Part shown: positions 1 through 64,000 of the stretch, piece after piece
How positions within the stretch are numbered: position 1 is the first letter of the stretch
How the letters are laid out: the number at the start of each line of letters is the position of its first letter
Assembly: GCF_002019695.1 (NCBI RefSeq)
Contig: NZ_KV917376.1
Span: 4,040,974 to 4,104,973, forward strand
Origin: Evansella clarkii
Lineage (GTDB): Bacteria; Bacillota; Bacilli; Bacillales; Salisediminibacteriaceae
Direction: 5' to 3'
DNA: 64,000 nucleotides
The notes under the pieces: generated by a model
Databases searched by the model: none
The model's input: only the letters and a program-made list of their open reading frames with translations
What the model was told of the DNA's origin: nothing
Program-made: the position numbers and the translations under genes

Positions 1-33
1 GAACAGTTTTTTCATATTTTTCCCCACCATGTA

Positions 34-255
34 TTATTTGTTCTCACGTCTTGCCTGCTGCTTTCGGTTATAAATATCTTTTTTCAGAAATTTAAAAAGT
101 TCCGGGATACCGTAAAAAACAGTAATACCAATAATAAAAGAAAGAAATATCTCCGCACTTATCACATTTGTAAGATAAAGAGTGACAAAACTAATTAAAA
201 CTATTATCCTCCAGTAAAATAACCATCTTATTTTGTAACCCCCAATTAAAGACAA
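34..255 (-). CDS. Small membrane protein, unknown function
   Basis: The frame encodes 73 residues with two hydrophobic stretches (about residues 10-30 and 34-50) and a basic tail ending in KQQARRENK, so it would be a two-span membrane protein with a charged cytoplasmic end. The only start at the 5' end is TTG and no convincing ribosome binding site precedes it, so the N-terminus is uncertain. I do not recognise the family. It lies divergent from the next small gene. Confidence 0.5.
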   Translation of the reverse strand: MSLIGGYKIRWLFYWRIIVLISFVTLYLTNVISAEIFLSFIIGITVFYGIPELFKFLKKDIYNRKQQARRENK

Positions 256-387
256 GCAGACTTGATGTATAGTTAAATACCGCTGTCCACTTTAATATTA
301 ACATAAATTTACATATAGTTATCTGAAATTTCCAGCAAATTGCTAAAAGATTTGTGAAAGAAGATTAACATCTATCAGAATATTATA

Positions 388-396
388 TGGTATAAT
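388..396 (+). promoter_or_regulatory. Extended -10 promoter element
   Basis: The sequence TGGTATAAT is a perfect extended -10 element, about 85 bases before the GTG start of the following small membrane gene. No strong -35 box is visible 17 bases upstream, which fits an extended -10 promoter. Confidence 0.5.
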
Positions 397-481
397 TTGG
401 ATTATCAGAGGTTACAAAGTAACAGTCACAAAAATATGTGTAGAAGCTAAGGTGACTTTACATTTAGGGGGAAGTTCAGTG

Positions 482-673
482 GTGACAGAGTTTAACTTAA
501 TCGATATTATCTATCAGGTATTTGCTTTAATTATTCCTGTGTCTATTATTATTTTAATTATTTATTTTGTACGTTCAACAAGGAAGAAAAGTGAACAGTT
601 GAAAAAAATTGAACAGAAGATAAATGATTTAGATAAAAAAGTAAACTCACTTTCAGCAAACGATGAGCGCTAA
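482..673 (+). CDS. Small single-pass membrane protein with coiled-coil tail
   Basis: The product is about 63 residues: a hydrophobic span at roughly residues 9-33, then a charged heptad-like helix (KKIEQKINDLDKKVNSL). The GTG at 482 is preferred because an AGGGGGA ribosome binding site lies about nine bases before it; an upstream GTG at 452 lacks one. Bacilli have many such short membrane-plus-coiled-coil proteins of unknown function. A similar design in reverse order (coiled coil, then membrane span) is encoded at 50178-50357. Confidence 0.7.
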   Translation: MTEFNLIDIIYQVFALIIPVSIIILIIYFVRSTRKKSEQLKKIEQKINDLDKKVNSLSANDER

Positions 674-692
674 GTGGCAAGTAGATAGAAAG

Positions 693-724
693 ATTGGGAC
701 TCCCTCATTTCCAGGAGTCCCAAT
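693..724. terminator. Terminator hairpin between convergent genes
   Basis: An 11-bp perfect stem (ATTGGGACTCC with its complement) and 10-base loop lie 20 bases after the upstream stop codon and before the convergent hydrolase gene. There is no long T-run, but the position fits termination. Confidence 0.65.
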
Positions 725-766
725 TAATTAACGCTAACCGTTTGTATTTTTTTTAATATTCCCCTT

Positions 767-1564
767 TCACTCTTGAGAAGAAGGAACCATCCAGTTCTTC
801 AGACTCTTGATTATTCCGTTTACTTCATCAGAAGTTCTGACGGCTACCTGGTGGTCGATCCCCTCCACCCTTATACTCCTTACATTCGGCAGTTTTTTTT
901 CAAACAGCCTCTGGTATTTAAAAAAGAAGATATCCAGAGTTCCGTGAACTACTGCCACAGGGCATGTAATCTCAGGGAGCCTGTCTGTAGCGTTATAATA
1001 TCTGCCGCTCCGAAAAAGACTTTTTACTATTTTAGGATTAGAAGAATTAATACTCTTAAAAACCTTCTTCCTGTGTTTTTTTGCTCCTATGCCTATAGTA
1101 TGCGAGAGCGAAAGTACTACAGCCAATAGCTTAATAATATGGAAGGTTCCGAGAAATTCCACAATCCGGATGCCTAATGAAAGTACAGGTGTACTCACTT
1201 CTGAAAAACTTGTCAATAAGATGACCCCCGCCGTTCTTTCAGGATATGAAAGGGCGAAATCCTGTGCCGCCACTCCGCCCATGGAATATCCGCAAACGAT
1301 CACTTTGTACAGTTTCAAATGGTCTGCCAGTGCCCGGATATCCTCTGTCCAGTCGGAAATCGTATAATCTTCTCTTGTTCCGTCAGTGCTTTTCCCGCTG
1401 CCTCTGTTATCAAAAGTAATAACCTGGAAATGGTTTTTCAACTTTTTCTGATGGTCGTAAAATGTGCCTGCCCCCATACCAGGAGGGCAAATAAATATAA
1501 TTGGCGGACCTTCCCCTGTTGTTTCGTAATATAAAGCAGCTCCGTCAGAATGAAAGTAAGGCAT
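767..1564 (-). CDS. Alpha/beta hydrolase
   Basis: This 265-residue protein is a soluble alpha/beta-hydrolase-fold enzyme. The nucleophile elbow is GYSMGG with Ser94. The oxyanion region follows strand 3 (PPGMGAG), and there is a DNRGSGKS loop, a late VVHGTLD acid site and a GIDHQ histidine, completing Ser-Asp-His. A lid-like insertion rich in hydrophobic residues separates the motifs. An AGGAGAG ribosome binding site supports the ATG. The substrate cannot be inferred, although this arrangement is common in esterase and haloperoxidase-like members. It is transcribed alone, divergent from the sigma-factor operon. Confidence 0.88.
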   Translation of the reverse strand: MPYFHSDGAALYYETTGEGPPIIFICPPGMGAGTFYDHQKKLKNHFQVITFDNRGSGKSTDGTREDYTISDWTEDIRALADHLKLYKVIVCGYSMGGVAAQDFALSYPERTAGVILLTSFSEVSTPVLSLGIRIVEFLGTFHIIKLLAVVLSLSHTIGIGAKKHRKKVFKSINSSNPKIVKSLFRSGRYYNATDRLPEITCPVAVVHGTLDIFFFKYQRLFEKKLPNVRSIRVEGIDHQVAVRTSDEVNGIIKSLKNWMVPSSQE

Positions 1565-1683
1565 AGTGACTCTCCTGTCCTCTGTTTAAAGATTCACTGT
1601 TCAAATGATTACTATGTAAAATACCTTTCTGTAAAATCTTTTAAACTAAGTCAGTATCATCTGAAAGAATGCTGATTAATTAT

Positions 1684-1710
1684 TCAAACCAGAAGCGCTA
1701 TAGTTTCGTC
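1684..1710 (+). promoter_or_regulatory. Candidate ECF-type promoter
   Basis: TCAAAC and CGTC separated by 17 bases, 29 bases upstream of the sigma-factor start, resemble the TGAAAC / CGTC promoter of Bacillus extracytoplasmic-function sigma factors. This would mean autoregulation. The match is by eye only. Confidence 0.45.
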
Positions 1711-1738
1711 TAAATTATTAGGAAGAGGTGAAACAGAG

Positions 1739-2287
1739 ATGAACGAACCAGAGCAAATGGAGGCGGGATTTGAAAATTTTGATGAAAGAGTTCAAATAAT
1801 TGATAAGTTAATGGATGAATACAGCGATGCGATATTACATCTTGTTTATACATATGTGAAAAACGAGACAACAGCAGAAGATTTAACTCAGGAAATTTTT
1901 ATTAAATGTTTTGAGAAGCTGCATCAATTCAATGAGCGGTCTACTTTAAAAACCTGGCTGTACCGGATTGCCAGTAATCATTGCAAAGACTACTTAAAGA
2001 GCTGGCACTACCGAAAAATTACCCTTAACGATAAGATTTTCGACTATATACCTTCCATGTCAAAAACGGAAGACGAAATAATTGCTAAGGATGAGGAAGA
2101 TATATTAGCGAAGGCAGTAATGGAGCTGCCGTTAAAATATCGGGAAGTCGTTTTTCTCCATTATTACGAGGAACTTACTCTAAAGGAGATCAGTAAGATC
2201 ACAGCAATGAACCCTAATACTTTAAAAACCAGATTAAAACGTGCGAAAGAAATTCTCAGGCATAAGATGACAAAGGAGGCAGAATAA
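1739..2287 (+). CDS. ECF-type RNA polymerase sigma-70 factor
   Basis: This 182-residue protein has sigma region 2 at about residues 25-95 (VKNETTAEDLTQEIFIKCFE, TWLYRIASNHCKDYLK) and region 4 at about 120-178 (LPLKYREVVFLHYYEELTLKEISKI, followed by NTLKTRLKRAKEIL). It lacks regions 1 and 3, as in ECF (group 4) sigma factors. AGAGGTG precedes the ATG. The stop codon overlaps the next ATG (TAATG), so it is translationally coupled to a PadR-like protein and then an FtsW-like protein. A candidate autoregulatory promoter lies upstream. No classical anti-sigma gene is adjacent; the second gene may take that role. Confidence 0.9.
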   Translation: MNEPEQMEAGFENFDERVQIIDKLMDEYSDAILHLVYTYVKNETTAEDLTQEIFIKCFEKLHQFNERSTLKTWLYRIASNHCKDYLKSWHYRKITLNDKIFDYIPSMSKTEDEIIAKDEEDILAKAVMELPLKYREVVFLHYYEELTLKEISKITAMNPNTLKTRLKRAKEILRHKMTKEAE

Positions 2288-2721
2288 TGGGCGACCCATT
2301 TACTAATCTGAAAAGCGCTTTGAAGAAAACAGTTTTTAAGGATATCTCCTTTTCTGAAGAAAGAAAAACTGCCGTAAGGAATTCACTACAGGAAAGTCCG
2401 TCCAGTACGCAACTCCATTCCTGGAAGGAAGAAACTCTCAAGACTATTCTCGAATCGCTCAAGCAGGAAGCTAAAGACGGGTATGAAATTTCCAGTCTCC
2501 TTTTTCAGAAAAATGACTCGAGTTTCCGAAATAAGGAAGGTGAGCTCTATACTCTGCTGCATTTGCTGGAAAACAAAAGTATTATTGCCGCCCGCTGGTA
2601 TGATGAAAAAAAATATTACTCACTCACTGGAAAAGGGAAAAAAATTTTGGCTGTTACAAGACGAGAAAAATCTCCACAGCAAACCTCCCTTAAACAACTG
2701 ATTCTGGAGGCTTCTATATGA
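2287..2721 (+). CDS. PadR-like winged-helix protein with extra N-terminal segment
   Basis: The C-terminal half (about residues 62-125, from DGYEISSLLF to YYSLTGKGKK) reads as a PadR-type winged helix: a recognition helix region, a wing with ARWYDEKKYYSLT, and a terminal lysine-rich segment. The first 55 residues (LKSALKKTVFKDISFSEER) look like the short cytoplasmic N-termini found on some anti-sigma factors, but that is inference. It overlaps the sigma gene before it and the FtsW-like gene after it (ATGA), so the three form one operon. It probably controls the operon or senses through the HAAS domain of the next protein. Confidence 0.75.
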   Translation: MGDPFTNLKSALKKTVFKDISFSEERKTAVRNSLQESPSSTQLHSWKEETLKTILESLKQEAKDGYEISSLLFQKNDSSFRNKEGELYTLLHLLENKSIIAARWYDEKKYYSLTGKGKKILAVTRREKSPQQTSLKQLILEASI

Positions 2722-4052
2722 GCCTTGTAAACTTTGATGAATTTCTGAATAAGGTAACCTCCAGAATTAAGTCTAAAGAGGCTCACTCGTTCATAAAAAA
2801 GGAGCTGACTAATCACCTTAAAGAGCTAAGCGAGTCGTTTCAAAAGCGTGGCATTCCAAAAAAAGAAGCACATGAGATGGCAATTCAGTCTATGGGCAAC
2901 CCTTTTACAATCGGAGAACGTTTAAACCGGATACACCGCCCCAAAATGGACTGGTTCCTTGTTTCTCTGTTTATTATTATTGCTAGCTCAAGTTTCCTTC
3001 TTCTCCTTGGCGGAATTCCTGGCATATCACTCTCTGGGGCAACCTACCTGGTCAGGCAGGCAATCTGGTATGGCATTGCTTTCGCAGTAATTCTTAGTTT
3101 TTTGTTTTTTGATTACAGTAAATTAAAGGATTGGTGGGGGTGTTTATATTTAAGCGGGGTAGGCCTCCTCATTTATACATTACTTTTCGGAACATATATT
3201 CAGGGTATGATTAGATGGATTTCTGTTGGTCCCATTATGGTTGATTCCTCAATACTCAGCTTATTTTTATTTTTTATTGCCTGGGCTGGAATAATGAGTA
3301 ACATTAATAATTTCAGCAGCTTGAGGAAGCAGGCATTGCTCGTCATGATGGCCTGGGTTCCTGTCATACTTTTTGCTTTAATGCCGCATTACATTTTTTC
3401 AATCATTTATATTTGTTTTGTTTTAACTATGTTTGCTTTTTCTCACGTTGAGAAGAAAATAGCTTTAACTTTTGCAGGAGCCAACATAACAATAGGGATG
3501 CTGGTCCCTGCAGCGATTTTGATTTCTTCCAGAGATGTTTATTTTTATTATCGTTTCTCTGCCTTCTTTGATCCATCTTCCGACCAACTCGGTTTAGGTT
3601 ATATGTACATTATCGTTAGAGAAGTTTTGAGTAATGCCGGATGGTTCGGCAATGGTTTTACACGTGACGTAAACATCCAGTCTCTTCCTGGACTTCACAC
3701 CGACTTCGCTTTTATTTATCTTGTTTATACAATGGGGTGGCTGTTCGGTATATTTCTGTGCCTTATCCTGCTGCTTTTCATTTTTCGAATCTCTTTTAAT
3801 GCATTCAGGACGAAGGACATGTTCGGCAGGTTGTTAGTTTTAGGGGGGGCTGTACTATTCACTGTCCCAGCATGCTGGAATATACTGATGGGATTAGGCA
3901 TTGTTCCCATTATCGGTATCTCCCTCCCGCTGGTCAGTTATGGCGGTCTAATGTTAATGCTTTATGCTGCTGTCCTCGGTCTGATTTTGAATGTATACAG
4001 GAGAAAGGATATTGTGGAGACCTCGATGCACTACACTAGCAGCAGAAAATGA
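2718..4052 (+). CDS. HAAS-domain plus FtsW/RodA/SpoVE-family membrane protein
   Basis: The 444-residue product starts with a soluble region (about residues 1-75) with the pattern of a HAAS / permease-prefix domain (KKELTNHLKEL, KEAHEMAIQSMGNP). About ten membrane spans follow. The SEDS hallmarks are present: GLHTDFAFIYLVYTMGW, with Asp329 at the position of the SEDS catalytic aspartate, and a C-terminal VSYGGLMLMLY. SEDS proteins are peptidoglycan glycosyltransferases. HAAS domains are typically paired with PadR regulators, which matches the gene just upstream. The role is likely envelope-stress-linked cell-wall synthesis controlled by the upstream sigma factor. Confidence 0.88.
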   Translation: MSLVNFDEFLNKVTSRIKSKEAHSFIKKELTNHLKELSESFQKRGIPKKEAHEMAIQSMGNPFTIGERLNRIHRPKMDWFLVSLFIIIASSSFLLLLGGIPGISLSGATYLVRQAIWYGIAFAVILSFLFFDYSKLKDWWGCLYLSGVGLLIYTLLFGTYIQGMIRWISVGPIMVDSSILSLFLFFIAWAGIMSNINNFSSLRKQALLVMMAWVPVILFALMPHYIFSIIYICFVLTMFAFSHVEKKIALTFAGANITIGMLVPAAILISSRDVYFYYRFSAFFDPSSDQLGLGYMYIIVREVLSNAGWFGNGFTRDVNIQSLPGLHTDFAFIYLVYTMGWLFGIFLCLILLLFIFRISFNAFRTKDMFGRLLVLGGAVLFTVPACWNILMGLGIVPIIGISLPLVSYGGLMLMLYAAVLGLILNVYRRKDIVETSMHYTSSRK

Positions 4053-4055
4053 ATT

Positions 4056-4084
4056 GCCGGGAGCTGATTAGCACCCGGCTTTCT
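4056..4084 (+). terminator. Terminator of the sigma-PadR-FtsW operon
   Basis: GCCGGG and CCCGGC pair over a 12-base loop, followed by TTTCT, directly after the FtsW-like stop codon. Confidence 0.7.
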
Positions 4085-4146
4085 ATTGGGAAACTGCTTA
4101 GTTATGTTTCTTCAGCACCTTTATTAAATTATGCAGCTCAAGACAA

Positions 4147-5154
4147 CTATTCTACTTCAAAACCTTTGTCCTGAAGCAGCTCAATAATGTTCTCTGGACC
4201 AAAGAAGTGAGCGGCACCAGCTATCACAAAATAAGTGCTTTCTTCATCGCCCTCTAAAAATCCGATAATGCTTTCAGCCATTTCTTCATTTCTTTCAGTT
4301 AACAGGAGCCGCTGGAATTCCGGCAGGTTATCGTTGCTAAAATAAGTATCCTTCACCCAATTAGCAAAAGCCTGTGAATCTCCATCCATCCAATAACTTA
4401 TAGCTTCGTCATAGATAGCTTCGTTGCCTTCCTTGATAACATGGACCGTCCACCGCAAAAGTTCCTCCTGCTCCTCTTCCGGTAGCTGGTCATAAACAAA
4501 TGGCGGGAACTCTGCCTCAAGTCCTTTCAAAACCATACTTCCAGACATTTTGTCGATGAAATATTCTTCCACTCCCACATTATAATCATACTTTACCTGT
4601 CCCCAGAGCTGTTCAAGAAGCAGATGTACCGACCAAGGTTTCATATTTTGGATATCTTTGTCTGTGAGCTCAACTTGAGGAAGCACTACCTGGATCTCCT
4701 TATATAGTTTCTCCGAAATATGCTCTTCTAGCATCTCGCCTTCTTCTAGATACTGTAACTCTGTAAACTTAGAAAACGCCGTTTCAAGTTCGTCCGAAAT
4801 CAAATCGTATTCAAGTACAAGATAATCTGACCGGAGGAACGCTTCTTCAATATCGCTGTTCATCGGGTACATTTCTTCCGTGCCGGCATGAAAAGAACCA
4901 AGCATGTAAACTGTATTTTTTCCATTAATTGTTTTCCAGAAAAGCCCCTCGCTCCCATTCTTCGCTTTGTTGTCCGGCTGATTTTCCGTTTGTTGTTTCC
5001 CATCTTTTGTATCAACATGCTTATCATCACTTTTTTCTTCCTCAACATCGGTTTCCTGAGCCACTGCCGAATCTGTATCCGGCCCTTCATTTTCCGTACA
5101 CCCTGCAATGATGATAAAACTTAATAATATGATCAGAGCTATGTAATATTTCAT
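4147..5154 (-). CDS. TraB/GumN-family lipoprotein
   Basis: This 335-residue protein begins with a lipoprotein signal (hydrophobic residues 5-18, lipobox IIIAGC with the modified Cys at residue 19). An acidic, low-complexity linker covers about residues 20-68, and then comes a TraB/GumN domain. Both family signatures are present: YMLGSFHAG near the start of the domain and FVIAGAAHFFGPENIIELL at the end. Members are thought to be metal-dependent proteases or hydrolases related to TIKI. It should be tethered outside the membrane. An AAAGGGG site precedes the ATG. It is a single gene, divergent from the 5577 gene across repeat array A. Confidence 0.85.
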   Translation of the reverse strand: MKYYIALIILLSFIIIAGCTENEGPDTDSAVAQETDVEEEKSDDKHVDTKDGKQQTENQPDNKAKNGSEGLFWKTINGKNTVYMLGSFHAGTEEMYPMNSDIEEAFLRSDYLVLEYDLISDELETAFSKFTELQYLEEGEMLEEHISEKLYKEIQVVLPQVELTDKDIQNMKPWSVHLLLEQLWGQVKYDYNVGVEEYFIDKMSGSMVLKGLEAEFPPFVYDQLPEEEQEELLRWTVHVIKEGNEAIYDEAISYWMDGDSQAFANWVKDTYFSNDNLPEFQRLLLTERNEEMAESIIGFLEGDEESTYFVIAGAAHFFGPENIIELLQDKGFEVE

Positions 5155-5267
5155 TTGCAGCCCCTTTCTGGAATTAATATTTCTCTTTAAAACTATTAAA
5201 CTGCCTTTTTACAATATATTACATTGTTATTTTCCATATAAAGTAAAAAATCCTCTGGACTCACTTA

Positions 5268-5361
5268 GTTATCGGCGAAACCGATGAGTTTATCGGCGAA
5301 ATTCTTAATATATCGGCGAATCCGGTGAGTTTATCGGCGAAATCCTCATTTTATCGGCGAC
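5268..5361. repeat. Array A: five TTATCGGCGA cores at 20-21 bp spacing
   Basis: The core ATCGGCGA starts at 5271, 5292, 5312, 5333 and 5353, so spacings are 21, 20, 21 and 20 bp. The bases between cores vary. The array lies in a non-coding stretch of about 420 bases between two divergent genes, which otherwise contains only C-rich and A-rich sequence. Confidence 0.85.
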
Positions 5362-5576
5362 GCGCCAATAAAGCCGCCCTAACCCTACACTAAATTACCT
5401 GGCCACCTCCCTCCCCCCCTTTCCTACAAAATATCCCTCCCCAATCCCCAGAGACAAAAATTCATACATAAAAAGCAGGCAGGCGGGGAAACGTATTAGT
5501 AGCAGACTTAGTTTTTACACATAGAATTTTCAAAGCTTCTTTGTCTGGGGGGAAATCTTACTAGAAGGTGGATAAT

Positions 5577-6089
5577 ATGAGTCGATTTAAGTCAACGTAT
5601 AAAGAGTGGTACCTTCTGTCTTTTCTCCACCTTTCCATGGGCGGGACGGTGGCATTTGCCATCTTTCTCCACGGAAAGCCGGGAGCTGCCGCAGGTTTGT
5701 TCTTACTCCTGTTGACCGCTTGCATTTACTGGTGGAAACAAGTGTATGAATATAACCAAAAGCTGGACAGGAAGGCACACTTATATGTGGAAACCCCTCT
5801 GTTAAACGAACAGCAAAAGCATTTTTTCGTATTTGGCTTCCGGGAGGATTTAAATTATCCGAAGAAAAGAGTCTTTTACTTCAGAGAAAACGCCAGAAAA
5901 GTGTTTTATCACTTTGAACATAAGATTCAGAACGATGTGCCATTAAATAAAAAAGAACAATATATTCTCAATATGTTTCTCATTGGCCAGCTCGACCTGA
6001 GCATGATCTATTTCCGGTTTGAGGAAATGTTTAAAAACAAGCAAGCTTCAGTTTTTAATAATGAGATAAACCTGGAGTCAAATATGTAA
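5577..6089 (+). CDS. Two-span membrane protein, unknown function
   Basis: The 170-residue product has two adjacent membrane spans (about residues 11-31 and 35-53) and then a soluble region rich in aromatic and basic residues (KKRVFYFRENARKVFYHFEHK). ATG 5577 is chosen because GAAGGTGG lies just before it; an in-frame GTG at 5568 falls inside that ribosome binding site. I do not recognise the family. It is followed by a terminator, so it is transcribed singly. Confidence 0.75.
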   Translation: MSRFKSTYKEWYLLSFLHLSMGGTVAFAIFLHGKPGAAAGLFLLLLTACIYWWKQVYEYNQKLDRKAHLYVETPLLNEQQKHFFVFGFREDLNYPKKRVFYFRENARKVFYHFEHKIQNDVPLNKKEQYILNMFLIGQLDLSMIYFRFEEMFKNKQASVFNNEINLESNM

Positions 6090-6097
6090 AAAAGGGA

Positions 6098-6125
6098 CCG
6101 GCATGCTTTCCAGCTTGCCGGTTTT
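6098..6125 (+). terminator. Terminator hairpin
   Basis: CCGGCA and TGCCGG pair over a 12-base loop and are followed by TTTTCC, just after the stop codon at 6089. Confidence 0.65.
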
Positions 6126-6346
6126 CCTATGCTTTTTAATCCGGCAAAAGATTTTCGACAAATGCAACTGTCGATTAATTTTTTTCATTTAAAATATCCG
6201 CTGCAAATATATTTAACTACAGTTCAACGAGGTGACATGGAAGTCGTCTGTTGGCATTGTTCAGACAGATGTTATTGCCAGGGCTGGTTACCAGCTGCAG
6301 GAGTGAATTAAAAGTCGTCCCAATCAAAAAAGAGGAGATGAGCATC

Positions 6347-6733
6347 TTGGGGTATCACTTCATTAGAATTTCCGTGCTTTATTTTGTAGTGGGAGTCCTC
6401 CTCGGTCTTTACATGTCTATGACTTATAATTTTTCTTTTACCGGCGTCCATGCCCATGTTAATTTGCTAGGCTGGACTTCCATGACACTGGCAGGCATCC
6501 TGTATGTGCTTTTTCCGAAAGCAGGACGAAGCATTTTAGGAAAAATTCACTTCATCCTCCACAATATTGGTCTGCTCATAATGATGGTTGCTCTGTTTAC
6601 TCTAGTACAGACAGGCTATGAAGCATTAGGGCCTGTCATTGGAATTGGCGGAATATCCTTGATTATTGGTGTTATTCTTTTTGCGATTAACATATTCAGG
6701 AATATGACTCCGGAAAATTTGCAGAAAGGTTAG
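6347..6733 (+). CDS. Short haem-copper oxidase subunit I-like membrane protein
   Basis: About 128 residues form four membrane spans. The motif VHAHVNLLGW is typical of the short cytochrome-c-oxidase subunit I / NorB-like proteins found in bacilli. Such proteins keep histidines that could bind haem but lack the full catalytic subunit, so a sensory or haem-binding role is more likely than respiration. The TTG at 6347 is preferred because AGAGGAG is nine bases upstream; ATG 6338 directly abuts that site. A pair of Met residues and an even number of spans agree with an inner-membrane protein. Confidence 0.75.
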   Translation: MGYHFIRISVLYFVVGVLLGLYMSMTYNFSFTGVHAHVNLLGWTSMTLAGILYVLFPKAGRSILGKIHFILHNIGLLIMMVALFTLVQTGYEALGPVIGIGGISLIIGVILFAINIFRNMTPENLQKG

Positions 6734-6774
6734 CTAAACAAATTATCTAACCCTATAGAATAGTGCTAAAACCA

Positions 6775-6802
6775 GCCCCCTTCAGGTGCCGCATAAGGGG
6801 GC
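6775..6802. terminator. Possible terminator hairpin
   Basis: GCCCCCTT pairs with AAGGGGGC across 12 bases, 41 bases after the preceding stop. No T-run follows, so function is uncertain. Confidence 0.4.
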
Positions 6803-6886
6803 CTTGCTCTGGAAGATTTCCGGGACTTTATCTGCAGGATACTTACCATGCGTACAAAATAATAACAGCTCCAGTACCTTTCCTTT

Positions 6887-7249
6887 TTAATCAGCGAACA
6901 CAACCGTTACTCCTTTTCTATCCTCTACGTGTATTTGAAATGGCGGGGAAATTTTGTCGGAAAGCAGACGGACCAGGTGATTCGCGATAAATTCTGTATT
7001 TTTATCAGCAGAGTCAAGGGTGGTTTCTATCACCAGTTCGTCCGCGAAAAATCTAAAGCCGGAAATCTCCAGCCCCTCAATATCGGCGCTTAATATTATT
7101 TCGGTTATAGAGCTGGCAGCCAGGTCAAGGTTTTTCCTGTTAACTTTCAAAGCTTTCTCTACTTCAACACGTTCTGCAAACCTGATTATGCCAGTGGCTC
7201 CCACAGCAATAACAACAGCAATAATGCCAATGAAAATGATATGCCGCAT
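6887..7249 (-). CDS. Membrane-anchored protein, unknown function
   Basis: The 120-residue product has an N-terminal hydrophobic anchor (about residues 3-22) and an extracytoplasmic domain of alternating strands and helices (EGLEISGFRFFADELVIETTLDS). An AAAGGAG site supports the ATG. No known motif was seen. It is a single gene between two plus-strand genes. Confidence 0.7.
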   Translation of the reverse strand: MRHIIFIGIIAVVIAVGATGIIRFAERVEVEKALKVNRKNLDLAASSITEIILSADIEGLEISGFRFFADELVIETTLDSADKNTEFIANHLVRLLSDKISPPFQIHVEDRKGVTVVFAD

Positions 7250-7508
7250 TAAAACAGCTCCTTTCTTAAAATAAATCTATGTACATGCATGGGGGAATAT
7301 CCTCCACACTCTGTAATTTCACAAAATAAAGCTGGCTCGTAAGCCCCCTCAATCCGTACCAGGACGAAAGAAAATATTCTTAACCAAAAACTTCTCCAAC
7401 TTACAAAATACGACAGACTAATCGCTGACTTTCTAGTACAATAAGATTAATAGTGTAACAGGAATATTTTCCAGACAGAGAAGTGTATGGTTTTAGGGGG
7501 GAATTATT

Positions 7509-8954
7509 ATGGGATACCCATTAGAACAAGCAGTGGAAGAGGTTGCTCCTCCGAAAAAGGTATCTTTGAAGTGGTATAAAAACTGGATGATTATCACAGC
7601 AGCAATTATTCTTATTATTGCGCTTTCTGCTGCGGGAATGTTTTATTATCAGACAACGCATTTTAATTCGAATGTAGACATTAATGAGGTCGATGTCAGT
7701 GGACTGACAGCCGAACAGGCATTAAGTAAATTACAGGCGACAGTTTTAACGAATGAGATTTACATTGGAGATCAGCTCGTTTTAGCCGGAGAAGAAACTA
7801 ACATGGCTTATACAGAAGCAGATTTGCCTGAAATTAAGAGTTTACTGGAAAGCCAGTACACATTTTTCCCATCTTCCGAGGCTACATCGTTCCATATCAT
7901 GCCAGTGGAAACAGACAGCTACCGCGATGAAGAATTGAGAAGTGAACTGGAACAGACACTCCTCGCTATGAATCAGGATCTGGAGGCCCCTGTAGATGCA
8001 GAGGCATATATAGAAAATGGAGAAATTCTTATTTCCGAAAGTGCTGCAGGAGAACAGTTTGATATTAGCGGCTTGCTGGTTCAGTATGACAAGCAGGAAT
8101 ATACGCACAACTTTTATCTGGAGGCAGAATATCTGCAGCCAGTTACAGAGGACAGTGACTTCGTCGCCTCCCAGGTGGAACGCCTTGAAGACTTTCTTAA
8201 CCATACTGTTGAATATGAAATCCAGGATCAGGTCTACTCCTTACAGGCCGGCGAGCTTATAAGCGATGCTGCATTATCAGACGAGATGGAAGTTGTTATA
8301 CATGGGGATACGATCCACGACACTGTCTCGGAAATCAGCGGCACTCATTCCACCTTAGGGAAAGATTTCACCTTTACAACTCACTCAGGTTCCGTCATAT
8401 CTGTGGAAGGTAAAGGATACGGCTGGGCTCTTGAAACAGAAAAAGAGGCAGAAGCCATTCACGCTGCGTTTGTAAATGGGGAAAAATCAATTTCCGCTTC
8501 CAATACGTACGGAAATGGCTGGCAGGGTGAAGGCTACGGATTTGACGTTACATCAAACGACGGCATTGGTGGCACTTATGCAGAGGTTTCCCTGGCTGAG
8601 CAGCGAATGTGGATCTACAAAGACGGTGAACTTGTTGTAACGACTAATGTAGTTACGGGAAATGAAAGCACAGACCGTGGAACATTGCCAGGTGTATGGT
8701 ATATCCTTTATAAGACCACCGATTATACACTTAATGGCGTTGCTGCAGACGGAGAAAGGTACGCTACAGATGTAAAATACTGGGCGCCATTCACCAATAG
8801 CGGCCAGGGATTTCACGACGCTGACTGGAGGACCAATTGGTCAGGTAACGCTTACTTGAATGCAGGGTCCAATGGTTGTGTTAACATTCCTCCAGACGTT
8901 ATGAAAAAAGTGTACGATAACTTAAGCACATACGACCCGGTTGTTATCTATTAA
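7509..8954 (+). CDS. L,D-transpeptidase with peptidoglycan-binding-like domain (YkuD family)
   Basis: The 481-residue enzyme has a short cytoplasmic tail and one membrane anchor (about residues 27-48). Long extracellular repeats of the PG_binding_4 type (VDINEVDVSGLTAEQAL) cover about 55-340, and a YkuD catalytic domain lies at about 350-481. The active site is complete: a GFHDADW histidine and GSNGCVN with Cys457. It would make 3-3 cross-links, or attach other partners, in the cell wall. AGGGGGG precedes the ATG and a strong terminator follows, so the gene is monocistronic. Confidence 0.93.
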   Translation: MGYPLEQAVEEVAPPKKVSLKWYKNWMIITAAIILIIALSAAGMFYYQTTHFNSNVDINEVDVSGLTAEQALSKLQATVLTNEIYIGDQLVLAGEETNMAYTEADLPEIKSLLESQYTFFPSSEATSFHIMPVETDSYRDEELRSELEQTLLAMNQDLEAPVDAEAYIENGEILISESAAGEQFDISGLLVQYDKQEYTHNFYLEAEYLQPVTEDSDFVASQVERLEDFLNHTVEYEIQDQVYSLQAGELISDAALSDEMEVVIHGDTIHDTVSEISGTHSTLGKDFTFTTHSGSVISVEGKGYGWALETEKEAEAIHAAFVNGEKSISASNTYGNGWQGEGYGFDVTSNDGIGGTYAEVSLAEQRMWIYKDGELVVTTNVVTGNESTDRGTLPGVWYILYKTTDYTLNGVAADGERYATDVKYWAPFTNSGQGFHDADWRTNWSGNAYLNAGSNGCVNIPPDVMKKVYDNLSTYDPVVIY

Positions 8955-8960
8955 AATAGC

Positions 8961-8996
8961 AAAACAGGAAATCGTCAGCGATTTCCTGTTTTTTTA
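8961..8996 (+). terminator. Strong rho-independent terminator
   Basis: A 14-bp stem (AAAACAGGAAATCG and its complement) with loop TCAG is followed by a run of T, eight bases after the L,D-transpeptidase stop. Confidence 0.92.
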
Positions 8997-9078
8997 TATC
9001 TTTGTTTTAGACCTGTTCAAAACTTAAAAGCATTTTTGAATCTCTTAAACCAGCAGGAATGCGGATTGAGCAGGCGGT

Positions 9079-9172
9079 TCGTGAATCGGATTACCAATAT
9101 CGTTGATTGGCGGGTCCTTTTCACTGATTGAACCCTCTATTTCGTTGATTGGCCCACCTTTTCGTTGATTGA
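9079..9172. repeat. Array B: five CGTTGATTG-type cores at 20-21 bp spacing
   Basis: Cores begin at 9080 (degenerate), 9101, 9122 (CACTGATTG), 9143 and 9163, giving spacings of 21, 21, 21 and 20. The array lies between convergent genes. The same core builds array C near 17.6 kb. Confidence 0.82.
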
Positions 9173-9200
9173 ATACCTTTTAGCTAAAATCATATACCTG

Positions 9201-9240
9201 GCAGGTTTTCATCCAGCTAACTGTCTAGCTTAAAACCTGC
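9201..9240 (-). terminator. Hairpin downstream of phzF-like gene
   Basis: GCAGGTTTT pairs with AAAACCTGC, and an inner AGCTA/TAGCT stem extends it. It lies 11 bases after the stop of the minus-strand PhzF gene. A clear T-run is missing. Confidence 0.45.
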
Positions 9241-9251
9241 ACCTGCGGAAA

Positions 9252-10034
9252 CTAACTTATTGTAATATACCCTTCTAAATAAGTAACTGCCTGCCCTGCT
9301 AATTTTATTTTGTCGCCCAGATCAGTGCAGTATATCGTTCCTCCTCTTTCTGACAGCTGTTTTGCTTTAAATTCATTTTTACCCAGCTGCTGTTTCCAGT
9401 ATGGCACTAGTGTACAATGGGTGGAACCTGTGACCGGATCTTCTTCTATCCCTAACCTCGGGGCGAAAAATCTTGATACGAAATCTGCGTCTGTGCCTTT
9501 TGCTGTGACGATTACTCCTGCTGCATCCAGCTTTTTCAGCTCACTCATGTCAGGGTTAAAGTCTAAGACGTCCTGTTCTGTTTCAAAAACAGCCATGTAA
9601 TCCCTTGATTTATATAACTCCATAGGCTTCTTCCCCAATCCTTTTATAAGTTCCTCAGGAGCGTCGCATTTTTCTCCAGGACGTGAAGGAAAAAGTAATG
9701 TTAACAGATCGTCTTCCTTTGTGACCTCTAATATTCCGCTTTTTGTGCTGAAGCTGATTGATGAAACAGTTTTATCAAGATATGTATATATAACAAATGC
9801 TGAAGCTAATGTTGCATGCCCGCACAAATCTATTTCACCAGTAAGCGTAAACCATCTAAGACCGTAACCCTCTCCCTCTTTAACAAAAAAAGCAGTTTCC
9901 GGGAGATTGTTTTCGGCGGCTATTTTCTGCATTAAATCATCGCTGATCCACTCTTCCAGGGGACAGACAGCCGCGTAATTCCCTTTAAATTGTTCACTAG
10001 TGAATGCATCAATCTGGTAAATTGGAAGCTTCAT
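9252..10034 (-). CDS. PhzF-family isomerase/epimerase
   Basis: This 260-residue protein has the PhzF / diaminopimelate-epimerase-like fold. Signatures in order are YQIDAFTSEQFKGN at the N-terminus, NNLPETAFF with the family's conserved Glu, DLCGHATLASA, and DPVTGSTHC near residue 200. PhzF enzymes isomerise trans-2,3-dihydro-3-hydroxyanthranilate in phenazine producers, but most bacillar members have no phenazine genes nearby, as here, so the substrate is unknown. An AAAGGAG site supports the ATG. It is a single gene. Confidence 0.88.
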   Translation of the reverse strand: MKLPIYQIDAFTSEQFKGNYAAVCPLEEWISDDLMQKIAAENNLPETAFFVKEGEGYGLRWFTLTGEIDLCGHATLASAFVIYTYLDKTVSSISFSTKSGILEVTKEDDLLTLLFPSRPGEKCDAPEELIKGLGKKPMELYKSRDYMAVFETEQDVLDFNPDMSELKKLDAAGVIVTAKGTDADFVSRFFAPRLGIEEDPVTGSTHCTLVPYWKQQLGKNEFKAKQLSERGGTIYCTDLGDKIKLAGQAVTYLEGYITIS

Positions 10035-10097
10035 TTTTAAGTAACTCCTTTCCGCCTGATTAGTTTACATAATAATATTACAGTAAATCAAATGCGT

Positions 10098-10517
10098 TCA
10101 CATACTGGTAATCCCTATGATCAGTATTCCAAAAGCCGCGACCCAAAAGCAGAAGATGGCACCAAGACCTGCATACAGAGGAAACTTTAACAGGTGGAAA
10201 AGCGCAAAGAACATACAAACTAACGGCAAATAGAAGTGAACAAGGATAAACCCTTGGCCATCGAAATATGGGCTGTCATCCGGCAATAATGTATACCCTC
10301 CCGCTAACCAGTAAGTAAGCGTAATAAAAACTAAGCCCAGTAACACGCTGTATATGTAAAATCCAGGCCCTTTCTTATGTTTTGTGCTTTTTCTTCCTGC
10401 AAATTTTATAAGCATGAATCCTATTGCTGTTATAAACAGCATTAACACCAAAAATATTACTGAAAATGGAATAATAACAGGCCCGCTCCTTTCTTTTATT
10501 GCACGCTCATCCTGCAT
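10098..10517 (-). CDS. Four-span membrane protein, unknown function
   Basis: The 139-residue product is predicted to have four membrane spans with a basic loop after the first (RKSTKHKKG). No family is recognised. No ribosome binding site precedes the ATG at 10517. A clear AAAGGAG lies inside the first 10 codons with no standard start after it, so the true N-terminus is uncertain. Confidence 0.6.
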   Translation of the reverse strand: MQDERAIKERSGPVIIPFSVIFLVLMLFITAIGFMLIKFAGRKSTKHKKGPGFYIYSVLLGLVFITLTYWLAGGYTLLPDDSPYFDGQGFILVHFYLPLVCMFFALFHLLKFPLYAGLGAIFCFWVAAFGILIIGITSM

Positions 10518-10563
10518 ATAATTGTTCTGTAATTGGAACTATATGAAACAGGAGGTGAGGTCT

Positions 10564-10701
10564 ATGACTTCGCAAAAAAATCAACGTATGAATGGCTTTA
10601 AATATAGTATCTGGAACACACGCATAAATAAAAAGCACCTTAAGAGAATAAGAAATTCTCCTCTCTTAAGAGGAAATCTTCCACACAAACCAGATAATTA
10701 G
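10564..10701 (+). CDS. Small basic ORF with strong ribosome binding site
   Basis: A 45-residue frame (MTSQKNQRMNGFKYSIWNTR to PHKPDN) follows an AGGAGGTGA ribosome binding site with a five-base spacer, one of the best such sites in the window. The product is basic and has no membrane span. Inside the gene a 9-bp inverted repeat (CTTAAGAGA, 10639-10647 and 10662-10670) could form a hairpin. I do not recognise a family; it could be a real small protein or a leader peptide. Confidence 0.5.
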   Translation: MTSQKNQRMNGFKYSIWNTRINKKHLKRIRNSPLLRGNLPHKPDN

Positions 10702-10738
10702 TTCTTGAAAAAATTCATGGACGCAAGCTCAAAATTCT

Positions 10739-11164
10739 TTAATACTTTTCCGGTAAAAGTTCCAGAATGTTACATTTAACAAGTTCATTTTTGTAAAAAA
10801 TAATGACCTCAATGTCTTTCCCATAATCACTGATTAACTCCCGGCACATGCCGCATGGGGAAACAACCCAGCATTTTTCTATATTTTCATGAGGATGGGG
10901 GTGAGCTACCGCTACAATTGTTTCAAACTCATGCTCCCCTTCAGATATAGATTTACCAATTGCCATAGCCTCGCCGCAAACCGTTATCCTCCCTACATTC
11001 GCCTCTACATGCACAGCCGAAAAAATGGTTCCTGTCTTCGATCTGACTGCCGCTCCAATATGATGCCTGCCATATACATAGTTTGTTTCAATAACCTTTT
11101 CCGCTTCTTTAATAAGCTCATAATCTTTATTTTCAAGTGGTTTAGTTTTTAACATACAGATCAC
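10739..11164 (-). CDS. Cytidine / blasticidin-S deaminase-like enzyme
   Basis: The protein of about 141 residues has both zinc signatures of the cytidine-deaminase family: TVCGEAMAIG (Cys ligand, with the proton-shuttle Glu) and SPCGMCREL (two Cys ligands). A Cys-Gly-Glu first motif and the size resemble tetrameric cytidine deaminase or blasticidin-S-deaminase relatives, so it may deaminate a nucleoside, but the substrate is open. The start is either GTG 11164 or ATG 11155; the AGAGG site is not ideally placed for either. It is transcribed singly. Confidence 0.82.
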   Translation of the reverse strand: MICMLKTKPLENKDYELIKEAEKVIETNYVYGRHHIGAAVRSKTGTIFSAVHVEANVGRITVCGEAMAIGKSISEGEHEFETIVAVAHPHPHENIEKCWVVSPCGMCRELISDYGKDIEVIIFYKNELVKCNILELLPEKY

Positions 11165-11235
11165 ATTCCTCTAACAGATTTAAGGGCAGGTAAAAAAACT
11201 TGCATCCATTGAGTGGTGCGAGTGCAGCATTTCAA

Positions 11236-11300
11236 GTAACGCAAGACCTTCTTGCATGCCCTGAGTTTTCTTTTTACCACACCTCATGTAACGCAAGACC
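11236..11300. repeat. Direct repeat GTAACGCAAGACC, two copies 52 bp apart
   Basis: The 13-mer occurs at 11236 and 11288 in the gap between two minus-strand genes. The 52-bp distance is about five helical turns. It may be a decayed member of the intergenic array class seen elsewhere in the window. Confidence 0.5.
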
Positions 11301-11348
11301 GCCTCCCGCTGGCTATACAGGTCTATTTTTTTCGAAACCGCTCCCAGG

Positions 11349-12392
11349 CTATTTCCCAGACTGTTCTGAATCTAACTCCCATGTAAACCATCTTCCATGC
11401 CCGTCAGTCTCCCCGATTTTTTTTCTAAAACCCTTACCCCCGATATAAAAATCAAGGTGCAGGTCTCCATCAAAAATATTATTATAGAGGTGGAAAATTT
11501 CTCTCTTTGCTCCGATCAGCTCGACGTCCCTTAGAAGCGTCGCCTTACTTTCCTGAGGCATTTGATTTGCCACGTGTGTATGAAAAACACAAATTGCGTA
11601 TTCCTCTGAAATATTTTTTTCCAGTTCCATGAGTAACTCTGTCCCATCCCCTTCGATAAGAGTGACAGATGATCTCTTCACATATTCTGCGGCACTTGAA
11701 AGCATTTCTCTTCTATCCTCATGCTCCGGCCAGATTAGTGCTTGGAGCCAGAGATATTCGTCCTCATTCGCCAGGTCAATTATATTAAGATCCACGCCAA
11801 TTCGGACAGCTACCGGAGGGCTGCCCATATAAACAGCCGGGGAGTAGTCCCCTCTCACTTCCGAAGTAATAGTAACATTTGACTGAGTATTGCCAAATAT
11901 CTCATTCGTTCCATATGAATAACTGTATTTATCCCATAACAGCTGGAGGCCAGCGCTTGTCCCTATTTCAATGAGAGCCAATGGCTTTTTTACAGTCTCA
12001 TAAATATAATTGAAAACAGGATACAGATATGAACAGCGCCTCACTTCGTTTGTCTGGACCAGCCTGTTTTTCAGCAGGCTGATTATTTCTTCTTTGTTTT
12101 CCATGCAAAAATTCCTGAAGTATGGATATACTTCTTCAGTATTTTGCGGTTCCTCCTCGATGCTCGGATAAAAATACTTCAGCTTATGATCATTACCCCT
12201 GAGCAATAAATAATGAACTGACCCCAACAGCAAATTAGGGACAGGCTGTCCTGGCTCCGATTGAGAGGCTAGTTCTAAAATTTCTTTATCTTGTGCGATC
12301 TGTAAAGACAAGTACTCATACAATTCACTTGACCCACTGCACTCTTCTGTTGCAAATCTATTAAATTTATTTGCCAGTTTTCCATAGTCCAT
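11349..12392 (-). CDS. DUF2332-family protein
   Basis: This 347-residue protein matches the DUF2332 pattern: an N-terminal helical region with PNLLLGSVHYLLL (about residues 50-64), then LIEIGTSAGLQLLWDKYSY, which resembles the nucleotide loop of a Rossmann-type methyltransferase, and a late CVFHTHVANQMP segment. The biochemical function of the family is unknown; a SAM-binding fold is inference. It is followed, in transcription order, by repeat-bearing non-coding DNA. The histidine phosphatase gene upstream is on the same strand with a 23-base gap, so the two may be cotranscribed. Confidence 0.82.
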   Translation of the reverse strand: MDYGKLANKFNRFATEECSGSSELYEYLSLQIAQDKEILELASQSEPGQPVPNLLLGSVHYLLLRGNDHKLKYFYPSIEEEPQNTEEVYPYFRNFCMENKEEIISLLKNRLVQTNEVRRCSYLYPVFNYIYETVKKPLALIEIGTSAGLQLLWDKYSYSYGTNEIFGNTQSNVTITSEVRGDYSPAVYMGSPPVAVRIGVDLNIIDLANEDEYLWLQALIWPEHEDRREMLSSAAEYVKRSSVTLIEGDGTELLMELEKNISEEYAICVFHTHVANQMPQESKATLLRDVELIGAKREIFHLYNNIFDGDLHLDFYIGGKGFRKKIGETDGHGRWFTWELDSEQSGK

Positions 12393-12415
12393 AAAGGTTC
12401 CGCCTTTCCATATTG

Positions 12416-13042
12416 TTAATTCGTTCCCTGCACATCCAGCCTGTGTGAAATATCTCCTTCAATAATTATGTTACAGCCCCGTCCGTCAATCTCTGCAATC
12501 GTCAGGCTTGTATCATGTATGTAAGGCGGATCCCACAGCTTTTCTAATGGCAGCTCCTTAAAAATAGCTGACAGCATTTTTATTACCGCAGAATGTGTCA
12601 CAATCAGAACGTTTCCTGAAGGATGAGTTCCCTCTGCATTTTTTAAAAATGCAGTAAGTCTGTTTCTTAATTCCTCATAGCTTTCTCCACCTTGTGGTTC
12701 GTAAAAATGAGGTGCATTCCAGAATAAATGAAAGCGATCCGGGTCCGTTTTCTCGATTTCTGTAACGGTCCGGCCCTCCCATTCTCCAAGATGTATTTCC
12801 TTTAAATTGTCTTCCAATATAACTGGCAATTCTCTCTCACCTTTAATTAACTCGGCGGTTAGCCGTGCCCGTTTGCTCGGACTGGAATAAATCGCCGCAA
12901 AATCAGTATCCTTTAATCTATCTCTGAGAAGTTCGGCGTTTCTCACGCCATTTTCCGTCAGCTCAGAATCTCCCCATCCCTGCATTCTTTTTTCTGTATT
13001 CCAAACAGTTTCCCCGTGCCTTGTTATATACAGCTTCAGCAT
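12416..13042 (-). CDS. Histidine phosphatase family protein
   Basis: The 208-residue protein has the phosphoglycerate-mutase-like signature ITRHGETVWN, with His8 in the RHG motif. The second catalytic groups follow: SSPSKRARLTAE with its arginine, the EIHLGEWEG acid, and VTHSAVI with the late histidine. This pattern fits PhoE/GpmB-type broad-specificity phosphatases. GGAGGG precedes the ATG. It sits between an ornithine-cyclodeaminase-family gene and DUF2332 on the same strand. Confidence 0.88.
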   Translation of the reverse strand: MLKLYITRHGETVWNTEKRMQGWGDSELTENGVRNAELLRDRLKDTDFAAIYSSPSKRARLTAELIKGERELPVILEDNLKEIHLGEWEGRTVTEIEKTDPDRFHLFWNAPHFYEPQGGESYEELRNRLTAFLKNAEGTHPSGNVLIVTHSAVIKMLSAIFKELPLEKLWDPPYIHDTSLTIAEIDGRGCNIIIEGDISHRLDVQGTN

Positions 13043-13095
13043 AATTTCCCTCCGTTTTCATGATCGTTATTATATTTTTTAAAAACAGGTCCCCG

Positions 13096-14070
13096 TCAAT
13101 CATTTGCAGATAGAGAACTCTCCATGCCAGCGGAATCATCTAATTTTTCATATAGTGCTTTCACTGTTACCAAATCAAACACTGCATCGCCGACAGATTT
13201 AAAAATGATCAATTTTTCTTCAGTGTTATCCGGTTTATAGGAATTGCCGATTATCTCCTTCAATGACATAGAATCTTCTGGTTTCCTCCCCAGATCTTTC
13301 GCCTTCAGCATATCTCCCGACTCACGAAATGCGCCCCCTGCATCAACATGTATCTCATCAGCCTGCTTTAAAACAGAGTCAGGAATTTCCTGCATAGCAG
13401 GGCGGAAAGATCCAACCCCTACTATTAATTTTCCTTTCCAAGCTTCCGCCGGCAGCTCAGGTAAAACAGGAGTAGTCGAGGTGGTGCAAGTGACTATAAT
13501 ATCTGACAGCTTCACAAGAAATTCTGGTGTCGTTTTCTCAATATGTATGTACGGGTATTCTTTTTGAGCCTTTTCAATAAATTTATCCGCTTTCTCCTCT
13601 GTCCTGTTATATATGTACACTTTTTCTATGCTGCGGACCGTGATTGCAGACTGCAGGTGGCTCCATCCCTGTGTTCCAGTGCCGACAATTCCTAAAGTCA
13701 CTGCCTTTTCTTTCCCAAGGTACTTCATCCCTAATCCTCCGATAGCTCCTGTCCGGCTCTCTGTTACAGGCACCGCATCACAGAGAAGCAGCGGCTCCAT
13801 TGTACGCCGGTTGTATAACGCCATGATTCCATGAATTGTTGGCTTGCCAAGCTTCGTGTTTCCCGGTGCGACACCTACTAACTTTGTCGCATAGTACTCA
13901 CCAAAATAGGAGGGCATTATCAAGCTCGTATTCCCATCATCTTCAATATGCATTCTCTCCGGCGATACGATTTTATCTTCCGTGTCTTCCTGATAAAATT
14001 CCTCAACTGCCTGCACTGTTTCTTTCATGGATAGCAAGTTCCTGACTTTTTCTGCATTAATAAATTCCAT
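13096..14070 (-). CDS. Ornithine cyclodeaminase / mu-crystallin family dehydrogenase
   Basis: This 324-residue NAD(P)-binding protein has a central Rossmann motif LGIVGTGTQGWSHLQSA (about residues 125-141), the upstream VTESRTGAIGGLGMKYLG segment that carries the family's substrate Arg/Lys, and VGSFRPAMQEIPD downstream. Members deaminate ornithine to proline or reduce ketimines, or act as alanine dehydrogenases; sequence alone does not separate these. It is the first gene of a run of three on this strand, after a 14.1-kb repeat element. Confidence 0.88.
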   Translation of the reverse strand: MEFINAEKVRNLLSMKETVQAVEEFYQEDTEDKIVSPERMHIEDDGNTSLIMPSYFGEYYATKLVGVAPGNTKLGKPTIHGIMALYNRRTMEPLLLCDAVPVTESRTGAIGGLGMKYLGKEKAVTLGIVGTGTQGWSHLQSAITVRSIEKVYIYNRTEEKADKFIEKAQKEYPYIHIEKTTPEFLVKLSDIIVTCTTSTTPVLPELPAEAWKGKLIVGVGSFRPAMQEIPDSVLKQADEIHVDAGGAFRESGDMLKAKDLGRKPEDSMSLKEIIGNSYKPDNTEEKLIIFKSVGDAVFDLVTVKALYEKLDDSAGMESSLSAND

Positions 14071-14114
14071 AACTGGCTGCCTCCTTTATCCATAGCTTTT
14101 ATCCCCGATGTAAC

Positions 14115-14238
14115 CGTCCGTAAAACTCCCGCCTCTAAACATGAGTGGAAGCGAAGATGTTCAGGCGGGAGATAACGGACGCTAACATTCCGATTGGTTC
14201 AACTAACAATCAGTGGGTATGAATCCCCCCACTGATTG
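14115..14238. repeat. Two-hairpin intergenic repeat element
   Basis: Two strong inverted repeats lie side by side. The first is CGTCCGT..CTCCCGCCT (14115-14134) against AGGCGGGAG..ACGGACG (14163-14181). The second is CAATCAGTGGG (14207-14217) against CCCACTGATTG (14228-14238). The whole resembles a dispersed Bacillaceae repeat as I remember it, which needs a search to confirm. The stretch 14071-14316 holds no gene. Confidence 0.6.
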
Positions 14239-14310
14239 AAGGTTCACTTAATAATTCCTCACCATTAAATCAAAACTTCTGAATAATCAGTCTCATTCAA
14301 GTATAACAAA

Positions 14311-14330
14311 AAACAGCTAGTAAGCTGCTT
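14311..14330 (-). terminator. Terminator overlapping the stop codon of the 14317 gene
   Basis: AAGCAGCT, loop TACT and AGCTGTTT on the minus strand form an imperfect stem followed by TTTG; the gene stop lies inside it. Confidence 0.5.
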
Positions 14331-14652
14331 TTTCGGGAGATGATCTTGTTATAAAACTTATTAAAAAGAAAACCCACCAGATGACCATAAACAGAAATCC
14401 AAACAAAACATAGATAGGCCATAAAGCACCTTCGGCCAACTGGGACATCAGATAGTCAAATTCTGTGCCTTCCATTCTTCCAATGCTTTGAATAAACCAC
14501 ATTGGGTCTGAACTAATAATGATAAGAAGATTCGCTATGGACAATTTCTTAATTCTATTTTTTAAAATACAATAGATTGTTAAGGATAATGTGGTGAGTA
14601 AAAACAGATAATAAGCGCCCCAAAACCAGGCAGGCAAAGTTTCCATCTCCAT
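14317..14652 (-). CDS. Small membrane protein, unknown function
   Basis: The 111-residue product has three predicted membrane spans (about residues 10-30, 36-52 and 74-99) and a short soluble loop between the second and third. GAGGAGG with a seven-base spacer precedes the ATG. It lies 24 bases after the 76-residue membrane protein on the same strand, so the two probably form a small operon. The family is not recognised. Confidence 0.72.
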   Translation of the reverse strand: MEMETLPAWFWGAYYLFLLTTLSLTIYCILKNRIKKLSIANLLIIISSDPMWFIQSIGRMEGTEFDYLMSQLAEGALWPIYVLFGFLFMVIWWVFFLISFITRSSPEKAAY

Positions 14653-14676
14653 AAGTGAACCTCCTCAAGCTTTATT

Positions 14677-14907
14677 TTAAAGAGAATTAATATTTTCCGT
14701 CCCTAATATGAGTGGAAGTAAAGTTATGATAAGACCGATTATGAATAAGGCGACCCCGAATATTTTTGCCAGCAGTTCCTGGTGGTCTCCAAAAACTGTC
14801 CAGGAATTATAATTAACGAGAAAAAGTGCTTTCTTTTTAAAAACGAGAAATCCAATCAGCATGATAAATAATCCTATTAAAACAGTTAAAATCACTTCAA
14901 TTTGCAT
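14677..14907 (-). CDS. Small two-span membrane protein, unknown function
   Basis: The 76-residue product has an N-terminal span (residues 4-24) and a C-terminal span (about 48-68), joined by a short basic and aromatic loop. AAGGAGG precedes the ATG. It is the first gene of a two-gene unit and is divergent from the phosphatase gene with the in-frame TGA. Confidence 0.72.
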   Translation of the reverse strand: MQIEVILTVLIGLFIMLIGFLVFKKKALFLVNYNSWTVFGDHQELLAKIFGVALFIIGLIITLLPLILGTENINSL

Positions 14908-15063
14908 ATTTTCAGCTGCCTCCTTGTGTTTAAGTTTAATATGTAGCTGGAAACCTTATAAAAATATTAAGGTACCTACTGAACTTTACGAACGAGAGTT
15001 ACCAAAAGTTTCAATTTTTGCCAATCAATTAGAAGTACAGGCTATGATTTTTCGCAGCTAAAA

Positions 15064-15072
15064 ATGTATAAT
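15064..15072 (+). promoter_or_regulatory. Extended -10 promoter of the phosphatase gene
   Basis: ATGTATAAT contains TATAAT at 15067-15072 with TG directly before it. It lies 30 bases before the ATG at 15102 and would give a leader of about 20-25 bases. Confidence 0.5.
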
Positions 15073-15101
15073 GCAGATAGGAAGGAACATGAGGTGATAC
15101 A

Positions 15102-15530
15102 ATGTCCGACTATCAAAAGCTACTTAATGGAATTTTCATGTGCGGGGAAAAAGCCGTTCAAACAGCTGCAGAAACAGAAAAGGCTGATTATATTATTGAT
15201 CTCAGAGCGGAAACTGACGAACGGACTTTTCAGGATAAAAATACAGAATGGTTCCGTTTTCCGTTAGTTGATGGCCAGCCTGGTCAGAAGGAATCATTTA
15301 AAGAAGCTATCTTTTTTAGCGTTAATGCATACAAAGCAGGAAAAACTGCCATTCTTCACTGAAAAGGTGGGAAAAGCCGCACAGGTAGTGTGGCAATAGG
15401 AGTACTGCTCGAACTTGGATTCGCTGAAACTGTAACACAGGCTGAAGACATGGTGAAAGAGATCCGGCCGCAAATTACTATACATCCTGAATTTCGGAAG
15501 GAGCTTGAGAAGCTATACTCAGACCGGTGA
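15102..15530 (+). CDS. Dual-specificity/tyrosine phosphatase-like protein with TGA at the catalytic position (candidate selenoprotein)
   Basis: The frame has 142 codons if TGA at 15360-15362 (codon 87) is read through. The sequence is GKTAILH-TGA-KGGKSRTG, which is the HCX5R(T/S)G signature with the nucleophilic Cys replaced by the stop; Arg93 and the loop glycines are intact. Asp57 in FPLVDG fits the general acid of this fold. After the TGA, 55 codons continue as the expected C-terminal helices (VAIGVLLELGFAETVTQAEDMV) and end in a normal TGA followed by a terminator. GAGGTG precedes the ATG. A SECIS-like hairpin begins 13 bases after the TGA. Read as selenocysteine this is a complete enzyme; otherwise it is a nonsense mutant or a sequence error. 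The true substrate is unknown. Confidence 0.75.
15376..15394 (+). promoter_or_regulatory. SECIS-like hairpin downstream of in-frame TGA
   Basis: GCCGCAC and GTGTGGC form a 7-bp stem (one G-U pair) closed by loop AGGTA. Thirteen bases separate it from the TGA, and the loop G is about 22 bases downstream. Bacterial SECIS elements sit at this distance and carry a G in the first two loop positions; the E. coli fdhF loop is AGGUCU. The element lies inside codons for SRTGSVA, so sequence constraint from the protein also applies. Confidence 0.6.
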
Positions 15531-15541
15531 AGACGTAACAA

Positions 15542-15573
15542 AAAAGCATTGGGATTTTCCAATGCTTTTGTCT
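15542..15573 (+). terminator. Terminator of the phosphatase gene
   Basis: AAAAGCATTGG, a six-base loop and the perfect complement CCAATGCTTTT, then GTCTTTTCC. The stem is 11 bp and lies 12 bases after the stop codon. Confidence 0.88.
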
Positions 15574-15620
15574 TTTCCTGCTCCTGCTGTTAAGGCATCT
15601 AAATTCCAGCAGCCCTCAAA

Positions 15621-16361
15621 TCAGACGCCCCGCTTATTTCCCCATACTAAAGTGTGGAGCTGCGGCAGAACACGGACATCGTTCAATTCCGGCTCAGCAG
15701 CGACTTTATCGATCAGCGCTGCGTATTTTTCCAGGAGCACTGCAGCAAGGTCAGTTGTATCCTCACTGGCTGTATCGTCATTCCCTGTTTGGAGATACAG
15801 GGGCAACTCCGGATATTTTTCAGCTATATTTTTGGCATATGCTAAATCCCCATCATTAAAAATAACCACTTTCAGACTTGTATGGGGAAGCCGGCTGTTT
15901 TCATTTAACCGCTGAATAATTTCATCGAGCTTATTATAGTCTGTATTCATGCCAGAGCTAGGAGGCTTTGGAGAAATGGTCAGATCATCAATCTCCAGAA
16001 ACCAGTCCTGCCACCGGCTTCCCTGTGTTTCCAGTGCGACTTCAATATTATTCTTCTTTAATAATGCAATAACCCCAGCCAGGTTTTTCAGAAGTGCTGG
16101 ATTACCGCCTGAAACCGTAACATGAGAAAAACGGTTACCGCCAATCTCCTTAAGTTTTTCCCAAATTTCTTCCGGACTCATCTGTACAATGTCGTCCTTT
16201 GCGGAGCCGTCCCATGTAAAAGCGGAATCACACCAGGAACAGGAATAGTCACAGCCGGCAGTGCGGATGAACATCGTTTTTTTGCCGATGACCATTCCTT
16301 CCCCCTGAATGGTTGGACCAAAAATTTCTAAGACTGGTATTGTAGTCAAGCTTCCATCCAC
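15621..16361 (-). CDS. queE: 7-carboxy-7-deazaguanine synthase QueE
   Basis: This 246-residue radical-SAM enzyme converts 6-carboxy-tetrahydropterin to 7-carboxy-7-deazaguanine in queuosine biosynthesis. The iron-sulphur site CDYSCSWCDS (CxxxCxxC) is near residue 33, preceded by FGPTIQGEG, and VTVSGGNPAL follows as the SAM-binding GGE-like motif. The start overlaps the end of queD by 16 bases. It is the last gene of queC-queD-queE, controlled by the preQ1 riboswitch at 17.85 kb. Confidence 0.95.
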   Translation of the reverse strand: MDGSLTTIPVLEIFGPTIQGEGMVIGKKTMFIRTAGCDYSCSWCDSAFTWDGSAKDDIVQMSPEEIWEKLKEIGGNRFSHVTVSGGNPALLKNLAGVIALLKKNNIEVALETQGSRWQDWFLEIDDLTISPKPPSSGMNTDYNKLDEIIQRLNENSRLPHTSLKVVIFNDGDLAYAKNIAEKYPELPLYLQTGNDDTASEDTTDLAAVLLEKYAALIDKVAAEPELNDVRVLPQLHTLVWGNKRGV

Positions 16362-16825
16362 TCCCGTCTTGCTTCTGCATAGCTCGTCGGCGTTTCGTAC
16401 AGCCGGACAAACTCTACCCGTGCTCCTTGTTCCCTGCTGAGTGATTCTCTTTCGGCAACAGCCTCTGCCATTTTTTCAAAAATCCAGACTACCATATTCT
16501 CCGCGGTCGTATTCATCGGCGGCAATGTTTCGTTAAGATAACGATGATCGAGCTGGACCTCGATTTCCTTTTTCCAGATTTCTTTTATATCCCCGAAATC
16601 TATCATTAAGCCTGTTTCATCCACAAAACCGCTGATTCCAAAAATAACTTTATACGTATGGCCATGGAGGTTTTTACATTTACCTTCATAGCAATGAAGA
16701 TGGTGTGCTGCATCAAAAGTAAATTCCTTACTTACAAGCACCCGTTTCGAATGATATTTCAGCTGATCCCGCTGAATGTCTTCATCAATTTTTTCCAGTT
16801 TGTCGACAATTCGAAAGCCGTACAT
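16346..16825 (-). CDS. queD: 6-carboxy-tetrahydropterin synthase QueD
   Basis: The 159-residue enzyme belongs to the 6-pyruvoyl-tetrahydropterin synthase family and makes 6-carboxy-tetrahydropterin from dihydroneopterin triphosphate. Zinc-binding histidines are in FDAAHHLHCYEGKCKNLHGH, which also contains the catalytic Cys; MIDFGDIK and LDHRYLNE follow, then ETPTSYAE with the pterin-binding Glu. The N-terminal extension of about 28 residues before VSKEFTFDAAH is charged. It lies seven bases after queC and overlaps queE. Confidence 0.95.
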   Translation of the reverse strand: MYGFRIVDKLEKIDEDIQRDQLKYHSKRVLVSKEFTFDAAHHLHCYEGKCKNLHGHTYKVIFGISGFVDETGLMIDFGDIKEIWKKEIEVQLDHRYLNETLPPMNTTAENMVVWIFEKMAEAVAERESLSREQGARVEFVRLYETPTSYAEARREWMEA

Positions 16826-16832
16826 AAGAACT

Positions 16833-17504
16833 TCACCCTTTCTCTACTCGATCATTTTTCTCCTGCAAATAAGCGTCAAGCCCTCTTTTTCTTAAAACGC
16901 AGGCCGGGCATTCTCCGCATCCGTCGGCAATGATCCCGTTATAGCATGTAAGTGTCTTATTGCGGACAAAATCCAGCGCCCCAAGCTCATCGGCAAGTTT
17001 CCATGTGTCCGCTTTATCGAGCCACATGAGCGGTGTGTGTAAAACAAACTGGTGGTCCATCGATAAATTAAGCGTTACATTCAGTGATTTCACAAAAGCG
17101 TCTCGGCAGTCAGGGTACCCGCTGAAATCCGTCTCACAAACACCTGTGATAATATGACGGGCTCCCGCCAGTTTGCCGTAAATAGCGGCAAAGGATAAAA
17201 ACAGGAGATTTCTTCCTTCCACAAAAGTGGATGGCGGCTCCCCGTCCTTTTCTTCTATTTCTATATCGTCTCTTGTCAGCGCGCTCGGCGCGAGCTGGTT
17301 AAGGAGTGACATATCGAGAACGGTGTTTTTCACATTCAGCTCATCTGCAATTTTTTTTGCCACTTCTATCTCCAGACTGTGCCGCTGATTGTAGTTAAAA
17401 GTTACTGTCTCAACTTCTTTAAAGTTTTCAAGCGCCCAGAACAAGCATGTAGTACTGTCCTGGCCACCGCTGAAAACAACGATAGCTTTTTCATTCTTTA
17501 GCAT
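16833..17504 (-). CDS. queC: 7-cyano-7-deazaguanine synthase QueC
   Basis: The 223-residue enzyme makes preQ0 from 7-carboxy-7-deazaguanine, ATP and ammonia. It has the PP-loop [11 protein letters not shown] near the start and a zinc site at the end ([16 protein letters not shown]). ATG 17504 is chosen since AGGTGGG lies just upstream; an in-frame GTG at 17516 falls in that site. queC is the first gene of the operon, with a leader of about 330 bases holding a preQ1 riboswitch and repeat array C. Confidence 0.95.
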
Positions 17505-17570
17505 TCTATATCCCACCTGTTTATATATTTTTCACATGGCTTAACCAGCAGATTTTCTGATCTATTCACT

Positions 17571-17663
17571 TTCGACGATTGTCTATCCACGTTCGTTGAT
17601 TGACAAGCTGATTTCGTTGATTGGAGCCACGATCGTTGATTGGCATGCCGTTTTCGTTGATTA
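17571..17663. repeat. Array C: five CGTTGATTG-type cores, about 20.5 bp apart
   Basis: Cores begin at 17573 (CGACGATTG), 17594, 17615, 17634 and 17655, with spacings of 21, 21, 19 and 21. The core is the same as in array B, 8.5 kb away. This copy lies inside the transcribed leader between the riboswitch terminator and queC. Confidence 0.82.
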
Positions 17664-17790
17664 ACACGTTTATTTCTTTCAATGACCATCCATTCCCGGT
17701 CATTGAATACTAACTTTCACGCGAAAACCCCAATTTAATTCATTAACTATCCGTTTCAAGGCTGCCACTCATTTTTTCAGCCCCAAACAA

Positions 17791-17821
17791 CTAAAAAAAC
17801 CACATCCCTAAGGATATGGTT
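17791..17821 (-). terminator. Riboswitch-controlled terminator
   Basis: On the minus strand AACCATATCC and GGATGTGGTT pair (one G-U) over a short loop and are followed by seven T. It is the expression platform of the preQ1 aptamer just upstream: with ligand the leader should terminate here. Confidence 0.85.
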
Positions 17822-17830
17822 TAATATCGT

Positions 17831-17868
17831 TCCTTAGTTTTTTATAGAGGGTATGAGCTAGAACCTCT
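17831..17868 (-). ncRNA. preQ1-I riboswitch aptamer
   Basis: The minus strand reads AGAGGTTCTAGC, then ACCCTCTATAAAAAACTAAG, which is the preQ1 class I consensus: P1 stem AGAGG/CCCTCT, the loop C-U-A-G-C and an A-rich tail that folds back as a pseudoknot. It lies 10 bases before a terminator and controls queCDE, closing feedback on preQ1 in queuosine synthesis. Confidence 0.95.
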
Positions 17869-17911
17869 CCCGGATGGAGCACCGGATTTGTTATTTTTTT
17901 AGCCAGACGTT

Positions 17912-17920
17912 ATTATAACA
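17912..17920 (-). promoter_or_regulatory. Extended -10 promoter of the queCDE leader
   Basis: TGTTATAAT on the minus strand is a perfect extended -10 element about 40 bases upstream of the preQ1 aptamer. Confidence 0.55.
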
Positions 17921-18152
17921 TAGGTATGAAGTGAGCACTAGAATAAGACGTTTACCTGCTGCAAATATGTATGGTGGCCAGGAGAATAATTCACCATGAC
18001 CAATTCCAATCTTTGTCAACGACAAAAAAACGTATTTTGTGACTAATTTTTAACATTGTCCGGTTAACTAACAAATCAGGCAGGAAATTTAGTATGATAG
18101 ATAAGTTGATACTTACATGCCACCTATGTCACTTTACAGGAGGAAACAATAT

Positions 18153-19058
18153 ATGAGACATCGTTTTGCTTTTTTAACAACATTTATAACAATCCTTGCA
18201 CTTATGCTCGGAAATTTAGTTGTGGCAACTAATTCAGGTGATGCATGCGGCACTACTTACCCACAGTGTAACGGCCAGTGGATCCCTGATTTCACTATTA
18301 ATGTGGCTATTGAATATTCCCATCGTGTTTTTACAATGTTCTTAGGATTTTTTATCCTGATTAATAGTATTCTTGCATGGAGAAGGAGATACCCTGGTGA
18401 AAAATCAGTTAAAATACTTGCTCCGCTAACGAGTTTCTTTCTTCTTTTACAGGCAGCAACTGGAGGAGTGAACGTAGTACTGAGTTCCCCGCCAGGATTT
18501 ACAACTCTTGATGTAAACAACAGCCTTCTGTTACTGGTGAGCTTAGTTTTTCTCGCTGTAGCGCTAAAGCGTTATCCGATTAACGAACTGGAGCCGCAGC
18601 ATATTGAGGAACGAAGAAAATTAAAAATTATTTCCACACCAAGTTTAATTGTATTCCTGTTGCTCTTTTTTGAGATTATTCTCGGTGCATTCTTTAAGCA
18701 CAGCCGTGCAAGTAAGATCAGTTTTGGCCAGGAACCGGATAAACTGTTATTTGAATCGCCATTGATCGCGGATACTATTTATATGTTCCATACCATTATG
18801 GCAGTTGTAGTAGTGGTTTACGCGTTCTGGTTCTTATTCTACGCATTAAAGGCCCAAATGCTTGTTATCCCGGCAATGATTGTTATGGTTTTAGTCATCT
18901 TAAATGGTGTAATCGGTATGCTTGCCCATTATATGGACCTTGCCAACTGGAGTTCATCTCTCCATATGTTCACTTCCATCGTGACTCTGGCAGTTATATC
19001 TTATATTCTTGCTAAAGCTTATCTCGGTTTTCATTACTTGATACCAAAACAAAAATAA
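18153..19058 (+). CDS. CtaA/COX15-family haem A synthase-like protein lacking one haem ligand
   Basis: The 301-residue membrane protein has eight predicted spans in two halves. The first half has the outer-loop pair Cys32/Cys39 (ACGTTYPQCNGQW) and EYSHR with Glu54 and His57, as in Bacillus CtaA. The second half has His213 (MFHTIMA) and His271 (SLHMFTS). The position of the second conserved histidine of the first half is Asp120 (TLDVNNSLLL), and the second-half outer loop has no Cys pair. It may be a divergent paralogue and not the main haem A synthase. AGGAGG precedes ATG 18153; an ATG at 18117 lacks such a site. The gene is monocistronic. Confidence 0.82.
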   Translation: MRHRFAFLTTFITILALMLGNLVVATNSGDACGTTYPQCNGQWIPDFTINVAIEYSHRVFTMFLGFFILINSILAWRRRYPGEKSVKILAPLTSFFLLLQAATGGVNVVLSSPPGFTTLDVNNSLLLLVSLVFLAVALKRYPINELEPQHIEERRKLKIISTPSLIVFLLLFFEIILGAFFKHSRASKISFGQEPDKLLFESPLIADTIYMFHTIMAVVVVVYAFWFLFYALKAQMLVIPAMIVMVLVILNGVIGMLAHYMDLANWSSSLHMFTSIVTLAVISYILAKAYLGFHYLIPKQK

Positions 19059-19070
19059 AGTTAATTTAAG

Positions 19071-19105
19071 AACACTTGCAGGGTTTAGCCTGGAAGTGTT
19101 TTTTA
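19071..19105. terminator. Bidirectional terminator
   Basis: AACACTTGCAGG and CCTGGAAGTGTT pair with one mismatch, and a T-run follows on the plus strand. It lies between convergent genes, and the minus-strand gene ends at its edge. Confidence 0.78.
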
Positions 19106-19711
19106 TACTCTCACATAAAGGTATTTGAACTCGCCATTTTTATCATTCTTTACTTTATAGTAATACTTCCAGTTAAGCTGATAAGAGCCCCTCAGCTTTA
19201 TCTCGGTTTTCGGCACTTTATTTTCAGAAGCATTTTTACCCCATTTTAGTTTGCCAAACATTTTTCTTCCATTAAAAAGAAGAAAATCCTTGTCCACCGA
19301 GTCCAGTTTTGCAGGCGGCTGCCAGTAGAGCTGGTCATTTGTAACCATAATAACAGCTCCTTTTAGTTCACCTCCTTCTCCGGCCAGCTTTTCTAAATCG
19401 GCTATGTCTTTAACAAAGTCATATCTTCCCAGGGCATGGCCATCATCTGAATTCAGATCGTAATCACGGCCCTGGGAGGTTGCCTCCAGTTTTGCCGTTT
19501 TGTTGTGGAGCAGAATACCATAAACAGAACCTTCCTCACTGTGTTCTGCCCAGACATCAGTTTTATTTCCGTCATGCATTTTATCTATTTCACAGGAAAA
19601 ACCAAAGTGCTGCAGTTCATCTGCCAATGCCGTTTTCAAGTCTTCCTCTGATTGAAATAGAGGATGTCTTTGTGATAATGATTTAACCGCCTTTTCAATT
19701 AGATCCATCAA
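19103..19711 (-). CDS. Hypothetical protein, possible nuclease-like fold
   Basis: This 202-residue soluble protein has no motif I can name with certainty. The segment KTDVWAEH, then YGILLHNKTAKLE, has an Asp followed by a strand with a charged pair and Lys, which is reminiscent of PD-(D/E)xK nuclease cores. The C-terminal half is rich in Lys and aromatic residues (KYYYKVKNDKNGEFKYLYV). The nuclease idea is weak inference. It is a single gene on the minus strand. Confidence 0.7.
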   Translation of the reverse strand: MMDLIEKAVKSLSQRHPLFQSEEDLKTALADELQHFGFSCEIDKMHDGNKTDVWAEHSEEGSVYGILLHNKTAKLEATSQGRDYDLNSDDGHALGRYDFVKDIADLEKLAGEGGELKGAVIMVTNDQLYWQPPAKLDSVDKDFLLFNGRKMFGKLKWGKNASENKVPKTEIKLRGSYQLNWKYYYKVKNDKNGEFKYLYVRV

Positions 19712-19868
19712 ATACCCCCTCTTGGATGCTAAGTGACTTATTCCTAAGTCAGCTTCCTGATTGTTAATTCGGCAGAGCGTTTAGTTTTGGATTACATTTA
19801 GTAAAACTATTAAACTCTGTCTGTTCTTACCTCTAATATCCACTTGGAATAGTTTGTAAACCGGTTTG

Positions 19869-20081
19869 TCACTGTTTTAAAAACTTTTTACTTTGACCAG
19901 CAACTTTCTCTCCAAGAAAAACAGCTGTCCTTCTGCACGAAGCAAAAGAACAGCTGTTATAGGAGATTTCATGGTATTGGACCTTTTTGTTTGTTTCAAA
20001 TAACGAGGTAACCAATATGACAAAAAACACAAGTGCTGCAAGCAAAGAAAGCCTCCGCATTACTTTATAATTACTCTCCAT
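19869..20081 (-). CDS. Doubtful small membrane ORF
   Basis: The 70-residue frame has one membrane span near the N-terminus (LSLLAALVFFVILVTSLF). No good ribosome binding site is present. The last third runs through a terminator-like inverted repeat (ACAGCTGT at about 19920 and 19950, with a T-run on the minus strand), so either the C-terminus is fortuitous or the ORF is not real. It begins 14 bases after the MerR gene. Confidence 0.35.
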   Translation of the reverse strand: MESNYKVMRRLSLLAALVFFVILVTSLFETNKKVQYHEISYNSCSFASCRRTAVFLGEKVAGQSKKFLKQ

Positions 20082-20095
20082 GTTAATTCTGTCGG

Positions 20096-20869
20096 CTAAC
20101 TATGCTCCATCTCTGCTTGCTGTGCATAATATTCCATTGCCCGGTTAAGCCACTGCTGCTCTTCCTCTGTAAATGGAGATGGCGCCATTTTTTCAAGTTC
20201 CTGAATTTCTGCCTCCTCCATCTCAGTATCAGCGAGCTTCTCTATTAATTCTTCACCAAGAAATGCGAAACTTGCTTCAATGTATCTTTTTACCGCTGCC
20301 TGTACTTCCATATCTTCAACTGGTCTACCATATAATTGCTTAACATCTTTAGAAAGCTGGACTAACGTTTCATCAAGGGTGAATTTATCTTCATCTGATT
20401 TCTTTGACAACTCCTCTGCAACCCCAGTAAGAAAATGTTCCTCCATCCATTCTTTCTGGTCTGTTTCCACCTGCGTATTTCTAATCAGGCTGAACAGTAC
20501 CGCACTGTCTACTTCTCCCTCTTTCTCAAGCAAATTCATAACTCTCTTAATAGCTGACATGGAATGTTCTATATGTTCTTTTTCTTTTTCCAATCCTTCG
20601 AGGTGGAGGGCCAGGGTTTTGTTTAAATCCGCTGAAATACTTGCTTCGTCCAGTAAATCTTTAATCTTATCGAGGCTGTAGCCTAAAAACTTCAGGCTCA
20701 CAATTTTATGCAAAGAAAAAATATCCTTCTCATAATAAATGCGGTGCCCGGATTCCTCATTTTTCTCCGGCTGCAGCAATCCAAGTTCATCATAGTAATG
20801 TAAAGTTCGGATAGAAACACCGGTTTTTTTTGAGAATTCCCCTATAGAGTATTTATTTTGCCTGCTCAT
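20096..20869 (-). CDS. MerR-family regulator with TipAS-like domain
   Basis: The 257-residue protein has a MerR DNA-binding head (YSIGEFSKKTGVSIRTLHYY, then DELGLLQP and GHRIYYEKDI), a dimerisation helix (about residues 80-125), and an acidic helical C-terminal region (EEAEIQELEKMAPSPFTEEE) that fits the antibiotic- or ligand-binding TipAS fold. ATG 20869 is chosen since AGGAGG is seven bases upstream; a further ATG at 20875 is too close. The target genes are not evident; it likely autoregulates. Confidence 0.88.
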   Translation of the reverse strand: MSRQNKYSIGEFSKKTGVSIRTLHYYDELGLLQPEKNEESGHRIYYEKDIFSLHKIVSLKFLGYSLDKIKDLLDEASISADLNKTLALHLEGLEKEKEHIEHSMSAIKRVMNLLEKEGEVDSAVLFSLIRNTQVETDQKEWMEEHFLTGVAEELSKKSDEDKFTLDETLVQLSKDVKQLYGRPVEDMEVQAAVKRYIEASFAFLGEELIEKLADTEMEEAEIQELEKMAPSPFTEEEQQWLNRAMEYYAQQAEMEHS

Positions 20870-20963
20870 CTTCATTCCTCCTTGTATATTATCTAAATTA
20901 AGTATAAGACCTCACGTAACTGGAGGTTCAAGAGGAATATTAAAAAAAATAATTACTCTGCCC

Positions 20964-21788
20964 CTAATTAAATGGGAATTCATAACCGGTGTAAGTAATA
21001 ATTATTTGAAATCCAATGGCTTCTGCAACTGCAATGGAAGGCTTATTTGATTCCATGCAGTCCCACTATGGTGTAAATCCCTTGCTGAAACATTCTTTTA
21101 CAACTTTGTGTACAGCCTTTTGTGCTAATTTCTTGCCCTCGTGTTCTTTCAAAGTTTCTATACCAATTGTATGGATGTTTCCCGCCACAAAATCAGACAT
21201 ACATATAGTAACAATTTCATTGTTAAATTTAATGCAGTAGCCAATGCCATATTCAAAGAACTTATCATAGGAAGACCAGAAGCCAAGTATTTTTTCATCT
21301 AGAAATTCTGTGTTATTAATCAAATTTACCCTGTCCAGCAGAGCCTTATTTATTTTGATAACTTCATAGTTATGTTCAATTAGGGGTTCCGTGCAAACAT
21401 AATTTTGTTCCGCCAGTTTATAAACCCGCTGACTCCATGAGCTCCATTTCCTGCCTTCACAAATTTTTTCGAGCACTTTATCCCATCCAGTATGGCTGCC
21501 TGCCCCCTCAAACCACTTTAAACCTGCTCTTTTTGCTTCTGGCGCCAGCTCTTTATCTATAAAACCATTGATGCTATTGATAAACCTTTCATTTGTTTCA
21601 TCTCCGGTAAAAATAAATCCGTCATTATTTCCAAGCCAAATTAACGCACTGGCAGGATTATCCGGATCGTCGACAAAAATGCGTCCCGGATTGATCCTTT
21701 CAATTACAGCACTTACTTCCAGCAGACGACTATCCTGAAGAAAGTGTTTACACTTATAGAACTCATCAGCATTCAGTTCTGTAACCAT
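20964..21788 (-). pseudogene. GNAT acetyltransferase interrupted by an amber codon
   Basis: The open frame to 21066 gives 240 residues of a large GNAT-type acetyltransferase, ending HKVVKECFSKGFTP. The TAG at 21066-21068 is followed in the same frame by WDCMESNKPSIAVAEAIGF and a further 14 residues to a natural stop at 20964. That tail is the expected end of the acetyltransferase fold (PYWDC, N-x-x-S, A-x-x-I-G-F). The amber codon stands where an aromatic residue, probably Tyr, is expected. It is a recent nonsense mutation, a sequence error or a readthrough site. The last 34 residues include part of the acetyl-CoA-binding core, so the short form is unlikely to work. Confidence 0.75.
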
Positions 21789-21857
21789 TGGCCCTCTACC
21801 TCGCAGTTTCTGCAGAATATGAAATAATCAAGAAATTAACCTATACATTGGCGAGAC

Positions 21858-22040
21858 TTATGGCTGCCTGTTTTTCGCCAGTATTTCTTTGTTTACTTTC
21901 AACAGTTCTTTCAATGTGGAGTGTATATTGTGAAGAGTCATTAAAATGATCCCAAGCATAAGAAAAGTAACTATTTCACCAGTGAAAAAAGCTATAAAAG
22001 CAATAATAGCTCCATATATCCCGTAAAGTATGCCTTGCAA
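21858..22040 (-). CDS. Small two-span membrane protein
   Basis: The 60-residue product has two close hydrophobic spans (GILYGIYGAIIAFIAFF and IVTFLMLGIILMTL) and a basic, helical tail (LKELLKVNKEILAKNRQ). TTG 22040 is preferred because GAGGTG lies six bases before it; the GTG at 22049 is part of that site. The family is not recognised. Confidence 0.6.
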   Translation of the reverse strand: MQGILYGIYGAIIAFIAFFTGEIVTFLMLGIILMTLHNIHSTLKELLKVNKEILAKNRQP

Positions 22041-22133
22041 CTTAATCACCTCGTTTCTTAATTAAAGTATATTTTGGAAGGAGATGCGAAACTTCTTATT
22101 TCTTAGGTATTCTCCCATTTTCTCACTCATTCG

Positions 22134-22575
22134 TTCTGGCACTTTGGTTCCAGGTACATCGGTGCCAGGTTGGGCCGGGACACGTCGCGACGCTCCTTTT
22201 TGCTCGCTTATCCTCCAGTTTCCTCGCTCATTCAACCTGGCACCTTGGTTCCAGGTACATCGGTGCCAGGTTGAGCCGGGGCTCGTTGTGGCGCTCCTTT
22301 TTGCTCGCTTATCCTCCCGTTTACTCACTCATTCATCCTGGCACCTTGGTTCCAGGTACATCGGTGCCAGGTTGAGCAGACACACGTTATGGCGCTCCTT
22401 TTTTCTCGCTTATCCTCCCGTTTACTCACTCATTCAACCTGGCACCTCGGTTCCAGGTACGCTGGTGCCAGGTTGAGCGAGGACACGTGGCCGCGCCTTT
22501 TTTTCTCGCTTATCCTCCCGTTTACTCGCTTATTCAACCTGGCACTTTCGTTCCAGGTACGCTGGTGCCAGGTTA
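22134..22575. repeat. Array G: five 101-bp units with CCTGGCACC/GGTGCCAGG dyad
   Basis: The shared CCAGGTAC element begins at 22150, 22251, 22352, 22453 and 22553, so units are 101, 101, 101 and 100 bp apart. Each unit has the inverted repeat CCTGGCACC..GGTGCCAGG around a CCAGGTAC centre, then a conserved linker (GCTCCTTTTTGCTCGCTTATC). The stretch is intergenic between two minus-strand genes. Translated frames through it are repeat artefacts. Confidence 0.92.
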
Positions 22576-22612
22576 AAAAAATAATTAACCGCCACAAGAA
22601 AACACAACTCAT

Positions 22613-23302
22613 TCACCCTCCCAAAGGTCCGTCAAACTCCTCGTGCCAAAGGATGTTCCCGTCCTTATCGAGTGCTTTAACTTCCATTTCGTCCGGCTCG
22701 TCATTTATTGACTTCCGCTCAAAGTCAATAACGCTAAACCAAATTCTCATGTCGTCATTAACAGTAATGAATTTCCCTTCATATACTTCCCCGTTCTGAA
22801 TAACTTGAACTGATTCAATTTCCGGGTCATTTACAAATCCGTAGTATGTTTCGTTGCCCCCTGTCCAGTTGAAAGCCTCGTCAGTATCCAGAAAACTAAA
22901 ATACAATCTGTGATAACTCTTTGTCTCTTTATCAGCCAACAATAGATAATATTCAGTGCTCCACTGAAAAAACAATATGTATTCTTCATCAGTAACCTTT
23001 GTAAATAGTAATTCATCGAACTCAAAATATTCCAGCTGGTCCACTAAACCTCCGTCTATAATCACTTCCATAAGGGCAAAATTCATATCGAAAAATTCAT
23101 TTTCCCTTACTTCTAATTCCCTCTTCAGTTCCCGGTTTTCACCTTCCAAATTGATATAATCAATAGGGCTGAATTCTGGTACAGGATCTTCTGCTTCATC
23201 ATTTTCGGCAAGCTCACTCTGGGCCGGCTCCCTGAACATCACGGAAATAAAAAGAATAACAACAACTACTGCCCCAAAACTGATCAATTGTTTTTTATCC
23301 AA
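22613..23302 (-). CDS. Membrane-anchored extracytoplasmic protein, unknown function
   Basis: The 229-residue product has an N-terminal anchor (about residues 7-24), an acidic linker, a charged helix (NRELKRELEVRENEFF) that may form a coiled coil, and then a strand-rich domain (FEFDELLFTKVTDEEYILFF onward). AGGAGG with a nine-base spacer supports the TTG start. No enzyme motif is visible. The acidic composition agrees with an exported protein of a salt- or alkali-adapted bacillus. Confidence 0.72.
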   Translation of the reverse strand: MDKKQLISFGAVVVVILFISVMFREPAQSELAENDEAEDPVPEFSPIDYINLEGENRELKRELEVRENEFFDMNFALMEVIIDGGLVDQLEYFEFDELLFTKVTDEEYILFFQWSTEYYLLLADKETKSYHRLYFSFLDTDEAFNWTGGNETYYGFVNDPEIESVQVIQNGEVYEGKFITVNDDMRIWFSVIDFERKSINDEPDEMEVKALDKDGNILWHEEFDGPLGG

Positions 23303-23454
23303 GCTATTAATCCTCCTGAATTTAATAAGACTTCAACATCAGGTGCCTGACTGCCCTTTTAATAGCAAAAATAATAGATCAATATATTTCACTAACTGCT
23401 CCTTACATCTCTAATTCAAAACTATGAGTATGTATACTAGAAAGATTCAATAAA

Positions 23455-23829
23455 TCACCCCTGTCTTTCTTCCAGATGTGATTTTGGCACCCATCCCTCT
23501 TCTCCAGTTAACAGGCGTTTAGTCCAATACCACCCATTAAGCTCCTTATAAACGATAAGCTCTTCACCTTTTTCAACTGTTAGTTCGTTTGCACAATAAT
23601 CCTCTAATATCACACCCCGACCAGTCCCACTTTTACTGCTGATAATCTGGGCAGGCACCCAGCCTTCCGAGCTTTTGTCTTCAGTAAAACAATAGATCCA
23701 GTTATCCCAGTCTTCCTCACCCTCATATAGCTTCCCTGTATGTACAGTCTGTCCTTGGTGAAGGCTTATTGGGTCCGGATAGTTGGTTTTATGTTGCTTG
23801 ATTACTTTTCGCACTTTGCTCTTGTTCAT
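23455..23829 (-). CDS. Protein with two SH3-like domains
   Basis: The 124-residue soluble protein appears to carry two variant-SH3 repeats. Signatures are WDNWIYCFTEDKSSEGWVPA near the middle and NGWYWTKRLLTGEEGWVPKS near the C-terminus, each with the W..G-W-V-P end typical of SH3 strands. No signal peptide is present. Variant SH3 proteins of this size are common in Bacillaceae, with binding roles that are not known. It is preceded by GGGGGGACAG. Confidence 0.75.
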   Translation of the reverse strand: MNKSKVRKVIKQHKTNYPDPISLHQGQTVHTGKLYEGEEDWDNWIYCFTEDKSSEGWVPAQIISSKSGTGRGVILEDYCANELTVEKGEELIVYKELNGWYWTKRLLTGEEGWVPKSHLEERQG

Positions 23830-23844
23830 ATCTCTGTCCCCCCC

Positions 23845-24057
23845 TTATACATTACTTTTCGGCAGAAAATGTTCTGTCAGTTTTTTGGCGGAAACCAGGG
23901 ACAAAGGCAAAAGTAACAGAACAATAATCATTAAACTGATCAACTGAGTAACTTCTGTAATTTCGATTGCAAACAACAACCATAGATATTGAAAAATACT
24001 ATGCAGTAAAAGAAAAACTGCAATAGTAAATACCAGGTATAATAGATTGCTTTTCAT
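23845..24057 (-). CDS. Small membrane protein, unknown function
   Basis: The 70-residue product has two membrane spans (about residues 6-30 and 38-56) and a short basic C-terminus. It lies 15 bases upstream of the SH3 gene on the same strand and is probably cotranscribed with it. The ribosome binding site is weak. Confidence 0.6.
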   Translation of the reverse strand: MKSNLLYLVFTIAVFLLLHSIFQYLWLLFAIEITEVTQLISLMIIVLLLLPLSLVSAKKLTEHFLPKSNV

Positions 24058-24519
24058 AATCTCTCACAACCCTTTTCTAAAACTATACGGAAAATTTTGT
24101 TAATTTAATAATATCATATTTTAGTTTTATCAAACAAAAATGCATTTTGAATAAAAGAAAATAACCTACATGATCCAAGTACAAAGAAAATGATAAGTGT
24201 ATATATAACCGCTGAACAAATGCCAAAAGGTGCTCTGCATCAAAATATTCGCTCGCCTAAAAGGGGCTTTAATTTTACGAGTTCTAATACAGGAAAATAA
24301 AATGTACACTGAAAATTAATTAATATATTAATCAGCTTCCATATCAAAAAGAGATAACGACTGGAGGAAAGGGATAACAGCATCCTGCTGGCAGTTTCGG
24401 GGGTGTTCGAAGTTTGTTAATTACTGAAAAAAACTATGTAATATATGATAGGAGGCCAAATGCGTATAATATAGTTATACCTGCTTACTTTTTCAATTTC
24501 ATGATAAGGAGGCTGGTAT
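24058..24519. other. Non-coding stretch without recognised features
   Basis: About 460 A+T-rich bases between divergent genes hold no ORF with a plausible ribosome binding site, no hairpin with a T-run and no repeat array that I can see. It presumably carries promoters for both flanking genes. Confidence 0.4.
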
Positions 24520-24798
24520 ATGGTTAGGAAGTTACCGAAGTGGTTTTGGTATTCGTTAATAATTTTTTGTTCAGGCCAATGGCTCACAATTCCAATTCTC
24601 AATAATTTTGTTAATTCAGCCAGGGACATTGTTTTAGCGGTTATTATAATTACTGCCGTGTTCTATCCTGTATTTTTTATAACCATGATGTTCGTGTTAA
24701 AAAAAAAGAATAACTTGAATAAAGAAGAATTGATGGTACCCGGTATGATCCTTCTATTACCTTTACTTTTGTATGTTCCTATATTTGTTACACTGTAA
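24520..24798 (+). CDS. Small membrane protein, unknown function
   Basis: The 92-residue product has three predicted spans (about residues 8-28, 34-60 and 74-91) with a basic loop KKKNNLNKEE before the last. AAGGAGG with a seven-base spacer is a strong ribosome binding site. A terminator follows about 70 bases later. The family is not recognised. Confidence 0.72.
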   Translation: MVRKLPKWFWYSLIIFCSGQWLTIPILNNFVNSARDIVLAVIIITAVFYPVFFITMMFVLKKKNNLNKEELMVPGMILLLPLLLYVPIFVTL

Positions 24799-24865
24799 AA
24801 TAAAGTTGGCAGGACCTACTTAATAATTACTACTGCAATTTACGAAAAGTTAAGTGACTAAAATA

Positions 24866-24903
24866 AGCAGAGAGACCGGTAAAAGGCCTATCTCTGCTTT
24901 TTC
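24866..24903 (+). terminator. Rho-independent terminator
   Basis: AGCAGAGA and TCTCTGCT enclose a 17-base region with further pairing, followed by a run of T. Confidence 0.8.
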
Positions 24904-24995
24904 ATTTCCTGTATCGTCTCAGCTCCAAACCCTCATAGCCCCTTGGGAAGCACTCCACTCGAACGATGTATGTTATTTACTCTCCATACTAGAAA

Positions 24996-25118
24996 TTATG
25001 TTATAAAATTAAACAGCCGGACAATCAATCTTGGGACAAATAACAATACTTGCAGCAATAACTCCAGTAAAAGCGTAAACCAGTTATTTCTTTCCTCTAT
25101 ACGCTTTTTCACAGGCAT
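24996..25118 (-). CDS. Tiny amphipathic/hydrophobic protein, PRLIxR family copy 1
   Basis: A 40-residue frame (MPVKKRIEERNN, then LLELLLQVLLFVPRLIVRLF) follows AGGGAGGAG with a five-base spacer. It closely resembles the 39-residue ORF at 29054-29173: both have a basic head, a helix of the form E-V/L-x-L-E/Q-V-L, the motif PRLIxR and a short hydrophobic tail. Two copies with the same design and good ribosome binding sites argue for real genes. The function is unknown; a membrane-surface helix is likely. Confidence 0.6.
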   Translation of the reverse strand: MPVKKRIEERNNWFTLLLELLLQVLLFVPRLIVRLFNFIT

Positions 25119-25325
25119 CCCTGCTCCTCCCTTATTTTGACCTGGGTGAATCTTCTCTCTTTCTTCTCAATTGGTTTACTCTTCAGATCACCTCATCCCA
25201 CTTTAAGTTTCATCATTTTTATATGTTTTACTGCTTGCTTTCCTGTTGTCCCTCAGTCAACGCATCTTCATGAATGTGGAAATCTATGTTACTGTATTAG
25301 TAGATTAACTTTACAGGAGGAGAAC

Positions 25326-25610
25326 ATGAGCAGCATACATATAGAAGAATCAAAACTCAATACGAAAGCGGTTACTTCTCTGCTTCTTGGTATCCTTTCG
25401 ATTGTCTGTCTTATTTTTGCGCCCCTTGGTTTGCCGCTGGGTATCGCCGGTTTACTTCTCGGAATCTCAGGCTGGAAAGAAATAAAGCGTCTTAATGAAG
25501 ACGGTAGAAAGCTTGCTGTCTCCGGAATCGTTTGCAGCCTTATTGGTACAACACTTCCCCTTCTCATAGCAGTGATCGGTTACCTTGCATATACAAATAC
25601 ATCTTTATGA
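25326..25610 (+). CDS. DUF4190-type small membrane protein
   Basis: The 94-residue protein has two membrane spans joined by a short cytoplasmic loop (GWKEIKRLNEDGRKLAVSGI). The repeated small-residue pattern LLLGILSI..PLGIAGLLLGI is typical of DUF4190. ATG 25326 is chosen as AGGAGG is five bases upstream; longer frames lack such a site. The role of the family is unknown. A terminator follows and is shared with the convergent gene. Confidence 0.8.
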   Translation: MSSIHIEESKLNTKAVTSLLLGILSIVCLIFAPLGLPLGIAGLLLGISGWKEIKRLNEDGRKLAVSGIVCSLIGTTLPLLIAVIGYLAYTNTSL

Positions 25611-25616
25611 TAGTTA

Positions 25617-25660
25617 CAGGCAGACTCCGGGAAAAATGGAAAGTTTGCCTGATTATTTTT
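25617..25660. terminator. Terminator between convergent genes
   Basis: CAGGCAGACT pairs with AGTTTGCCTG (one G-U), then ATTATTTTTT. It serves the DUF4190 gene and abuts the end of the minus-strand membrane protein gene. Confidence 0.75.
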
Positions 25661-26232
25661 TAGTATTCAATCCAGAACCCGGCAATGTTAATGCCTTTAA
25701 ATTCCTCCTTATTTCCCTCGCTGTTCTCCAGTTCAAGGTATCCTCTAGCGTAAAAAAGCCGCCATTCATAAATACTTCTCGTTATGGGCAGTAATTCAGC
25801 AGTTGTTTCCACCACATTTTCCGCGTTAACATAGGTTGATATTTTGACGCATTCATATGTAAAACATTTATAGATCTCTTTTCTGCTCACATGATTTTCA
25901 AAAGAATCCTGATAACTGGGCACAAGAGCGACTATAAAAAATAACGCAATAAGTGAAAACTTTATTACCACTGGCTTCTTACTTTCCTGCTTTTTCCTGC
26001 AAATCAATAAACCTATATAAGAAAATAACGTAACAAAAATCAGCCAGCCAAATCGATCAAATAATACTGCCGCAAAGAAGGAATTTGCTGCAATAAAGTA
26101 AAGATATCTGTAAATCTTCGTAATTGATTCATTATCCAATTCTTTTCGCTCGTCTTCTGTATCTTTCGCAAAAACAAAGCACAGCGACACAACAAAAATG
26201 CAAGTCATGATAAGTAAATTCAAGACTGCCAT
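25660..26232 (-). CDS. Membrane protein, unknown function
   Basis: The 190-residue product has about four spans in its first 115 residues and an extracytoplasmic C-terminal domain (from SYQDSFENHVSRKEIYKCF) with two Cys and strand-rich sequence. ATG 26232 is preferred with GGGGATG upstream; an earlier GTG at 26253 lies too close to the preceding gene. It follows the zinc-finger gene by 24 bases on the same strand, so the two are likely one operon. Confidence 0.68.
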   Translation of the reverse strand: MAVLNLLIMTCIFVVSLCFVFAKDTEDERKELDNESITKIYRYLYFIAANSFFAAVLFDRFGWLIFVTLFSYIGLLICRKKQESKKPVVIKFSLIALFFIVALVPSYQDSFENHVSRKEIYKCFTYECVKISTYVNAENVVETTAELLPITRSIYEWRLFYARGYLELENSEGNKEEFKGINIAGFWIEY

Positions 26233-26256
26233 CCCACATCCCCCAGTGCACAATAT

Positions 26257-26580
26257 TTAATTGTCTGTTTCAATTGCTTTATATTCTGTAAAATAAGGAA
26301 ACATGAATGATATGATTGAATAGTAAGCCATGCCTGTTGAAAGATAAATAATAGTATTCAGATCAGAGTCTGGATAGGACAGGCGACTTTCTATAAAATT
26401 ATAGAAAAATAGCTGATACGTTATTAAAGGATAATTATCATCCAAAAACTGTTCTTGTTTGTTTTTTTTATGATTAGTTCCGCACACTTGACACTCTATC
26501 CCCCTGCCAAACCAACAGCTGACTAAAACCTTTTCCCACCGAAACTGGTGAGCGCACACACGGCATTCTGGCAGCTTCAT
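26257..26580 (-). CDS. CxxC-20-CxxC (TIGR04104) family zinc-finger membrane protein
   Basis: The 107-residue protein starts with ECRVCAHQFRW and then IECQVCGTNH. The two CxxC pairs (Cys6/Cys9 and Cys30/Cys33) are separated by exactly 20 residues, the signature of the TIGR04104 family. A hydrophobic C-terminal region follows (TIIYLSTGMAYYSIISFMF). Most members are small zinc-ribbon proteins with membrane spans and no assigned role. It is the first gene of a two-gene unit. Confidence 0.82.
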   Translation of the reverse strand: MKLPECRVCAHQFRWEKVLVSCWFGRGIECQVCGTNHKKNKQEQFLDDNYPLITYQLFFYNFIESRLSYPDSDLNTIIYLSTGMAYYSIISFMFPYFTEYKAIETDN

Positions 26581-26779
26581 TTGTACCTCCTGTTATGGCC
26601 TTCTATCGTTAAGCAGAGAGAATGGATTAATTAATCATCCGCTGATTTGATACCTAATATTATTATTCATTACTATTCTGCATTAAGGAAAAATTTTCCT
26701 TCTTTATCGTTAAATCTGCCAATTATGTGAATCAATTTCATAATTCAAGATTTTCATCATTAATACAAACATTATCTTA

Positions 26780-27018
26780 AAATGTTACATTGTTTTTCGA
26801 TTTACGCTACAGACGGACGCGTTCTGCGGGCACGGCTTCAACTAATTTTGACAAATGAACGCCGTCAAAAATGGATTTTCAGCTTCTCATGCTTTTCCCG
26901 TAGGAACGAGCATCATCTTCGCCGCAAATGCATCGAGTTGTCTCGACGGATATTCTTCGGAGCTAAGCTGGAAGAGGAAGAGACAGTCGCCGTCTTACAC
27001 TGCAATCGAAAAGTAATG
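26780..27018. repeat. Dispersed-type repeat with inverted ends
   Basis: A stretch of about 235 bases of higher G+C content (GACGCGTTCTGCGGGCACGG onward) is bounded by TTTTCGATT at 26790 and its complement AATCGAAAA near 27005, with ACATT/AATGT outside each. It lies in a gap of 550 bases without other genes. As I recall, the internal sequence belongs to an intergenic repeat common in Bacillaceae; a search is needed. A frame across it is not a gene. Confidence 0.55.
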
Positions 27019-27070
27019 TTCGTTTTTTTTCAAAGTCTATATATATGAAATTCATTCATGTATGTAAACA

Positions 27071-27096
27071 AAAAAAGCTGCCTCAGCAGCTTTTTC
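27071..27096. terminator. Bidirectional terminator
   Basis: AAAAAGCTGC, loop CTCA and GCAGCTTTTT make a 10-bp symmetrical stem with T-runs on both strands, 36 bases after the signal peptidase gene. Confidence 0.85.
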
Positions 27097-27131
27097 GTCT
27101 CACTTACCTAGTATTTTTCCGGAACCGTTCG

Positions 27132-27755
27132 TCACTCTTCTTGAAAAAAGTCAAACCTGTCAAACGGGTAATACCTGAGAACAACTTTTCCGATTATATT
27201 ATCAATTGGTATCGGCCCGACACTCCGGCTGTCCATGCTGGCATTTCTGTTATCTCCCATGACAAAAACCGAATCATCAGGGACCACTACAGGATGGAAA
27301 TCCCGGTAAATTTCTTCTTTTATATATGCTTCTTCTACTAATTCCCCGTTACGGTAAACTGCTCCGCCGCTTACTTCAATTTTGTCGCCTGGAAGCCCGA
27401 CAATCCGTTTAATCCACGCATGTGTTTCTATTGTGTCACTGTTAGTAAGATATGCAAAGGCAGGACTTTCAAGCAATGTATCTTTCCAGGTTCTTTCCAT
27501 ATGTACACGGCTGTCTACAACGACCATCTCCCCATATTCCGGCACATTGCCTAATAAGTACGGCGCTTTAAAAACAATAACACGGTCCCCGCCTTGTCCG
27601 TCCGCGAGGTCAGCCCCTTCGAGGGAAGGTTCCATCGAACTGCCGATTACAGCATACGGCTGTATGATAAAAACACTAATAAGCACCGCAAATATAAATG
27701 CCAGCATAATTGCTTTTATCCAGCCTGCCACTTCACTAATAAGTCGAAAAAACAT
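27132..27755 (-). CDS. Signal peptidase I
   Basis: The 207-residue enzyme removes signal peptides from exported proteins. It has one N-terminal membrane anchor and then the catalytic boxes: GSSMEPSL with the nucleophile Ser40, WIKRIVGLPGD with the general-base Lys, and GDNRNASMDSR. The domain is extracytoplasmic. Its size fits the chromosomal SipS/SipT group of bacilli. ATG 27755 is favoured, with AGGAGAG eight bases upstream; a GTG at 27764 directly abuts that site. It is monocistronic with a strong terminator. Confidence 0.95.
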   Translation of the reverse strand: MFFRLISEVAGWIKAIMLAFIFAVLISVFIIQPYAVIGSSMEPSLEGADLADGQGGDRVIVFKAPYLLGNVPEYGEMVVVDSRVHMERTWKDTLLESPAFAYLTNSDTIETHAWIKRIVGLPGDKIEVSGGAVYRNGELVEEAYIKEEIYRDFHPVVVPDDSVFVMGDNRNASMDSRSVGPIPIDNIIGKVVLRYYPFDRFDFFQEE

Positions 27756-27940
27756 CGTTCCCACTCTCCTGATTTTCCCTCATAGGCTTTATTTCCGTTA
27801 ACATGGTTGTCTTCTATGATTTTAACATTAAATACGTTCTTTAGCTTATAAATTTTAACTGCTGAATGCGACATAATTTTAAAATGCGCATCCTCTTTTA
27901 TCAAAGATGCGCTTGTTGTTTCACTATTTTTCGCTGTTAC

Positions 27941-28927
27941 TTAAAGTTTCACTATCGTTCTTCCCCGGACTTGTCCCTGAATAATCTCTCTTAATACTTC
28001 CGGAAGCTCCTCCAATGAGATTTCATTCACTATTTCACCAGTTAGTTCCGCTGGTTTTAAATCACTTCCAAGGCGGTCCCACACTTGCAGGCGCTTATCC
28101 ATTGGACAGACTACTGAGTCTATTCCGAGCAGGTTGACGCCTCTGGAGATGAATGGCACAACCGTTGTGGAAACTTTAATCCCTCCAGTTAGCCCGGATG
28201 TAGCAACAGAACCCCCATACTTGAGTGTCTTTAAGATATACTGGAGTGTTTTTCCCCCAACCGGGTCCACTGCCCCTGCCCATTTCTCTTCATTTAGAGG
28301 TGCCTCTTCCGGGTCAACTATGTCATTACGGTTAATTACATGCTTGGCACCAATACTCTTAAGGTATTGTTCTTCCTGTATTTTTCCGGTGCTTGCTGTT
28401 ACTTCGTAGCCTTTATTAGCCAGGATGTTGACTGCGATGCTGCCCACTCCGCCTGTCGCTCCTGCCACTAAAACAGGACCGTCTTTCGGTGTCAGCCCGT
28501 TGCCTTCAAGCCTTTCCACAGAAAGTGCCGCCGTAAATCCTGCAGTGCCAAGAATCATCGCTTCTTTCAGCGTAAGCCCTTCCGGCAAAGGAACTACCCA
28601 ATCGGCAGGTACCCGGGCAACTTCGCTGAATCCTCCGGAATGGCCTGTGCCTAACCGATAGCTTGTCACTATGACTTCGTCGCCAGTTTTATATTTTTCA
28701 CTTTTAGAATCCAACACTGTTCCGGCAAGGTCAATGCCAGGTACTAACGGTGTCGTTTCCACCAGCTGGCCCTGAACCGCTACGATCCCATCTTTAAAAT
28801 TCACGCTGGAATATTCGACCTTGATAGTCACTTCCCCTTCAGGAAGGTCGTCCAGTGAAAGCTGCTTTATTTCCAGGTTTGTCTGATCATTTACTTTGTC
28901 TAATACTAAAGCTTTAAAAGAGTCCAT
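27941..28927 (-). CDS. YhdH/YhfP-type quinone oxidoreductase (MDR superfamily)
   Basis: The 328-residue protein is a zinc-free medium-chain dehydrogenase/reductase. Features are EYSSVNFKDGIVAVQG near the start, VPGIDLAGTV, GTAGFTAALSVERL, and the NADPH-binding VLVAGATGGVGSIAVNILA. This pattern is that of acryloyl-CoA reductase / YhdH-type oxidoreductases. ATG 28927 (MDSFKALVL) is preferred, with GAAAGG ten bases upstream; the longer frame from 28993 starts with sequence foreign to the family. It is transcribed singly. Confidence 0.9.
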   Translation of the reverse strand: MDSFKALVLDKVNDQTNLEIKQLSLDDLPEGEVTIKVEYSSVNFKDGIVAVQGQLVETTPLVPGIDLAGTVLDSKSEKYKTGDEVIVTSYRLGTGHSGGFSEVARVPADWVVPLPEGLTLKEAMILGTAGFTAALSVERLEGNGLTPKDGPVLVAGATGGVGSIAVNILANKGYEVTASTGKIQEEQYLKSIGAKHVINRNDIVDPEEAPLNEEKWAGAVDPVGGKTLQYILKTLKYGGSVATSGLTGGIKVSTTVVPFISRGVNLLGIDSVVCPMDKRLQVWDRLGSDLKPAELTGEIVNEISLEELPEVLREIIQGQVRGRTIVKL

Positions 28928-29053
28928 TATATCAAGCCCTTTCCACACTTTTTTCAGGTTCTTCCTAAAATGGCCTGAAGTTTGTATTAACAAATTAACA
29001 TAATGGATTCCTGCGCTTCAAATAATCAAACTTCATGGTACACCAGGCAGCTC

Positions 29054-29173
29054 TCAGGATATATTCTTTATAAAACGGCCGATCAGCCGCGGAAGATAGA
29101 CCAGCACTTCCAAAAACACTTCAAATAAGGCAGCAGCCGTATGGCCTCTGTCGTCCTTCTTCTTCCTGCCCAT
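29054..29173 (-). CDS. Tiny amphipathic/hydrophobic protein, PRLIxR family copy 2
   Basis: A 39-residue frame (MGRKKKDDRGHTAAALFEVF, then LEVLVYLPRLIGRFIKNIS) follows AGGGAGAT. It is a paralogue in design of the ORF at 24996-25118: a charged head, a hydrophobic helix with E-V-L, the PRLIxR motif and a short tail. No cysteine or other motif is present. It lies between two minus-strand genes with enough space for its own promoter. Confidence 0.6.
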   Translation of the reverse strand: MGRKKKDDRGHTAAALFEVFLEVLVYLPRLIGRFIKNIS

Positions 29174-29282
29174 TAATTAATATCTCCCTTCATCAGCTGT
29201 CAGTTTCCCGTCACTTTCTCTTCTGTTAATTACTTACGAATCGGGCAAAAAATAGTTTCAATAAAAAAAGAGCAGCTGACTC

Positions 29283-29528
29283 TTATAAATTTAACCCGGT
29301 AAAAAATCCATATAAAGGAAGAAAAGCAAAGACAACCAGCACCGTCCCGGTAATTATTTTCGCTTTATAAACAAGGCAGGTGATGCCTCTTGATAAAAGA
29401 ATGATAGATAAAAACGGCAATATGTAGTGGAACATTGCAAGAGGAGAACCTTTTAAAAAGAAAATCAGCGCTAACAAACCAATTGCCCCAACAGATATAA
29501 AAAAATATATATCCAAAATCTGTTTCAT
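29283..29528 (-). CDS. Small membrane protein, unknown function
   Basis: The 81-residue product has three hydrophobic segments (about residues 5-25, 32-46 and 58-77). GGAGGAG precedes the ATG. It lies 71 bases downstream of the RDD gene and is likely in the same transcript. The family is not recognised. Confidence 0.68.
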   Translation of the reverse strand: MKQILDIYFFISVGAIGLLALIFFLKGSPLAMFHYILPFLSIILLSRGITCLVYKAKIITGTVLVVFAFLPLYGFFTGLNL

Positions 29529-29599
29529 TTGTTCTCCTCCATTTTCAATCTGGTTATCACTAGGCCTCCTGCGGGCATTAACATACCTTGCCGAAGCTC

Positions 29600-30046
29600 T
29601 TAATATTCCCGTTTATACTCCTTAGGTTCCATTTCCTGCTTATTTTTATATACTACATAGGTTTTCGCCAGTTTATCGTGAAAGCCTGTTTTTCTGTCTG
29701 AGAATGCCACCATAATATACCCTATGAATAATATCAGTGAAAGGAACTGGGAAAAATACCTGACCGCAGATCTCATGAAAGAAATTTTGCTGCCATCCTT
29801 GTTTATTATTTTTATTCGGAACAAAGCTTTTCCCAGTGTACCCTGAAGCTTTGTTACTGGCATGATAATAACGTAAAGCGACCAGATAACTGCCAGCGGA
29901 ATAATCTGCCAGTCTGTAGTATTCTCATATCCTCCTAAGCCAAAAATCAGCCGGCTGAGCATATTAAAAGGATACAGTATAATTAGACAATCCACAAAAA
30001 GAGCAAACAGCCTCACAAAGAAACCTGCATAATTATATCCTGCCAT
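29600..30046 (-). CDS. RDD-family membrane protein
   Basis: The 148-residue protein has the RDD pattern: Arg and Asp in the first span (FVRLFALFVDCLII), the GTLGKALFRIKI loop, and the last Asp-containing segment GFHDKLAKTYVVYK. There are three or four membrane spans. RDD proteins have been linked to ion transport in alkaliphiles, but no assigned substrate follows from the sequence. GAGGAGG supports the ATG. It heads a short run with the 81-residue membrane protein. Confidence 0.88.
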   Translation of the reverse strand: MAGYNYAGFFVRLFALFVDCLIILYPFNMLSRLIFGLGGYENTTDWQIIPLAVIWSLYVIIMPVTKLQGTLGKALFRIKIINKDGSKISFMRSAVRYFSQFLSLILFIGYIMVAFSDRKTGFHDKLAKTYVVYKNKQEMEPKEYKREY

Positions 30047-30299
30047 AATACCGCCTCCTCTGTATGAATTCTTTCATTAAATTTTGTTTACATAATAATA
30101 TTATAGTTAACTCAATTGTATAGAAATTTCATTTCAATATTGTCCACATCACGTTGAGTTATTAGATAATTAAGAAACTTTCACAAAACAGTAACAAGTG
30201 TGATAAAAATCCGCTTTGTTTTTTGAGTATAATTTAATTAAGAAAACGTTTACAGTCACCCTTTTCACGAACACTTATACATTTGAAAGGATGATTAAA

Positions 30300-30479
30300 A
30301 TGGAATACAACAAATCAAAACAAAGACTGGAGGAAATGAAGCAGGAACTGATTGATGAACTGGAAAACCCGGGTTTGACAACTGCCGAAATAGAAAGACT
30401 TAAAATGTATATTGCTAACTATGAGTATATCATCGAATTAACAGACATGAATCATTATGGACGCGGTCCTGGTATCTGA
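30300..30479 (+). CDS. Small helical protein, unknown function
   Basis: The 59-residue product is highly charged and helical (SKQRLEEMKQELIDELENPG, then IERLKMYIANYEYIIEL), like a short antiparallel helical hairpin. It has the size of Spo0E-like phosphatase proteins but lacks their SQxLD motif. ATG 30300 is used, with GAAAGG nine bases upstream. A terminator follows. Its own promoter must lie in the divergent gap with the RDD gene. Confidence 0.7.
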   Translation: MEYNKSKQRLEEMKQELIDELENPGLTTAEIERLKMYIANYEYIIELTDMNHYGRGPGI

Positions 30480-30485
30480 GTATAT

Positions 30486-30511
30486 AGTGAACCAGGTTCG
30501 CTCTTTTTTTT
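30486..30511 (+). terminator. Rho-independent terminator
   Basis: AGTGAA and TTCGCT pair around CCAGG and are followed by eight T, seven bases after the small helical gene. Confidence 0.75.
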
Positions 30512-30935
30512 GCCTAAAAAAGAAAAAAACAATACTATTATAAGTATTGCTGAGCACTACCAGATTAACCATATGGCTGCTGGTATTTGTTATTCATTTT
30601 CTGCGATTCCCTTTGCTGCTCAGCTGGCAATCCTTCCAATCACTGGCAAAATTACGAGAAGAATCTGTACATAAAGAAATGCTTCCAGCGCCTTCTCATC
30701 GTCAACAACTTTCGTTTCTGTTCTTTGACGTTCCATTCAGCATTCCCCCTCAAATCTCCTTTAATACCATGCTCTGTCTCTTTTTTTCTTATTATAGCAT
30801 GCAAAAAAGGAAAAATGAGGATATAAAATATGAATATTTTTACATTAAAATTATTTTTTGGATGTATTTCGACAAGCATTCGACCCTAATTTTCGGGGCT
30901 GATTCGTTATCTTCTATTAATTGCTTTCATAGAAC
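30512..30935. other. Intergenic stretch without convincing gene
   Basis: About 420 bases between convergent genes. A long plus-strand frame exists but runs into the M20 gene on the other strand, has no ribosome binding site and no familiar composition. I see no repeat array or riboswitch. Confidence 0.4.
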
Positions 30936-30961
30936 AGAGGGAGCTGCATACAGCTCCCTCT
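30936..30961. terminator. Hairpin downstream of M20 peptidase gene
   Basis: AGAGGGAGCTG, loop CATA and a perfect complement form an 11-bp stem. No T-run follows, so it could be a processing or attenuation hairpin as well as a terminator. Confidence 0.55.
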
Positions 30962-30990
30962 CACTAGTTATTCGTACACTATATCCCCTC

Positions 30991-32304
30991 TTACTTTATC
31001 CGCTGGACGGCTTTAAAGATTGCTTCAGTTCCAAAATATAAACACTCAACGGGTATCCGTTCGTCTGCGGCATGCACGCTTGCGGTAAAATTAAAATCAG
31101 GCGGCAGATTCATTGGCGTAAAACCGTATGTCTGGATGCCAAGATTTGAGAAAAACCGACCGTCCGTCACTCCTGGAAGCACATACGGTATAGGCTTTGC
31201 TTTCTTATCATTTTCTTTAAGTATCTGTGCAAGAGTATTAAAGTGAGTTTTATCTGTTTCGGTTTCAACAATATCTGAACGGATAAATTCTATTTCCACA
31301 GAATCGTCATCAATCAGCTCTCTGAGTTCTTCCGCAAAATCCTCTTCCGTATAACCTGGTAGAATCCTGCCGTCTACCTCCAAAGTAATTTCGCTTGGAA
31401 TAACATTGATTTTATCACTTGCCCTCAAAACTGTGGGAGACGCAGTATGATGCAGGAGGCTTCCGAACATTTTGCCTTTGTCTCCTAACATTTTCAGGAC
31501 TTTCTCTGTTTTTTTCGGATTCAGAAGCTGTCTGAGTACGAGCTTCTTCGGCAAGGAAAGCTCCTTTGTGATCGCTTTTATCATCTCTCTCGCTTCCGGT
31601 GTAATATGAACAGGAAGAGGCTGATTCAGTTTTTCCAGAACCTGCCCCAGCTTAGCCATCGCTCCATCCTTAACCGGCATGGATCCGTGACCCCCTGGGC
31701 CTCTGATTGTAAGCTTCACCCAGCTTGACTGTTTTTCTGCCACCATTATTGGATAAAATCGTTTATTCGCAAGCTCCATAGAGAAACCGCCGAATTCACC
31801 AAGTGCATACTTCACCCCTTCAAACAGGTGGGGATGCTCCTCTGTTAAATATTTCGCCCCGTAATCTCCTCCGTTTTCTTCGTCACTTAAAATAACGAGA
31901 AGCAGGTCTCCCGGCAGTGGCGTTTTTTCCGCTTTCGCCTGCAGAAAAGCAGCAATCATCATCGCTACGCCGCTTTTCATATCCAGCGCGCCTCGTCCCC
32001 ATATATAACCATCAATAATATCACCTGAAAAAGGATCATGAGACCAGTCCTGATTCTCTGTAGTTACAACATCGACATGGCCATAAAGCATTAGAGGCGG
32101 CGCATCCCCCTCTCCCTTTAATCGTGCTATTAAATTCGGCCGGTTTTCATCAAGCGAAACGAGCCGGGATTCAATGCCATACTCAGTGAGCAGGCTCTGG
32201 ATATATTCTATACAGGCCCGCTCATGCCCGGGCGGGTTTGTCGTATTAAACTGTATTAATTTCTGCAGAATTTGATCTGGTTTTTTATGTATGGATGGAC
32301 CCAT
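30991..32304 (-). CDS. M20-family metallopeptidase
   Basis: The 437-residue enzyme has the M20/ArgE/DapE di-zinc signatures: YGHVDVV, WGRGALDMKSGVA, and SDEENGGDYGA, with the catalytic Asp and Glu. The dimerisation domain carries GPGGHGSMPVKDGAMAKL. It probably hydrolyses a peptide or an N-acylated amino acid. AAGGGGGA precedes the ATG. The two downstream-facing membrane protein genes that precede it in transcription form a plausible uptake pair, so the set is likely a peptide- or amino-acid-conjugate utilisation unit. Confidence 0.92.
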   Translation of the reverse strand: MGPSIHKKPDQILQKLIQFNTTNPPGHERACIEYIQSLLTEYGIESRLVSLDENRPNLIARLKGEGDAPPLMLYGHVDVVTTENQDWSHDPFSGDIIDGYIWGRGALDMKSGVAMMIAAFLQAKAEKTPLPGDLLLVILSDEENGGDYGAKYLTEEHPHLFEGVKYALGEFGGFSMELANKRFYPIMVAEKQSSWVKLTIRGPGGHGSMPVKDGAMAKLGQVLEKLNQPLPVHITPEAREMIKAITKELSLPKKLVLRQLLNPKKTEKVLKMLGDKGKMFGSLLHHTASPTVLRASDKINVIPSEITLEVDGRILPGYTEEDFAEELRELIDDDSVEIEFIRSDIVETETDKTHFNTLAQILKENDKKAKPIPYVLPGVTDGRFFSNLGIQTYGFTPMNLPPDFNFTASVHAADERIPVECLYFGTEAIFKAVQRIK

Positions 32305-32366
32305 AATTTTTCCCCCTTGAAATTCTTTCTCTAATATCCTGCTAAAAATGGCAGCTCGTCTTTACA

Positions 32367-33065
32367 TCACTGCTTTTTTCGGCGCTCAATTAACATACAA
32401 ACGATTACTGTAAGAAGAATTGAAACGAAAATATTATTCCAAGCTCCCACTGGCTGCATGATTACTGCCAAAGCGACAGTTATTCCAACTACAGCATAAA
32501 CCGGCTTTTTAATAGCAAACTGGCCAAGAATACCACCGAAAATGGCAGGCAAAATGTATTGCAGCATGTCCTGCGCTCCTGGCGGCAAAACAGAAAGCAG
32601 GTAAGATCCGCCAAAAATAATAGGAATTAATATGGCAACATTCATAATTGATGCTGCACCAATACCTAAAGTTGCTGCAATTTCCCCTTTTTTTGTACCA
32701 GGCTCAGCACCAATAGAATTTTGCGCAGCTGCAGCGGAAGGAAGACACATATTTGAAATATTACCAGTTAGAAAAGCCAGGTACGTGCCGGAAACCCCCA
32801 GTGTTGGATAATATAATACCGGCTCCATCGCCCAGGCCAGTCCCATAAGGGCAGCGAAAGCAAGATACGCAGCAATGATCGGGCCCCAGCCAGGATGATA
32901 TCCCAGTACAAAGGATAGATATACTGGAAGCAGAAGAGACAGAATAATAACACTCCAGATGGTTACTCTTCCCCAGAAATGAATCCGGCTGTAATAGTCA
33001 GTCAGGCCTTCTGCCCCTGGAGCGGCTTTATTTTTTCCCGAAAGCGAAGTATCATTTAAAGCCAT
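32367..33065 (-). CDS. Membrane protein, partner of DUF5058 protein
   Basis: The 232-residue product has about six membrane spans and conserved small-residue stretches (SNMCLPSAAAAQNSIGAEPG), which look like a re-entrant loop of a transporter. AAGGAGG supports the ATG. It starts 15 bases after the DUF5058 gene and precedes an M20 peptidase on the same strand. A transport function is inferred from topology and context only. Confidence 0.75.
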   Translation of the reverse strand: MALNDTSLSGKNKAAPGAEGLTDYYSRIHFWGRVTIWSVIILSLLLPVYLSFVLGYHPGWGPIIAAYLAFAALMGLAWAMEPVLYYPTLGVSGTYLAFLTGNISNMCLPSAAAAQNSIGAEPGTKKGEIAATLGIGAASIMNVAILIPIIFGGSYLLSVLPPGAQDMLQYILPAIFGGILGQFAIKKPVYAVVGITVALAVIMQPVGAWNNIFVSILLTVIVCMLIERRKKQ

Positions 33066-33080
33066 AAGCCTTGCCTCCTT

Positions 33081-33788
33081 TTAAGTAAACAAATAACCGG
33101 TGAACAAACCTGCCAATATAGCCAGGCCGAGTGACCATTCCTTCAGCCAGACAAGATTTCTTTTATCCGCCAGTTTCTGCATACAAATCATAGAAACGCC
33201 CGCTCCGACAGCGACAAACAGATGTATGTACCCTTTCACCGCTTCACCCCCTGCAAAGAAGCTGAATGCGCCAATCAGAGCAGCTGTAGTAATCAGAATT
33301 ACTCCTTTTCCATCCTTGCTTTTGCTTGAGGCTTTTTTCTCCAGTTTGCCGAACGATTTAGTGAAAACCGCTACAACGAATAAGCCGCCGGCACCACCGA
33401 GGCAGAGTGTCCAGACTACTGTAGTGAGAGCTTCAGCAGTATAGCCTGCTGCGCCAAGCTGAGCTCCATAAGCATCAGCACCAATACTCGCCCCCAGCGC
33501 TTCAATCGGAGCTGAACCAATTATCCCGATTCTCATCAACGTGAGCGGGTCTCCAAGAAATGTGATCAGTGATATAGCGATAACCATGATCGCCAGTGAC
33601 GGTCCAATGGCGCTGATTGCCCCAGTGCGGAGAGCGCTCTGAACCTCACCCTTTGTCATGCCCACGGCAGAACTTGATTTAGACGCAAGCCTGATAAAAA
33701 GCAGTCCCTGAAAAACTACGATACTAATAATCATTCCTGCAAAAAGCCAGATAACTCCTCCATTTGCAATCTCCATTACTTCGCTCAA
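33081..33788 (-). CDS. DUF5058-family membrane protein
   Basis: The 235-residue protein has about seven spans and the family-like stretches GAISAIGPSLAIMVIAISLI and GSAPIEALGASIGADAYGA, rich in Gly/Ala as in transporter cores. The TTG start is preceded by GGAGGGGGG. The pair with the next gene and an M20 peptidase downstream suggests uptake of a peptide-like compound that the peptidase then cleaves; this is inference from gene order. A 170-base gap with promoters separates it from the divergent methyltransferase. Confidence 0.78.
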   Translation of the reverse strand: MSEVMEIANGGVIWLFAGMIISIVVFQGLLFIRLASKSSSAVGMTKGEVQSALRTGAISAIGPSLAIMVIAISLITFLGDPLTLMRIGIIGSAPIEALGASIGADAYGAQLGAAGYTAEALTTVVWTLCLGGAGGLFVVAVFTKSFGKLEKKASSKSKDGKGVILITTAALIGAFSFFAGGEAVKGYIHLFVAVGAGVSMICMQKLADKRNLVWLKEWSLGLAILAGLFTGYLFT

Positions 33789-33955
33789 TCTATCCCCCCT
33801 CCCTTAAAATATATTGGCAATTTTTGATAATATTTTTAATATATCATTAATTATCTGAAAAATCTTTATATTTTTACAGAGGAGTCTTACAGTTTCCGAC
33901 TAATTTCATATGTTAAGATAATCGTAACAATGCCAGTGAAGGGCGGGATGATTGA

Positions 33956-34627
33956 ATGAGTGAAGTTAAGAAGGATTTTGACTTGCAGCATCCGCACTGG
34001 GAAAACTACTGGGACACATTTTCCGCTGAAGGCGGCCTTGCCGTTGATGAAGCTCCTAGTGTTGCAGCAAAACAAGCCGCTGATGAGTTTAAAAAAAGAG
34101 GGATAGTGAACATTCTTGAACTTGGTGGCGGTTCCGGAAGAGACACACTGTTTTTTGCGAAAGAAGGTTTTCAGTTGCATGTAGTGGAGTATACAGAAAA
34201 AGGTGTTGAAATTATACGGAGGAAAGCTGCCGAAGCAGGAGTTGCGAACTCTGTAAAGGTTGTTCAGCATGATGTGAGGAAACCTCTTCCCTTTGAAAGC
34301 GGAAGTTTCGAAGGATGTTTCTCTCATATGCTTTATTGCATGGCATTTACGGAAAAAGAGTTACGAGGAATAAATCAGGAAATCAGAAGAGTTTTAATGT
34401 CCGGCGGAAGTAATATATATACAGCCAGGAATCTGAACGATCCAATGTACGGCGCCGGAACACATAAAGGCGGAAATGTTTACGAAGTGAACGGATTTAT
34501 CATTCATTTCTTTGATAAAAAAATCATTGAAGATCTGTCAGAAGGCTATGAAATCCAGCAGATAAGCGAACTTGAGGAAGGCAGCCTGCCAAAAAGACTC
34601 TACAGTGTTATTCAACAAGTAAAATAA
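33956..34627 (+). CDS. Class I SAM-dependent methyltransferase
   Basis: The 223-residue protein has the SAM-binding motif I ILELGGGSGRDTLFFA at about residues 52-67, VVEYTEKGVE as the acidic second motif, and HDVRKPLPFESGSFEGCFSH as motif post-II. The later segment HMLYCMAFTEKELRGINQEI is typical of TehB-like or generic class I enzymes. The substrate is unknown. A GGCGGGATG element precedes the ATG and a terminator follows the stop. Confidence 0.88.
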   Translation: MSEVKKDFDLQHPHWENYWDTFSAEGGLAVDEAPSVAAKQAADEFKKRGIVNILELGGGSGRDTLFFAKEGFQLHVVEYTEKGVEIIRRKAAEAGVANSVKVVQHDVRKPLPFESGSFEGCFSHMLYCMAFTEKELRGINQEIRRVLMSGGSNIYTARNLNDPMYGAGTHKGGNVYEVNGFIIHFFDKKIIEDLSEGYEIQQISELEEGSLPKRLYSVIQQVK

Positions 34628-34641
34628 AGAATAATAAAAAT

Positions 34642-34674
34642 ACCGACATGGGTCTGGCCCTTGTCGGTTTTTCT
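34642..34674 (+). terminator. Rho-independent terminator
   Basis: ACCGACA and TGTCGGT, with an inner GGG/CCC, form a stem followed by TTTTCT, 14 bases after the methyltransferase stop. Confidence 0.85.
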
Positions 34675-34740
34675 ATATGATAGGTGATAAATTAATATAA
34701 GATCTGTATTCTTTTATGGAAATTATTAATAATTACTTTA

Positions 34741-34814
34741 AATTGTGCAATTCATCCTCGAAGTTGTGCGATTAGCCCTTGGAGTTGGGCATATAACCTT
34801 TGAAGTTGGGCAAA
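34741..34814. repeat. Array D: four (G)TTG(T/G)GC cores at exactly 21 bp
   Basis: Cores of the form GAAGTTGGGC start (aligned) at 34742, 34763, 34784 and 34805; every spacing is 21 bp. The array lies between convergent genes, 70 bases after a terminator. Confidence 0.75.
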
Positions 34815-34856
34815 AGTAGTGGGAATCACCCTCATACGCGTACATTCAGAATAACC

Positions 34857-35165
34857 CTACATCATTTGATATGGACCAAACGGTTTTTCCAGTATATATT
34901 GTTCTTCGGCCTTGTGGAGCATGGCTTCCCAGGAAGAAAAACTGGTATTCTCCTGTACATACATATTCCATTCCTCCGTAAGGAAAAGGATTTCGTCTTG
35001 CTGTTCAGCCAGCCAGCTTCCCCCCATATTCCTAAATTCTCCCCATGAAGCAAATGAAGTGTGTGCAGTCATAAATCGTTGATTGAAAAGCATAAGAAAC
35101 GGGGCAGCATTTACTGTTTCAGTACTTCCAAGACCTTGAAACCATCCAATTACATTTTTGATCAT
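34857..35165 (-). CDS. Hypothetical protein
   Basis: The 102-residue soluble protein is rich in aromatic residues (WGEFRNMGGSWLAEQQ, TEEWNMYVQENTSFSSWEAM) and has no signal peptide, membrane span or known motif. GGGGATG lies upstream of the ATG. It sits alone between arrays D and E. Confidence 0.6.
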   Translation of the reverse strand: MIKNVIGWFQGLGSTETVNAAPFLMLFNQRFMTAHTSFASWGEFRNMGGSWLAEQQDEILFLTEEWNMYVQENTSFSSWEAMLHKAEEQYILEKPFGPYQMM

Positions 35166-35234
35166 CGTTCATCCATCCCCTGTTTAATAGTAAACCAGCT
35201 TACGAATTATACTTTTACAAAGATTTGACTTCAC

Positions 35235-35594
35235 TTCGAGAATTGAGTAACGGATTTCTAGAATGAAAGTTGCCTTTTCGAGAATTGGACCCTTGATTTC
35301 GAGAATAGAACCTGCCTTTTCGAGAATGAAACTGCCGTCTTCGAGAATGGGCGTTCACTTCGAGAATTAGACTCCTGATTTCGAGAATAGAACCTGCCTT
35401 TTCGAGAATGAAACAACCATCTTCGAGAATGGGCGTTCACTTCGAGAATTAGACTCCTGATTTCGAGAATAGAACCTGCCTTTTCGAGAATGAAACTGCC
35501 GTCTTCGAGAATGGGCGTTCACTTCGAGAATTAGACTCCTGATTTCGAGAATAGAACCTGCCTTTTCGAGAATGAAACAACCATTTTTGAGAAT
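35235..35594. repeat. Array E: eighteen TTCGAGAAT cores with 21-bp phase
   Basis: Cores (CGAGAAT or one-base variants) begin at 35237, 35258, 35279, 35300, 35321, 35342, 35361, 35382, 35403, 35424, 35443, 35464, 35485, 35506, 35525, 35546, 35567 and 35588. All spacings are 21 except three of 19, which recur every fourth unit and make an 82-bp higher-order repeat. Frames across it code only for repeat peptides and are not genes. Confidence 0.93.
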
Positions 35595-35803
35595 TGAAAA
35601 CGCCTGATTACCATCCAATCCGCCAATTCTCCAAAATTCATGACCTAATTCCTCAAACAGGCCACCCGACTTCAAAAATTTAATTTATTAATACTACATT
35701 GTTGCCTGCCAGCGACAATTCTATTACTTTTTTTGTTAACAATATATGCTTTTGTCCTGAGGGGATGAAAGATAAATTAAAAATAATGCCCAAACATACA
35801 AAA

Positions 35804-35834
35804 AGCACACCTCGCCAAGCAAGGTGTGCTCTTC
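35804..35834 (-). terminator. Terminator of the leucyl aminopeptidase gene
   Basis: AGCACACCT and its complement pair over nine bases and are followed on the minus strand by a T-run. Confidence 0.82.
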
Positions 35835-35841
35835 ATTATCC

Positions 35842-37338
35842 CTATTTTACAGCTTCATTCATTACTACCTTCACTAAAGTCCGTGCCATTACACCCGTCG
35901 GCCCTTTTGGCCCCAAATCATGCTCCGTGGAAGCCATTGCGGTCCCTGCGATATCAAGATGTACCCAAGGTGTATCTTCCGCAAAGTCACCGACAAACGC
36001 ACCTGCTAAAATCGCGTGGCCGCCTCGTCCCGGACTGTTGTTCAGGTCAGCTATGTGGCTTGTTCGCACCTCTTTTTTATAGTGGTCAAAATAAGGCAGC
36101 TGCCAGATCATCTCACCTGTTTCGTCTGCAGCCTGCTGAACAGAAGCGAGCCATTCCTGGTCATTTGTCATAGCTCCGGTCACATGGTTTCCTAATGCTA
36201 CCACTACCCCGCCTGTCAGAGTGGCAATATCGATAATTTTCGCCGCTCCTTTTGATTTTGCGTAAGTCACCGCGTCAGCCAGTGCAAGACGGCCTTCCGC
36301 GTCAGTATTACGAACTTCAATCGTTTTCCCGCTCATAGAAACAATAACATCGTCAGGTTTATAAGCATTCCCGCTGATCATATTGTCAGTGGCCGGAATG
36401 ACAGCCATAACATTGGCTGCCGGTTTAAGAGCTCCGATAGCGTCCATAGCTCCGATCGTTGCGGCAGCACCGCCCATGTCCATCTTCATTCCAACGATGT
36501 TATCCTTCCCTTTCAGAGAATAACCGCCAGTATCAAAGGTAATTCCTTTTCCTACAAGCGCAAGTGGATTTTCCCACGAATCTCTTCCCTGGTAACGCAT
36601 AACAATCAGCTTAGGTGGTTCGTCTGATCCCTGGTTCACTGCAAGGAGTGCCCCCATACCAAGAGATTCAATCTCTTCCTTATCGAGAATATCAATTTCA
36701 AAACCGTGCTTTTCCGCCACTTCCTGAGCGAATTCCGCAAGGTCTGTTGCAGTAAGCAGATTTCCAGGAGTATTTACAAGGCGCCGGGCAACGTTTGCTC
36801 CTTCTCCGAGAGCAAAACCTGTTTCCAGTCCTTTTAGAACTGCCTCTTCCCGCTCCCGGTTTGCTGAAGCAATAACTAACTTCGTAAGCTCAATTGCTGG
36901 TCTTGATTTTTTCGTATGATATGTGTTTAAAGTAAACGGCGCAAGTGAATGTGCTTCACCAATCGCTTCAAAAGCCTCGAGATCTGTGAGCGGCAAATCA
37001 GTCAGGCTGTCGACCGCCACAGCCGCCTTTTCGATATGTTCTTTCGCAAGCTGTTTAAAAGCTTTCCCGAAAGCTTTTCGAAGTGAATTCTTTGTAAGCT
37101 CTTCCCGCTTGCCAAGGCCTACAAAAAAAATACGCTTCGCCCCTGTTTTTCCAAATGTATGTAGCTTCATTACCCGCCCGGACTCATGAGATAAATCCCT
37201 CGATTCATAAAGCTCTTTTAACTGTCCGTCAAAGGCCTCGTCTATCGCCTGAAATGCGCCTTCTTTTTCCATAAAAATACCGAAAAGCAGCGCTTCTGTT
37301 TCCAGCTTTGTAAATTCTGTCTGTTTAAATTCGTACAT
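35842..37338 (-). CDS. Leucyl aminopeptidase (M17 family)
   Basis: The 498-residue cytosolic enzyme releases N-terminal amino acids. The M17 signature NTDAEGRLALADAVTYA is present, along with VGKGITFDTGGYSLK (with the metal-binding Asp), MKMDMGGAAATIGAM, and ARRLVNTPGN in the linker between domains. ATG 37338 is chosen (MYEFKQTEF) because GAGGGTGAG lies just before it; the upstream frame extension is non-coding. It is a single gene with its own terminator. Confidence 0.95.
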   Translation of the reverse strand: MYEFKQTEFTKLETEALLFGIFMEKEGAFQAIDEAFDGQLKELYESRDLSHESGRVMKLHTFGKTGAKRIFFVGLGKREELTKNSLRKAFGKAFKQLAKEHIEKAAVAVDSLTDLPLTDLEAFEAIGEAHSLAPFTLNTYHTKKSRPAIELTKLVIASANREREEAVLKGLETGFALGEGANVARRLVNTPGNLLTATDLAEFAQEVAEKHGFEIDILDKEEIESLGMGALLAVNQGSDEPPKLIVMRYQGRDSWENPLALVGKGITFDTGGYSLKGKDNIVGMKMDMGGAAATIGAMDAIGALKPAANVMAVIPATDNMISGNAYKPDDVIVSMSGKTIEVRNTDAEGRLALADAVTYAKSKGAAKIIDIATLTGGVVVALGNHVTGAMTNDQEWLASVQQAADETGEMIWQLPYFDHYKKEVRTSHIADLNNSPGRGGHAILAGAFVGDFAEDTPWVHLDIAGTAMASTEHDLGPKGPTGVMARTLVKVVMNEAVK

Positions 37339-37478
37339 TTTCTCACCCTCCTCGTTTTTTATTATACAGAACGTTTGCAGAATTGGAAAAATATTTATCC
37401 ATTTATAAATAAGAATACCAGCCTGAATTTTTTCCTGAATAAAGATATCCTCTTGCTTCATTATGTATGCACAAAGAA

Positions 37479-37508
37479 ACACCAGGCAGACATTCTGCCT
37501 GGTGTCTC
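37479..37508 (-). terminator. Terminator hairpin of the catabolic operon
   Basis: ACACCAGGCAG, a five-base loop and a perfect complement make an 11-bp stem, eight bases beyond the cyclase stop, then TTTCTTTG on the minus strand. Confidence 0.7.
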
Positions 37509-37512
37509 CCTA

Positions 37513-38163
37513 TTATATCAATTCAACAGCCACAGCCCTGACAGGAGACCCATCAAGCCCTTTTAGTTTTAACGGGAGGGCAATTATAAACGGGTCGGAA
37601 AAGTCCACCGCTTCCAGATTAGTCAGATTCTCGCCGATAATCCCGTTAACTTCAGTGATCGCCTCGTGTGCAGCGAAACTGGAACCGTCTGGCGGGTCTA
37701 TGTTCAGAGCATCAATTAAGAAGGTGCGAACTCCTTTTGTAAGCATAGCTTCCACTGCTTCAATACTTAAATAAGGATGTTTATAATACCGTTCTTCACC
37801 GACGAAAACAGACCAGCCCGTGTAAAATAACACAATAACTCCACTATCCATTCGCCTCAGATAAGGTGTGATATCCTCTAAAGTAATCGACACACCTGGT
37901 TCTTTACCAGTAACGTTAATAATAATTCCACGCCCCAGAAATGGCGCAAGTCCCGATTCATCAATCGTCAGCCCGCTTTTATTTATATGTACCGGTGCAT
38001 CCACATGTGTTCCTGTGTGAGAGCCTATATTCACTTGGCTCACATTATACCCGTCCTGCTCAATCGTAGCTGCCGGCCGGATATCTGGTTTGGGATCGCC
38101 TGGATATACAGGAGTGGAATTTGTGATATCCATTGATAAATCGACAATCTTCTTAACTCTCAA
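37513..38163 (-). CDS. Cyclase / kynurenine-formamidase-like hydrolase
   Basis: The 216-residue metal-dependent hydrolase has the family signature IGSHTGTHVDAPVHINK (HxGTHxDAPxH) at about residues 46-62, MDLSMDIT-like first strand (IVDLSMDITNSTPVYPGDP), and a late EAVDFSDPFIIALPLK. Family members open formyl-kynurenine or other amide/lactone substrates. The start is TTG with GGGGAGGGG seven bases upstream. It is the last gene of the sigma-54-controlled operon, so its substrate is probably a product of the same pathway. Confidence 0.88.
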   Translation of the reverse strand: MRVKKIVDLSMDITNSTPVYPGDPKPDIRPAATIEQDGYNVSQVNIGSHTGTHVDAPVHINKSGLTIDESGLAPFLGRGIIINVTGKEPGVSITLEDITPYLRRMDSGVIVLFYTGWSVFVGEERYYKHPYLSIEAVEAMLTKGVRTFLIDALNIDPPDGSSFAAHEAITEVNGIIGENLTNLEAVDFSDPFIIALPLKLKGLDGSPVRAVAVELI

Positions 38164-38184
38164 ATCTTAGCCCCTCCCCAAAAC

Positions 38185-38979
38185 TTATATCTTGTACACA
38201 TCCACTCTTCTCTCATCAAGCATGGAGAAAAAATCTTTTCTCCACTCTTTCCGGATTTCCTGGTCCAGCAGCGCAAAAATAATTTGTTCATCATTATCAG
38301 CCCCGGCGATTCTTTCTCCATCAGGGCCATAAATACCTGATTCCCCGAAAAACTCCAGTTCTCCAGACTTTCCGACATGATTTACTGTCACTAAAAAGAG
38401 TGTATTATCAATCGCCCTAGCCATTCCGAAACGGTTGTAAGGTTTATTATACGGCTGTTCCCATGCACTTGGCGCGAGAACTACATGCGCACCTTTACAC
38501 GCAAGCTCTCTTGCCAATTCTGGAAAAGCTAAATCCCAGCATATCATTAAGCCAAGCTTTCCCATGCTGCTTTCAATTAAAACTACTTCATTACCCGGAG
38601 TAAAATAACCCTTTTCCAATGGTGTTAAGTGAATCTTCCGATAATTACCAATAGTTTTCCCTGCTTCATTTATTACTTTTAATGAATTGTATATCTTGTC
38701 GTCTTCTCCCTGTTCCACGTATCCGTAGGCAAGGATCACACCGAATTCCCTGGCAAGCTGAGACATTTCTCCTTCAATTCTTCCACCTTGATTTTCTGCT
38801 ACATCATAGAGCTCCTCAGACAGAAAATACCCGGTTGCAGCCAGCTCAGGAAATAAAATCAATTCTGCTTCAGGCTGTAACTCCTTAGTTTTACTCACAA
38901 TGCTGCGAATTTTTTTAAGGTTCCTGTCCACTTCTCCGTTATAAAACTTATCCTGTACCCCTGCAATATACGAAACCAT
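38185..38979 (-). CDS. Carbon-nitrogen hydrolase (nitrilase superfamily)
   Basis: The 264-residue enzyme has the Glu-Lys-Cys triad: FPELAATGYF (Glu), YRKIHLTPLEKGYF (Lys) and LMICWDLAFPE (Cys). The overall pattern is like N-carbamoylputrescine amidase or omega-amidase groups, so it could hydrolyse an amide or carbamoyl product. Its ATG overlaps the permease stop (TAATG), so translation is coupled. Context with a ureohydrolase and an aldehyde dehydrogenase points to guanidino compound or polyamine breakdown. Confidence 0.9.
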   Translation of the reverse strand: MVSYIAGVQDKFYNGEVDRNLKKIRSIVSKTKELQPEAELILFPELAATGYFLSEELYDVAENQGGRIEGEMSQLAREFGVILAYGYVEQGEDDKIYNSLKVINEAGKTIGNYRKIHLTPLEKGYFTPGNEVVLIESSMGKLGLMICWDLAFPELARELACKGAHVVLAPSAWEQPYNKPYNRFGMARAIDNTLFLVTVNHVGKSGELEFFGESGIYGPDGERIAGADNDEQIIFALLDQEIRKEWRKDFFSMLDERRVDVYKI

Positions 38980-40340
38980 TAGGAAACTTCCTTTTTAGTA
39001 AGGTCAGGCTGCTCGGGTATTTGATTAGATAATTTCATTGCTGCCCAGTAGATGATACCAGAAACAAAGAAAGTAAGGATAGATGACCCGATACTCAATG
39101 GTGCTACATAAGTAAACACGTATGCAAAAGCGGCACCAAGTACATAAGCGATATATGCAGAAATATTTATTCCATTCTGATAACGGTAAAGTCCCTTTGT
39201 ATCTTCTACAATATCGTCAGCATCGTAATTCCCTTTTTTAATTATAAAGAAATCCACAAGGACAATGGCGAAAATCGGGATAAACAAAGTTGCAATTAAA
39301 AGAATAAAGTCGAAGAAGCTTGCCATTAATGCTTCCTGCAAAAGAGCACCAAGGATTGTAATTACTCCGATAGCTGCTACTGGTTTCCAGAAGGATACCT
39401 TTGAGAATACGTTCATAAATGACATGGACGCACTGTACAATGCCATTACGTTTGTGGACACAACTGACAGGAAAACAACCACTGCAGCAACAAATCCAAA
39501 ACCATACTGAGCAAGCAGCAGTGTAGGATCATACGTCTGTTCCATACCTGCAAGTATACTAAACCCGCTGACTGTAGCACCAAGCCCCATTGCTATAAGG
39601 GATGCTAAAATATATCCTAAATAAGTTCCTGCCATCGCCTTTGTCTCTGATTTGGCATATCTGTTGAAATCACAAACAGAGGACATCCAGGAAAACGCTG
39701 TAGCTACAACGATGTCAAACGCAATGATTGCAGAGATTTCCGGATTCTGTGCAACCTGTATTGTGATGAGCGAACCGATTTCATATCTGGTAAATAATTG
39801 AAAGAACACTACAGTGGATAAAAGGAGCATTCCTATTGATACTATCTTTTCAAGACCTTCTACTTTTCTGTGGCCATAAATCGTAATGCCAACCACTAAA
39901 AACTGAGTCAGTATAACAAACAGAGGTATATTGCTGTAGCCAGTCGCAAAGCTTACTGCATAGTTTAAACTGAGCCCTGCAAGGTATGCCTGTATCCAGC
40001 TCCACCCTATTAAAACTACTGTGTTAACGATTGAAGGGAGAATTGCTCCCCGCTGTCCAAATGCAGCCCTTGTCATCACCATTGTAGAGAGACCTGTTCT
40101 TGTCCCGATTCTTCCCGTAAGTGCGAGTGGGATAGCTCCAATCGCAGAGCCTATAATTATTACCCATATTGCAGTTGACCAGGGGAGGTCAGGGACGAAG
40201 AACATTCCTGTTAAAACAGACGTGATAACTACGTTAGCCGCCAGCCATAAGGCGAATGTTGAGAAAAATCCCATTGTCCTATCATTTTTGGAAGTTGGTC
40301 TGATGTTATCATTTCCAAACTGATTCACTAATTGAGCCAT
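38979..40340 (-). CDS. NCS1-family permease (cytosine/purine/hydantoin type)
   Basis: The 453-residue protein has about 12 membrane spans. NCS1-type stretches include TRAAFGQRGAILPSIVN in span 3 and SVCDFNRYAKS in span 6, with IGWSWIQAYLAG. NCS1 carriers import nucleobases, hydantoins or related nitrogen compounds with H+ or Na+. In this operon it may import the guanidino or amide substrate. The start is ATG at 40340, 51 bases after the aldehyde dehydrogenase. Confidence 0.9.
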   Translation of the reverse strand: MAQLVNQFGNDNIRPTSKNDRTMGFFSTFALWLAANVVITSVLTGMFFVPDLPWSTAIWVIIIGSAIGAIPLALTGRIGTRTGLSTMVMTRAAFGQRGAILPSIVNTVVLIGWSWIQAYLAGLSLNYAVSFATGYSNIPLFVILTQFLVVGITIYGHRKVEGLEKIVSIGMLLLSTVVFFQLFTRYEIGSLITIQVAQNPEISAIIAFDIVVATAFSWMSSVCDFNRYAKSETKAMAGTYLGYILASLIAMGLGATVSGFSILAGMEQTYDPTLLLAQYGFGFVAAVVVFLSVVSTNVMALYSASMSFMNVFSKVSFWKPVAAIGVITILGALLQEALMASFFDFILLIATLFIPIFAIVLVDFFIIKKGNYDADDIVEDTKGLYRYQNGINISAYIAYVLGAAFAYVFTYVAPLSIGSSILTFFVSGIIYWAAMKLSNQIPEQPDLTKKEVS

Positions 40341-40391
40341 AAAAGTTCCTCCTATTCTTTATTTTTCCGCTTATTCTTAGGAGTAAATTAA

Positions 40392-41843
40392 TTAAAACCT
40401 ATACCAGCCAAGATCCCCCACTACTGCAGTTGCATTAAGATGTTTAGGCTGTGAATAGGCAGCAAGACCATGCGGGCCGAGCTCCCTTCCAGTGCCGCTC
40501 TGTTTAAATCCGCCCCAGGGTGCATTAACGAACGGTGTATGGTAGCTGTTAATCCATATAATCCCTGAGTCAATTTGATCTGCCACACGTTCTGCACGTT
40601 CCGCATCTTTGCTAAGTATTCCGGCAGCAAGACCATACTTTGTTCCGTTGGCAATTTCCACCGCCTCATCTTCACTTCTGAATGTCTGGATAACACAAAA
40701 CGGACCAAAAATTTCCTCCTGAACAATTCCCATATCCGGCTGAACATCTGTGAAGATTACGGGAGTAAGGTAATAACCTTGCTCACCATAACGTTCTCCT
40801 CCTGTAACTAAAGTGGCTCCTTCTTCTAAGCCTTTTGATACGTAACTCTCTACTTTTTTCAGATGATCATTGCTGATTAACGGCCCCATATCCGTCTCTT
40901 CACTAAATGGATCTCCGAGTTTTATTTTCTTAGTTTTTTCTGCCATCTTTTCTGTAAAAGCGGCAAAAATATTCTCATGTACAAGAATTCTCGAGGAGGC
41001 TACACAAACTTCCCCCTGGTTAAAGAATGCACCGAAAATCGCCCATTCTGCTGCTTGTTCAATATTCACATCATCGAACACTATAAGAGGGGATTTACCA
41101 CCGAGTTCCAAGGAAACATGTTTAAAAGTTTTGGCACATTGTTCATTGATAACTCGTCCGGTATCCGTGCCTCCTGTAAAGGAGATTTTATGAACATCTT
41201 CACTTAAAGTTATTGTCTGCCCGACTGTTTTTCCGTCCCCAAGCACGAGGTTAAAAACACCTTTCGGGAGACAGCATTCACTAATTAACTCAGCAAGTTT
41301 AATCATTGACAGCGGTGTCATTTCTGATGGTTTGAAAACAACTGTGTTTCCAGCAGCCAAAGCTGGAGCGATCTTCCATATTCCAAGAAGTAACGGGAAG
41401 TTCCACGGGACAATCAGACCGGTAACCCCATAAGGGACATTTTTTACAACACTTTCGGAGCCATCCCATTGTTCCATCTTTTCCGGGAACTGTTCCATAA
41501 GCAAATCAGCATAATATCGCAGACAACTAACAGAATCCTCCATATCAAGCCTTGATTCGCGAATAGGTTTTCCTGTATTTTCAGTTTCAAGTTGAGCCAT
41601 AGTCTCTAAATTATTTTCCAGCTTTCCTGCGAGCTTCATGAGAAAAACTGCTCTTCCCTCTTTGTCATTTTTCCAGTTCGTTTCTTTAAAAGCCAGCCTT
41701 GCTGACTGTATAGCCAGCTCCACCTGCTCCACAGAAGCTTCATAAACCGTTACTATCTCCTGCTCCGTAGCAGGGTTAATAAGTTTTCTGAGATTTCCTG
41801 CCCCTTTTACCATCTCTCCATCAATAAAAAGTTGTTTCTCCAC
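40392..41843 (-). CDS. NAD(P)-dependent aldehyde dehydrogenase
   Basis: The 483-residue enzyme matches betaine/aminobutyraldehyde-type dehydrogenases: VPWNFPLLLG, FTGGTDTGRVI for the cofactor site, LELGGKSPLIVFDD with the general-base Glu, and FNQGEVCVASSR with the nucleophilic Cys. It probably oxidises 4-guanidinobutyraldehyde or 4-aminobutyraldehyde to the acid, given the neighbouring ureohydrolase. The start is GTG with GAGGAGG upstream, 18 bases after that gene. Confidence 0.93.
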   Translation of the reverse strand: MEKQLFIDGEMVKGAGNLRKLINPATEQEIVTVYEASVEQVELAIQSARLAFKETNWKNDKEGRAVFLMKLAGKLENNLETMAQLETENTGKPIRESRLDMEDSVSCLRYYADLLMEQFPEKMEQWDGSESVVKNVPYGVTGLIVPWNFPLLLGIWKIAPALAAGNTVVFKPSEMTPLSMIKLAELISECCLPKGVFNLVLGDGKTVGQTITLSEDVHKISFTGGTDTGRVINEQCAKTFKHVSLELGGKSPLIVFDDVNIEQAAEWAIFGAFFNQGEVCVASSRILVHENIFAAFTEKMAEKTKKIKLGDPFSEETDMGPLISNDHLKKVESYVSKGLEEGATLVTGGERYGEQGYYLTPVIFTDVQPDMGIVQEEIFGPFCVIQTFRSEDEAVEIANGTKYGLAAGILSKDAERAERVADQIDSGIIWINSYHTPFVNAPWGGFKQSGTGRELGPHGLAAYSQPKHLNATAVVGDLGWYRF

Positions 41844-41861
41844 TGAAGAATCCTCCTCGTT

Positions 41862-42848
41862 TTACTCTGCAGCTGTAATAGTCTCTTCCTTTTTCTTAAC
41901 TTTCTCCTGTTCCTTTTGTTTTTTCAAAGCAATCAGGGTAATCATTTCGTGTGCAATGTTAGCAGCCATGACTGCAGTTACTTCTCCACTGTCATATGGC
42001 GGCAGGACTTCCACAAGATCGAATCCCTTGAAGTTTAATCCGTGAAGCCTCCTCACACATTCGATTGCATCTACATTCGTCGCCCCGCATACTTCCGGTG
42101 TTCCAGTACCTGGTGCAAAGGATGGATCTACAAAATCAATATCGAAGGAAATAAATGCAGGGTGACTGCCAACACGGTTATGGACTCTTTTCATCACTTC
42201 GTCAAGCCCGATCTTTCTGAATTCTGACATTGTAATTACTTCAAAACCAAGCTCTCTCGTTTCATTCATATCATTTGGTCCATACAGCGAGCCGCGCATT
42301 CCGACCATAATAGAATGTTCCACATCGATAAGCCCTTCCTCCACTGCTCTCCTGAATGGTGTACCATGCATGTACTTTTCGCCATAATAGTTATCCCATG
42401 TGTCTGCATGAGCATCAAAAAGCACAAGTGCAACCGGACCATATTTTTCTGCAAAAGCACGGAGATTACCTAAAGTAATGGAATGGTCGCCTCCCAGTAT
42501 TACAGGTGTAATCTCCCTTTCCAGGATGGGCCTTAATCCATTTTGTATGTTTTCATATGTACGATGGATGTTTCCAGGAATTACGTCAATGTCCCCATAG
42601 TCTACTCCTGAACAATAATCAAAAATATTTATGTCCTGATCGGGGTTGTATGGACGAAGCAAAACAGAGAAGTTTCTGATATGCTGCGGACCACCCCGCT
42701 GTCCTGTGCGGTATGAAGCTGCTGTGTCAAAAGGGACACCTGCAACTACAAAGTCCACATTATCAGTTGTAGTAATCTGCTCGAGTCTCATAAATGTACG
42801 TACACCGCAAAAGCGGGGAGATAATGACGAATCTTTTGGCTGATACAT
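41862..42848 (-). CDS. Ureohydrolase (agmatinase / guanidinobutyrase-like)
   Basis: The 328-residue dimanganese enzyme has all arginase-family signatures: ILGGDHSITLG, LFDAHADTWDNY and SFDIDFVDPSFAPG. The N-terminus SPRFCGVRTFMRL resembles guanidinobutyrase/guanidinopropionase more than the shorter Bacillus SpeB, so it may cleave urea from 4-guanidinobutyrate; agmatine remains possible. The C-terminal 25 residues are Lys/Glu-rich. It is the first gene of a five-gene operon with a sigma-54 promoter. GGGAGGGC precedes the ATG. Confidence 0.9.
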   Translation of the reverse strand: MYQPKDSSLSPRFCGVRTFMRLEQITTTDNVDFVVAGVPFDTAASYRTGQRGGPQHIRNFSVLLRPYNPDQDINIFDYCSGVDYGDIDVIPGNIHRTYENIQNGLRPILEREITPVILGGDHSITLGNLRAFAEKYGPVALVLFDAHADTWDNYYGEKYMHGTPFRRAVEEGLIDVEHSIMVGMRGSLYGPNDMNETRELGFEVITMSEFRKIGLDEVMKRVHNRVGSHPAFISFDIDFVDPSFAPGTGTPEVCGATNVDAIECVRRLHGLNFKGFDLVEVLPPYDSGEVTAVMAANIAHEMITLIALKKQKEQEKVKKKEETITAAE

Positions 42849-42899
42849 TAAAAATGCCCTCCCTAAGGTTGAAAATTATTCTGTGCACTTTCTATATAG

Positions 42900-42915
42900 T
42901 GCAAGAATGATGCCA
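42900..42915 (-). promoter_or_regulatory. Sigma-54 promoter (-24/-12)
   Basis: The minus strand reads TGGCATCATTCTTGCA, which fits TGGCAC-N5-TTGCA with perfect GG/GC spacing. It lies 52 bases before the ureohydrolase ATG and just downstream of a gene for a sigma-54 activator. Confidence 0.88.
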
Positions 42916-42967
42916 ACTTTAGAGAGGGCTTAGATGTGGCTAATTTGTGTCTGTTTGCATGAACATT

Positions 42968-42983
42968 AATGCAAAAATGCATT
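42968..42983. promoter_or_regulatory. Candidate upstream activating site
   Basis: The palindrome AATGCA-AAAA-TGCATT lies about 55 bases upstream of the -24 element; further TGCAT elements are at about 42956 and 43008. It is a plausible binding site for the adjacent sigma-54 activator. Confidence 0.5.
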
Positions 42984-43014
42984 GGCAGCCTTACCTTTGA
43001 TTCATTTATGCATT

Positions 43015-44430
43015 TTAATTCATTTTTGAATTAATATGGTATTTGTTTAGTTTTCTGACAACGGTAGACTGGCTGATACCAAGATATTCAGCCATTTCAT
43101 AGGTCGTTTTAAACTGGCGGTATGCACGGCGGAGCCATCGTTTCTCTAAATTCTCCAATGCCTGTCTGAAATCTGCTGCCTCTTCTCCACCAGCTGGCAT
43201 TTCAGTAATATCCTGAGCCGACTCTCCGAAATACTGCTGTACTGTAAGAGGAAGACTTTCAGTGCCAACAATATCCTGATCAGAAGTAAGTATAATTCTT
43301 TCAATCATATTCTCCAGTTCCCGTACATTTCCCGGCCAGTTGTATGAGATAAGCTGCTCCAGGGCAAGAGGATTAAATTGTTTCTGAGTACTGTACTTTT
43401 CGTTATGAACCTGAAGATAATGCTTGATAAGTAAAGGAATATCCTCTTTCCTCTCCCGTAACGGAGGTACTTCGATCGGAATTACATTAAGCCTGTAAAA
43501 AAGGTCCTGGCGAAACTTCCCTTCTTTCACCATTTTTTCAAGGTCCTGATTCGTCGCTGCGATTAATCTGAAATCAATCTTCCTCGGGTTAAGGCCGCCT
43601 ACTCGTGTCACCATTTTTTCCTGAAGAACTTTAAGCAATTTTGACTGCACAACGAATGGCAGCTCACCAATTTCGTCGAGAAATAAAGTCCCTCCGTCGC
43701 TAAGCTCGATCAGCCCTTGTTTTCCTTTTTTATTTGCTCCGGTAAAAGAACCTGACTCAAAGCCAAACATTTCCGATTCAAACAGAGATTCCGGGATGGC
43801 ACTGCAGTCCACTTCCACAAAGCTTCCGCCGGCACGGTCGCTTCTGTTATGAAGAGCCCTGGCAAGCACATTTTTCCCTGAACCAGATTCTCCAAGAAAC
43901 ACGACTGTAGCTTCTGATCTGGAAATCCTTTCAATCAGCTTCCATACTCTGCTAGCCGCTTTACTCTTTAGCACAATGCCTTCCTCAAACGCATCTTTAT
44001 ACCGCAGCTCTTCTAATTGATATTCATATTGTCCCATCCGCTTTTGCAGCTCGTCATAATTTTCCTTCAGCTCTTCTATTTCTGTCAGATCGTAAGAAAA
44101 ACTAATCACCCTTACGATCGAACCGTCATCATCAAAAACTGGCATTCCCGTTGCAAGGACAGTACGTCCCGCTTTTGTATACTGCATACTCTGGCGTTCT
44201 TTTTTCTCTTTCAGAACTTTAACTGTAATAGACGGGGTAAAAATATTTTCTTTTTCTAACTCAAATACCGTTTTTCCAATGATATCCTGATATCCCACCC
44301 CATATATGTCAAGGCAGTTTGGGCTGACCTTTAAAACCGTACCTTTTCCATCTGTAATTACAATATTATCTTTGGAAGATGTTAATAAGGCGTTGAGCTC
44401 TAATTCGAGCAGTTCAACTTTATTTTTCAT
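43015..44430 (-). CDS. Sigma-54-dependent transcriptional activator (PAS-AAA+-HTH)
   Basis: The 471-residue protein has a PAS domain (about residues 10-118, DNIVITDGKGTVLKVSPNC), a linker coiled coil, and a central AAA+ domain. That domain has Walker A GESGSGKNV, the sigma-54 contact loop GSFTGA, and Walker B GGTLFLDEIGELP. A C-terminal TyrR-type helix-turn-helix ends the protein (YEMAEYLGISQSTVVRKLNKY). The layout matches RocR/BkdR-like regulators. AAAGGAGG supports the ATG. It most likely senses a ligand through the PAS domain and turns on the operon upstream of it. Confidence 0.95.
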   Translation of the reverse strand: MKNKVELLELELNALLTSSKDNIVITDGKGTVLKVSPNCLDIYGVGYQDIIGKTVFELEKENIFTPSITVKVLKEKKERQSMQYTKAGRTVLATGMPVFDDDGSIVRVISFSYDLTEIEELKENYDELQKRMGQYEYQLEELRYKDAFEEGIVLKSKAASRVWKLIERISRSEATVVFLGESGSGKNVLARALHNRSDRAGGSFVEVDCSAIPESLFESEMFGFESGSFTGANKKGKQGLIELSDGGTLFLDEIGELPFVVQSKLLKVLQEKMVTRVGGLNPRKIDFRLIAATNQDLEKMVKEGKFRQDLFYRLNVIPIEVPPLRERKEDIPLLIKHYLQVHNEKYSTQKQFNPLALEQLISYNWPGNVRELENMIERIILTSDQDIVGTESLPLTVQQYFGESAQDITEMPAGGEEAADFRQALENLEKRWLRRAYRQFKTTYEMAEYLGISQSTVVRKLNKYHINSKMN

Positions 44431-44664
44431 CCATGACTGCCTCCTTTTTCACAAAAAATAAACAGTATAGTAAAATTTCGAAGATTATAAATTAAATATA
44501 CTTTTCTGGTATAGTTTCATATTAAAACAGAATAATGGAAAAGAAAATCACTTCTTACTCACTAATTAATATTAATTTTTTAAATATGTTTAAAATAACG
44601 AATTCATAAAAACTGCCAGACCAAGGAAATATATAACTTAACACGAAATTTTTTGGAGGCTTCC

Positions 44665-46284
44665 ATGAAAAAACTGTTATTTATTCTCCTCATATGTATT
44701 GTCTCTGCCTGCCAGAATGACGAACAGGATCCGGGGCAAAAAGGCCTGGCCGCATCCATTGAAAATAGTGATTATGACGGAAAAAAAGTGGTGATGATCA
44801 TTGTGGATACAATGATGGGTTCCCTCGTCGACAGTGCTTTGCAGGAAGAAAGCATGCCTGCCCTCCAGTTTCTGGTTGAAAACGGCCAGTATTATAAAGA
44901 ATTAGTATCTCCGTTTCCCACGATGTCAGTTACTATTGAAAGCACACTTCTTACCGGAGAAATGGCTGATAAGCACAAAGTTCCCGGGCTCTACTGGTAC
45001 GATCAGTCAGAAGACAGGCTTGTGAACTATGGCTCCTCCTTCCAGACCTGGCTTGCCCTTGGGGTGAAAACAAGTATGCATGATGCTCTTTATAAGCTTA
45101 ATAATCAGCATTTAAGTCAAAATGTTACTACCCTGTTCGAAGACCTGGAGGAAAAAGGTTTATCGAGTGGTGCCATTAATACAGTTATTTACCAGGGGAA
45201 GGACAAACATAAACTGAAAATTCCAGGGTTTATTAACGAAGCACTGGGCATTCCTAATGCTATTGAAACTAAAGGGCCTGACCTACTCGCTTTTGGCAAG
45301 CTTGCTGTTCCGGATGTTCTGGAGGAAACCGACTTTTCTGACGGGGTCTTCAGCAGATATGGTTTAAATGACAAGTTTTCCGCAGAAGTGATGGAAGCTC
45401 TGATAAAAGAAGGAAAACAGCCGGATTTCACGTTGATCTTTCTACCTGATTTTGATAAAAAAGCTCACCGGCACAGTCCTCATTACCTGAAGGGCTTTGA
45501 AGAAACGGATCAGTACCTTCAAGGAATTCTAAACGCATACGGCAGCTGGGAAGACGCTCTCGAAGAAAACATTTTTATCGTACTTGGGGACCATGGCTCT
45601 GACAAACTAACCGAAGATGAAGAGGAGCTTACGATTAATCTGCAGAATTTGTATTCTGAATTTACGTCCGCTCAGCTTGGAGATCCTGTACACAAAGGAA
45701 ACATAGCGTTCGGCATTAATCAGCGAATGGCTTATATATACGATCCTTATGATACAGAAATACTCCCCTACCTGGGACAGCAGGCGATGCAGGACAAGCG
45801 TGTGGCCTTTGCAGCATGGATGGATAAAGAGGAAGCGGGCAACTGGGTAACTGTCATTTCCCCTGACAGTGATACAATGTTCCGTTTTAAGCCTGAAGGC
45901 GAATGGCTTGATAAATACGGGCAGAGCTGGTCCATAGACGGAGACACCGGGATACTCTCTGTTGAAGCAGATGAGATAACTGGGCAGATCTCCTATCAGG
46001 ATTATCCCGATGTTTTGAACCAGCTCTATACTTCTTTCCTTTCCCATGAAGCAAAAAAGGTTGTCCTTGCAGCGGAGCCAGGATATTCTTTCTGGGGAGA
46101 CACACTCCCCACCTATCCTGACGGCGGAGAGCATGGCGGCATTCATAAAAATGATACTTTAACCGCTCTCGTTATTGCAGGAACAGACAAGGAGCCAGAA
46201 AAATTAAGAATACTTGATCTGAAGGATTATGTGATGGAGCTCTTCTCAGAAGAAGCTGGCTTGGATGGTCAGGCAGAACGTTAA
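44665..46284 (+). CDS. Lipoprotein of the alkaline-phosphatase/type I phosphodiesterase superfamily
   Basis: The 539-residue protein has a lipoprotein signal (KLLFILLICIVSAC) and an alkaline-phosphatase-superfamily core: VVMIIVDTMMGSLVD at strand 1 with metal Asp, a PFPTMSVTIESTLLTG segment with the Thr/Ser nucleophile, FLPDFDKKAHRHSP and VLGDHGSDKL with the metal-binding Asp/His. It should be anchored outside the membrane and cleave a phosphodiester or phosphomonoester. ATG 44665 is used because TTGGAGG is five bases before it; the TTG at 44653 falls in that site. It is monocistronic. Confidence 0.85.
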   Translation: MKKLLFILLICIVSACQNDEQDPGQKGLAASIENSDYDGKKVVMIIVDTMMGSLVDSALQEESMPALQFLVENGQYYKELVSPFPTMSVTIESTLLTGEMADKHKVPGLYWYDQSEDRLVNYGSSFQTWLALGVKTSMHDALYKLNNQHLSQNVTTLFEDLEEKGLSSGAINTVIYQGKDKHKLKIPGFINEALGIPNAIETKGPDLLAFGKLAVPDVLEETDFSDGVFSRYGLNDKFSAEVMEALIKEGKQPDFTLIFLPDFDKKAHRHSPHYLKGFEETDQYLQGILNAYGSWEDALEENIFIVLGDHGSDKLTEDEEELTINLQNLYSEFTSAQLGDPVHKGNIAFGINQRMAYIYDPYDTEILPYLGQQAMQDKRVAFAAWMDKEEAGNWVTVISPDSDTMFRFKPEGEWLDKYGQSWSIDGDTGILSVEADEITGQISYQDYPDVLNQLYTSFLSHEAKKVVLAAEPGYSFWGDTLPTYPDGGEHGGIHKNDTLTALVIAGTDKEPEKLRILDLKDYVMELFSEEAGLDGQAER

Positions 46285-46333
46285 ACGTGCCAGAACAGAA
46301 AAGCCAGCTAATTGGTGTACTTTGGGAGTAATA

Positions 46334-47601
46334 CTAAGAAGAGTGTAAAAATTGAACTGCTCTATTTAAGTCCACATCCTCCGTTATATGCCGCGGAGTC
46401 CATGGTATGTAAATATCTGGTGCAATTCCTCCATTTTTGACCCGGTCCTTTTTATTTAAACCGTATTCTATTCTTGATGTTGGATACCAGAGCTCGAATA
46501 CCCCTTCCCACTCCATTATTGTGAGATTCGAGTAATTATTGACACCTGCAGTCATCTGCCAATCACAGTTGCTTTGGAAGATTTTTTACAACTTTCAACG
46601 AAATCTTCACCTGCACTCCCGCAGTTAACATCTGTTAGTACAACCACCTGTTGCGGGAATTTCTTCCCTTCAATAGTCATTGAAGGGGTTTCTTCGAATA
46701 ATATCTTAAATCCATTTCCAACATTTTCTTCAAATTTTACCAGGAACATATGTAAATGCTCTTTCAGCTCTTTATCCTGAACTTCTTCCATAAACTGCCC
46801 TAAATATTTTTTAGTTAATTCAAAGTTTCGCCTCGTACAATGATAGGAGTGCATAGAATCTTCAAATGTTACATGAGTTGAACCTTCAGGAAAAAGATAT
46901 GGCATAAGTTCTTTATATGCAGCATCGCTCCCGCCGCCGTTTTCCCTAACATCAACGATTAAATTGGGAACGGTTTGAAGATCCTCTTCTACATCAGCTA
47001 TTAAATCAGGAATTGCTGTCAGACTGGAGAAATCCGATAGTGTCATCAGTAAGGTATCATTATTGACTTTTTGTACTGTATGTTGCGGGACATATTTACT
47101 CTTTTCATATTGTTTCAGATCAATCATTTTTATATCGCCGTTTATTTCTTTAACTTCGCAATTAGAATATTTTTGAATGACTTGTTTCCAATTTTCTCTT
47201 TCCGCCACATCTTCAATTAATTCTCTTTTATGTTTCCTTGCCAATTCACTTATTGGCTTATTATCTAACGAAAGAATGATATCACCGATATTAACACGTT
47301 CTTCTTTTGAAACATGTGTTATGTATAGCTTATCTCCAAACCTTTTAACCTGAAAGCCATTGTCATGCACTTTATGTTCTTTGCTCCCGGTTAACTTAAA
47401 GTACATGTGCCGGTCCTTGAAATCCAGTAAGTAATCCTGAACCAGATTAGTAAAGGCCTCAGGGGTCAACTCATTTCTTTCCTCTAACAAAGCTATTTGG
47501 CATTTGTATTTTTCCGGGTTATCCCATCCTCTTTTATCTTCGCTTCCTGAATAATCATGATGGGTAATGGAGACAATCTCATTAAATATCTTTGCGTTCA
47601 A
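46334..47601 (-). pseudogene. S41-family peptidase with a frameshift
   Basis: Two frames together make one S41 (tail-specific/CtpA-like) peptidase. The first frame (46552-47601) has an internal PDZ-like region, LIVDVRENGGGSDAA, and NCGSAGEDFVES with the nucleophile Ser, and ends KSSKATVIGR. The second (46334-46555) resumes with TAGVNNYSNLT, exactly the G-R-x-T-A-G strand expected next, and runs to the natural C-terminus (IAPDIYIPW). One base is missing between ATVIGR and TAGV. It is a disrupted gene, a sequence error or a frameshifting site; nothing slippery is obvious at the join. Confidence 0.8.
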
Positions 47602-47632
47602 AAATAATACCCCCTATTATTAATGGCGTGAA

Positions 47633-48199
47633 TTATGAATTGCCAACCTTCCATGATTTGTTCATCCATTCTTCTTTTAACAGCCCATATATTGTTCTGT
47701 CGAGGTATTGCCCATTTAAATATTCGTAATCTCTTATTGTTCCTTCTTCTGAAAAACCTAATCGTTCCGGGATAGCTTTACTTTTTATATTTATACTGGC
47801 GACATTGATTTCCACTTTATTTATTTCTAAATCGTCGAAGGCGTGTTTGACCAGTAAGTTACAGGCCTTCGTTGCTAATCCCAATCCTTCATAGTTTTCA
47901 CCCAGCCAATACCCAATCTCTGTCTTATTATTATTCCAGTCAAAATTCAGATAACCTACTGAACCAGCAATCTTTCCTTGATGCCAGATTCCAGCCCAGT
48001 AACCATTGTTCAGAGCGAATCTATTTAAAGATTTTTCAATAAACTTCTCTGTATCTTTAACTTCATTTGTATAATTAGGGAATGAAAGCCACTTACCTAT
48101 GCTGTCACGGCTGCCTTCAATTAAATTAAATAATTCAGCAGCGTGCCTTGGTTCCAGTATTGCTAAATGCGTTTCTTTATCAATATCTGCTTTAAACAA
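47633..48199 (-). CDS. RimJ/RimL-type GNAT acetyltransferase
   Basis: The 188-residue protein has a complete GNAT fold: LAILEPRHAAELFNLI at the start, the acetyl-CoA loop NYEGLGLATKACNLLVKHAF, and the late RLGFSEEGTIRDYEYLNG of ribosomal-protein serine acetyltransferases. The start is TTG; GGAG lies eight bases before. It follows the S41 gene on the same strand and may share its transcript. The substrate is not known. Confidence 0.85.
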   Translation of the reverse strand: MFKADIDKETHLAILEPRHAAELFNLIEGSRDSIGKWLSFPNYTNEVKDTEKFIEKSLNRFALNNGYWAGIWHQGKIAGSVGYLNFDWNNNKTEIGYWLGENYEGLGLATKACNLLVKHAFDDLEINKVEINVASINIKSKAIPERLGFSEEGTIRDYEYLNGQYLDRTIYGLLKEEWMNKSWKVGNS

Positions 48200-48253
48200 C
48201 CTTCTTACTCCAAATAAAAAATCGTATTGTCAGTCCTGATAGTTAAGAACAGT

Positions 48254-48811
48254 TTATCTTCTTTTCCACAGTCTGCTTACACTTCTTAACTCTTTGCCAT
48301 CGAAAGTTAACTTATAGATATCGGGCATATCGAGCTTTTTCCAAAACGGGAAATCAAACTGACTATCGAAATAATTCATAATCAGGACCATTATGTTGCC
48401 ATGTGTACCGATAACGACATTTTTACCCTTATATTTATCTAACACAGTATAAGTGGTTTCCACGCCGCGGGCTTGACCCATATTATTTGACTCTCCACCT
48501 TCCAGGGAAAAACTGAAATCATCCCATACTTTAGTGATTGCATGATTAAAATCTTCAACTGGGACTGGGCTTAAATTACGTTCTTTAAAACCCTCTAAAA
48601 CTACAATCTCTTTACCTATGTATGCTGCGACACCTTCCACAGTTTGAATTGCACGCTTATATGGACTTGCAATAACAATGTCAATATTCTCCGCAGTTAA
48701 GATTTCATTCACTTTAGGCATATCAGTAAAACCTCTTTCTGACAGAGGTCTCCCTAATTCATCTGGTGTATAGGCAGAATGTGCATGCCTGACAAAATAT
48801 AAGTTAGTCAA
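48254..48811 (-). CDS. Histidine phosphatase family protein
   Basis: The 185-residue enzyme has VRHAHSAYTP with the RHx nucleophile His, IASPYKRAIQT with a catalytic Arg, the ERNLSP acid loop and GTHGNIMV with the second His. This is the phosphoglycerate-mutase-like fold. A TTG start is supported by GGAG ten bases upstream. It is upstream of the GNAT gene on the same strand; the exact substrate is unknown. Confidence 0.85.
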   Translation of the reverse strand: MTNLYFVRHAHSAYTPDELGRPLSERGFTDMPKVNEILTAENIDIVIASPYKRAIQTVEGVAAYIGKEIVVLEGFKERNLSPVPVEDFNHAITKVWDDFSFSLEGGESNNMGQARGVETTYTVLDKYKGKNVVIGTHGNIMVLIMNYFDSQFDFPFWKKLDMPDIYKLTFDGKELRSVSRLWKRR

Positions 48812-48892
48812 TTTAATTCAACTCCGTTAAAATGCTGTTCTTAATGGATGGTCAAGCAAAGCAACGATAGTTTCTTTTATTAACGATTAATA

Positions 48893-49345
48893 TTAATTCT
48901 CTTCTTCAACAAACCCATAAACATAATCGTCTATTTCTATTAGAGTGTCTATGCTTACTGCAAATTTCATTACATCTACCGGGAAAGAGTATCCAGGGGA
49001 CCTTCCCTCAACAACGTAAGTAACTACTCGTATGACTGTTCCTAACCCCAGCTCATTTTTTAATTCTTTTATAATATTGCTTTTATCTTTGAAGGTATCA
49101 ACAATTTGTTCCATAAGCATTTCAAAATCTAATGTTTCAACTAATCCTGTACTATATTTCCATGATGTAAACCTATATTGTCTTAAGGAATTAGCCCATT
49201 GACCAATTTTTTCCGTATCAGTTGGAGTAATACCTAGTTTATCTGTTACAGTTGTCAGAGAAAAGTCCAAGCCAGGTTCAAGTTTTACAAATTCTATATA
49301 TACTTCAATGGATGTTTTATTATTCAATACCTTCACCTCGGCCAT
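48893..49345 (-). CDS. DUF4279-domain protein
   Basis: The 150-residue soluble protein fits DUF4279: an N-terminal strand region with KLGITPTDTEKIGQW, a central SWKYSTGLVETLDFEMLMEQ helix, and a late strand region ending in EIDDYVYG. Members are often found near toxin-like or mobile genes and some are labelled immunity proteins, though no toxin is next to this one. It is a single gene in an A+T-rich stretch. Confidence 0.7.
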   Translation of the reverse strand: MAEVKVLNNKTSIEVYIEFVKLEPGLDFSLTTVTDKLGITPTDTEKIGQWANSLRQYRFTSWKYSTGLVETLDFEMLMEQIVDTFKDKSNIIKELKNELGLGTVIRVVTYVVEGRSPGYSFPVDVMKFAVSIDTLIEIDDYVYGFVEEEN

Positions 49346-49602
49346 TAACTAATTACTATTAGCTATCTATGTTTGCAGTATAAAAGAGCAACAGTACTTT
49401 TATTACCACTTAAACTTTCGTTGAAGAGTGTTTACTTTTTTATATTTTTATTATGAGCATACTAATTAGTCCAGCCATAAGATGAACATATACTCTATCA
49501 CAATAGATAAAACCACCAGGTTAGCACCAATACAGCTATGTCACCTTTTGAAATTCAAATGCCTTTATTGAAAAAATGCATACTTTAATTGGGAAAATCA
49601 GA

Positions 49603-50133
49603 CTATCGGGATTCTATTTTTTCAATAACGTCATCAACCTTCTCCCATACATAGATTAGTTCGTTTAATATTTTTCCACCTATTTTAATTTGAACTGTTT
49701 GAACTAATTTCGCCCCATAATATTCATAGAAAAATCGAGTTTTATTTTCTTCAAGAACTTCAACAAATATTTTTTCATAACCCATTTTTTTAAAATGAGC
49801 AAATTGTGCTTGAAACAGCCTTTTACCTATTCCTTTTCCTTGATAGTTTTCCAGCAGGTAAATCGAAGTTAAGTCACTGGCATTTTCCACTGCATTGCTA
49901 TCTCTCTTCCAGGCATCTGCAAAACCTATAATTTGCCCTGCATTATTCTCTGCTACAACAACATAATTCTCTTCTTTTGCGATATTTATCTTCCATAGTT
50001 CTGTTCGTTGCTCAACAGATAAATTGTCTAAAAAATCATCTGGGATAATGCCTTGATAAGTCGATCTCCAGCTATCCACATGAACTTCCGCAATTCCTTG
50101 TGCATCATCTGACTTCGCTCTTCTTATTATCAT
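49603..50133 (-). CDS. GNAT acetyltransferase
   Basis: The 176-residue protein has the GNAT motifs: IRRAKSDDAQGIAEVHVDSWRSTYQG at the N-terminus, LTSIYLLENYQGKGIGKRLF with the pyrophosphate-binding loop QGKGIG, and IFVEVLEENKTRFFYEYYGAKLV. This N-terminal WRSTYQG pattern is common in bacillar enzymes of unknown target. The gene is A+T-rich and stands alone. Confidence 0.88.
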   Translation of the reverse strand: MIIRRAKSDDAQGIAEVHVDSWRSTYQGIIPDDFLDNLSVEQRTELWKINIAKEENYVVVAENNAGQIIGFADAWKRDSNAVENASDLTSIYLLENYQGKGIGKRLFQAQFAHFKKMGYEKIFVEVLEENKTRFFYEYYGAKLVQTVQIKIGGKILNELIYVWEKVDDVIEKIESR

Positions 50134-50177
50134 TTTGGCACCCCGTTATGTATTTAATCTTTCAACAATAGCCTTTA

Positions 50178-50357
50178 CTAAAAAAACAAAGGAATCATAC
50201 TAAGTAATAATGTTGCAAATAAAACTGCAGCAAATACTAGGATGCAATTTATTATAAATTTCATTGGTGGCACATATTTAGTGTTATCTAATTTATCAAG
50301 TTTTTCATTAATATTTTTGAGCTCTTTCAATATCTCTTTATTTATTTCGTCTGACAC
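50178..50357 (-). CDS. Small coiled-coil plus membrane-span protein
   Basis: A 59-residue frame begins at GTG 50357 after GGGAGAG. The first half is a charged coiled-coil-like helix (EINKEILKELKNINEKLDKL) and the second half a single membrane span (ILVFAAVLFATLLLSMIPLF). The design is that of the 482-673 protein with the order reversed. No family is recognised. Confidence 0.62.
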   Translation of the reverse strand: MSDEINKEILKELKNINEKLDKLDNTKYVPPMKFIINCILVFAAVLFATLLLSMIPLFF

Positions 50358-50428
50358 AAGTATCTCTCCCTATATTATGTAAATATTTTTCTTCTAAGAG
50401 CCTCACAATGAAGTACATTGTTGCCAGT

Positions 50429-50929
50429 TCATAAAGTTAGTCCTTCAAGCGGATTCTCTACAAATGGAAATTCTTTATTTTCCACTTTCCCCATTAGTTC
50501 TTCTAATGCTTGAATTGCCGCCTCTTTAAGTTCGAAAGGGTAATTATATGTAGAACTATTAACCTCAAACTCTTCTTGATCAATAACTTGCCATTTCTTA
50601 TTATTTTGTTTTACTAAATCCAAGTCTAAATCAACAAAGCTAATGTTGTCTTCGTTCAACACGGAAGGCTTGGCGACATTACAATAGTATGAAAGAACTT
50701 TGCCCTGTTGTATTTCCATCGCCACGGTAAACCATTCTTTTAAAGAGAAATATTCTAATGATGTATTATTTACCGTAAAAGTCGCTTCCTTGGTGTAATG
50801 CTTTAATCTCCTCCCAGGTTTGCAGTGTACCAGGACATAGTCTTCCGTTTTTTCCAGTAATTCTCCTTTCCATTCGTAATGGGGAATATCAGGATATTTT
50901 AATGCTGTAATAGTAACTTTCCCACCCAT
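50429..50929 (-). CDS. DUF402 (nucleoside phosphatase-like) protein
   Basis: The 166-residue protein has the DUF402 pattern: KYPDIPHYEWKGELLE at the start, YYCNVAKPSVLNEDNISFVDLDLDLV in the middle, and a late DQEEFEV with acidic residues that bind metal. DUF402 members such as NtdP hydrolyse nucleoside tri- and diphosphates. It is a shorter, more divergent copy and may be inactive or different in substrate. It is a single gene. Confidence 0.8.
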   Translation of the reverse strand: MGGKVTITALKYPDIPHYEWKGELLEKTEDYVLVHCKPGRRLKHYTKEATFTVNNTSLEYFSLKEWFTVAMEIQQGKVLSYYCNVAKPSVLNEDNISFVDLDLDLVKQNNKKWQVIDQEEFEVNSSTYNYPFELKEAAIQALEELMGKVENKEFPFVENPLEGLTL

Positions 50930-51147
50930 TCTCCTCCTCCTTCTTATTTAAGATAGGCCGATCGCTGGGCTGCACACAACCTTATTTTACCATAAAAATA
51001 CCAAATGATTTCCGGCAATTACAAGATAGCTCACAAAATGCCCTTATCTAAAAAAAGAAGTACAGTAATGGGTACAAATTCCACTAATGCACTCCAAAAC
51101 TGTACTACATCAGGCGGTTTCCCTGCCTTTTTCAATTTCTTCTGTGA

Positions 51148-51528
51148 TTATCTTGATAAAGGAGCAAGTACCGCGATTTTTCCTTCCCGAACTTCTTTGT
51201 CATACTTCTCGGCTTCTTCTTCCGATAAACCCAGCTTAGTAAAGTGGCCTGCGTATCCGAATGAATGGTAGCCGGTTCTGTTTTCTTCCCCTTTAAAAGC
51301 TGCTTTTACCTTCTCCCAGAAAGTATCCGCTTCTTCGAATTCTTTGTTGACGGGGAGTTTATCAGAATCTGCTTCAACCCCTGTTTCCCGTCTCAGCCAT
51401 TCGGTGTTTTCACTATCATTTGCAATAATGGCGATTTCCTCCGCCGGGATACCTTCCGTCTTCAGTTTCCCGACCGCTTCTTTCACTTCTTGCTCTGTGT
51501 TGTATAACCCTTGAACTTGTTTCTTCAT
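51148..51528 (-). CDS. YflT/GS17M-type general stress protein
   Basis: The 126-residue protein fits the heat-induced stress protein YflT family: an N-terminal ferredoxin-like fold (VQGLYNTEQEVKEAVGKLKT), GIPAEEIAIIANDSEN, and a late GLSEEEAEKYDKEVREGKIAVL. ATG 51528 is chosen with GGAGGAGG upstream; earlier residues are not part of the family. The Bacillus homologue is SigB-controlled; no SigB promoter was confirmed here. Confidence 0.88.
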   Translation of the reverse strand: MKKQVQGLYNTEQEVKEAVGKLKTEGIPAEEIAIIANDSENTEWLRRETGVEADSDKLPVNKEFEEADTFWEKVKAAFKGEENRTGYHSFGYAGHFTKLGLSEEEAEKYDKEVREGKIAVLAPLSR

Positions 51529-51607
51529 TTTTTGCCTCCTCCTGCTGGTCAGTTCACTCATGTAATTCTTATTCCCGCTTAGAATCTTCGTCAATCAGCT
51601 GACAAAA

Positions 51608-52147
51608 TCACTGTGACATCCGGTTAGCGAGAAAAAGCCTTCCCATACCGTAACCAGCAAGGCTGGAAAAATAAAGCAGAGCTATACTGGCAAACTCAAG
51701 TGTGAAAGAGGGAAGCACATCAAAAAAGTAGGAGAAACCACCATACAACGGAACCGTGTAGATGAAAACAGCAGGATAAAATACAAAAGGAAACATAGTA
51801 AGCAGACCAAACAAAATAAGGAAAGCCCCGGCACCCCAATATAACGTCAAAAATGGTATGTAGTTTCGTTTTTTCTGTCCTGCCATATAAAAACTATAAA
51901 TAAACCAGAGCAGAAGAAACAGAATGGAAGAAATTCCGTGAATCATTGCAGGCTCCGTCTTCATCACATATGTATTGTAGCTGATCAGGCTGAAAACAAG
52001 CGTAACAGCCAGAATTAAAACGAGATGCAGGCGCATTTCAGAAAAAACACGGAAGCCTTTCCTGGACATAAAATAACGCACACTTAACACTGAGGCTGCT
52101 AAAATGGCTAATAAAGTGATTACAGTAAGGATAACTGCAAGATCCAT
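51608..52147 (-). CDS. Membrane protein, unknown function
   Basis: The 179-residue product has about six membrane spans and few charged residues. The start at ATG 52147 has GGTGGG four bases upstream. No motif is recognised. It follows a stress gene on the same strand but with its own leader. Confidence 0.68.
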   Translation of the reverse strand: MDLAVILTVITLLAILAASVLSVRYFMSRKGFRVFSEMRLHLVLILAVTLVFSLISYNTYVMKTEPAMIHGISSILFLLLWFIYSFYMAGQKKRNYIPFLTLYWGAGAFLILFGLLTMFPFVFYPAVFIYTVPLYGGFSYFFDVLPSFTLEFASIALLYFSSLAGYGMGRLFLANRMSQ

Positions 52148-52275
52148 ATTTCCCACCACTCCTTATTATTTAACGGGCTGGAGGATCGTTCGCTGGACAG
52201 GAACTCCTCCCACATTAACATTTCTTTTAAGGAATAAATATTTTTTCCATCTATTAAAAATAAACTTTTACCCTC

Positions 52276-52455
52276 TTAACTTACTTCCCTTCCTTCACTT
52301 TCCAGTGTTGAATGAATAGCTGCTACATATTCATTTCGATTAAAATGTCTTTCCTCAAAATCAATAATAATGTTGCCTTTTTGATAACCCATTAACCAAT
52401 TGAAGAACAAAAGAAGGGCAGCACTTGTGACTATAATTAAAATGATATTTGCCAA
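52276..52455 (-). CDS. Small membrane protein, TTG start
   Basis: A 59-residue frame starts at TTG 52455 after GAGGTG with a seven-base spacer. It has one N-terminal membrane span (NIILIIVTSAALLLFFNWL) and an acidic soluble tail with FEERHFNRNEYVAAIH and ESEGREVS. No family is recognised. The composition looks like real coding sequence. Confidence 0.6.
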   Translation of the reverse strand: MANIILIIVTSAALLLFFNWLMGYQKGNIIIDFEERHFNRNEYVAAIHSTLESEGREVS

Positions 52456-52567
52456 CTTTATTCACCTCTTTTATTACATACGAAAAAATATGCGGCCGGT
52501 TTCATCTATGGCTGGTTACTCTTGTTTCCCGCAACCCCTGATCAAAAGCATTTTACCCGTAAACCAA

Positions 52568-52600
52568 AAAAGCATGATTATTGATAACCATGCTTTTAAG
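52568..52600 (-). terminator. Terminator of the 52607 gene
   Basis: AAAAGCATG and its complement pair over nine bases with a 12-base loop; a T-run follows on the minus strand, about ten bases after the stop. Confidence 0.8.
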
Positions 52601-52606
52601 AGACAT

Positions 52607-53527
52607 TTAATTACCATACACTTGAAATTGTTTCCCGCCAACTCGGCCCTTTTGCCAGTCTTCTTTAAATGCTCCATGGAGAATCCAGGGTGAAGGCAGT
52701 TTAAACTCATGCCCTACAGGCAGAGCAGCAGCCTGTGTTTTAGTTAGATCCATCCATATATATGTTTCCTCTTCATCTTCCTGCTTTTTTTCCCGCGCTA
52801 ACTTTTCGTAATCTGCTTTTATCGTTTCCCAGAGCCCTTGCTGCTCGGCAAGATCGTCCCATGGATAGACGGCATGCAAGTAATGGTATTTCTTCTGATC
52901 CTCTTTCGTTATGAGTACGCGTGTGCCTGCCTCATTTTCATAAAACGACCATTCGCTTACTTTCTCCTCCGGGAATAACGCTTCTGAAGCTGGGAAGGAA
53001 TAATAGACTTCGTAAGGAAAAACCGCGGAATTTTCTATATATATTTCTTCCAGCCAATCCTTCTTCCGCTGATGTGACTCTATTTTTATCCACTTTGCAC
53101 GGCCGTTTCCCAGTACAGCCGTATCCTTTGTGACAGCACCATGCCTCGGTGTATGGGCAGGGAGCCCAAGCTTTTCCAGCACTCGCCTTGCCGGGATGTT
53201 CTCTTCCTGGGTGTTCGCACCCACCCACTTGATACCCGGTTCTTGAAATGCCTGGTCCATCACACTGGCAATAAGCTTTGTCGCATTATTTTTTCCCCGG
53301 AAATGCTGGTCACTTCTGAGCCGGCCGAGCATGGCATACTTACCGGCAAAAATCGTATAGCCGCCCATGCATATCATGTGGTCACCATCGAACATTCCGT
53401 AGAGATGATGTGTCCCGGAAGTAAGACGATCAAATATCCGCTCCACGTAGTCATCTTCTATTCCTGTATCCATTGCTTTTAAAAAATGAAAATCATTCTC
53501 TGACAATTTCCTGATCGTTTCACTCAT
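52607..53527 (-). CDS. Large GNAT acetyltransferase
   Basis: The 306-residue protein has an N-terminal GNAT domain (residues 5-130; LGRLRSDQHFRGKNNATKLIASVMDQ as the acetyl-CoA loop, and NTQEENIPARRVLEKLGL) and a C-terminal extension of about 150 residues rich in aromatic and charged residues with a domain of unknown role. ATG 53527 has AGGAAG eight bases upstream; a GTG at 53536 does not. The substrate is unknown. Confidence 0.82.
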   Translation of the reverse strand: MSETIRKLSENDFHFLKAMDTGIEDDYVERIFDRLTSGTHHLYGMFDGDHMICMGGYTIFAGKYAMLGRLRSDQHFRGKNNATKLIASVMDQAFQEPGIKWVGANTQEENIPARRVLEKLGLPAHTPRHGAVTKDTAVLGNGRAKWIKIESHQRKKDWLEEIYIENSAVFPYEVYYSFPASEALFPEEKVSEWSFYENEAGTRVLITKEDQKKYHYLHAVYPWDDLAEQQGLWETIKADYEKLAREKKQEDEEETYIWMDLTKTQAAALPVGHEFKLPSPWILHGAFKEDWQKGRVGGKQFQVYGN

Positions 53528-53637
53528 ACAAGTCACTTCCTATTTCGTCCAGTTGTTTGAATTATTCTGCGAGTTCTATTATAAACGGTGTTGGAAGGTT
53601 TTTGCATTTCATATGCAGTCATAGCAAATAGAAAACT

Positions 53638-54144
53638 CTATTTCAATTCTTCTATTTTCTTTTCTGTCAGGCTGTATTGTTTGTTAATAAAATCCAGTCT
53701 TTTTCTGGCTGCATCCATTAAAATGTCATTGTTCATCTTTTCTCCTGCCAGCAGTATGTTTTGCAGCAGCTTTTCCAGTCCTCTTTTCCCTGCTTTTTTT
53801 ACCGCAAGCATGTCACACTTCATTTCTGCTATAAGGTCCAGCTCTTTCCCGCTGCGGACCGGGTAGGTTAAATGCCCGATCTCATGCCAGATAATCGCTT
53901 CTTTTATCCTGTCATCTGAGGTAAAGTTCGCGTAGTCATAAACGAGTATGCACCCAGAGTATGCCAATTCGTTTGATTCTGTAAAAAGAGTAAGGATCCT
54001 TGTATCCAGGTTATTGATTGAAAAGAAGAAACCAGCGCCCTTGCCGTGGTAGTTTAAAAGTCTCTTTTTATCTTCCAGTACAATAATTGGTTTTTCCAGG
54101 CCGTATTTTTCCGAAGACAGAATACTCCCCACACACTGCATCAT
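53638..54144 (-). CDS. HEXXH putative zinc peptidase
   Basis: The 168-residue soluble protein has IIWHEIGHLTYP, a gluzincin-type HEXXH motif, and a downstream LDLIAEMKCDMLAVKKAG with the third ligand Glu and a conserved Asp. The rest is a short helical C-terminus. This arrangement matches small peptidase-like proteins in bacilli, some of them related to ImmA/IrrE. No partner repressor is next to it. The start ATG has AAAGGGG upstream. Confidence 0.78.
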   Translation of the reverse strand: MMQCVGSILSSEKYGLEKPIIVLEDKKRLLNYHGKGAGFFFSINNLDTRILTLFTESNELAYSGCILVYDYANFTSDDRIKEAIIWHEIGHLTYPVRSGKELDLIAEMKCDMLAVKKAGKRGLEKLLQNILLAGEKMNNDILMDAARKRLDFINKQYSLTEKKIEELK

Positions 54145-54337
54145 TTTTTCCCCTTTCCGTTCCTTAACCTGTATGGACTTTCCTGCGGCTCATACCTCAT
54201 ACCAATGAACATGTAATAAAAGAGCCCATCGTATTAACAAGTATGTAAGAAAAACCCTCTTTTATACCGGTTTCTTTAGGTTTAATGAAAGAAAAGAAAA
54301 AAGACCTGGCATCAGCAAGGTCAGGTTCCATCGATAG

Positions 54338-54694
54338 TTATGGAGTTGTCTTACCAGTATCAAGATGGAGGTTTAACGAATCTGTTTCTTCACCATCTAC
54401 AAAAAGCTTACCTTCGCTAATAAAAAATTGTTTATCAAAATAAACGACTTCCCCTGTGAAAGCATCGGCATATTCGAGCAGATAACTGCCATCAGGAAGA
54501 CGGAAAACATACTTTCCATTATCGCTGATCCAGTTCTCATGCCATGTGAATGGTTCCCCTTCTTCGTCTAGTGCTGCAACTGCGACATATCCATCTCTTA
54601 CCGGCTTATTTTTACTGTAGACAGTGCCAGACAAGGTAACAGGCGGAACTACTATATCCAGGCTGTCAGCTGCCTCGCCATCAATTTTCTCCAC
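54338..54694 (-). pseudogene. C-terminal remnant of a repeat-domain protein
   Basis: The 118-residue frame is one beta-sandwich unit (SGTVYSKNKPVRDGYVAVAA, SDNGKYVFRLPDGSYLLEY) of the carboxypeptidase-regulatory type. Its first residues (DSLDIVVP) repeat the end of the unit (DSLNLHLD), as expected of one unit from a longer tandem protein. The GTG start has no ribosome binding site, no signal peptide follows, and its 5' end abuts the terminator of the GNAT gene. It is probably the remains of a surface protein gene after deletion. Confidence 0.55.
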
Positions 54695-54697
54695 AAC

Positions 54698-54727
54698 AAA
54701 ACAAGACCGCTGGCGCAGTCTTGTTTT
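54698..54727 (-). terminator. Terminator of the 54726 GNAT gene
   Basis: AAAACAAGAC and its perfect complement form a 10-bp stem with a 10-base loop, followed by TTTT-G. It overlaps the GNAT stop codon. Confidence 0.82.
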
Positions 54728-55169
54728 ATTTCAGAGCTAGTTCATAATGGAAGTATTGTTCATCACGCTTGTAACCGAGTCTTTCATATAGACGCTGTGC
54801 GGAATGATTGTTGAATGCGGTGCTGAGGCTGAGGCTCTTTGCCCCTGTTTCTTCGGCAAATTCCCGGGCTTTGTTCATAAGCAGTTCCCCTGCTCCTTTT
54901 TTCCTTGCTTCTTCAGCAACAAATAAGTCATTTAGAATCCACGTCTTTTTCATAGACACCGAGGAAAACGAAGGATAAAGCTGGGTAAAACCTAAGTACC
55001 TGTCTTTTTCCTTAATGGTAAAGATGACAGAATCCTTCTGCGTGAGCCGCTCTTCTATGAAATCTTCTGCGCCGGCTCTGTCAGATGGCTGTTCGTAAAA
55101 TATTCGGTACAGGTTAAATAACCGGGACACTTCTTCTAAATCCTCCATTGAAGCCTGGTAAACTTCCAT
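54726..55169 (-). CDS. GNAT acetyltransferase
   Basis: The 147-residue protein shows the GNAT pattern: VYQASMEDLEEVSRLFNLYR, LNDLFVAEEARKKGAGELLM with the acetyl-CoA-binding RKKGAG, and STAFNNHSAQRLYERLGYKR. It is closest in style to the EamA/YjcF-like small enzymes that acetylate amines, but the substrate is not known. GGAGGAA precedes the ATG. Confidence 0.9.
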   Translation of the reverse strand: MEVYQASMEDLEEVSRLFNLYRIFYEQPSDRAGAEDFIEERLTQKDSVIFTIKEKDRYLGFTQLYPSFSSVSMKKTWILNDLFVAEEARKKGAGELLMNKAREFAEETGAKSLSLSTAFNNHSAQRLYERLGYKRDEQYFHYELALK

Positions 55170-55262
55170 TCGCTTATTCCTCCTGAATGTTTTGTTTACA
55201 GCATATCATTTATAAGGGCAACTTGCTGAATTTTTCAACTTCAGCTCTCATGTAAAAAACAA

Positions 55263-55664
55263 TTATTCTATTATCACTTTTCCATCTTTATCTCTGATAT
55301 TTATTTTATATAAACTAATATCTGACATGAGCTCCTGTTTTTTTGCCTCTAAAATGCTCTCCACAGCGGATTTTATTTCTTCTGCTATCTCGCTCGTGTC
55401 ATCTCCGCTGCCATCTAATAAGGTATGGATAGTAATATGCTCTTCATACCCAATTTCTATGTCACCAATCTGGCCGTCAAAATCCAGACCTTCCTGCAAC
55501 GTGATCGTAAGGCTTCTTAATTCATCAACTAAATCCTGTTCCGTCACTTCCTTACTTTCAGAATCCACTGTTGACGACCCGGCGCCAGGCCCTCCTGATA
55601 CTATCCAAGTACCTAAAATAAACACAGTCATTACTGCAGAAACCCCAATGATTAACCTGTTCAA
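55263..55664 (-). CDS. Membrane-anchored protein, unknown function
   Basis: The 133-residue product has an N-terminal signal/anchor (about residues 4-23) and an acidic extracytoplasmic domain, including a strand pair (IGYEEHITIHTLLDG) and a helix with EIKSAVESILEAKKQEL. The TTG start has GGGGGTG upstream. It resembles short exported proteins of bacilli with no assigned role. Confidence 0.7.
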   Translation of the reverse strand: MNRLIIGVSAVMTVFILGTWIVSGGPGAGSSTVDSESKEVTEQDLVDELRSLTITLQEGLDFDGQIGDIEIGYEEHITIHTLLDGSGDDTSEIAEEIKSAVESILEAKKQELMSDISLYKINIRDKDGKVIIE

Positions 55665-55849
55665 AAAAACACCCCCGTGAATATAAATATGTACGGGCTT
55701 TTGAATTATGACAGGCCGGGGTTAAGGCAATTACATTTCTAAAGAAACTTATACCGATTACAGTAAGAAGTGATATACTGTTGTTGTAAAAGTTTTCCAC
55801 CAAGATTGGAAAATAAGAAGATATGTTAGTTATCGGCAGGAGGGATTGT

Positions 55850-56275
55850 ATGCATCCAGCAGTGCTGATTGAATGGATGGCTGTTGGCATTACCATCGCA
55901 TTAATCATAATTATTTCACTCTTCTTAAGAGGGAAATGGAGAAAGTTTGGATGGTCATTAGCCTTAGTTGTTTTTCTCGCGTACTGTGTATTTTATATTG
56001 CCCGCCCTCATTGGATCGACGCACAAATTGACCGGAAAACAGAACTGGTGGAAGTCTATTTAGAACAACAATTTCCAAATGAAGTCTGGAAAATAAATAC
56101 CGTTCCTCACCGTGAGGAAGGCTACAAACACCTCAACCCCTACTATATTGGAGTGGTTTTTGAAAACGAGCCAGAGGTTACGTATCATTACTGGGCAGAT
56201 AAGAATGATATTTACCAGATCAGTTATTCAACAGACAAAACCCTGGATGAGTTCAGGTATAAAGAACCAAAATAA
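55850..56275 (+). CDS. Two-span membrane protein, unknown function
   Basis: The 141-residue product has two spans (about residues 6-27 and 36-53) and an extracytoplasmic domain with NEVWKINTVPHREEGYKHLN and VTYHYWADKNDIYQISY. AGGAGGG with a five-base spacer supports ATG 55850. No family is recognised. It is convergent with the molybdenum gene cluster across array F. Confidence 0.72.
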   Translation: MHPAVLIEWMAVGITIALIIIISLFLRGKWRKFGWSLALVVFLAYCVFYIARPHWIDAQIDRKTELVEVYLEQQFPNEVWKINTVPHREEGYKHLNPYYIGVVFENEPEVTYHYWADKNDIYQISYSTDKTLDEFRYKEPK

Positions 56276-56390
56276 GCTGCTGCTATTAAACCAACAGGGC
56301 TAATGAACATACACATCAACTGGAACTCCGGCTCAAGCAGAGGAGGAGAACATTAAAACGGAAGTTTGAAACCAAACGAAGACTAAATTA

Positions 56391-57030
56391 AACTGGACAA
56401 ATTTGTGAGTTTTCACTGTAATTTGTCCAGCAATTCGTTTACTCTGGTCAAATTTGCTCATTGGCTCCAACATTTGTCCAGCAATTCGTTTACTCTGGAC
56501 AAATTTGCTCATTGGTTCCAACATTTGTCCAGCAAATTCCTTACTCTGGACAAATCAAACCGATTCTCCAAACATTTGTCCAGTAAAGATACTAATTTTG
56601 TAATAGCTAGTATAAAAAAGGGTATTAATCTGGACAAATTTGTGAGTTTTCACTGTAATTTGTCCAGCAATTCGTTTACTCTGGACAAATTTGCTCATTG
56701 GCTCCAACATTTGTCCAGCAAATTCCTTACTCTGGACAAATTTGCGAGTTTTCACTGTAATTTGTCCAGCAATTCGTTTACTCTGGACAAATTTGCTCAT
56801 TGGCTCCAACATTTGTCCAGCAAATTCCTTACTCTGGACAAATCAAACCGATTCTCCAAACATTTGTCCAGCAAAAATACTAATTTTGTGATATCTGGTA
56901 GAAAAAGGGTATTAATCCAGACAAATTTGTGAGTTTTCACTGTAATTTGTCCAGCAATTCGTTTACTCTGGACAAATTTGCTCATTGGCTCCAACATTTG
57001 TCCAGCAAATTCCTTACTCTGGACAAGACA
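56391..57030. repeat. Array F: CTGGACAAAT / ATTTGTCCAG inverted-core array, 51-bp period
   Basis: Direct cores CTGGACAAAT (with variants) begin at 56393, 56444, 56495, 56546, 56630, 56681, 56732, 56783, 56834, 56917, 56968 and 57019; the spacing is 51 except two steps of 83-84. The complement ATTTGTCCAG sits 28 bases after each of most copies, so every neighbour pair could form a hairpin. The DNA between cores is nearly identical. The stretch lies between convergent genes; frames through it are artefacts. Confidence 0.93.
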
Positions 57031-57052
57031 AATCAAACCACCTTCCCGCAAG

Positions 57053-57679
57053 CTAAAAATTTATTTTTTTCGCTTTTTTATACACTTCAGGAGTATCAAT
57101 ATCAAAGACACATCCTGGATCGGTGACACGGAGACGTTCATATAAATGAAGAGATTTTTTAAGCCCTTTAGCCCCTTCGTCTCCTGCTAAAAATGGAAAC
57201 ATCCCTTCATGTACATTTCCAAGGTAGACTGGGTGACCTGGAATTTGATTATATTCCGGCTGCAGCATAAACGGTTTTTCAGTCTGTGAACCTATCGCCC
57301 TCCCTGAACACAGCACAAATTCGATAGTTTCCTGTTTTATAAAAGGCATATCCCCAAGAAAAATCATAACTGAGGAATACTCTTCATTAAGTGCTTGCTG
57401 GAGACCTGTAAAAAGAGAAGTACTCTGGCCTTTCTTATACTCTTCGTTTAATAGCCACTGGAATCTTTCATCAGATATTTCTAACTCTGTCTGGATGCGT
57501 TCTGCTTCATGACCAATTACTCCAAAAACTCTGGAAAAACCACTGTGCAGAACGGTTGTTATCGTAACCTCCAGTAAACTGCGCTTCCCTAGCTGGAGCA
57601 GCTGTTTAGCCGTTCCCATACGTTTTGACATTCCTGCTCCAAGAATTATACCAGCGACCGGATATTTTTCCCCAGCCAT
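57053..57679 (-). CDS. Molybdenum cofactor nucleotidyltransferase-like protein (MocA/PucB type)
   Basis: The 208-residue protein has the nucleotidyltransferase signatures GIILGAGMSKRMGTAKQLL, IFLGDMPFI and GHPVYLG, as in MocA, which attaches CMP to molybdopterin for molybdenum hydroxylases. It begins two bases after the xdhC-like gene and is the last gene of the molybdenum operon. It likely matures the cofactor of the oxidoreductase encoded at the other end of the operon. Its ribosome binding site is weak, which fits translational coupling. Confidence 0.9.
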   Translation of the reverse strand: MAGEKYPVAGIILGAGMSKRMGTAKQLLQLGKRSLLEVTITTVLHSGFSRVFGVIGHEAERIQTELEISDERFQWLLNEEYKKGQSTSLFTGLQQALNEEYSSVMIFLGDMPFIKQETIEFVLCSGRAIGSQTEKPFMLQPEYNQIPGHPVYLGNVHEGMFPFLAGDEGAKGLKKSLHLYERLRVTDPGCVFDIDTPEVYKKAKKINF

Positions 57680-57681
57680 AT

Positions 57682-58812
57682 TTAAGTGATTCTAACAGGC
57701 TTGTGAATCGCCTGTCGTTCCCTGAGAAAACCACCTGTATGGCCATTCTTTACAGCAAGTACTTCAGCCATAATACTGAGTGCAATTTCATCAGCCGTAT
57801 CAGCGCCAATATCAAGGCCAACAGGGCCAAATAATTTTTTATCCAGCTGGTTTTCCGTAAAATTGAAACCATCTTCCTCCAGTCTGTCCAGCAACCGTCC
57901 CAGCCTTGAGCGGGGGCCAAGAACACCAACATACGGGGCGGAGGAATTAAGAGCAAGTTCAAGGGATTTGACGTCCCTCTCAAGATGATGATTCATAATT
58001 ACCACATACGTCCTTTCTGTAATTAGGATATCGTCCTTTTCAGCTTTTGCCGGGTCGATGAGGATACAATCCGATCCAGGAAAAAGCTCTTTTGTATTGT
58101 ATCCAGGTCTTGGATCCACCACGGTAGTTTTAAATCCTAACTCCGTGCTTCTTTTAGCCAGCGGAACTGCATCATGGCCGGCACCGAAGATTAATAAGCC
58201 AGGAGGCGGAACGTGTAAGTCCATAAAAACTTCAATTTCATAGTCTCCGATCGATAGTACAGTAGTTCCGGACTTAGGATTTTGTTCGCCAAGCTTTCTT
58301 ACAGCAATTTTCGCCGCTTTTTCTGCCAGTTCATTATTCAGGCATTTTCCATACAAACCTTCAGGCTTTATGCAAAAGCGGTCGCCATCGCTTATATTTT
58401 CCTGAGAATCCCCTCTTATAACAGTGCATAATACTGCCGGGATCTCCTTTTGTACTGAATCAGCCCAGCTTCCATATGCCTCATCATACTCTGCGGAAAA
58501 TGGCTCAATATATATGTCTACTGTTCCTGGACAGCCAAGACCGAGGCCCCACACAAGTTCTTCATCCATATGATATGTTTTCAGTTCCGGCTTACCCATC
58601 TGCATGACGGCTTTTGCCGTTTCTTCCACATCCGGTTCAAGGCAGCCGCCGGATATCATCCCAGTGAGTATCCCCTGTTCTCCTATGAGCATTTTCGCTC
58701 CTTCTCTTCTGTAGGCAGATCCTTTCACCCGGATAACAGTTGCGATAGCGGTTTTTCTCCCTTTTTTTTGTTCTGCTGCCATTAACGCTGATATTCGTTT
58801 ATTCTCGTTCAT
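57682..58812 (-). CDS. XdhC/CoxI-family cofactor maturation protein
   Basis: The 376-residue protein has the N-terminal XdhC part (VIRVKGSAYRREGAKMLIG and GMISGGCLEPDVEE) and a C-terminal Rossmann part (LLIFGAGHDAVPLAKRSTELG, then YVGVLGPRSRLGRLLDRL). XdhC proteins bind and sulphurate molybdenum cofactor and insert it into xanthine-dehydrogenase-type enzymes. ATG 58812 overlaps the VWA gene stop (ATGA) and has GGGAG upstream. Confidence 0.93.
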   Translation of the reverse strand: MNENKRISALMAAEQKKGRKTAIATVIRVKGSAYRREGAKMLIGEQGILTGMISGGCLEPDVEETAKAVMQMGKPELKTYHMDEELVWGLGLGCPGTVDIYIEPFSAEYDEAYGSWADSVQKEIPAVLCTVIRGDSQENISDGDRFCIKPEGLYGKCLNNELAEKAAKIAVRKLGEQNPKSGTTVLSIGDYEIEVFMDLHVPPPGLLIFGAGHDAVPLAKRSTELGFKTTVVDPRPGYNTKELFPGSDCILIDPAKAEKDDILITERTYVVIMNHHLERDVKSLELALNSSAPYVGVLGPRSRLGRLLDRLEEDGFNFTENQLDKKLFGPVGLDIGADTADEIALSIMAEVLAVKNGHTGGFLRERQAIHKPVRIT

Positions 58813-60107
58813 TTCCCCCACTCCCGATTTCTAATTTTAAATGCGGCCTTCTGGTAAGAGGATGCATCTTCCGCTGAAAGAAACGAATCTATATATGGAA
58901 GTGCTGCCTTCATTCCGTTTGCCTCCGGCTCATATCCAGGAACCGCCAAAAGAGGATTAAACCAGACCACTCCTGCTGTTTTTCTCTGAAATATCTCCAT
59001 ACTCTTTCTCAGGCTTTCCGTTTTACCAGTATCAAGGCCATCACTGCCTATCAGGACGATCGTATCTTTCGTTAACATCATTTCGTAATTTTCAGTTAAT
59101 TTAATGAACGAATCACCGATCCTGGTGCCGCTTCCCCATTCTTCACTGGAAAAAATAAACGCTGGATCTCCTTTATCCTGGATGTTTTTAAACTGTTGTG
59201 TAATTCTTTTTAACGTATTGGAAAACAGAAAAATTTCTGCCTTCCCGGAAGTCAGGGTAAGGCCGTATGCAAACTGGAGGAAGTTCACCGAAAAATCCGC
59301 CATGGAACGGCTGCTGTCACAGAGCAAAAGATATTTGGTTTTCCGGACAGGTCGAGCTTTTTTGGGAAGCAGTGCTGCTCTTCCCCCTGTCTGCATAATT
59401 TTCCGCATCAACTTACGGAAATCTATCCGCTTACCTTTATGCTGGGATTTCCATCGTCTTCCTTGTTTAATTTTTATGTTTTTGTCAAAAATCCGTGCGG
59501 CAGATATAAATGCTGTCAGACTATCTTTTTCAAAGGAAACCTGGATATTGTGAAACTTGTTTCCCGTAAATCTCGACGCTTTCCAAACTTTAGTTTCCAC
59601 TTTTTTATCTGATTCTGCTGATATTGCTGCAGACTGATTAATTGGTAAAGCAGCTGTCCTCGCTTCACGTTCACTACTATTCTGTTGCTTCTCTGTATTA
59701 TGAACAGCTGTTGCGAGCCGGATTGCCTCAAGAGTTTGTTTTGCCTCTTTTTTTGATTTATTTTTTACTGATTGGTTTTTTTCTTCTTGATGGTCACTCT
59801 GTTTCTCCGCTAAGTTAGATGAAAGATGGATTCGTTTACGGTCAATAGTATTAGTCAGTGCTGATTTGCTGAAATAAAGAGGATACAGCATATTAAAAAT
59901 CTCCAGTTCCTCTTTTTTTGAACAGAAAATCATCCTCATCATCGCCTTAAAATTTTCTTCGTCACCTGGCCCTGTTTCTGCGACCGCCTGTAGAAAGAGG
60001 ATGATCTCTCCAGGCCCTGCAGCAACTTCATATTCCCTCAGGTGCCTGGCAAAAAGCTGAACCCTTTCAGGCAATGTAGTTATATTAATTATTTTCGCAG
60101 TTTCCAT
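58809..60107 (-). CDS. VWA-domain protein, CoxE-like
   Basis: The 432-residue protein has a helical N-terminal region and a basic linker, then a von Willebrand A domain at about residues 250-420 with the metal site DSSRSM and late GSDGLDTGK. CoxE proteins work with a MoxR-type ATPase (CoxD) to mature carbon-monoxide-dehydrogenase-type molybdenum enzymes. ATG 60107 lies three bases after the CoxD-like stop with AAGGAAG upstream; a longer in-frame extension has no such support. Confidence 0.88.
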   Translation of the reverse strand: METAKIINITTLPERVQLFARHLREYEVAAGPGEIILFLQAVAETGPGDEENFKAMMRMIFCSKKEELEIFNMLYPLYFSKSALTNTIDRKRIHLSSNLAEKQSDHQEEKNQSVKNKSKKEAKQTLEAIRLATAVHNTEKQQNSSEREARTAALPINQSAAISAESDKKVETKVWKASRFTGNKFHNIQVSFEKDSLTAFISAARIFDKNIKIKQGRRWKSQHKGKRIDFRKLMRKIMQTGGRAALLPKKARPVRKTKYLLLCDSSRSMADFSVNFLQFAYGLTLTSGKAEIFLFSNTLKRITQQFKNIQDKGDPAFIFSSEEWGSGTRIGDSFIKLTENYEMMLTKDTIVLIGSDGLDTGKTESLRKSMEIFQRKTAGVVWFNPLLAVPGYEPEANGMKAALPYIDSFLSAEDASSYQKAAFKIRNREWGK

Positions 60108-60108
60108 T

Positions 60109-61047
60109 TTATGCTTCCTTAGCCCCTGCACTTTTAAGATATTTTTCACTGAGCAATCCGCCGTCCTCCAGATGATTTTCAATAATATTCCAGTCGTCTC
60201 TGTCTTTTGCAAGACAGCCGAGCGTCTCCTTCATCGCCTCTGCCGTAATTTCATTTTTATGCATAAGCATAAGTGCTTCAGCCCAGTCGAGGGTTTCAGC
60301 TACCCCTGGAACTTTATTAAGAGGCATGGAGCGGATTTTTATTATAACGGCTGCAATTTTTTCAGCTGCTGTTTCATTAATTTCAGGCAAGTGAGCCTGT
60401 ATAATAGCTGTTTCTTTCTTAATGTCAGGATAGGGAAACCATTGATACAAACAGCGGCGCCTTAGTGCGTCACTAAGCTCCCTTGTCCTGTTTGAAGTAA
60501 GAATGACATATGGCTTGTACTTTGGCAGAATCGTTCCAATCTCCGGTATGGTGATCTGAAATTCCGCCAGAAGCTCCAGTAAAAATGCCTCAAATTCTTC
60601 ATCAGCCCTGTCAATTTCATCAATTAATAAAACAGGCGGTGCTTCTTCGGCAGATAATGCTTCAAGGAGCGGACGCCTCAATAGAAAATCTGGTCCAAAA
60701 ATCTCCTGTTCCCTTTCAGAAACTGAAGCATCTGTTTTTTCCGTAAGCTGTATATGAAGCAGCTGCTTCTGGTAGTTCCATTCATACAGTGCATTATGTA
60801 CATCAAGTCCCTCATAGCATTGGAGGCGTATTAAAGGGGTTTCCAGTACTTCGGCAAGTACTTTAGCTACCTGGGTTTTACCAACGCCAGCAGGGCCTTC
60901 TATGAGAAGAGGCTTATTAAGGCCTTGTACAAGACGGAGCGCTGTCACGATGGAACGGTCGGTTATATACTGATGCTTTCTGAATACCTGTTCTATCGTA
61001 TCTTCAGTCAGTATGTTAGTAATTTCCCTCATCTCCTTCGAAAACAC
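60109..61047 (-). CDS. MoxR-family AAA+ ATPase, CoxD-like
   Basis: The protein of about 312 residues has Walker A LLIEGPAGVGKTQVAK, Walker B VLLIDEIDRADEEFEAFLLE, sensor 1 ILTSNRTRELSDALRRRC, and a C-terminal helical lid. MoxR/CoxD ATPases remodel or activate metal enzymes together with VWA partners such as the next gene. The start is GTG 61047 or ATG 61032; an AAGGAG directly abuts the latter. It follows the FAD subunit gene by about 65 bases. Confidence 0.9.
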   Translation of the reverse strand: MFSKEMREITNILTEDTIEQVFRKHQYITDRSIVTALRLVQGLNKPLLIEGPAGVGKTQVAKVLAEVLETPLIRLQCYEGLDVHNALYEWNYQKQLLHIQLTEKTDASVSEREQEIFGPDFLLRRPLLEALSAEEAPPVLLIDEIDRADEEFEAFLLELLAEFQITIPEIGTILPKYKPYVILTSNRTRELSDALRRRCLYQWFPYPDIKKETAIIQAHLPEINETAAEKIAAVIIKIRSMPLNKVPGVAETLDWAEALMLMHKNEITAEAMKETLGCLAKDRDDWNIIENHLEDGGLLSEKYLKSAGAKEA

Positions 61048-61111
61048 TCTGTAAATAATTTAACCAGGGGCGCTGTATTTTCTGAGACAGCACCCCTGGA
61101 CATTTCAGCTA

Positions 61112-61972
61112 TCAACTGAAGAATATTTCCTTCAGGGCCCGCTCAGTGTAAACCTTCGCTAAATGTCTGCGGTACTTTTCTGAAGCGAACAAATCTGAAC
61201 CAATTTCACCGTCATCAGCCGCATTTTCAGAAACCTCTTTCACAAGAGCTTCTGTTGGTTCTGCACCCATTAAAGCTTCTTCAACAGCACGAGCCCGATA
61301 TGGAACATCACTTACCCCATTAATGCCGATTCGTATATGCTCTACCTTGCCTGAATCATCCATTGATGCCACAGCGCATACGCCAATAACAGCGTACCCG
61401 GAAGCAGGATGCTCGTATTTTAAATAAACTGATCTTGAATTAGGCGACGGTACTGCAAAAGAAACAGAAGTTACAATACTATTTTCTCCAAGCATAGTTA
61501 CAAGAGGGGCAATAAAAAAGTCTTCTGCGGCAATCGTTTCCTTTCCAAGGTCCCCGTGTACTTCAATCTCTGCATCCAGGGCAAGAGCTGCGCCAGGCAG
61601 ATCAGCAGCCGGGTCACCATGGGCAAGATTTCCGCCAATTGTTCCCCGGTTCCGTACCTGCTGGTCGCCAATAATCCTCACTGCTTTTACGAGGACAGGA
61701 ATTTGCTGCTGTGCCGTTTCGTCTTTCACAAGCTCATCGTAGGTTGTCATCGCTCCTACAACCAGACGGCCTCCTTCCAGCTTAACTCCCTTTAGCTCCT
61801 CGATTTTGCTGATATCAATTAAGGATTGCGGATTTGTAAGACGGAATTTCATTAAGGGCAGGAGACTGTGTCCACCGGCGAGAAGCTTGCCTTCTCCACC
61901 GCTATCCTTTAGGAGCTGAAGCGCTTCTGCCACGGAGTTTGCTCTTTTATACGCAAATTCACTTGGTATCAT
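61112..61972 (-). CDS. FAD-binding subunit of a molybdenum hydroxylase (CoxM/XdhB-like)
   Basis: The 286-residue subunit has the flavin-site motifs KLLAGGHSLLPLMKFR, GDQQVRNRGTIGGNLAHGDPAADLPGAALAL and the CO-dehydrogenase-type C-terminal domain. It passes electrons from the iron-sulphur subunit to an acceptor. ATG 61972 overlaps the molybdopterin subunit stop (ATGA) with AGGAGGG upstream. The usual order L-M-(S) suggests an iron-sulphur subunit nearby, which is not seen to the left and may lie beyond the right edge. Confidence 0.93.
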   Translation of the reverse strand: MIPSEFAYKRANSVAEALQLLKDSGGEGKLLAGGHSLLPLMKFRLTNPQSLIDISKIEELKGVKLEGGRLVVGAMTTYDELVKDETAQQQIPVLVKAVRIIGDQQVRNRGTIGGNLAHGDPAADLPGAALALDAEIEVHGDLGKETIAAEDFFIAPLVTMLGENSIVTSVSFAVPSPNSRSVYLKYEHPASGYAVIGVCAVASMDDSGKVEHIRIGINGVSDVPYRARAVEEALMGAEPTEALVKEVSENAADDGEIGSDLFASEKYRRHLAKVYTERALKEIFFS

Positions 61973-64000
61973 ACTAGTTCCCTCCTGTTCTGCATTGCCG
62001 CCCAAACCTTCTCCGGTGTCAGCGGCATCTCTAAATCTTTAATTCCATAAGATCTTAACGCATCCATAACTGCATTCACTACAGCAGGAGTAGACGCGGT
62101 CGTACCAGTTTCTCCAACCCCTTTTGCACCTAAGGGATTAACAGGAGAAGGGGTTTCTGTATACGCTGTTTCAAATTCAGGAAAGAAATCTGCCTGCGGC
62201 ATCGTGTAGTCCATAAATGTACCTGATAAAAGCTGGCCATTTTCACTGTATACGGTACCTTCCCAAAGTGCCTGCCCAATTCCCTGAGCCAGGCCGCCAT
62301 GGACTTGTCCTTCCACAATGGTAGGGTTGATTACACGACCTACATCATCGACCGCAATGTATCTCTTTAATTCTACTTTTCCGGTGTCTTTATCTACTTC
62401 CACAACACAAATATGGGTGCCAAACGGATAGACAAAGTTCTCCGGATCAAAGAAAGATTGGGCTTCCAGGGCCGGTTCCATTCCTTCCGGGAGATCCCAT
62501 GCCATATTAGCTGATTTTGCGATTTCCTGGAATGTCCGCTGTCTTCCAGGAACCCCTTTCACCTGGAACACGCCGTCCTTTAATTCGATATCTTCAGGAG
62601 AAGTTTCAAGCTCATGAGCTGCGATTTTTTTCGCTTTATCCACTACTCTGTCTGCCGCGATAGCTAATGCGCCGCCTCCTACCGCGGTCGTCCTTGATCC
62701 GTACGTTCCCCATCCCATGGCAATGCTTCCTGTATCACCGGAATATACTTCAATATCTTCAATTGGGATTCCAAATTTCTCTCCTACTACCTGCGCGAAG
62801 GTTGTTTTAACTCCCTGGCCATGTGGAGATGCCCCTGTGTATACTGCCACTTTTCCTGAAGGGTGGACACGGACTGTACTATTTTCCCACAGACCACCCT
62901 GGAAACCGATTGCTCCGGCTACTTTAGAAGGCCCCAGACCGCAAAGCTCCACATAGGTGGAAAATCCAATTCCCATTAACCTTCCTTCTGCAGCCAGGCG
63001 TTTTTGTTCTTCTCTAAGTTCTTCGTAGTTGGCCATTTCAAGAGCCTTTTCGAGAGAGAGCTGGTAGTTTCCGCTGTCATAGTTAAGTCCCATGGCATTT
63101 GTGTACGGAAACGCTTCTTTTTTCACTAAGTTCTTTCTTCTTATTTCCAGTACGTCCATTCCTATTTCATGAGCAAACAGGTCAATGGCTCTTTCAATCT
63201 GGAAAGTAGCTTCCGGTTTTCCCGCTCCCCTGTATGCATCAGTTGGTGTGGTATTGGTGTATACTCCGTAAGTTCTTACTGCTGCTTTAGGTATATCATA
63301 AGCGCCAGTTATCATAAGTCCGAAGTCAATAGTCGGCACACCTGCTCCCATTGTGGACAAATAAGCCCCCATATTAGCAGTATTAACCACTCGAAGAGCT
63401 GTTAAAGTGCCGTCCTTGTTACCAGCCAGCTCCACTTCGATGACTTCATCGCGGGCATGATTGGTAGCAAGAAAATGTTCGCTTCTTTCCTCAATCCATT
63501 TAACTGGACGTTTTAAGTGTTTAGCGGCGTATCCTGCTAGAGCTTCTTCTGTATAAACACCAATCTTTGCTCCAAATCCTCCCCCAACATCAGGAGCTAC
63601 AATTCGAAGCTTTGATTCCGGGATGCCTAAAACTTCAGAATAAACCATTCGGTGAATATGAGGATTCTGGGATGTACACCAGATAGTCATCTCTCCCCCG
63701 CCGCTGTTATACTGTGCAACCGCCCCTCTCGTTTCCATTGGGTTAGGGACAACCCGCTGCTCGTAAAAGCGTTGTTTAACAACTACTTCCGCCTGCTCAA
63801 AAATCTCGTCCTCAATTTCTGCAGGCTGCCAGTCAAAAGCCAGATTTCCCTCCACGTCCTCATGAATGATCGGCGCCCCCTCCTTCAAAGCGTCTTCCTG
63901 ATGGGTAACAGCGGGCAGTTCTTCATATTCCACCTTAATTTTTTCCAGGGCATCTTTTGCTATGTAGCGATCCTCTGCTACTACAAAGGCAACTCCTTCA
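61969..64000 (-). CDS. Molybdopterin-binding subunit of a xanthine/CO-dehydrogenase-type enzyme (5' end outside window)
   Basis: At least 676 residues are present and the frame runs open past the right edge, so the start is not in the window. Molybdenum-site signatures include DVGGGFGAKIG, ATNHARDEVIEVEL, the active loop DAYRGAGKPEA, and KGVGETG with the catalytic Glu. AYRGAGK is the loop of form II enzymes, not the VAYRCSFR loop of true aerobic CO dehydrogenase, so an aldehyde, nicotinate or purine-like substrate is more likely than CO. It is followed by coxM, coxD, coxE, xdhC and mocA-like genes in one operon. Confidence 0.93.
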   Translation of the reverse strand, partial: EGVAFVVAEDRYIAKDALEKIKVEYEELPAVTHQEDALKEGAPIIHEDVEGNLAFDWQPAEIEDEIFEQAEVVVKQRFYEQRVVPNPMETRGAVAQYNSGGGEMTIWCTSQNPHIHRMVYSEVLGIPESKLRIVAPDVGGGFGAKIGVYTEEALAGYAAKHLKRPVKWIEERSEHFLATNHARDEVIEVELAGNKDGTLTALRVVNTANMGAYLSTMGAGVPTIDFGLMITGAYDIPKAAVRTYGVYTNTTPTDAYRGAGKPEATFQIERAIDLFAHEIGMDVLEIRRKNLVKKEAFPYTNAMGLNYDSGNYQLSLEKALEMANYEELREEQKRLAAEGRLMGIGFSTYVELCGLGPSKVAGAIGFQGGLWENSTVRVHPSGKVAVYTGASPHGQGVKTTFAQVVGEKFGIPIEDIEVYSGDTGSIAMGWGTYGSRTTAVGGGALAIAADRVVDKAKKIAAHELETSPEDIELKDGVFQVKGVPGRQRTFQEIAKSANMAWDLPEGMEPALEAQSFFDPENFVYPFGTHICVVEVDKDTGKVELKRYIAVDDVGRVINPTIVEGQVHGGLAQGIGQALWEGTVYSENGQLLSGTFMDYTMPQADFFPEFETAYTETPSPVNPLGAKGVGETGTTASTPAVVNAVMDALRSYGIKDLEMPLTPEKVWAAMQNRRELV

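Follow-up and report, generated by a model that had tools for sequence, protein, structure and literature searches.

A probable new selenoprotein family of Bacilli, with selenocysteine predicted in place of the catalytic cysteine of a dual-specificity phosphatase

The gene considered here lies in a 64,000-nucleotide stretch of the Evansella clarkii genome (contig NZ_KV917376.1, positions 4,040,974 to 4,104,973 of the forward strand; hereafter the window), and its features are collected in Table 1. It is read as one frame of 142 residues, in which the sole in-frame stop is a TGA at codon 87. This codon sits in the context GKTAILH-TGA-KGGKSRTG, exactly on the nucleophile of an HCX5R motif, and 55 codons follow it before the terminal stop. 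An earlier note on this DNA had described the frame in these terms, with Asp57 and Arg93 intact and a good ribosome binding site ahead of it, and a direct reading of the window confirmed each of these points. The terminator that was also named fared less well: a hairpin is present downstream of the gene, but the scan found 1 such hairpin where 0.8 are expected in shuffled sequences, and by itself it proves little. The neighbours of the gene in the window are an ornithine-cyclodeaminase-like gene, two small open reading frames without a Pfam match, and queE, queD and queC, none of which gives a functional hint. The last three (a queE-like radical SAM gene, a queD-like gene of the PTPS type and queC; 15621-17516, minus strand) adjoin the gene, and we see no link between them and the finding.

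Table 1. Features of the gene and its immediate flanks, in window coordinates
Feature	Position	Strand	Remark
Ribosome binding site AGGTGA	15092..15097	+	read from the sequence
Gene for the DSP-like protein, 142 aa with predicted Sec87	15102..15530	+	ATG start at 15102, TGA stop at 15528-15530
Cys14, possible resolving Cys	15141..15143	+	residue comparison, Sec vs Cys forms
Asp57, general-acid position	15270..15272	+	alignment to DSPs
In-frame TGA, codon 87, catalytic nucleophile position of HCX5R	15360..15362	+	same codon in 26 genomes
SECIS-like hairpin	15376..15394	+	stem 15376-15382 / 15388-15394 (7 bp), loop AGGTA 15383-15387
Arg93 of the HCX5R loop	15378..15380	+	invariant across 24 Sec and 43 Cys rows
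Terminator-like hairpin 3' of the gene	15542..15569	+	hairpin scan

When the TGA is read through, with U entered as C, the protein matches the Pfam DSPc profile with an E value of 5.3e-10 (39.7 bits, cut-off 33.5). The 86-residue piece upstream of the TGA has no Pfam match at E up to 1, and the piece downstream has a weak DSPc match (E 0.019). A profile of 13 homologues compared with solved structures led to dual-specificity phosphatases (DSPs) and other PTPs, the best match being DUSP10 (E 1.5e-9). Codon 87 aligns with the Cys of the DUSP10 HC motif, and Asp57 aligns with an Asp of DUSP10 that we take to be its general acid. Two marks of DSP membership are found in the read-through protein, namely the DSPc profile above its cut-off and an HCX5R loop whose Arg93 is invariant across the 24 Sec and 43 Cys rows aligned. 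The likeness in sequence to the known DSPs (PF00782; DUSP10, PTPMT1 and viral DSPs) covers the profile, the HCX5R loop, the position of the general acid and Arg93; the difference is that the known enzymes use a Cys nucleophile where Sec is predicted here, and that the general-acid Asp57, although retained in the window's protein, is missing from 8 of 24 Sec forms.

Decoding of an in-frame UGA as Sec calls for dedicated machinery, which the earlier note had proposed to look for and which the E. clarkii genome (5.48 Mb, 7 contigs) proved to hold in full. A single tRNA-Sec was found at 62.2 bits against the Rfam cut-off of 47, a cut-off that matters here, since every one of the 14 control genomes has matches below it and 5 controls pass it; ARAGORN also calls this tRNA-Sec, with the anticodon TCA. 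Its partners all exceed their NCBIfam cut-offs: SelB (635 aa; 364 bits, cut-off 242), SelA (477 aa; 544 bits, cut-off 268) and SelD (419 bits, cut-off 125). The genes for selA, selB, selD and the tRNA-Sec cluster within about 6 kb. SelD of this genome itself needs one in-frame TGA to be read through, and the Sec type of SelD is a listed selenoprotein in PMC13188914. The results for tRNA-Sec, SelB and SelD pertain to E. clarkii, and the other TGA-form genomes found by protein search were judged by SelA. SelA is present in 28 of the 35 genomes of the family sample, including all 10 TGA carriers, and in 48 of 80 genomes with a homologue in the order and class (80 of the 112 such genomes were covered), including all 11 carriers. 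Taken together, 21 of 21 carriers found by protein search have SelA, compared with 39 of 72 genomes with a stop-free homologue, codon 87 having been read as Cys for part of these 72. The Fisher p of 4e-5 for this contrast ignores kinship and is too good, the Sec forms being one subfamily.

The TGA itself is conserved well beyond E. clarkii. It falls at exactly codon 87 in 27 genes of 26 genomes (21 genomes came from protein search and 5 solely from the DNA pattern), with identities to the window's protein as low as 33-35%. Within the family sample, 13 of the 35 genomes have a homologue, at 14 places; 10 of these contain one TGA and 4 contain none, and all 10 TGAs lie at the Cys codon of HCX5R, where the other 4 places have TGT or TGC. 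The order sample (homologue in 76 of 397 genomes) added 6 further TGA genomes and the class sample (51 of 398) a further 5, and in all 12 stretches read from these 11 genomes the TGA lies within H-U-x-G-G. Among 398 genomes of the phylum sample, 5 match and only E. clarkii itself has the TGA form; that search used the Sec-only alignment A4 with E up to 1e-10 and may miss distant Cys forms. A DNA pattern run over the genome contig collection gave 15 stretches, which come down to 5 added named genomes once one chance match, one duplicate and eight cases already counted are set aside, these eight being L070 (the same broken copy as L089) and seven genomes known from the protein search. In the chance match, L072 from a Porticoccaceae MAG, the TGA is flanked by just 18 and 12 open codons, and the duplicate, L064, is L067 again, met at the end of a contig. 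A peptide-pattern scan of the same collection found no relative. The carriers include Salipaludibacillus keqinensis, Salipaludibacillus daqingensis, Sinobaca qinghaiensis, Evansella halocellulosilytica, Alkalicoccus saliphilus, Alkalicoccus chagannorensis, Litchfieldia alkalitelluris, Bacillus sp. MRMR6, Halalkalibacterium ligniniphilum, Halalkalibacter wakoensis, Halalkalibacter akibai and Mesobacillus campisalis, as well as Alkalihalobacillus bogoriensis with a broken copy.

This pattern bears on whether the TGA is a nonsense mutation that ends the protein at 86 residues and leaves a pseudogene behind. TGA is a stop by default, and 3 of the 27 TGA genes do look broken: that of G004 (L027) after the TGA, that of G039 (L089), which has a TAA after the TGA, and the second copy of G465 (L087), which is split over two frames. 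A pseudogene is nevertheless extremely improbable given a TGA at the same codon in 26 genomes, and TAA or TAG at codon 87 is absent from all homologues in the match tables of family, order and class, where the TAA of G039 is the sole in-frame stop other than TGA. Moreover, when the 50 codons after the TGA are compared between the window and seven relatives, pN comes to 0.11-0.24 and pS to 0.56-0.78, and a gene ending at the TGA would not look like this; by this measure, the codons downstream are under purifying selection. The comparison of homologues at codon 87 that the earlier note had suggested thus came out in its favour, with TGA kept in related species and TGT or TGC in the others. Random stops and frameshifts in closely related strains, which it had named as evidence against a selenoprotein, were looked for in related species; there the TGA is kept and selection is purifying, though the three broken copies stand. 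Those copies in G004, G039 and G465 suggest gene loss in places, or else draft errors; L069, in addition, has no start codon at the usual place. A sequencing error for TGC or TGT, although a single base separates TGA from a Cys codon, has a probability close to nil when separate genome records share both the TGA and matching hairpins.

The hairpin in question, a feature additional to those named in the earlier note, has the form GCCGCAC-AGGTA-GTGTGGC, with a spacing of 20 nt from the TGA to the loop, and folds with -12.2 kcal/mol. According to the bacterial SECIS model in section 5 of PMC13188914, the loop has 3-9 nt, the stem 4-16 bp and the spacing 16-37 nt, with a G in the first two loop positions and an MFE of at most -7.5. 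The window hairpin fits all of these rules, with the G as its second loop nucleotide, but does not show the commoner loop pattern of that source, in which N1 and N2 close as a pair (here A and A). A 40-nt stretch folds better than all 200 of its shuffles (z -4.55), and longer stretches do so less strikingly (z -2.70, -1.48 and -1.70). A search of window positions 14900-15700 against Rfam gave matches at chance level only and no SECIS.

Across 25 TGA genes the stem is paired in 98.9% of cells, and 6-7 of the 7 stem pairs can form in all 25 TGA forms compared with 2-5 of 7 in all 43 Cys forms, although five of the 25 (L065, L067, L069, L071 and L073) were found by a pattern that contains part of the hairpin and lend it no independent support; the other 20 came from the earlier note or the protein search. 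One of the seven pairs covaries (A-U in 17, G-C in 7 and G-U in 1, with both sides changed in 7 sequences). Its partners are the opening base of codon 94 (Thr ACN or Ala GCN) and the closing base of codon 96 (Ser AGT or AGC): a change from Thr to Ala at the former is accompanied by a synonymous change from AGT to AGC at the latter. All 25 TGA forms use CGC for codon 93, compared with 8 of 43 Cys forms. A looser test, which asks for a stem of 5 or more at any place within the range together with the G rule, is passed by 25/25 and 9/43, respectively. The energy rule does not discriminate, being satisfied at -7.5 or below by all 25 TGA stretches and by 25 of the 43 Cys stretches. For these and the following counts, L027 (G004) was left outside alignment A1 and everything later, L087 outside the residue, SECIS and tree counts, and L089 was kept for SECIS and left out of residue counts and trees.

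The hairpin also weighs on the possibility that a suppressor tRNA inserts Trp, Cys or some other residue at the UGA, or that plain read-through occurs. Either is very improbable, given that conservation of the SECIS-like hairpin is confined to the TGA forms and that every one of the 21 carriers tested has SelA; moreover, each of the 43 other forms read has Cys as the residue aligned to codon 87. With the Sec machinery, the TGA kept in 26 genomes and the SECIS-like hairpin all in its support, the candidate selenoprotein of the earlier note holds up: the gene very probably encodes a single-domain protein of the DSP family, 142 residues long, in which Sec replaces the catalytic Cys. The tRNA-Sec, carried by SelB, would decode UGA87 as selenocysteine, and the cue would be the SECIS hairpin that the ribosome meets with its loop 20 nt beyond the UGA.

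Sec and Cys forms separate in phylogenetic trees. With 24 Sec and 57 Cys rows, one branch (support 98/94) has 56 Cys rows on one side and the 24 Sec rows plus a single Cys row, L025, on the other; the bootstrap of this tree has not settled and, being unrooted, it gives no direction from Cys to Sec or the reverse. A smaller tree (24 Sec and 43 Cys rows) agrees, with support 100/99. The branch that places L025 (G001:C4:167370-167753) with the Sec forms is 2.8 changes per column long, and the placement is unsure; L025 is a fast-evolved Cys homologue, and its genome, G001, also has a Sec form. The Cys homologues of Bacilli (L021-L023, L025 and L095-L134) resemble the Sec protein in length and motif positions, at 35-42% identity to the window's protein in the four compared, but differ in having TGT or TGC at codon 87, no conserved SECIS stem and no Cys14, with Asp57 in 43/43. 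Both forms occur together in the genomes G001 and G163. The separation in the trees and this co-occurrence indicate a subfamily in its own right and no scatter of nonsense mutations, and we conclude from the alignments and trees that the TGA forms are a Sec-only subfamily of Bacilli, apart from the Cys subfamily.

The two subfamilies also differ in two residues and in their gene neighbourhoods, contrasts that amount to few evolutionary events, since the Sec forms are one subfamily; Fisher values for these contrasts therefore exaggerate their weight. Asp57 is found in 16 of 24 Sec forms (replaced by N in 5, S in 2 and A in 1) and in all 43 Cys forms, and Cys14 in 19 of 24 Sec forms and none of the 43 Cys forms. 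Five Sec forms are without Cys14, and three of these five, L066, L088 and L094, have no other Cys at all, so a relay through Cys14 cannot be general. In the stretches read, a chrA-like gene accompanies at least 11 of 26 Sec genes and 2 of 40 Cys genes, the 40 being a subset of the Cys loci found; the Sec figure is a minimum because stretch length varies and some stretches stop close to the gene. Within 500 bp or less the figures are 9 and 0. At six Sec loci (L060, L063, L089, L090, L093 and L094), chrA is on the same strand at 330 bp or less. For 6 of the 11, Pfam confirms a chromate transporter (PF02417, with E no higher than 6.1e-74), and the other 5 were called by BLAST similarity to these six, the copy at L069 being damaged or partial. 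No chrA occurs within the 8.6 kb read around the window gene, and the two chrA genes of its genome (C1:0.499 Mb and C1:5.139 Mb) are about 1 Mb or more away.

Other observations on these neighbourhoods may be recorded. One Sec clade (L060, L066, L093 and L094) has Asn at the general-acid position, and chrA lies on the same strand within 100 bp in L060, L093 and L094. A PadR-like gene stands beside chrA at three Sec loci (L067:2254-2559, L069:6979-7359 and L091:7427-7732; PF03551 confirmed for L067). Nothing else shared by Sec loci is commoner: the remaining shared neighbours are four gene groups found at 2 loci each. At L066:7724-8000 (Alkalicoccus chagannorensis), an open frame that looks ferritin-like by eye begins 19 bp 3' of the Sec gene.

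What the protein does can be approached from its HUX5R loop, which should bind a tetrahedral oxyanion. Two further inferences of the earlier note, a protein that still acts as a phosphatase and a Sec that provides nucleophilicity, are less secure than the selenoprotein itself, given the general acid missing from part of the Sec subfamily and the chromate transporter that recurs beside it. One possibility, to which we give about a one-in-three standing, is that the selenoprotein is still a true phosphatase: Sec87 would attack phosphate, the seleno-phosphate would be hydrolysed with Asp57 as the general acid, and Sec would add speed or reversible redox control. The DSPc match, the HUX5R motif with its invariant R93, the D57 that the window's protein shares with other Sec forms (16 of 24 have it), and the identity of the solved relatives by sequence (DSPs and other PTPs) all favour hydrolysis. 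The loss of the general acid from 8 of 24 Sec forms, when all 43 Cys forms keep it, counts against it, as does the recurrence of a chromate transporter as neighbour. Alternatively, the protein may have a redox role on oxyanions or oxidants, as a reductase or sensor, which we tentatively predict at a little short of even confidence. We consider such a role somewhat likelier than plain phosphate hydrolysis because the general acid is often lost, Cys14 is mostly present and chrA recurs as a neighbour, even though the window's protein keeps Asp57 and may be an ordinary phosphatase, five Sec forms are without Cys14 and many Sec loci are without chrA. The redox intermediate would be a selenenyl-sulfide between Sec87 and either Cys14 or an outside thiol. 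A narrower version of the redox role, a selenium-dependent oxyanion reductase or sensor on the DSP fold, is more speculative and in itself rather unlikely. Here Sec87, in the anion-binding loop, would attack chromate or another phosphate-like oxyanion at its metal or metalloid centre, after which Cys14 or an outside thiol would resolve the Sec87 adduct and, in part of the genomes, a ChrA pump encoded next door would export the oxyanion. A phosphatase fold would thereby have been turned to redox chemistry, with Sec taken up for Cys and the general acid let go.

Several known systems invite comparison. UshA is a metal-dependent 5'-nucleotidase, and the selenoprotein families named after it presumably belong to another superfamily than the window's protein. 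The rhodanese fold is related to Cdc25 phosphatases. Reduction by way of a PTP-like anion loop has a precedent in the arsenate reductases that share the PTP fold and belong to the low-molecular-weight PTP type, which are Cys-based with relay Cys residues of their own; any likeness of the Sec forms to PTP-fold oxyanion reductases would be indirect, through the Cys14 of 19/24 forms and the nearby chrA of 11/26 loci.

For described selenoproteins, the fullest list found is Table 1 of PMC13188914, with 119 families. None of them is a DSP or PTP family, and nowhere does the paper use the word "phosphatase". The two UshA-like families of the table (NF041198 and NF049981) are likewise Sec families named after a phosphoesterase, but their motifs are CxU and CxxU where the present protein has HUX5R, and no NCBIfam match links them to it. 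The rhodanese-like selenoproteins (PF00581) of the same table are known Sec families but of another Pfam family, to which the window's protein has no match at E up to 1. Also listed there are the Sec arsenate reductase and arsenate reductase-like families (TIGR00014 and NF041106), which offer the parallel of a Sec protein handling an oxyanion but are other families, and neither matches at E up to 1. The nine families of PMC12013277 likewise include no DSP or PTP selenoprotein. No selenoprotein model of NCBIfam release 20.0 matches the window's protein at E up to 1, and its only match in that release is the distant PRK12361 (27.6 bits, cut-off 505). By title and abstract, the open-licence literature yielded no fit for a Sec-containing phosphatase, nor for a phosphatase or selenoprotein together with chrA. 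The earlier note knew of no described Sec-containing tyrosine or dual-specificity phosphatase, and these searches agree with it. Bacterial Sec decoding is known; the protein family and the site of the Sec are new within the literature and databases searched, and we regard this as a probable new selenoprotein family.

According to section 7 of PMC13188914, the prokaryotic selenoproteins described so far are mostly regarded as redox proteins, and the majority of those characterised have a thioredoxin-like fold. Sec at the nucleophile of a phosphatase family, kept across many species, would mean either a natural seleno-phosphatase, for which we found no precedent, or a phosphatase family recruited to redox or oxyanion chemistry. 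The natural pair of Sec and Cys subfamilies in Bacilli makes the role of selenium in a phosphate-binding active site testable.
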